Shown piece by piece: positions 1 to 20,330 of a DNA stretch of 20,330 bases. The translations under genes and the position numbers were made by a program. The DNA is taken from positions 1 to 20,330 of the IMG/VR virus record IMGVR_UViG_3300020438_000364; one strand, written 5' to 3'. Under the pieces are notes generated by a model that saw only the letters and a list, made by a program, of their open reading frames with translations, made no database searches and was not told where the DNA came from. Position 1 is the first letter of the stretch. Every line of letters starts with the position of its first letter. The DNA comes from a virus.

Positions 1-152
1 ATCTTGTCTATTTCTACTTGTATTGCATCTGTTATATCCGAATGTTCACCTATACCAGCAGGATTACTAAGATATACCTCAACGTTTGCCTTGTGCCTTT
101 CAATCTCACCTCTAGCGTGTGATAATATTGCTTTGATTAATTGATCTCTCAT
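1..152 (-). CDS. Conserved-type hypothetical protein, 3' end cut by window
   Basis: This is the first 50 codons of a minus-strand gene whose 3' end lies outside the window. The protein starts MRDQLIKAILSHARGEIE and is followed by a run of mostly helical, charged sequence (RHKANVEVYLSNPAGIGEH). It starts with ATG at 152, and the upstream reading frame ends with a TGA that overlaps it as ATGA, a translational-coupling layout. I see no strong Shine-Dalgarno sequence. I do not recognise a domain. The sequence looks like a short soluble helical protein of the kind common between late genes of cyanophages, and no function can be assigned from what is visible. Confidence 0.7.
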   Translation of the reverse strand, partial: MRDQLIKAILSHARGEIERHKANVEVYLSNPAGIGEHSDITDAIQVEIDK

Positions 153-262
153 GTTAAATATGATACTGGTGTATAGGGAGTAGGCAGTCCTTCTATATGG
201 ACATCTTTTGTATTCCTACTAATTTGAAGTAATTCTATTATCCATAGAACCGTAAGTACCAA
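149..262 (-). CDS. Possible 37-aa ORF, or out-of-frame tail of the upstream oxygenase
   Basis: In the frame +1 to the 2OG oxygenase, the reading frame is open from just inside the oxygenase end to a TGA at 151-149 that overlaps the next ATG as ATGA. The predicted C-terminus, SRNTKDVHIEGLPTPYTPVS, looks protein-like and fills what would otherwise be a 66-nt gap. No ATG exists in this frame. The only plausible initiator is TTG at 262, which lies inside the oxygenase gene. It could instead be reached by +1 frameshifting near the oxygenase stop, or it may be non-coding. Evidence is limited to openness, composition and the junction. Confidence 0.3.
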   Translation of the reverse strand: MVLTVLWIIELLQISRNTKDVHIEGLPTPYTPVSYLT

Positions 263-815
263 CTGGTTGATAATTCATTGATACTGTATATCTATCTATA
301 CCGCTATGAAGAACAATAGAATGTTCTAGATAACCAGGAAAGAATAGCATTGAGTTCTTTGGTGGTGTGACTGTAATGTCCTCACTATTATAAGGGTTTA
401 ATGCAGAATAGTCAAATGAAAAACTGTTTCTAAGTGTTAAAGGATTCTTAAATTCTATTTTAGAATTACCTTGTAAGTATAACACAGAAGAAAAGAAATA
501 GTTCTTATGGTCATGTGTTAAAGACCATCCACCATCTTGTGTTTTTGTAGTCCAAGAAACTCCCATCTTGAAATCACATTGATCTACCATTAATAGATTT
601 CTAGCAATTTCAGTGAACATGTTCACAAAACGTTCTTCGTACTTTGTCCCTTTAAGGAAATCAACGTTATCTGATCCAGATGATTTTGAATTAGGAAGAT
701 AATCCTCCTTTTTACATAGATCAAGTATTTCTATGCTCTCTAAATCATCAATGGCATTAAAGACATAAAGCAATGGCACATTAAATGAGTCAATAATTTG
801 TGCTTCAACTGCCAT
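219..815 (-). CDS. 2OG-Fe(II) oxygenase-like protein (PF13759/TIGR02466 type)
   Basis: This 198-aa protein is probably a soluble 2-oxoglutarate/Fe(II)-dependent oxygenase. The C-terminal half has the jelly-roll signature: H101-D-H103 followed by a strand (SSVLYLQG), then an IEFKNP motif, then FFPGYLEHSI with the distal His165, and Arg175 in DRYTVSMNY as the likely 2OG carboxylate ligand. This matches the pattern of the Oxy_5 family, where the first metal element is an H-x-H-type motif instead of a clean HxD. The substrate is unknown. The N-terminal 80 residues are less recognisable. The ATG at 815 lies inside the end of a 42-aa basic ORF (11-nt overlap), so translation is probably coupled. 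It is one of three unlike oxygenases in the window. Confidence 0.75.
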   Translation of the reverse strand: MAVEAQIIDSFNVPLLYVFNAIDDLESIEILDLCKKEDYLPNSKSSGSDNVDFLKGTKYEERFVNMFTEIARNLLMVDQCDFKMGVSWTTKTQDGGWSLTHDHKNYFFSSVLYLQGNSKIEFKNPLTLRNSFSFDYSALNPYNSEDITVTPPKNSMLFFPGYLEHSIVLHSGIDRYTVSMNYQPVGTYGSMDNRITSN

Positions 816-933
816 TTAATTTGTTGATAAGAGTTTTAGTACGTTTTTTGAGTTGACGCAAACGAGCAGACGCTGACCTTGACTTGGTATTACGTCCTTG
901 CTTTCTAGGAGTTTCATGGCTTTTGAGACGCAT
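805..933 (-). CDS. Small highly basic protein (42 aa)
   Basis: A minus-strand ORF begins with ATG at 933 and ends with TGA at 807-805, inside the first codons of the downstream oxygenase gene. The product is very basic. It contains stretches such as RKQGRNTKSRSASARLRQLK and KKRTKTLINKLN, has about one third Lys or Arg, and has no Cys. An AGGG about 10 nt upstream could serve as ribosome binding site, and a late-promoter motif lies about 33 nt upstream of the ATG. A role in binding nucleic acid or packing in the virion is possible from charge alone. I do not recognise a family. The tight overlap and the promoter spacing argue that it is a real gene. Confidence 0.6.
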   Translation of the reverse strand: MRLKSHETPRKQGRNTKSRSASARLRQLKKRTKTLINKLNGS

Positions 934-965
934 CGGTCTGCCCTGTCTACTTGCTTAGTATAGGG

Positions 966-972
966 TATTTAT
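966..972 (-). promoter_or_regulatory. Late promoter motif ATAAATA
   Basis: The minus strand reads ATAAATA, matching the core of the T4-type late promoter (TATAAATA). It overlaps the stop codon of the 87-aa gene and lies 33 nt before the ATG of the 42-aa basic ORF, the same spacing seen at other late units in this window. Confidence 0.6.
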
Positions 973-1235
973 CATTTGATGTCAACCCCTTGATCATCTA
1001 TATCGTCAGGAGTAATTTTAACTGCATCTGACATAAATGCTTTTTTAAAATCTTCTACCTGTTCTATTACTTCTGGGTCTATAGGAGGACCAGATTGAAT
1101 GACAGGAGATAGCATAGCAGCAGATCCGTTTGCTAGTTGTATCCTAAAGACACATCTATTACGGTCAACCAAACTTAAATAGACACCAAGAGCAGCTTTT
1201 GCTTCCTCTTCAGTGATTTCAATAACATCATTCAT
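972..1235 (-). CDS. Hypothetical protein, acidic (87 aa)
   Basis: This short acidic soluble protein starts MNDVIEITEEEAKAALGVYL and ends in a charged tail (TPDDIDDQGVDIK). I recognise no catalytic motif, signal peptide or membrane segment. The central part (FRIQLANGSAAMLSPVIQSG) looks like a small beta-containing fold. Its ATG overlaps the end of the upstream 53-aa gene by 8 nt, so the two are probably translated from one message and may work together. The gene lies downstream of gp5 in the late tail block. No function is assigned. Confidence 0.7.
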   Translation of the reverse strand: MNDVIEITEEEAKAALGVYLSLVDRNRCVFRIQLANGSAAMLSPVIQSGPPIDPEVIEQVEDFKKAFMSDAVKITPDDIDDQGVDIK

Positions 1236-1389
1236 TAGTAAATTCCACTTTTAATTTTGCATCAGATAAAGCACCGACCATTGTCCATGCAGTTTCACCT
1301 GATACTAAGTTGTCATCACAGAAATACTGAATACTATCCTCAAGGAGTTCCTTGAGTTCTATCAGTTGCTGTTGTCTTAGTTCATCCAT
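1228..1389 (-). CDS. Small hypothetical protein (53 aa)
   Basis: A minus-strand ORF runs from ATG at 1389 to TGA at 1230-1228 and overlaps the start of the 87-aa gene by 8 nt. The product begins MDELRQQQLIELKELLEDSI, an amphipathic, probably coiled helix, and continues with a Cys and an ETAWTMVGALSDAKLKVEF end. It fills the gap between gp5 and the 87-aa gene exactly, and its composition fits a real protein. A TATAAT-like hexamer lies only 7 nt before the ATG, too close for a normal leader, and there is no clear ribosome binding site. Function is unknown. Confidence 0.65.
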   Translation of the reverse strand: MDELRQQQLIELKELLEDSIQYFCDDNLVSGETAWTMVGALSDAKLKVEFTNE

Positions 1390-1406
1390 AATAATATTAT
1401 ACCATA

Positions 1407-3962
1407 TTAATTTAAGAAAATCGAAGTTGCAGTCAGTTTCATAACTGCACCAGCAGTAAGGGTCATAGCACCACCAGCAATAATACTTGCAGCAGTAGAA
1501 CAGTTCATAGCAATCACACCAGCAGCAACGTTAACATTATAAGCACCAGTCAATACGTTATTATTATATCCAGTACCACCAGATGTCAATGAAATTGGAC
1601 CAGCAGGGTTACCAACCAAAAATCTGGGTATAGCATCAGTAGCAGATCCCGCAGGAGTTTGAATAATATCAACAGATCCACCAACAGCAAATATAAGACC
1701 AGTCTTGACTTTTGGTGTAGTTGGCATTGGTGAGTTGATCATACCATCAATGGTTGGAGTGATGATGTTTACAGCATTCTCAGCAGCAACTGTAAATTCT
1801 CCTGTACCATATATCTGTGATTTAACTTCATTATTCCACTCTCCACCAGTTATAGAATACTTAGTAAAGTCAGTTAGCAATGTACCACCTGCTTTAATAT
1901 GCATATCTGCACCATTAGTTACCATTTCTACATCAGATCCAAAACTAATTAAATGTTTTTGGATATTATCTTCACCATCAGATGCTTTAGGAGCACCTTG
2001 AGCATTGAAAGTTAATGCACCACCAATCGTTATATCACAATTTCCAGTAATATCTAATGCAAAATCACCATCAACAGTTAAAACTTTATCTTTATCAACA
2101 ATTTTACAATCATCACCAGAAACACTTGTAGTAAGGTTACCAGAATAACCAAGATGATCTGCTAATATAACACCTTCATCACCCTTGGTTTGTTGCTTAA
2201 CATATGCCTTTACCTTTGCCTCAAGTTCTGCATCACTTATATCATTACTATCACCTTCAACAGCTTTACTTCTCTTTTCTTCTAATTTCTTTCTGTAGTT
2301 CCACTCTGCAAATTTTGCTTGATTTAATTTAACAGATGTCCAAGTAGTTCCATTAGTTCTTGTTTCTACAGTTGCTTTACGACCAGGTGTTCCCATATAC
2401 ATCATATAGGAACCATCTATTTCAGTCTTTGCTTTTGTTAAATCTGGATCTGCATCTCTACTCAAACTATCAAATATATTATCACCAGGCAAACCAGGAG
2501 AGTTACAAGTACCCCTTGTAGTTCCCATAGTCGTTTTCAGTAAAGCAAATTCTTGTGCAGTACACTTAGTTACTCCAAATAAAGGGAACCAAGTTTTAAC
2601 ATTTGTACCACTATTATTTTTCCTATTACAACCTCCACCTAAAAGACTTGTGAATAACGTAATAAGACTGGTTATTGATGTTATGTTCAGTGCTTTCGTA
2701 AAAATCTCTGCTCCTTTTGACCATGTTTCCATAAGTTCCTTTGCTTTTTGGAAAGTAGATACGATCTTAGTAACCTTACTGATTACATCTTTCATACTAT
2801 CCAAAATTTTCTGAACATTACAAATAACATCACTAACTACTTTATCAACAGTCTGTTGGACAAATAAGATTTGACTTATAATACCCTCCATGTAACTGTT
2901 TAGTTGTGCCTTAATAGAAGAAAGAGGATCATTGATAAAACCCATGAGTTTGCTATCTTCAATACATAATGCATTAAGAATAGCAGTAACTGCAGCACGT
3001 ACTAGACCAAATTGAACAAAAGGTATACCAGTAGATCCTGCCACAATAGTAGCAATATTCAATTTCTCCATTAAGTCAGTCATTTGCTGACGAATAGCAC
3101 TAATAACCTGAGTAAATATTGCTGATAGAAAATCTTGTATCTTACCGAGAAGTTTCTCTGTTGTCTCAATCTTACCAGTAACTATATTAAGGAAATTACC
3201 TTCTTCTGTTTTAACCAACAAACCAGCAGTATCAGAAAGATCTTCTAAAAGATAACTAAGTTTATGTTCTAGAGTTCCCCAAGGACCAGAAGAACCTCTA
3301 GCTACAGGTATTCCATTATTAGCACCTCTAGGTTTTTGAGGATTACCACTACTACCATTAATACCTGGAACTGTACCAATATTATTAGGTGATCCACTAC
3401 CACCTGTTTCTAAAGTTTTTTGCGTTTCAACAGTTGATACGCTATTATTCTGGTCTCCAGGTCTACAGAAATCACCTTTTGAAATACTATCAACTTTTCC
3501 TATTTCTTCGGATGCAGGATTAACAACACCTGGACTATGTTCTGGTATCTCTTCACCTGTAAATGCAAATACTCTTTCTTTCTTTGTTGATGGATCTTTC
3601 TTAACTCTCATTACACCTATAACAATAGGCATCTGAGCATTTTCACCATCCATAAAGAAACCCATAACAATAGCACCAGGTTGCAACTGTCCCGATGATT
3701 CACCTTGACCATCATTTCCTGGTTGGCATGTATGTTGTAACACTGTTGCCCAAGGAAGATGATCTGTTTTAAGATCTGCTACGGTTCCTCCTCTAACATT
3801 AGTATAATAACCAAGAACCCGTACTTTTACCCTACCCAATTCTTCAGGATCTCTATTGTCTTCGACTTCACCTACCCACCAGAAAAAACCGTCTTTACCT
3901 ACAAAATTAATGGTAGGTTCATCGACAATTCCATCTATGCTATTAAGTTCCCTGATCGCCAT
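1407..3962 (-). CDS. 5: Baseplate hub/spike protein gp5-like, without lysozyme domain (851 aa)
   Basis: This is the central baseplate spike, the cell-puncturing device at the tail tip. The N-terminal part (about residues 25-120) reads as the gp5 OB-fold: FFWWVGEVEDNRDPEELGRV, WATVLQHTCQPG, and GAIVMGFFMDGENAQMPIVI. A Gly/Asn/Ser/Pro-rich linker follows (about 160-220), then a long helical hydrophobic region (about 230-450). The C-terminal 200 residues are short Thr/Gly/Asn-rich strands such as GAMTLTAGAVMKLTATSIFL, typical of the gp5 triple-stranded beta-helix. T4 gp5 carries a T4-lysozyme-type domain after the OB fold; I see no such domain here, although the protein is longer than the 575 residues of T4 gp5. 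A late-promoter motif lies 31 nt upstream of the ATG. Confidence 0.88.
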   Translation of the reverse strand: MAIRELNSIDGIVDEPTINFVGKDGFFWWVGEVEDNRDPEELGRVKVRVLGYYTNVRGGTVADLKTDHLPWATVLQHTCQPGNDGQGESSGQLQPGAIVMGFFMDGENAQMPIVIGVMRVKKDPSTKKERVFAFTGEEIPEHSPGVVNPASEEIGKVDSISKGDFCRPGDQNNSVSTVETQKTLETGGSGSPNNIGTVPGINGSSGNPQKPRGANNGIPVARGSSGPWGTLEHKLSYLLEDLSDTAGLLVKTEEGNFLNIVTGKIETTEKLLGKIQDFLSAIFTQVISAIRQQMTDLMEKLNIATIVAGSTGIPFVQFGLVRAAVTAILNALCIEDSKLMGFINDPLSSIKAQLNSYMEGIISQILFVQQTVDKVVSDVICNVQKILDSMKDVISKVTKIVSTFQKAKELMETWSKGAEIFTKALNITSITSLITLFTSLLGGGCNRKNNSGTNVKTWFPLFGVTKCTAQEFALLKTTMGTTRGTCNSPGLPGDNIFDSLSRDADPDLTKAKTEIDGSYMMYMGTPGRKATVETRTNGTTWTSVKLNQAKFAEWNYRKKLEEKRSKAVEGDSNDISDAELEAKVKAYVKQQTKGDEGVILADHLGYSGNLTTSVSGDDCKIVDKDKVLTVDGDFALDITGNCDITIGGALTFNAQGAPKASDGEDNIQKHLISFGSDVEMVTNGADMHIKAGGTLLTDFTKYSITGGEWNNEVKSQIYGTGEFTVAAENAVNIITPTIDGMINSPMPTTPKVKTGLIFAVGGSVDIIQTPAGSATDAIPRFLVGNPAGPISLTSGGTGYNNNVLTGAYNVNVAAGVIAMNCSTAASIIAGGAMTLTAGAVMKLTATSIFLN

Positions 3963-3970
3963 TTGATTAT

Positions 3971-4615
3971 CTAAAGGTTTTTCTGCTGTTTATATTTATC
4001 GGTAAAGAAGAAGACCTGATTACACCGATATTCATCACTAAAATATCTATCATTGCATATATTAGCACCATGAACAAATTTGTTCCCATCAAAAAGAACC
4101 ATTCTATTGTATTTTGGTGCTAAATGATCTATAAATTTATACTTATGTTTTGGTCTCCAAGGTTGATAATGTTCTGGAACTGGTGGAGTATCTCCACAAT
4201 TTTCGTATAGATTAGTCCCACACTCACAATCTTTATTGAAATATACTATTGCATTATATCCCTCATCTCTATGTGGCCACCAGACATTATCAGTATAGTT
4301 ATTATTATGCACTTCAATAAACCTAGTCATATTAGTAAGCACATCACTCACTAAAGGTTCTTGCTTACATAACTCACTTAAAAATTTAATAACATTAAAA
4401 ATTCTAGCATTTCTCTTACATAATCTCCTATCCTCAAACATCACACCATTGTTAGATGGTGTTTGTTCTATCTTCCATAGTGGAGGTTCTTCACTAAACA
4501 AATAACTTTCAACCTCTTCAGGTTTTAAATAAAAGTCATCTATGCAAAAAATAGGAGAACCATCAAGATTCTCCTGTAATATTTTTAAATTTGGATTTAA
4601 TTCAAACTCGGACAT
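3971..4615 (-). CDS. 2OG-Fe(II) oxygenase-like protein (214 aa)
   Basis: This is a probable 2-oxoglutarate/Fe(II) dioxygenase of the prolyl-hydroxylase-like group found in cyanophages. With the start used here, it has PIFCIDDFYLKPEEV near residues 21-35, the metal motif WPHRDE with His115 and Asp117, the strand AIVYFN, the distal motif FDGNKFVHGANI with His182, and Arg197 as a candidate 2OG ligand. I chose the ATG at 4615, which overlaps the CpeT-like gene by 14 nt, because the conserved sequence begins right after it and GAGA lies about 9 nt upstream. An ATG at 4654 would add 13 residues but has no better ribosome site. The substrate is unknown. It follows CP12 and CpeT-like genes and precedes gp5. 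Confidence 0.75.
   Translation of the reverse strand: MSEFELNPNLKILQENLDGSPIFCIDDFYLKPEEVESYLFSEEPPLWKIEQTPSNNGVMFEDRRLCKRNARIFNVIKFLSELCKQEPLVSDVLTNMTRFIEVHNNNYTDNVWWPHRDEGYNAIVYFNKDCECGTNLYENCGDTPPVPEHYQPWRPKHKYKFIDHLAPKYNRMVLFDGNKFVHGANICNDRYFSDEYRCNQVFFFTDKYKQQKNL
3993..3999 (-). promoter_or_regulatory. Late promoter motif ATAAATA upstream of gp5
   Basis: The minus strand reads GATAAATATA inside the end of the upstream oxygenase gene, 31 nt before the gp5 ATG. Match and spacing fit a T4-like late promoter that would give gp5 its own late transcript in addition to read-through. Confidence 0.55.
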
Positions 4616-5057
4616 ACTTGTAGATCTCATCAGCACCCCAAATAATTCTGCCATCAGAATCTAAAAATCTATCTCGCATAAAAAGTTTATGCCCATATAG
4701 ACCAAGTTCTGCATGACCTGATATTACTTGTCCATTGTCTTCCATAGTTGTGTCAAATTGACCCATCCATGCAGTTCCATCATATTCCATAATCATATCA
4801 CAATTCTCATTGCGTGTCAAACCACTATAAGTACCACCCCAATGCTCAAGTATAACTTTAGTATCGGATAGTACTTTTAGTTTTTTGTTAGTTGTTAGAT
4901 ATGGACTATGTTCCTGCTTTCTTCCCCAATGAATAGAGTGTAAGTATTCTCCATCATCTTCCCACCTAACGAATACTTGTTTGTATAACGTAGGTGATGA
5001 TTGTGCTTGTGTCTTATTAGACCAAGTTCCAAGTAAACATGATAAAAATTCTCTCAT
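4602..5057 (-). CDS. cpeT: CpeT/CpcT-like protein (151 aa)
   Basis: The sequence resembles the CpeT/CpcT family, which in cyanobacteria attaches or chaperones bilins on phycobiliproteins. Visible hallmarks are the N-terminal FLSCLLGTWSNKTQAQ, close to the family's 'L.G.fsN..QA' opening. A series of beta-strand segments follows, with Trp and Cys (HWGGTYSGLTRNENCDM), and the end is IIWGADEIYKYVRV, like the WGS..GPY.F.K end of the family. At 151 residues it is shorter than cyanobacterial CpeT (about 200), as phage versions are. The start overlaps the CP12 stop as TAATG, so the two are translationally coupled. The assignment is by pattern; a divergent lipocalin-like protein of other function remains possible. 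Confidence 0.6.
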   Translation of the reverse strand: MREFLSCLLGTWSNKTQAQSSPTLYKQVFVRWEDDGEYLHSIHWGRKQEHSPYLTTNKKLKVLSDTKVILEHWGGTYSGLTRNENCDMIMEYDGTAWMGQFDTTMEDNGQVISGHAELGLYGHKLFMRDRFLDSDGRIIWGADEIYKYVRV

Positions 5058-5284
5058 TAATCGTCATACACTAAGCACTCTGGCTCGTCAGGATGATTTT
5101 CACAGAATAGTTCAATGGTATTAGGATCATGATGGTCACCTGCCTCAATCTCCTCAATATGATGCTCACGATATACTTCTAGATCATGCAACTCTTCTGC
5201 GACATGCCTACGAGATGCAGGACTGGTTGTTGGGTTGTCAAGAATGTCTCTATCTTTTTGAATGTGTTCTTCGATAGTTTTCAT
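5057..5284 (-). CDS. cp12: CP12 Calvin-cycle inhibitor, phage version (75 aa)
   Basis: CP12 is a small, mostly disordered protein that ties GAPDH and phosphoribulokinase into an inactive complex and so slows the Calvin cycle. The C-terminus shows the diagnostic signature: FCENHPDEPECLVYDD contains the Cys pair that forms the GAPDH-binding disulphide, the Pro between them, and the terminal YDD. The middle has SRRHVAEELHDLEVYREHH, matching the family's helical AWD.VEEL core. The N-terminal Cys pair is absent, and the usual Arg after the last Cys is Leu. A GGAG lies 10 nt before the ATG, and a late-promoter motif lies 38 nt upstream. It heads a CP12, CpeT-like, oxygenase, gp5 group. It would divert host carbon and reductant towards the pentose phosphate route. 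Confidence 0.88.
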   Translation of the reverse strand: MKTIEEHIQKDRDILDNPTTSPASRRHVAEELHDLEVYREHHIEEIEAGDHHDPNTIELFCENHPDEPECLVYDD

Positions 5285-5292
5285 AATTTTTT

Positions 5293-5313
5293 GTCTCCGT
5301 TACTATAGGTAAC
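5293..5313 (-). promoter_or_regulatory. cp12 leader: hairpin next to Shine-Dalgarno
   Basis: Just upstream of cp12 the minus strand reads GTTAC-CTATA-GTAAC (5313-5299), able to form a short 5-bp hairpin. Immediately after it comes CGGAGAC with the GGAG ribosome site (5298-5295). CTATAG also occurs twice, 10 nt apart (5303-5308 and 5313-5318). Because the late promoter lies at 5322-5328, the hairpin would sit at the very 5' end of the late transcript. Confidence 0.4.
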
Positions 5314-5321
5314 TATAGCAC

Positions 5322-5328
5322 TATTTAT
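5322..5328 (-). promoter_or_regulatory. Late promoter motif ATAAATA upstream of cp12
   Basis: The minus strand reads GCATAAATAGTG, with the motif formed over the stop codon of the gp27-like gene. It lies 38 nt before the cp12 ATG and would drive cp12, the CpeT-like gene and the oxygenase as a late unit. Confidence 0.6.
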
Positions 5329-6704
5329 GCACCAATGGTATCTTTAAGTAGCATTAACTCGGTTCTAAAACTTGTTCCATCACCAGCAGAAGCATGTGCT
5401 ACACCAGCAATTAAGTATCTTCCGCTATATTTTTTATCCAATTCTGGTTTAACACCAACCTTTAAAGTAGATGGAATCTTAACACTAATACCTTTACCAG
5501 CATAAAAATCCAATTTACCTGGTACACCAATAGATAATTTGATATTTCTAATAGTTTCCAATCTCAACCATTGATATGCTTGCAGTTCAACCAACTCAGA
5601 ATAGTTTGCTTGAGGATTTTGTTGATACTTTGGATCAAATATTTGATTAGGCATCATAGTAAAACGAACCCTTTTAGGGAAGTTTACAATATTTTTTATA
5701 CTGGTATCCATAGTATTAATTGGATTGACCTTATTGGTTCCACCTATATGAGACATCTTCTTCCATATAGGAGTAACACCATATTTAAATTCTGATTGAG
5801 AAAAATCTTTACTTCCACCAACTTTAGATTTTGCTATGTTAACAGGATCAAAACCAATACTATATCCAGCCCAAGTACCATGTCTCAACCCCATTAGATA
5901 ACTTTTCTCATCAGGAAATACTAATGTATCAATCAAAAATTCATCACTTTCACCACCATCCATAGAGGTTTTTGGAGTATAAACATATTCATAAAGTCTT
6001 GCCTTACCTTTAGTCTTATCGGTCTTATCAGTTTTTTGTTCATTAACATCTTCAACCATCTTATCAACTGATTGAAAATTAAATCCTAATGCATTTTCCC
6101 AGAAAATAAATCCATTTTGTAATGTTCCACCTTTATTTGTTTTACGAATACTACGCTGACACATCCAGTAAATAAGATCTATTGGTCTCCAATTAGGAAC
6201 AATCATAGTCTGTTTATTCATTGTCTGTTCCAAAAAGACTTTTTTAGTCGTACCAATATATTTCTTATCTTTCAATAACTTTTTAATAATTTGCGATGCC
6301 TCAACATCACCCTTAAATACTTTTTCAGTATGACCAAAGACATTCAGTACTTCATTTTTTATAAACTCATTAGAAGTAGCATTGATACGATAAAGTTCAC
6401 CACCTTGAGTTGATCTAACTCTGTCCACAATTTCATAAGATCTCATAATGTAACTACGTTTTTCATCAGGAGTGTCCAATTGCAATTGAAATTCCTCAGA
6501 ACCTGTCAGAGAATTAATCAATCCACCCATATCTTTGATAATAAAACTTGCTTCTATAGTTGCTGACTGAATAGATTCAAAAACTTCCCATCCTTGGAGA
6601 TATTCTATCAATTCATATTTTCCTTTAGCATCAGTAACCTTTTTCCCATCTCTAATAATACTGAAAGATGCTTGAACCTCTGATGCCTTTTGCTTCATTG
6701 CCAT
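5325..6704 (-). CDS. 27: Baseplate hub protein, gp27-like (459 aa)
   Basis: This is probably the baseplate hub that sits between tail tube and spike. It is rich in beta structure, with an N-terminal half reading like a phage tube/hub fold (ATIEASFIIKDMGGLINSLT, FQLQLDTPDEKRSYIMRSYE, GELYRINATSNEFIKNEV). It continues with a Trp-rich segment (VPNWRPIDLIYWMCQRS) and an NGFIFWENALGFNFQSVDKM element typical of hub proteins that read a second barrel. The C-terminus (KYSGRYLIAGVAHASAGDG) also resembles gp27/gpD-type hubs. T4 gp27 has 391 residues. Position between the tape-measure genes and gp5 supports the call. The start MAMKQ at 6704 has AGGCG about 10 nt upstream; Met3 is an alternative. Assignment rests on pattern and context. 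Confidence 0.65.
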   Translation of the reverse strand: MAMKQKASEVQASFSIIRDGKKVTDAKGKYELIEYLQGWEVFESIQSATIEASFIIKDMGGLINSLTGSEEFQLQLDTPDEKRSYIMRSYEIVDRVRSTQGGELYRINATSNEFIKNEVLNVFGHTEKVFKGDVEASQIIKKLLKDKKYIGTTKKVFLEQTMNKQTMIVPNWRPIDLIYWMCQRSIRKTNKGGTLQNGFIFWENALGFNFQSVDKMVEDVNEQKTDKTDKTKGKARLYEYVYTPKTSMDGGESDEFLIDTLVFPDEKSYLMGLRHGTWAGYSIGFDPVNIAKSKVGGSKDFSQSEFKYGVTPIWKKMSHIGGTNKVNPINTMDTSIKNIVNFPKRVRFTMMPNQIFDPKYQQNPQANYSELVELQAYQWLRLETIRNIKLSIGVPGKLDFYAGKGISVKIPSTLKVGVKPELDKKYSGRYLIAGVAHASAGDGTSFRTELMLLKDTIGA

Positions 6705-6708
6705 TCTA

Positions 6709-9288
6709 TTATCGCCTCAAAGGATTATTAAAGGAATTCATTATCGAAACAGCAGTCTTAAATATATTAGCAGAAGATCTAACACTCGCATTACCACCCG
6801 ATGATTGAGCTCTATAAACATCAGTTGTTGCTTTCATTGTACCTTGAATAAATGCTCTATTCTTTGCATTGGATTCTTCTACTGCTAATACTGCTTTCTG
6901 CATAATTTCAACACCTTTGCTATTTAACAACTCTCTTGCTTCGCTACGTTCACGCATTACCTTTTGAAGACTACGTTCCTTTTCTTTTTGTTGGGCATTC
7001 ATTTTCTTCTTCTTATTTTTATCTTGATTTACCTTTGCTTTAGCACCAACACCCTTACCACCAGTACTTCCACCACCAAAAGCTGCAAATATATTACTCA
7101 TTCCACCAAGACCAGGTTTCTTTAAACCTCCTGGACCCTTTCCACCAAACATACTTGATACTTTTTCTAAGATACCTTCTTTCATTATAGATCCTTTATC
7201 TCCACCAAATATACCACCCATACCACCACCACCTTTACCTCTAAGCATATCCATCATAACTCCACCTTTAGCACCAGTAATCTTACCTGTTTGATATTGA
7301 TTCATCAATCCCATAAGAGACTTAGCATATGCTGGATCTGTAGCATATCCTTCACTCATAAGCATTTTCGCTGCTTCACCCGCACTACCAGCATTATTAA
7401 CACCTTTAAATCCTTTATAATCCTTATACCATAAATTTACAAGATTGTCGATAGATTCTTTAGGACTATTAAAATTCCTAAACTTAGCAGATCCCTTTAC
7501 CTCTTGACCATTGAAAAACTCAGTTGTTGGTGTTACAACTCCATCCTGACTAGCAGTTGCCTTCATACCAAAATAATTATTCTTAGCAGATAATTTAGTT
7601 CCCCAAGCAGATTCTAAAGCAAACTGTGCTGCTACTAACTCTGGATACTTGGCACCTGATTGCCTTGCCATTTTCAGTATCTTTGACCATTTTTGTTGAT
7701 TACTTCCCATAATACCACCAGGAGTATTACCACCTAATATACCGTCTCTACCTTTTCTAGATGGAGTAAACAATCCACCAGTATCAAATCCTGGAAGAGC
7801 AAATCCCTTTGATCTAGCATCCTTCATCTTCCTAGATGTAAGACTGCCATCTTTTGCTGTTGCAGCATTAGAAAGTGGTATTACATATCCATCATTTGAT
7901 CCAGGTTTTCTAGCAATATATTCTGTACCGTGTCCAATAAAGGAAGTAGGTCCACCTTTTGACATCGCAACAGGATATCCAGAATTCGGACCTTGAATTA
8001 AACCACCACTTTCTCTTTCTTTCAGTTTGAATAAATTAGTAAACCAATTACCACCTTTCTTTTTATCTGAGCTGTCAGTAATGGAACTAATTGTATTTGT
8101 TACTTTATCCATTCCTCCTAGAGCATCCTTAAAAGTATCTGATGCCTTAGTTAATTTTCCACCAAAAATTTTATCAAATCCTGAGAATAATGAACTCTTA
8201 GCATCTTCTTCAGTCTGTTTGAAACTGTCTCTAGTCTTATCAGCAAGTACCTTTGCATCAGTTATACCAGTAATTTTTCCAACAATATCTACATCATCCT
8301 TTTTCTTATCTCTCTGGAATAATTTCTTCCACCAAGATACAGCTTCTCCTTTATCTGTATTGTTACTTGTAGTTTTCTCTTTATCAGTATTTTTATTTGA
8401 TCCTGCAGTACCTTCATCATATCCCTTATCACCAGGCAACTTACCACTCTCATCCATTTGAGCATCTAATGTTCCATCTGCTGCAGCGTTAGGGAATAAC
8501 CCCTCCATCATACCCCAAAGTACAGTAGCACTTAATGTAACACCACCAAGTTTTCTACCAAATCCAGCTAATCTACCCTTTCGTTTTAATAGTGTCTTAT
8601 GACTTCTTTTGAGATTAGTATTAAACATCCTAAGCACACCACTGAATGCTTGAAGTGTTTTAACAGGATTTAAGAGGAACCCAATTCCAGTCATGGCTCC
8701 CCATACGGCTGCGAACCGTATCATCACTGATGCAAATCCCTTTAATCGTTCCCACCAAGTTGCATCATCTTTAAGCATCTCATAGAGACCGTCAAGAGCT
8801 CCCCCAACAGTCCATTTAGCAAATTTAGTTAATACTTTAAATATTTTATGTAAGACTTCAACAGTCTTCTGAATTGCTTTTTGATTTTTTGGATCTGATA
8901 ACCATTTTAAAGCAGGTCTTATAACAAACCACTTAAACAAACCACCAAAAAGACCAAGTAAACTTTCTAAAAATCCCTTAACTTTAAATGTTTTAACCGC
9001 TAAGAGCATTTTCTTAAACGGTTTTACTTTTGGATCACCATAACTAGGTTTAAATGCCTTTAATCGTTTCTTTTGTTCAGCATTTAACTTACTATATTGT
9101 ATTTTCTTTAAATCTGTTACAACCTTAGCAATACCATTAACAACCAATCCAAGGTTATTCATTGCAGAAGTAGTCTGAGACATACCTTCTGCTATTTTTT
9201 GCACCTCTGGACTATCGGATGAAGATGCTGTTGATTTAGCATTAACAAACTTATAGAGATTAATTTTAGAATTCTTTTTAACAGTCAT
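6709..9288 (-). CDS. Tail protein with glucosaminidase domain, tape-measure-like N-terminus (859 aa)
   Basis: This large virion protein combines a tape-measure-like N-terminus with a peptidoglycan hydrolase. Residues 104-223 are hydrophobic and helical (FLESLLGLFGGLFKWFVI, then a GFLLNPVKTLQAF end) and align with the neighbouring 917-aa protein. Residues 270-330 are Asp/Lys/Asn-rich linker. Residues about 535-665 form a FlgJ-type glucosaminidase domain (PF01832 family): FALESAWGTKL with catalytic Glu559, NNYFGMKA at 570-577, and GYATDPAYAKSLMGL at the end. The C-terminus is Gly-rich, then strongly basic and helical (about 735-800). It would cut the host wall during infection, replacing the lysozyme missing from gp5. 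The ATG follows the previous stop directly (TAAATG). Confidence 0.85.
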   Translation of the reverse strand: MTVKKNSKINLYKFVNAKSTASSSDSPEVQKIAEGMSQTTSAMNNLGLVVNGIAKVVTDLKKIQYSKLNAEQKKRLKAFKPSYGDPKVKPFKKMLLAVKTFKVKGFLESLLGLFGGLFKWFVIRPALKWLSDPKNQKAIQKTVEVLHKIFKVLTKFAKWTVGGALDGLYEMLKDDATWWERLKGFASVMIRFAAVWGAMTGIGFLLNPVKTLQAFSGVLRMFNTNLKRSHKTLLKRKGRLAGFGRKLGGVTLSATVLWGMMEGLFPNAAADGTLDAQMDESGKLPGDKGYDEGTAGSNKNTDKEKTTSNNTDKGEAVSWWKKLFQRDKKKDDVDIVGKITGITDAKVLADKTRDSFKQTEEDAKSSLFSGFDKIFGGKLTKASDTFKDALGGMDKVTNTISSITDSSDKKKGGNWFTNLFKLKERESGGLIQGPNSGYPVAMSKGGPTSFIGHGTEYIARKPGSNDGYVIPLSNAATAKDGSLTSRKMKDARSKGFALPGFDTGGLFTPSRKGRDGILGGNTPGGIMGSNQQKWSKILKMARQSGAKYPELVAAQFALESAWGTKLSAKNNYFGMKATASQDGVVTPTTEFFNGQEVKGSAKFRNFNSPKESIDNLVNLWYKDYKGFKGVNNAGSAGEAAKMLMSEGYATDPAYAKSLMGLMNQYQTGKITGAKGGVMMDMLRGKGGGGMGGIFGGDKGSIMKEGILEKVSSMFGGKGPGGLKKPGLGGMSNIFAAFGGGSTGGKGVGAKAKVNQDKNKKKKMNAQQKEKERSLQKVMRERSEARELLNSKGVEIMQKAVLAVEESNAKNRAFIQGTMKATTDVYRAQSSGGNASVRSSANIFKTAVSIMNSFNNPLRR

Positions 9289-12042
9289 TTATAATCCCAT
9301 TCTAGTTGATAAACTTGTCCAAGCACCACCAGTATCTATCCTTGCGTTATTATTTATTGCCTTTGGATCAGGTATTGGTGCCACTAAGATTTTCTCTATA
9401 ATTACTGGAACACCTTGAATATCAAAATCTCCAATCTGTAACATAGCTTGTTTCTCAGAACTTCCACCTGCTCCAAAAATATCAGCATAACTATCATAAA
9501 CCCCAAAGATTTGAGGATCAACTCCTGCTTGAGCAGCAAATCCTTCAAGACCACTTCTTATATCACCACCTGATAATCCCATAAAACCTTGATACAATTC
9601 ACCTAATCCAGCAGTATCTGCAATACCACCTATAAATGCTGCTGGACTAAAGTTTCCACTAACCAAAGATCCAACACCAGGCAAATCAGATAGTCCAGGA
9701 ATATTTGCAAGAGCAGATCCAACACCAGGAATTGATCCTAATATTCCAGATAATCCCATAGCATCTATCTGTGCTCCAAATCCTTTAAGAGCACCTTCCA
9801 TAGCAGTACCCTCCAATGCAACTCCCATAGCACCAGTTATATTTCCAGATATCAATTCCTGTCCTATTTTTCCGATCTTACTATCCATAATATTATTCCA
9901 AGCATTATTAATAGGTCCAAAGAAGTCCCCAATTTGTTTATTAATGCCAGCAAATGTTTCTGTCCATATATCACCAGCAGCACCCCAGAGACTCATAATA
10001 GCACCTAAAGGATTACCATTTGCTAATGCTGCAAAACCTTTTATTCCATTAATCATTGGAGCTAACCATGCAGCACCAGGGAACATATAGGGCAATGCTG
10101 TCATCAAGATCTGCCCGAAAGGAGAATTTACAACATCCTGAACTACATTTCCAACAGTATTAACAACACCAGTTATACCATCCCATATACCCTTACCAAC
10201 ACTCTTAACACCATCCCACAAACCACTGAAGAACTTACCAATTCCTGCCTGTGGCACACCATCTTGAGGTCTTGGAACACCGTCTTTACCTGTGCCATTT
10301 ACCGAACCCATTATTGATTGGATTAATCCACCAGGATCACCAACCTTAGACATAGCATCTTGTGCTAAGGATGATAGACCTTTTAATTGACCACTAATTG
10401 AACTTAAACCCTTTTCTTCCCACCCAAGTATTTTATCACCAACATTGGGTAAAATACGAGCAAGTAAATAAGCATCAAGTGCTGTTCCAGCTATGATTAA
10501 TGGTACACCGATACCGCCAGCACCAGCTGTGGCATAACCAACAAGTTCTAAAACACCTGCAATTGTTTCTAAAACACCTCCAACATTATCTCCTGCTGCG
10601 AATGACATACCAGCAAAACCTAAGTTTGCTAATCCACCAACTAAGGGAAGAACAGATGCAGCACGTTTACCCCATGCCTTACCTGACTTAGCGACGGATT
10701 TCATATTTATCCCTCTAGAACCCAGAGCCTCCAACGTTTCTTTTATGATAGGAGCCTTCTTAAAGAGATTCATGAAACTATCACCAAACCCTTGCATCCT
10801 CTTAACGAAAGGTTGAAGTGCTTCTCCTATAGGATTAAGGAACTTTGCTTGTATCCCATCCATCGTTTTCTTTGGAAGAGACTTTAAATTATCAACACCC
10901 TGACCTACCCAAGACTGTGCTGCTTTATACTTTGCAGATGCACCTTCTGCTATAAATTTACCAAATTTCTTTAACGACTCTGCAGCCTTACCACCATATT
11001 TTAGAGTATTCTGTTTAGTTATCTCTCCCCAATTACCAAGTGTCTTACCAATATTTTTAAAAATATTATCGCCTTGTCCAACTAACTTCCCACCTTTAAT
11101 TCCTTGATCAAATAGACCTTCTAACCCTGCTCCACCTCTTCTTACTACTCTTAATTTATCACCAAGATCAGCAGTTCCTTCAATAAACTTGGAATATGAA
11201 TTATTGAAACGAGAAAGTTGTGCAGGTGTTTTAGTTTTCTTTTGCCAAAACTTCCACCATTGCTTGCCTTTTACTTTCGGTGTTTTAGGTTTTTTAAGTT
11301 TACCTTTGGGTTTTTTACCATCTATATCAGGTGGACCCCAATTAAATATCCAATCTAATACACCTAAAATATCAGTTATTAAAGAAAATGGGTTCATTAG
11401 GTACTTTAAACCCGTGATCCCGATTAATATTTTTCCTAGTCCACTTATCCTCTGGAAAAAATCAGATTTTGTACCATCTGTATTTTCACCAAAAAATGCT
11501 TGCTTAAACCCATCAACAAGATTATCTTTGACTAGAAATTTACCAAAACCATAGAGTTTAGTAAAAACTACATCAAGTTTATGGATAAATGTCTCAATCT
11601 TTGTAAAATTACTATCATCCGATGCCCATTTCAATAACTCTCGCATAGCAAGAGTAGCACCTAAATTAACTAAGAATTTTCCTATAGGACCAAGGAAAGT
11701 ATCTAACCATTTAAAATTATCTAAAAAAGACTTCTTTTCTTTACTATCAGGTTTTCTTGCTTTAACCTTCTTTTTACCAGCAATCTTTTCTAATTCTGTT
11801 AACTCTTCAGCTTGCTGATCCGCATCTCTTCTCGCTTTTCTTCTTTCCCACTTTTCTCTTAGTTTATCATTTTTAACAGAAGCGAGACCAATAGATTCTA
11901 TATCTCTAACAATACCACTAAGACCTTTCATTGTCTTAGTTAGACCAGTTACTGAGGTATATTGTATATTCGCAGCAGATATTATGGGTGACGAATCATC
12001 GCTACCCCCTCCTAGAAATTTTTTAGTAAATGCTGGTGCCAC
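9289..12042 (-). CDS. Putative tape measure protein (917 aa)
   Basis: This is likely the tail tape measure, in the position of T4 gp29, setting tail length. The N-terminus holds a charged helix (DKLREKWERRKARRDADQQ). A hydrophobic helical block at 105-235 follows and is shared with the 859-aa neighbour. A Lys/Pro/Gly linker comes at about 236-275, and amphipathic helices at 280-460. Strongly hydrophobic, membrane-like segments lie near 470-540 (VLPLVGGLANLGFAGMSFAA), and the C-terminal third is long and Gly/Ala/Ile-rich. If fully helical, 917 residues span roughly 138 nm, which suits a cyanomyovirus tail. It starts with GTG at 12042, preceded by AAAGG. The ORF encoding the frameshifted gp26 extension ends 3 nt before it. 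Confidence 0.65.
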   Translation of the reverse strand: MAPAFTKKFLGGGSDDSSPIISAANIQYTSVTGLTKTMKGLSGIVRDIESIGLASVKNDKLREKWERRKARRDADQQAEELTELEKIAGKKKVKARKPDSKEKKSFLDNFKWLDTFLGPIGKFLVNLGATLAMRELLKWASDDSNFTKIETFIHKLDVVFTKLYGFGKFLVKDNLVDGFKQAFFGENTDGTKSDFFQRISGLGKILIGITGLKYLMNPFSLITDILGVLDWIFNWGPPDIDGKKPKGKLKKPKTPKVKGKQWWKFWQKKTKTPAQLSRFNNSYSKFIEGTADLGDKLRVVRRGGAGLEGLFDQGIKGGKLVGQGDNIFKNIGKTLGNWGEITKQNTLKYGGKAAESLKKFGKFIAEGASAKYKAAQSWVGQGVDNLKSLPKKTMDGIQAKFLNPIGEALQPFVKRMQGFGDSFMNLFKKAPIIKETLEALGSRGINMKSVAKSGKAWGKRAASVLPLVGGLANLGFAGMSFAAGDNVGGVLETIAGVLELVGYATAGAGGIGVPLIIAGTALDAYLLARILPNVGDKILGWEEKGLSSISGQLKGLSSLAQDAMSKVGDPGGLIQSIMGSVNGTGKDGVPRPQDGVPQAGIGKFFSGLWDGVKSVGKGIWDGITGVVNTVGNVVQDVVNSPFGQILMTALPYMFPGAAWLAPMINGIKGFAALANGNPLGAIMSLWGAAGDIWTETFAGINKQIGDFFGPINNAWNNIMDSKIGKIGQELISGNITGAMGVALEGTAMEGALKGFGAQIDAMGLSGILGSIPGVGSALANIPGLSDLPGVGSLVSGNFSPAAFIGGIADTAGLGELYQGFMGLSGGDIRSGLEGFAAQAGVDPQIFGVYDSYADIFGAGGSSEKQAMLQIGDFDIQGVPVIIEKILVAPIPDPKAINNNARIDTGGAWTSLSTRMGL
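9351..9357 (-). promoter_or_regulatory. Possible late promoter motif inside the 917-aa gene
   Basis: The minus strand reads AATAAATA near the end of the tape-measure gene, 63 nt before the ATG of the glucosaminidase gene. The sequence match is good but the spacing is longer than at the other late units, so this may be chance in AT-rich coding sequence. Confidence 0.3.
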
Positions 12043-12045
12043 TAC

Positions 12046-12246
12046 TTAACCTTTTGCTGCTTGTTGCTCTTTTGCTCTTCTTTCTTCTTCTTTTAAGAAA
12101 TTAATTAAAAGATTCATATAAATCTCCTTTTCCCAAGGCATCAAATTTTCAATGTGGTCAATATCCCATTTATGGTGGTGTATTAACGCAAAATTGGTTT
12201 CATAGTAAGCTTGAAGATTTTGATGGAGAAGAGCTATGCGAAAAAA
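12046..12246 (-). CDS. -1 frameshift extension of gp26 (tail chaperone downstream part)
   Basis: This reading frame has no usable start codon. It opens after a TGA only a few codons before the slippery site, with no ATG, GTG or TTG between them. It continues 64 codons past the slip to TAA at 12048-12046. The peptide is clearly protein-like: ALLHQNLQAYYETNFALIHH, then HKWDIDHIENLMPWEKEIYM and a Glu/Lys/Arg/Gln-rich tail. Joined to the first 235 residues of gp26 it gives a 299-aa fusion. The layout (short protein, frameshifted long form, then tape measure) is that of the lambda G and GT tail assembly chaperones. In T4 the neighbouring gene is 51, whose role is in hub assembly. Confidence 0.8.
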   Translation of the reverse strand, partial: FFRIALLHQNLQAYYETNFALIHHHKWDIDHIENLMPWEKEIYMNLLINFLKEEERRAKEQQAAKG

Positions 12247-12944
12247 CTTGCTAGACCCTCTAGAGTTACATCACTTTCAACTTTAGTGCCAGGATTGGTT
12301 ACCTTAACAGTATGTGAAAGTTTAGGCATGGTTTCAAAGAAATCCTGAACCTTTTTAAACTGTTCAGAAGTCAATTGATCCAAAAACTCCAGCATCTCTT
12401 CTTTTGGTGTGTCTAAAGCATCGTATACTTCTTCCTCATCAGCAATTGATTTTATACAACTGGCTGCCATATCAAAAATCTGATCAACACCTGGTTCCTC
12501 ACCTTGGAAATTCATTTTAACAAAAGAATCCAAACTTGGATAATTCATTGTTATTATGATTTTCTCATCTAATTTAATATCTTTCTTGTGTCCTTTGGTT
12601 TTAACAACCTTAATATCAGACAAAGGAATATTTACTGGAACTTGAGTTTCGTTGTCATCTGGACAAGTAACGCTAACCTCAACACTTTCACCAACTGATT
12701 TAGTACGAATTTGTAAAAACAAAAATTCAATATCGAAGGTAGGCAATTCATCAACGTCATGTATATCACTACATGCGACAATAATATCTTTAATTGCTGC
12801 AACAATATCTTCTTGTTGTCCTGTCTCAGTTGCTAAGAGAAGTAGTTTTTCTTCTTTAACGAGGAATGGTCTATAATTCACGGTTCTGCCGTCTGAAGGC
12901 AGTTTCAATTTGTACTTAGGTACATTTAATTTAGGTAACGACAT
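12234..12944 (-). CDS. 26: Baseplate/tail assembly protein gp26-like (236 aa)
   Basis: This matches the T4 gp26 family (PF12322-type T4 baseplate protein). It opens SLPKLNVPKYKLKLPSDGRT, has the helix KEEKLLLLATETGQ, and has DELPTFDIEFLFLQIRTKSV, the most conserved block of the family. The middle is a beta domain (VEVSVTCPDDNETQVPVNIP) and the C-terminal part is helical (DQLTSEQFKKVQDFF). T4 gp26 has 208 residues. It probably acts as an assembly chaperone for the hub and tape measure instead of being a main virion part. The stop TAG follows a slippery TTTTTTC one codon earlier, so a portion of ribosomes should make a 299-aa form. Two late-promoter motifs precede it. Confidence 0.85.
   Translation of the reverse strand: MSLPKLNVPKYKLKLPSDGRTVNYRPFLVKEEKLLLLATETGQQEDIVAAIKDIIVACSDIHDVDELPTFDIEFLFLQIRTKSVGESVEVSVTCPDDNETQVPVNIPLSDIKVVKTKGHKKDIKLDEKIIITMNYPSLDSFVKMNFQGEEPGVDQIFDMAASCIKSIADEEEVYDALDTPKEEMLEFLDQLTSEQFKKVQDFFETMPKLSHTVKVTNPGTKVESDVTLEGLASFFA
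12240..12246 (-). other. Slippery heptamer TTTTTTC for -1 ribosomal frameshift
   Basis: On the minus strand the heptamer is T-TTT-TTC read in the gp26 frame, a perfect X-XXY-YYZ slip site. Both tRNAs would re-pair as TTT-TTT in the -1 frame. The zero-frame stop TAG follows one codon later (GCA TAG). Confidence 0.8.
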
Positions 12945-12965
12945 AAATTTTCAATTCAGTATAAT

Positions 12966-12972
12966 TATTTAG
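12966..12972 (-). promoter_or_regulatory. Late promoter motif CTAAATA, proximal, upstream of gp26
   Basis: The minus strand reads CCTAAATAATTATAC, with the motif 22 nt before the gp26 ATG. It is the second of two CTAAATA copies here. Confidence 0.5.
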
Positions 12973-12976
12973 GTAG

Positions 12977-12983
12977 TATTTAG
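12977..12983 (-). promoter_or_regulatory. Late promoter motif CTAAATA, distal, upstream of gp26
   Basis: The minus strand reads TTCTAAATACTACC, with the motif overlapping the stop codon of the gp54 gene and lying 33 nt before the gp26 ATG, the spacing most common in this window. It is 11 nt, one helical turn, from the proximal copy. Confidence 0.6.
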
Positions 12984-13843
12984 AAAACATTTAACATAGA
13001 TTGGATAGTTCCTGTAATACCTGCCCAAACTCCAAGACCATCGCTAGCTGGATTGATACTACCGTCTCCAGGAATTGAAATAGCACTTCTCACACCTGGA
13101 TCATCAAACTCATCTTCAACCCAAAATCTATACCTTTCATAGAAGAACCCAACAGTCATAGACATAGTTCTTGCTTTTTCATTATTTAATTGAATAGATC
13201 CAATATTATATGGAAATGCCTTTCTCAACTCCCATGCAGCAGTGCATTTATATTGTTTTGGCCAGATATAATTTGCTTCATCGTATTCTGTACCATACAA
13301 ATTTCTCATTGCTTGTTTAATCTCATTAATATTTGATACATCTCCTCCTCCACCTCTTTCCCACTTGTATATCATAATTCTTGGAGAAACATAATGATCA
13401 TAATGCTCTACATACTGGTTAGAATCTGGTGAAAGTAATGACATCCACCTTTCAAAATAATTTCTTGTATGCTGTGATCTTGGCATAAGGAACGTTGCAT
13501 TTATCTGACTATATGAAGTTCCAGTACCATACTTATAAGCAGATCCAACATTAACAACCTGACCAGTGGTCAACTGCTTACTTGGTAAATTAACTGTCTT
13601 GCAGTAAAAATTTAAGCAGTTCTGCAACTTACCTATTTCTGATGTAAAAATAGTAGAAGTTTGTCCTATAGTACTGGTATTCCCAACACCAAGTTGTTCG
13701 GTACTTCTAAGAATAGTAGGTGTTCCTATATGGAACGAAAATAAATTGGTAAAACTTGGTGCATAATTCCTATCCTTCAGCGAAAACGATTGAAACGCTT
13801 GAAGAGATGGATACCTAGCACCGTCTTTTCCTGGAATTGCCAT
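12980..13843 (-). CDS. 54: Baseplate tail tube initiator gp54-like (287 aa)
   Basis: This is the likely gp54, which caps the baseplate hub and starts tail-tube polymerisation. It has the mixed beta structure of a tube-like fold: SFTNLFSFHIGTPTILRSTE, LNFYCKTVNLPSKQLTTGQV, then YSQINATFLMPRSQHTRNYF and FERWMSLLSP, a pattern shared by tube and initiator proteins. The C-terminal half has QYVEHYDHYVSPRIMIYKWE and a tube-like ARTMSMTVGFFYERYRFWVE. T4 gp54 has 320 residues. The ATG overlaps the gp4 stop as TAATG. gp48, its partner in T4, lies just beyond gp4 on the opposite strand, which supports the call; a swap of gp48 and gp54 labels is possible but less likely. Confidence 0.75.
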   Translation of the reverse strand: MAIPGKDGARYPSLQAFQSFSLKDRNYAPSFTNLFSFHIGTPTILRSTEQLGVGNTSTIGQTSTIFTSEIGKLQNCLNFYCKTVNLPSKQLTTGQVVNVGSAYKYGTGTSYSQINATFLMPRSQHTRNYFERWMSLLSPDSNQYVEHYDHYVSPRIMIYKWERGGGGDVSNINEIKQAMRNLYGTEYDEANYIWPKQYKCTAAWELRKAFPYNIGSIQLNNEKARTMSMTVGFFYERYRFWVEDEFDDPGVRSAISIPGDGSINPASDGLGVWAGITGTIQSMLNVF

Positions 13844-14265
13844 TATACTTTAAGTTCTTTTTCTGTAATTAACATAAACTCCATTCCATAATCTTTACAA
13901 AATTCTGTTGCTGCATGCCATTTTGCCTTATTAACACTCCAAGTAATAACTTCGGTAATATACCTTTTAGTATGTCTTTTTTGTGTTTTAGGTTCTTTAG
14001 TCTGCTTAGAGGGTTTTACCTCAACAACATATTTCTTACCGTTCACTTTCACATAAAAATCTGGGTAATATCTATGTCGTTTTCCATCAACAGGAGAAGT
14101 ATAGGGAATAATAATCTCTTCACTACCCCATTCAGTTACTGAAGTAGTTGTATCACACCAAAGCATGAACTTCAATTCCCATCCCGACCTGTAAAAAACT
14201 TTGCGAATATCGCCTTTATATTTACTTGGTCTTCGAGGATTGTATTTTCCTTGCTTATAACGCAT
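13843..14265 (-). CDS. 4: Head completion nuclease gp4 (gp50/gp65) (140 aa)
   Basis: This protein belongs to the T4 gp4 head-completion family, which trims or protects the packaged DNA end before tail joining. It has a PD-(D/E)XK (TnsA-like) nuclease core. FYRSGWELKFMLWCD has Glu30, YYPDFYV has Pro68-Asp69, and KKYVVEVKPSKQT has Glu82 and Lys84. The length is near that of T4 gp4 (150). The N-terminus is basic (RYKQGKYNPRRPSKYKGDIR). The ATG at 14265 lies 22 nt downstream of a CTAAATA late motif, and the gp48 late motif on the other strand overlaps its first codons. It leads the long minus-strand tail operon. Confidence 0.88.
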   Translation of the reverse strand: MRYKQGKYNPRRPSKYKGDIRKVFYRSGWELKFMLWCDTTTSVTEWGSEEIIIPYTSPVDGKRHRYYPDFYVKVNGKKYVVEVKPSKQTKEPKTQKRHTKRYITEVITWSVNKAKWHAATEFCKDYGMEFMLITEKELKV

Positions 14266-14270
14266 AAATA
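14264..14270 (+). promoter_or_regulatory. Late promoter motif ATAAATA for gp48 (plus strand)
   Basis: The plus strand reads CGCATAAATATATAC, with the motif overlapping the gp4 start codon and ending 31 nt before the gp48 GTG. It faces away from the gp4 promoter, which lies 16 nt further on, so the two units have overlapping divergent promoters. Confidence 0.6.
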
Positions 14271-14286
14271 TATACAGATCACATAA

Positions 14287-14293
14287 TATTTAG
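14287..14293 (-). promoter_or_regulatory. Late promoter motif CTAAATA for gp4 (minus strand)
   Basis: The minus strand reads CGCCTAAATATTATG, 22 nt before the gp4 ATG. It lies inside what would be the leader of the gp48 message, so the divergent transcripts overlap at their 5' ends. Confidence 0.55.
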
Positions 14294-14300
14294 GCGGTCA

Positions 14301-15404
14301 GTGGCACAAATATACAGATATCCCAAACAACCCCCAGTGCCTTCTGGATCTAACGATCCTGATGTAGAAGCACCAACAGAGGCTATTGACTATGTAAGAT
14401 TTAGACCATTTGAAATGGTATTTGGTGAAAATGGTGGATTTGCTGCTGGAACAGGCAGTGGTTCTGTAGATCAAGGTGTTTCATATCAAAGTGGTGGATA
14501 TGGATATGGTTTAGCAAATGTAAATGCAACAAAAACATTCAAGGAAGAAGATATCTATATGTCAATGCCACCTAACCTACAAACAGGTTATCAGGCAAAC
14601 TATAGACAAGTAGATATTGGTGCTGGTGGTATTGCTCTTGCTGGTATGATGGGAAGTGGTGGTGATTATAAAGATATTGCTGGAAAATTACAAGATGCAG
14701 CGAAAGCAGCATTACCTGAGTTTAGTGCTAGTATTATTACCAATGCTGCTAATGATATTAGTGGATTTCTAGGTATGCAAGGAAATATTGATGTTAACAG
14801 TCTAGAAGCATTAACTAGAGGAAGGGTATTTAACCCATATACGGAACAAATATTCAATAGTATGAGTTTTCGTAATCATAACTTCAGTTTCAAAATGTTT
14901 TCTAGAAATGATGATGAAGCAAGAGAAATACAAAGCATAATAAGAACATTCAAGATGCATTCCCATCCAGATATTCAATCTGGTGGAATATATGATCATC
15001 AAGGTGGGAGTTTGAAAGATATGAGGGAAGGTGACGGTAATGACTCATTCAGTTCAAATTTCTTAGATGCTATTGCTGGCACTACTAACAGTACTACTGA
15101 TAGTGCTAATGCAAACCGTTTCTTTAAAATACCTTGCAAATGGGAAATAGATTTTATGCGTATGGATCCTAATAGGAACTCATTCACATCAACTAATGCA
15201 CCAGGAATGCATTTTAAAGTTATGCCTTCTGTATGTACTGGAATTAGTGTTAACTACACTCCAGATAATCAGTATGTTGCATTTAAGAGAACTGCTGCTG
15301 GTAAGACTGGTAGTAGAGAAATTCAAGTTCCAGCAATAGTTTTGAATGTAGCATTTACTGAAACAAAACTACTTACGCAAAAAGATATCGAGTTCGGAGC
15401 ATAA
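14301..15404 (+). CDS. 48: Baseplate tail tube cap gp48-like (367 aa)
   Basis: This is the likely gp48, which with gp54 caps the baseplate and nucleates the tube. T4 gp48 has 364 residues, the same length. Recognisable parts are the Pro-rich start (YRYPKQPPVPSGSNDPDVEA), FRPFEMVFGENGG, a helical central block (DAAKAALPEFSASIITNAAN), and the conserved GRVFNPYTEQIFNSMSFRNH and FSFKMFSRNDDEAREIQSII segment that resembles tube-type folds. The C-terminus ends with beta strands (GTGISVNY and VPAIVLNVAFTETKLL). It starts with GTG at 14301 after TAGGCGG. It is divergent to gp4 and followed 1 nt later by gp53. Confidence 0.8.
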   Translation: MAQIYRYPKQPPVPSGSNDPDVEAPTEAIDYVRFRPFEMVFGENGGFAAGTGSGSVDQGVSYQSGGYGYGLANVNATKTFKEEDIYMSMPPNLQTGYQANYRQVDIGAGGIALAGMMGSGGDYKDIAGKLQDAAKAALPEFSASIITNAANDISGFLGMQGNIDVNSLEALTRGRVFNPYTEQIFNSMSFRNHNFSFKMFSRNDDEAREIQSIIRTFKMHSHPDIQSGGIYDHQGGSLKDMREGDGNDSFSSNFLDAIAGTTNSTTDSANANRFFKIPCKWEIDFMRMDPNRNSFTSTNAPGMHFKVMPSVCTGISVNYTPDNQYVAFKRTAAGKTGSREIQVPAIVLNVAFTETKLLTQKDIEFGA

Positions 15405-15405
15405 A

Positions 15406-16341
15406 ATGTCTTATTTTAAACAATTACCAAGCGTATACGTTGGAGAAGGTATTAAAGATGATGAGGCATTTAAATACCGTCTCGTAAAAAACATATTCAG
15501 ACGTGTTCAGTTAAGAAACTCTGTAGAGAAATACGTGACAATGTTTGAAAATAGAAGTATAACTCCAGGTCAAAAACCTTCTGATGTTGCTCAGGCAATG
15601 TTGGGTGATCCTCATCTAGATTGGGTTATATTGATTACAAACAATATTACTGATGTATACAGTCAATGGCCAAAAGATGATCAAACACTATATGACTATG
15701 TTGTAGATAAGTATGATCTTGCAGAAGTTGATGGAAACCATCATTACGAAACTAATGAAGTTCTGTATAATGGTAATATTTTCATACAAAAGGGCATTCA
15801 AGTAAATAAGTCATTTCGTGCAATATTACCAGATGGAACAACTAAGACAGAAAGCGAATCTATAACACCAGTATCAAACTTTGAATATGAAACTTGGATA
15901 AATGAGAAAAAAAGACTTATAAGAATACCTCAAACATTCCTAGTAGATAAGATGGTTTCTGAATTTGATGATCTAGTGGCATACTTACCACATAAAGAAT
16001 TAGATGATTTTAATCATAAAAAAACACCCCTGAGTGTTTCTCAGAGGTTCTTAGATACTAGAGGATATATTAGTGCTAGTGTTAGTAGATCAGTTGCTGT
16101 AGGAAATGTAGCATCATACGATAATGGTCCTAGTTCACTTAGCGTAAATCTTCAAACTGCAGCAGGTGTAGCAACATCGACTTCTACTACACCGACTACT
16201 ACATCAACTACGACTAGCACCACATCTTCATCAACCAGTAGTTCTTCATCAAGTTCTAGTTCAAGTAGTAGTTCTTCATCAAGTTCTAGTTCAAGTAGTA
16301 GTTCTTCTTCTGGTTCCTCTGGTAGTTACGGGGGTTACTAA
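15406..16341 (+). CDS. 53: Baseplate wedge protein gp53-like with poly-Ser tail (311 aa)
   Basis: The first 200 residues match gp53 (PF11246-type), the wedge part that bridges the baseplate: FKQLPSVYVGEGIKDDEAFK, VKNIFRRVQLRNSVEKYVTM, and GDPHLDWVILITNNITDVYS, a LysM-containing pattern in T4. T4 gp53 has 196 residues. Here about 110 residues follow, with a short strand region (SVSQRFLDTRGYISASVSRS) and then, from about residue 257, a Ser/Thr tract with 25 serines in a row ending in GSSGSYGGY. Such a tail should be disordered, surface-exposed and flexible. It follows gp48 with a 1-nt gap (TAA A ATG). Loss of a further C-terminal domain after the linker is possible. Confidence 0.8.
   Translation: MSYFKQLPSVYVGEGIKDDEAFKYRLVKNIFRRVQLRNSVEKYVTMFENRSITPGQKPSDVAQAMLGDPHLDWVILITNNITDVYSQWPKDDQTLYDYVVDKYDLAEVDGNHHYETNEVLYNGNIFIQKGIQVNKSFRAILPDGTTKTESESITPVSNFEYETWINEKKRLIRIPQTFLVDKMVSEFDDLVAYLPHKELDDFNHKKTPLSVSQRFLDTRGYISASVSRSVAVGNVASYDNGPSSLSVNLQTAAGVATSTSTTPTTTSTTTSTTSSSTSSSSSSSSSSSSSSSSSSSSSSSSSGSSGSYGGY
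16237..16296 (+). repeat. Tandem 30-bp repeat coding for serine
   Basis: Two exact 30-bp copies (16237-16266 and 16267-16296), each ten Ser codons, are followed by a partial third copy to about 16307. Each unit mixes AGT, TCT and TCA codons in the same order, so the repeat came from duplication of a unit and not from single-codon slippage. It lies in the Ser-rich tail of gp53. Confidence 0.9.
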
Positions 16342-16353
16342 AAAACCTTTTTG

Positions 16354-16380
16354 ACTAAAAAATATGCCGAGTTTTTTTTG
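16354..16380. terminator. Weak terminator-like element at convergent junction
   Basis: Between the gp53 stop and the convergent 57-aa ORF is an A6 run, a 9-nt loop region (TATGCCGAG) and a T8 run. They form a nearly A/T-only potential stem with U-tracts on both strands. A CCG...CGG pair around the T8 run gives an alternative short stem. Position at the end of converging genes is the main argument; stability is low. Confidence 0.25.
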
Positions 16381-16417
16381 CGGTTTCCTGAGAAATGAGA
16401 GTTGAATAATATATGAC

Positions 16418-16591
16418 CTACTCTCTTAATGGACTGTCGTTTCTCCACCTTGCTTGAACAAACATACTTTCAATCTCTAGGACGTAATTAGTATTCTGCC
16501 ATCTCGACTCCTTAATCTCATCCATTGCTTGTGATGCTTTGCAGGGCAAAGGTGGTTGTTGATCGTTATGTGAAAAATAATCGCCTGACAT
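16418..16591 (-). CDS. Hypothetical protein (57 aa)
   Basis: A minus-strand ORF runs from ATG at 16591 to TAG at 16420-16418, in a stretch of about 330 bases otherwise without a gene. The product starts MSGDYFSHNDQQPPLPCKAS and has a helical middle and end (QAMDEIKESRWQNTNYVLEI, ESMFVQARWRNDSPLRE). The amino acid pattern, with Trp, Cys and balanced charge, looks like a real protein instead of chance. There is no clear ribosome site; TATAAAATA, one base off a late motif, lies 24 nt upstream. It is the last gene of the minus block that begins with the exonuclease. Function is unknown. Confidence 0.55.
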   Translation of the reverse strand: MSGDYFSHNDQQPPLPCKASQAMDEIKESRWQNTNYVLEIESMFVQARWRNDSPLRE

Positions 16592-16628
16592 ATATTGTGT
16601 TGATATCTACACAGTATTTTATAACGAA

Positions 16629-16652
16629 ATCCTCACAAATGGGGGTTTTTTT
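16629..16652 (+). terminator. Possible plus-strand intrinsic terminator
   Basis: ATCCTC, a 6-nt loop (ACAAAT) and GGGGGT can pair with two G-U pairs and are followed by a T-run. It would stop plus-strand read-through from gp53 before the minus-strand membrane-protein genes. The stem is short. Confidence 0.35.
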
Positions 16653-16672
16653 ATAATAATTTAAGTTTTTAG

Positions 16673-17014
16673 TTACACTCTTGCAATAATATCTCCGTCA
16701 TCATCATCTTCATCATCCCAAGGATCATTCAACTGTTGTATTCTTTTTTGTAATGATTTGTCTAATACTCTGTCAGTAAAATCATTATCAGGAGTAAATT
16801 TAATATCAACTTCACCTTCCTCCCAATCAGGTGAAAATTTAACAACCAATAACTCATCCCCTTCATTTATCTCTTCAAGTTCTGGATGTCTTCTTCTTTT
16901 TGGTTTTGATTGTAACTTATTGATATCACTAAGATTTTTAAAGATCAAAGCAAATGCTGCACCTGTAAGGCACAGCATGACTGCGATGAATAATAGTGAT
17001 ATTAAGGGTGTCAT
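16673..17014 (-). CDS. Small single-pass membrane protein, acidic tail (113 aa)
   Basis: An N-terminal hydrophobic helix (TPLISLLFIAVMLCLTGAAF, continuing ALIF) is followed by a basic stop-transfer stretch (KPKRRRH) and an acidic soluble part that ends DPWDDEDDDDGDIIARV. This fits an inner-membrane protein with N-out and C-in topology. Its ATG overlaps the stop of the 109-aa gene as ATGA, so the two are probably made together. I do not recognise a family. Context with another single-pass protein and a secreted glycine-zipper protein suggests a membrane or envelope role, but nothing in the sequence shows a holin or spanin outright. Confidence 0.7.
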   Translation of the reverse strand: MTPLISLLFIAVMLCLTGAAFALIFKNLSDINKLQSKPKRRRHPELEEINEGDELLVVKFSPDWEEGEVDIKFTPDNDFTDRVLDKSLQKRIQQLNDPWDDEDDDDGDIIARV

Positions 17015-17340
17015 CTTCCCAGTAATTTCTGTATTGGCACTTGTCTTATCTTATCTATAACATCAGTCTCAACTCTATTAGCAATCTTATCTAAAATATT
17101 AACATCGATGTGCATAAACGGTGGGATGACACCAAGTATACGAAGTAAACCATCAACAAATAGTGCAAGGGTAGTAAACCCAAGGATCATACTAATGATA
17201 GTTGCCTCTCGGTTATGCTTACGCATAGATTCTTCATCAATAGCACGTGCCTGAGCAACTGCTATTTGAACTGCATGAGCAATCATCCTATCGACTTGTT
17301 CTTTAGTATAAGTATACTTCTTAATGGTTTCTTCAGTCAT
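17011..17340 (-). CDS. Small single-pass membrane protein (109 aa)
   Basis: A helical N-terminal part (YTKEQVDRMIAHAVQIAVAQ) is followed by one hydrophobic helix (ATIISMILGFTTLALFVDGL) and a soluble, helical C-terminal region (VNILDKIANRVETDVIDKIR). It has a very good ribosome site: GGAGG lies 5 nt before the ATG, which follows the previous stop as TAAATG. No enzyme motif is seen. It sits between the secreted glycine-zipper protein and another membrane protein. A part in host membrane modification or lysis is a guess from topology and neighbours only. Confidence 0.7.
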   Translation of the reverse strand: MTEETIKKYTYTKEQVDRMIAHAVQIAVAQARAIDEESMRKHNREATIISMILGFTTLALFVDGLLRILGVIPPFMHIDVNILDKIANRVETDVIDKIRQVPIQKLLGR

Positions 17341-17880
17341 TTATCCTCCGTCTATATCACAACCGATCATCGAACCTCCAACAATCCCAAGAGGAATTGC
17401 CCACCAACGTCCATCTCCTTGAGACATCGCTGCTGCAGCACCACCACCTAAGATACCACCAAGAACACTTCCTTCTATGCATTCGTTACCATCAGGAGAT
17501 GGTGTTCTGGGACGTATAACAGTGGGTCTAACAGGTCTATCGCATGGTACTTCTATAGTATCATGCCAATTCTTTACATAACCTGGTCTACGTGCAGTAC
17601 CAGGAACATACTCTTCTCTATACTCTTTACGAGTACATGTGCTACTGGATGAATAACCTGGTTGATAAGTAGCAGTTTTCCACCAAGGTCTGCTTGATCT
17701 GGGTTCTTCCCAACTATCTTGTACATTAACGTGTCTGTATGGGGCACGAGAATGTCGTATTAATTCTCTTTCTTGACTTGTTGTAGCAGTAGCAAGACGA
17801 GAAGGATCAGTCAAAAAGTCCAGTGGACCTGCAGAAGCAGGACCAGCAAGGACTAACAATAATAAAGGAGTGAGTTTCAT
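17341..17880 (-). CDS. Secreted glycine-zipper protein (179 aa)
   Basis: A signal peptide is clear: MKLTPLLLLVLAGPASA, with likely cleavage after ASA at residue 17, so the protein is exported to the periplasm or envelope. The middle is Arg/Pro/Ser/Tyr-rich with a pair of Cys (CTRKEYREEYVPG and EVPCDRP). The C-terminus has a glycine zipper (GSVLGGILGGGAAAAMSQ and GIVGGSMIGCDIDGG) like the 2TM glycine-zipper of outer-membrane lipoprotein-type antigens, though there is no lipobox. The ATG overlaps the gp32 stop as TAATG. It may insert in or bridge host envelope layers. The function is unknown and the family call is by pattern. Confidence 0.72.
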   Translation of the reverse strand: MKLTPLLLLVLAGPASAGPLDFLTDPSRLATATTSQERELIRHSRAPYRHVNVQDSWEEPRSSRPWWKTATYQPGYSSSSTCTRKEYREEYVPGTARRPGYVKNWHDTIEVPCDRPVRPTVIRPRTPSPDGNECIEGSVLGGILGGGAAAAMSQGDGRWWAIPLGIVGGSMIGCDIDGG

Positions 17881-18797
17881 TAATCTTCTTCAGCTAACTG
17901 TGAAAAATATGATAGGGGATCTTCACCTTCAGTACCTACAGGAGCAGCAGCAACTGCTTTCTCTCTGAAGTCTGATACTTCTTTACCCCAAGCAGCAGGT
18001 TCTACTGCTTCATCTTCTTCAGGAACTGCAGCAGGTGCTTGACGTACTGCCTTACCAAGTACAAGTTTTAACCTTGACTGGAGTTGCTCATAAGTTTTGA
18101 AGTTCTTCTGATCTTCAAACTCTGCAAGGGAGTATCCCTTCTTCCAGATACCTTCAAGTTCAGCATCATCAAATCCACCTAGTGTAGCAGGTGCTGCGAA
18201 CTCTGACTTATCATAGTTCCAGTATCCATCTACCTTTCTGATCTTAACTTTAAAATCAGCACCCTTCCAGAAATTGAATGGGTCTAGAGGTGTCTCGTCA
18301 GCAAATGCAGGTTGCATTGCTTCAACAAGTTTGTCAAAGATCTTCTTACCATACTTGTAAAGGAATACTTTTCCTTCATTTTCTGGATGTGCAGGATCAC
18401 TTACAACATAGATGTTAGAGTAGTAAGAAAGCTTACGCTTCTGTACTCTAGCAGTTGCTTTGTCCTGTTCACGACCACTATTCCAAAGTTCTCTATTTAA
18501 TTCTCCAACGGGATCATCCTTACCAATAGTAGTAAGAGAGTTCTCGATGTACCACTGACCACCAGGTCCTTTGAAGGAGTGTGACCAGATCTTTGCCCAA
18601 GGCATGTCCTCTCCGTCAGGAGCAGGAAGGAAACGAACTACTGCGTAACCGTTACCTGATTTATCTAACTCAGGTTTCCAGAGACGCTCATCAGCACCTC
18701 CACCACCTTGAGGTTGGTTTAACTTCTCGATCTCTTGCGTGAGTTTAGCGAAGGTATTTCCTGCAGAGGAAGCCTTCTTTAATGAAGCAAAAGACAT
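17880..18797 (-). CDS. 32: Single-stranded DNA-binding protein gp32 (305 aa)
   Basis: gp32 coats single-stranded DNA in replication, recombination and repair. The N-terminus (SFASLKKASSAGNTFAKLTQ) resembles the T4 LAST-type cooperativity region. The OB-fold core has GYAVVRFLPAPDGEDMPWAK, then KRKLSYYSNIYVVSDPAHPE and NEGKVFLYKYGKKIFDKL, nearly identical in pattern to T4. The C-terminus is acidic (EGEDPLSYFSQLAEED), as needed for partner proteins. Oddity: the protein has no cysteine, so the zinc site of T4 gp32 is absent; the equivalent stretch reads ENSLTTIGKDDPVGE. GGAG lies 9 nt before the ATG. Both a sigma70-like and a late motif lie upstream. Confidence 0.95.
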   Translation of the reverse strand: MSFASLKKASSAGNTFAKLTQEIEKLNQPQGGGGADERLWKPELDKSGNGYAVVRFLPAPDGEDMPWAKIWSHSFKGPGGQWYIENSLTTIGKDDPVGELNRELWNSGREQDKATARVQKRKLSYYSNIYVVSDPAHPENEGKVFLYKYGKKIFDKLVEAMQPAFADETPLDPFNFWKGADFKVKIRKVDGYWNYDKSEFAAPATLGGFDDAELEGIWKKGYSLAEFEDQKNFKTYEQLQSRLKLVLGKAVRQAPAAVPEEDEAVEPAAWGKEVSDFREKAVAAAPVGTEGEDPLSYFSQLAEED

Positions 18798-18843
18798 AAT
18801 TGTATTCTCCGTATTGAATGTGTATTTGATTTACTACTGTATA

Positions 18844-18872
18844 ATCGTAGCATACTATTTAGGTCTAGTCAA
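18844..18872 (-). promoter_or_regulatory. Sigma70-like promoter of gp32
   Basis: The minus strand has TTGACT (18872-18867), a 17-nt spacer and TACGAT (18849-18844), a good host-type -35/-10 pair. The -35 box overlaps the stop codon of the upstream oxygenase gene. This would give early or middle expression of gp32. Confidence 0.6.
18856..18862 (-). promoter_or_regulatory. Late promoter motif CTAAATA within the gp32 promoter spacer
   Basis: CTAAATA lies inside the 17-nt spacer of the sigma70-like promoter, about 59 nt before the gp32 ATG. gp32 could thus be kept on late in infection, as in T4, where gp32 has several promoters. Confidence 0.45.
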
Positions 18873-19569
18873 CAGCTAATGTGACAGTTTTCTTGGTGTT
18901 CTGGGGTACTTTTATCCGCATACCATCACTATTACTTTCAACCTTTTCATGGTTAGCCTCAACCATATTATAATTTGAGTTTGGTATTGGGTCAAGATTG
19001 AAATTGATAATACATCTATCATTATGTTGAGGGTGAGTAGACCTATGCTCAAACTGTCCGTCAAATATTAACAGTCTTCCTCTCTTAGGATCAACTCTCT
19101 TTATTATCTTACCTTCATTAAGTATCTCAGTAGGACCATCGGCATCGTTAACATAATATATCATAGCAAGATGAGGAAAATCCTGATCTACATGCAGTTG
19201 ATCTCTTCTATCTTCTAACTTACTTTCATTCTTAATGTGTAAGAATGCCCTACAATTAAAAATACTAGCGTCTTGTAAGTTTAATGTATTGTAAACATTA
19301 AATGCTATCGGTAAAAATATTTGAAAGTATTCTGATTTAGTTCCTTTACTTAGGAGTAAGGAAGAAAATGTTGTACCTCTTTCAGATACTCTATCGGGAA
19401 AGGTTGGATCAAAATTATAGAACCAAGGAAACTTATGTCCAAAACATAACTGCTCAATATAATTTTGATGATGTTCTGAGATAACATTATCAATCACCAA
19501 CATCTCATCAAGAATTTTTAAATGATCTCTATGATCAGAATTCTGATAAGACTCATCACTTTCAAACAT
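18865..19569 (-). CDS. 2OG-Fe(II) oxygenase-like protein (234 aa)
   Basis: A probable 2-oxoglutarate/Fe(II) dioxygenase. The metal motif is QLHVDQDFPH with His126 and Asp128, followed by the strand AMIYYVNDADGPTEI. The distal part is GRLLIFDGQFEHRSTHPQHN with His175, and Arg185 in DRCIINFNL is the likely 2OG ligand. I use the ATG at 19569, which overlaps the DUF1825 stop as TAATG with GAGGAAAGAGAG directly upstream; an in-frame ATG at 19632 would add 21 unlikely residues inside the DUF1825 gene. The substrate is unknown. It lies between DUF1825 and gp32 and has no close similarity in sequence to the other two oxygenases here. Confidence 0.75.
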   Translation of the reverse strand: MFESDESYQNSDHRDHLKILDEMLVIDNVISEHHQNYIEQLCFGHKFPWFYNFDPTFPDRVSERGTTFSSLLLSKGTKSEYFQIFLPIAFNVYNTLNLQDASIFNCRAFLHIKNESKLEDRRDQLHVDQDFPHLAMIYYVNDADGPTEILNEGKIIKRVDPKRGRLLIFDGQFEHRSTHPQHNDRCIINFNLDPIPNSNYNMVEANHEKVESNSDGMRIKVPQNTKKTVTLAVD

Positions 19570-19910
19570 TACTCTCTTTCCTCCTCTCTCAAAGCAGCTT
19601 TTTCTAAAGTCTCCACCATTGCATCCATGCAATGTAACAATGAATCATATCCAAATGCTTGAGACAATGCATTAATTCTCATCTTCATATCTGCTGCTTC
19701 AGGATCTTCCTTAGAAGCAAGAGATAGTCTAGTAAAAAATGTTCTCTGTTTATCAACTAATACCTTACACTTATCAATATGTTCTAACTTCTCTTGCTTA
19801 TTAAACTTAGGTAGTTGTGAAGTGACAGATGCAATCTCTTGATAGGTATTAAATATATCATTTAGATTGTTTTGAACTTGATCAGATTTAAAAAATGTAC
19901 CTTGTGTCAT
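19569..19910 (-). CDS. DUF1825 family protein (113 aa)
   Basis: This resembles DUF1825 (PF08855), a small helical family of cyanobacteria with unknown function. Matching features are FFKSDQVQNNLNDIFNTYQE at the start, NKQEKLEHIDKCKVLVDKQR, then TFFTRLSLASKEDPEAADMK and MRINALSQAFG. The order and spacing are as in the host family, including the telling EKLEHI and TRLSLS..DPEA..MK motifs. It is all helical and soluble. The ATG overlaps the gp33 stop as ATGA, so it is translated with the late coactivator gene. A phage copy of a host regulator-like protein next to gp33 suggests a role in transcription or host control, but this is inference. Confidence 0.8.
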   Translation of the reverse strand: MTQGTFFKSDQVQNNLNDIFNTYQEIASVTSQLPKFNKQEKLEHIDKCKVLVDKQRTFFTRLSLASKEDPEAADMKMRINALSQAFGYDSLLHCMDAMVETLEKAALREEERE

Positions 19911-20164
19911 AAAGGTAAAACCCCTTTAGTTGTTTGCTTCATATAATTAAGACGTTGTGCCTCGTGCTTCAATCTTTCCTTCAATGGTTTAGATATTAAC
20001 TTAGGAACAGTCTCTAATTCAATTTCATTTTCTTGACAGTAGGTTACTACCGCCTCAATGTAAGTGATAAGACCGTCACTCTTTAGAACTAATCGTTCTA
20101 TTTCTGCTGAGAATTTTGATTGTGTTAGGAACTTATCCTCTAGATTTTTAGTTTCTTTAGGCAT
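19907..20164 (-). CDS. 33: Late promoter transcription accessory protein gp33 (85 aa)
   Basis: gp33 binds the RNA polymerase beta-flap and links the sliding clamp to late transcription. The conserved core is visible: FSAEIERLVLKSDGLITYIE, then AVVTYCQENEIELETVPKLI and SKPLKERLKHEAQRLNYM, with the same helix order as T4 gp33 (IEKMVEEFGMSYLEA...). It ends with the hydrophobic KGVLPL, as gp33 needs for the clamp contact. I chose ATG at 20164, with AGGGG about 6 nt upstream. A longer open frame from 20278 would read into the upstream nuclease gene and is rejected. Its presence agrees with the ATAAATA/CTAAATA promoters found across the window. Confidence 0.82.
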   Translation of the reverse strand: MPKETKNLEDKFLTQSKFSAEIERLVLKSDGLITYIEAVVTYCQENEIELETVPKLISKPLKERLKHEAQRLNYMKQTTKGVLPL

Positions 20165-20330
20165 TTTTTCCCCTAACAAATTCTTCAATGTATGATTTGA
20201 GTAGTTGTAGATAGTCATCAAGATTGTACTTCTGAAATACTTGTACAGACCCGTCTTCAACCGCAATGAGTGTGACAATTTTCTTTACCTCAATACCTGT
20301 GAGTTCGAGGAACATTGCTGCGTACGCAGT
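20157..20330 (-). CDS. MGME1-like PD-(D/E)XK exonuclease, C-terminal fragment
   Basis: The last 57 codons of a gene whose 5' part lies beyond the window end. TAYAAMFLELTGIEVKKIVT, then LIAVEDGSVQVFQKYN and LDDYLQLLKSYIEEFVRGKN match the C-terminal layout of MGME1/RecB-like nucleases. There the 'Q...YA.' helix after the PD-(D/E)XK core is followed by a beta-hairpin and a long terminal helix. The catalytic residues are outside the window, so the activity cannot be checked. It ends with TAA at 20159-20157, overlapping gp33 by 8 nt, and the gp33 ribosome site lies in its last codons. In context with gp32 it probably works in replication or recombination. Confidence 0.55.
   Translation of the reverse strand, partial: TAYAAMFLELTGIEVKKIVTLIAVEDGSVQVFQKYNLDDYLQLLKSYIEEFVRGKNA

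Follow-up and report, generated by a model that had tools for sequence, protein, structure and literature searches.

A conserved slippery heptamer at the end of gp26 points to a two-form tail assembly chaperone in T4-like phages

The gp26 junction and its surroundings

The window, i.e. the whole 20,330-nucleotide stretch of viral DNA that was analysed (IMG/VR record IMGVR_UViG_3300020438_000364), carries on its minus strand a T4-like tail module comprising genes for a tail tube, gp26, a 917-aa protein and an 859-aa protein, the last of which has a glucosaminidase domain. The features at and around the 3' end of gp26 are these:

12980..13843, minus strand: protein of tail tube type, encoded ahead of the chaperone (phrog_45 tail tube, 2.2e-53)
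12234..12944, minus strand: gp26-like protein of 236 aa, very probably the short tail assembly chaperone, TAC-N (PF12322 T4_baseplate, 3.2e-76)
12256..12260, minus strand: Shine-Dalgarno (SD)-like GAGGG, separated from the heptamer by 9 nt and probably a 5' stimulator
12240..12246, minus strand: slippery heptamer T-TTT-TTC, in frame with gp26, read from the sequence
12234..12236, minus strand: zero-frame stop TAG, one codon (GCA) after the slip site
12046..12240, minus strand: -1 frame extension (TAC-C), 64 codons (12240-12049) plus TAA at 12048-12046 (phrog_634, 1e-29)
9289..12042, minus strand: putative tape measure protein of 917 aa, starting with GTG at 12042 and preceded by AAAGG 7 nt upstream

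The gp26-like protein is usually annotated as 'baseplate hub'. On the minus strand its gene ends GAG GGT CTA GCA AGT TTT TTC GCA TAG, and the -1 frame after a slip begins CGC ATA GCT CTT. The first-pass annotation had placed T-TTT-TTC at 12246-12240 with the stop one codon later, and these coordinates were confirmed. The sequence likewise bore out its description of a -1 frame open for 64 codons with no ATG, GTG or TTG between the upstream stop in that frame and the slip site itself, this stop being 10 codons ahead of the first codon read after a slip. The 3-nt gap between the TAA of the extension and the GTG of the next gene, and the 299-aa length of the fusion, were also correct. Counted from the slip, the -1 frame of the window has its first possible starts in a TTG at codon 32 and an ATG at codon 33 (12144-12139), already past half of the conserved extension. 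Stop-codon readthrough was considered and rejected, because the zero frame beyond the TAG closes after 16 codons. In gp26 the T-TTT-TTY pattern falls at codon 233 of 237; no other gene in the window has it in frame at the 3' end, the two further in-frame occurrences being at codon 25 of 852 and codon 194 of 918.

The fusion of gp26 with the extension matched phrog_150 at 3e-96. AlphaFold predicted a mixed alpha/beta structure for gp26 (pLDDT 86) and three helices for the extension (pLDDT 83). The gp26 model matched predicted structures of gp26-type proteins from many phages. In the comparison with solved structures HK97 gp13 (2OB9), a tail assembly chaperone, ranked fifth, a match that was not significant (E 1.6, TM 0.41 on the target). 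A fold search with the extension model returned nothing, and a sequence search of solved structures with chaperone and extension returned nothing meaningful.

Conservation of the heptamer and coding selection on the -1 frame

Searching phage records at the protein level with gp26 as query gave 597 records at E 1e-5, and the extension as query gave 566 records with a match; among the records listed, the extension matches start where gp26 ends, in the -1 frame, and frequently bear the name 'gp51' as a gene of their own. Four viral-contig scans together with annotated phages supplied 263 sequences. The junctions from non-T4 loci, read by script, numbered 258, of which 191 were distinct and 69 served as diverse representatives (≤85% identical over 300 nt). 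The first-pass annotation had proposed aligning the junction in other cyanophages and in T4, and the outcome supports its reading: an in-frame T-TTT-TTY followed by an open -1 frame was found in 258/258 non-T4 loci. The script sought the heptamer within the last 25 codons and zero non-T4 loci failed, so that the count does not reflect selection by the search.

Eight more distant phages had their junctions read by eye. T-TTT-TTC was kept in five (nt-1, K566, Ps15, Desulfovibrio 7757 and DSL-LC02), and two Rhizobium phages had T-TTT-TTG. The remaining one, Vibrio phage D503, has no canonical heptamer (CTT-TTC instead) and has a TAATG overlap. Among the relatives examined, D503 alone looks more like a phage with an independently started downstream gene and no heptamer, the case that the first-pass annotation had named as counting against frameshifting. 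Overall, cyanophages share the heptamer and the uninterrupted -1 frame with phages of Desulfovibrio, Stenotrophomonas, Rhizobium, Vibrio, Aeromonas and Cronobacter.

One codon separates heptamer from stop in 227/258 loci, the slip-to-stop distance otherwise taking values of 0, 2, 3 or 8 codons. The distance from the slip to the conserved NF motif of the -1 frame, on the other hand, is essentially gapless, with two single-residue gaps in the first 25 columns of the 69 sequences. Because this distance is constant while the zero-frame stop floats, it is the slip, not the stop, that evolution has held.

The heptamer itself is constrained at the nucleotide level. Among the representatives the codon before TTT encodes any of seven amino acids (S, N, A, D, T, H or G), yet it ends in T in 69/69 (expected 41.7; log10 P -15.8, a value that, like the other constraint counts, treats related phages as independent and is to be read as strong, not exact). 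The second Phe codon is TTC in 63/69, against a 29% TTC background in these genes, and same-codon conservation among same-residue pairs peaks at the three heptamer codons (ratios 2.34, 1.71 and 1.44). These patterns argue strongly for a constraint that the encoded proteins would not explain. Right after the slip, changes in the -1 frame fall at third positions in 50% of cases vs 21% at second positions, which indicates that this frame is translated there, in many loci before any start codon.

Probable stimulatory elements and rival readings of the junction

An SD-like element stimulates -1 frameshifting when it stands 9-14 nt ahead of the slippery heptamer, as at E. coli dnaX (PMC5009743), and the GAGGG of the window, with its 9-nt spacer, falls inside this range. 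The presence of an SD-like tetramer was rejected as evidence by itself, the observed frequency being 0.91 vs 0.90 expected in recodings; the count is uninformative because the protein sequence alone yields such tetramers. What exceeds expectation is only the strength of pairing and the choice of GAG. Across all representatives, 0/200 synonymous recodings of codons -8 to -4 paired as strongly with the anti-SD sequence; within the clade of the window 11/200 did, a borderline result. The Glu codon before Gly-Leu is GAG in 37/49 vs a 29% background, and the preference for GAG over GAA at the SD-like codon has p 1.8e-11 in the 69 representatives.

A second likeness to dnaX, an 11-bp-class hairpin shortly downstream (PMC5009743), is seen in one clade, the P-SSM2-like sister clade. 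There a gap of 5 nt separates the hairpin from the heptamer, and across 39 sequences 94.3% of cells are paired vs 27-50% when slid. In 12/13 representatives the folding surpasses that of 99% of synonymous recodings. Codon choice within it is skewed accordingly (Tyr as TAC in 38/39 vs a 5.6% background; AGT in 39/39 vs 17%) and supplies most of the support, a compensatory change being found at one pair only. Consensus folding of 34 members of the clade of the window gave no downstream pair, and window-like sequence folded no better downstream than its synonymous recodings. The window differs from dnaX further in its slip sequence, U-UUU-UUC vs A-AAA-AAG, and in outcome, since the frameshift shortens the product in dnaX and lengthens it here. 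As far as checked, such clade-specific dnaX-like stimulators are fresh detail beyond the published T4-like system.

The extension might instead be a separate small gene ('gp51') expressed by termination-reinitiation near the gp26 stop, from a standard start in relatives and from a non-standard ATA (12237-12235) here. GenBank cyanophage records do give it a CDS of its own, whose start coincides with the gp26 stop or is a few codons away from it; about half of relatives (96/191 distinct junctions) have ATG, GTG or TTG at -1-frame codons 1-4, and TAATG or TGATG overlaps are present in Vibrio, Rhizobium and Stenotrophomonas phages. However, the window has no standard start before codon 32, its ATA is replaced by CTA, GTA or TTA in other members of its clade, and 58/191 distinct junctions, this clade included, have no ATG, GTG or TTG before -1-frame codon 18. 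Where candidate starts do occur at codons 1-4, 3% have an SD of at least 4 nt, vs 39% of gp26 starts, and in the P-SSM2-like clade the candidate ATG is buried in the conserved hairpin. Reinitiation also sits poorly with the conservation of the heptamer and of residues before any start, and with a stop whose position floats beside a fixed slip. We consider a separately started gene improbable, though in the relatives with a possible start at codons 1-4 independent initiation may act as a second route.

Transcriptional slippage on the T6 run, by inserting a base in some mRNAs, would give the same fusion: six T's stand in a row here, and a single extra T leads into the same reading frame. The runs at these junctions are six or seven T's long, which is short for transcriptional slippage, while codon phase, TTC preference, the upstream SD-like element and, in a sister clade, a downstream hairpin with the spacing of a ribosomal signal implicate the ribosome, so that this route seems a shade less probable still than reinitiation. 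For a decayed remnant in the -1 frame, or a sequencing error at the junction, nothing was found to speak, and both can be given practically no weight. The surveyed set includes seven independent contigs (L008-L014) with 95-100% gp26 identity, all of which keep the heptamer, and conservation spanning the whole family, together with coding selection on the -1 frame, already refutes both.

A probable two-form chaperone and its relation to T4 genes 26 and 51

We are thus highly confident that a T4-like (cyanomyovirus-type) phage has at this locus its two-form tail assembly chaperone, made by -1 frameshifting. From the features described we infer slippage in infected cells at an efficiency that would leave the long form in the minority, as well as the chaperone role of the products. 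Most ribosomes would translate gp26 and stop at the TAG, giving an abundant short form, TAC-N. In a minority, the Phe-tRNAs in the P and A sites on TTT-TTC would slip back by one base on T-TTT-TTC, helped by the GAGGG 9 nt upstream, which probably pairs with 16S rRNA and so promotes the backward movement. The slipped ribosomes would then read 64 more codons in the -1 frame to yield the 299-aa TAC-NC, whose helical C-terminal domain would be present solely as the -1 extension. On the model of lambda G/GT, TAC-N may coat the putative tape measure protein, whose gene follows directly, and TAC-NC may recruit tail tube subunits, with both chaperones departing before the tail is completed.

The likeness to lambda G/GT, which the first-pass annotation had drawn from the succession of short protein, long form and tape measure, holds for the chaperone pair in its short product and probable -1 frameshifted long product, and would extend to the order tube protein, chaperone, tape measure. 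Within that order the tube protein is identified by its match to phrog_45 (2e-53). The tape measure part of the claim stands as putative: it comes from the position of the 917-aa protein directly after the chaperone and from tape-measure profile matches that are weak (2e-7 to 7e-7) and outranked by phage profiles named 'endolysin'. Similarity of this protein to T4 gp29 was not significant. The lambda heptamer is a different one, G-GGA-AAG, and the resemblance of the window to lambda is one of layout.

In T4 the same family, PF12322/phrog_150, is likewise present in a short and a long form. The PF12322 model matched both T4 gp26 (208 aa, 8.8e-64) and T4 gp51 (249 aa, 3.9e-52), and the two proteins have detectable similarity to each other (BLASTP 2e-6). 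Residues 3-248 of gp51 match phrog_150 to column 280, whereas T4 gp26 matches only to column 235; correspondingly, the extension profile aligns to gp51 residues 200-244 (E 1.4e-4) and gave no alignment to T4 gp26. Matches covering at least 80% of gp51 were found in 1,334 records. Since both T4 proteins belong to PF12322 and the extension is in gp51 only, T4 encodes TAC-N and TAC-NC separately, and gp51, to judge by its sequence, is the proposed fusion as one continuous in-frame gene. The equivalence to T4 genes 26 and 51 suggested by the first-pass annotation therefore holds at the level of the proteins and not of their expression: T4 has two separate genes, 26 (short) and 51 (long), on opposite strands and with no need of a frameshift, whereas the window has one gene and a probable -1 slip.

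Vladimirov et al. reportedly describe frameshifting, in the abstract of their 2022 paper, as conserved in several T4-like groups. The relevant passage of PMC10885494, citing Vladimirov, Gautam and Davidson (Virology 2022, 566:9-15), has some T4-like phages carrying the fused gene separately from a short one, and that of PMC12846349 refers to Vladimirov et al. 2022 on poly-T signals for -1 frameshifting in the TAC-N genes of T4-like phages. In an older review T4 still figures as the exception to G-T frameshifting (PMC5009743). Going by these passages, a two-form chaperone with a frameshift is already recognised in T4-like phages, and the present case is not new in kind. We found no direct description of a cyanophage chaperone frameshift in the open literature.

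A broader proposal, in which we place about as much belief as doubt, is that T4-like chaperone genes, those of cyanophages included, surround a fixed U-UUU-UUC with tunable dnaX-type stimulators, an SD-like sequence and in one clade also the hairpin, that set the ratio of short to long form clade by clade, and that T4 left frameshifting via duplication into 26 and 51. The hairpin of the P-SSM2-like cyanophages provides a clear and testable candidate for a stimulatory structure. For annotation, the frameshifted chaperone would mean a correction in hundreds of marine phage records, where a 'baseplate hub' gp26 and a separate 'gp51' would become one frameshifted tail assembly chaperone. A single protein family would then have taken both routes to a short and a long form, frameshifting in phages such as this one and gene duplication in T4.

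Hairpin and codon bias near the slip site

L003:1504-1534 (a member of the P-SSM2-like clade) and relatives, alignment A2: conserved RNA hairpin

In the P-SSM2-like clade the hairpin comprises 11-13 bp, begins 5 nt 3' of the slip heptamer, and buries within it an ATG close to the annotated gp51 start. Synonymous codon choice at the hairpin is strongly biased, the tyrosine codon TAC being used in 38 of the 39 sequences versus a background of 5.6%. In the window's own clade, the alanine codon GCG is unusually common at the fourth codon from the slip-site end, standing there at 17/34 loci (background, 3%).

Variant and alternative junctions

L267 near 2498 and L270 near 2498, Rhizobium phages RL2RES and RHph_I1_9: T-TTT-TTG in place of T-TTT-TTC
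L263:2297-3253, Vibrio phage D503: gp26 relative without the T-TTT-TTY heptamer; TAATG overlap
L002:5803-7229, T4: genes 26 and 51, paralogues on opposite strands

Judging from its sequence, Vibrio phage D503 may have lost frameshifting and acquired a separate start instead. In T4, where gp51 alone of the gp26/gp51 pair carries the extension domain, gene duplication takes the place of the frameshift.

Baseplate wedge protein and large tail genes

Window 16200-16341: long, low-complexity, serine/threonine-rich C-terminal tail of the baseplate wedge protein
Window 9289-12042: putative tape measure, 917 aa
Window 6709-9288: adjoining gene, 859 aa, with a glucosaminidase domain found in only this one of the two products

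The N-terminal regions of the two large products are related (residues 78-234 and 54-223, respectively; 30% identity, E 1.6e-7), which suggests that a gene for a tape-measure-like protein was duplicated in tandem.
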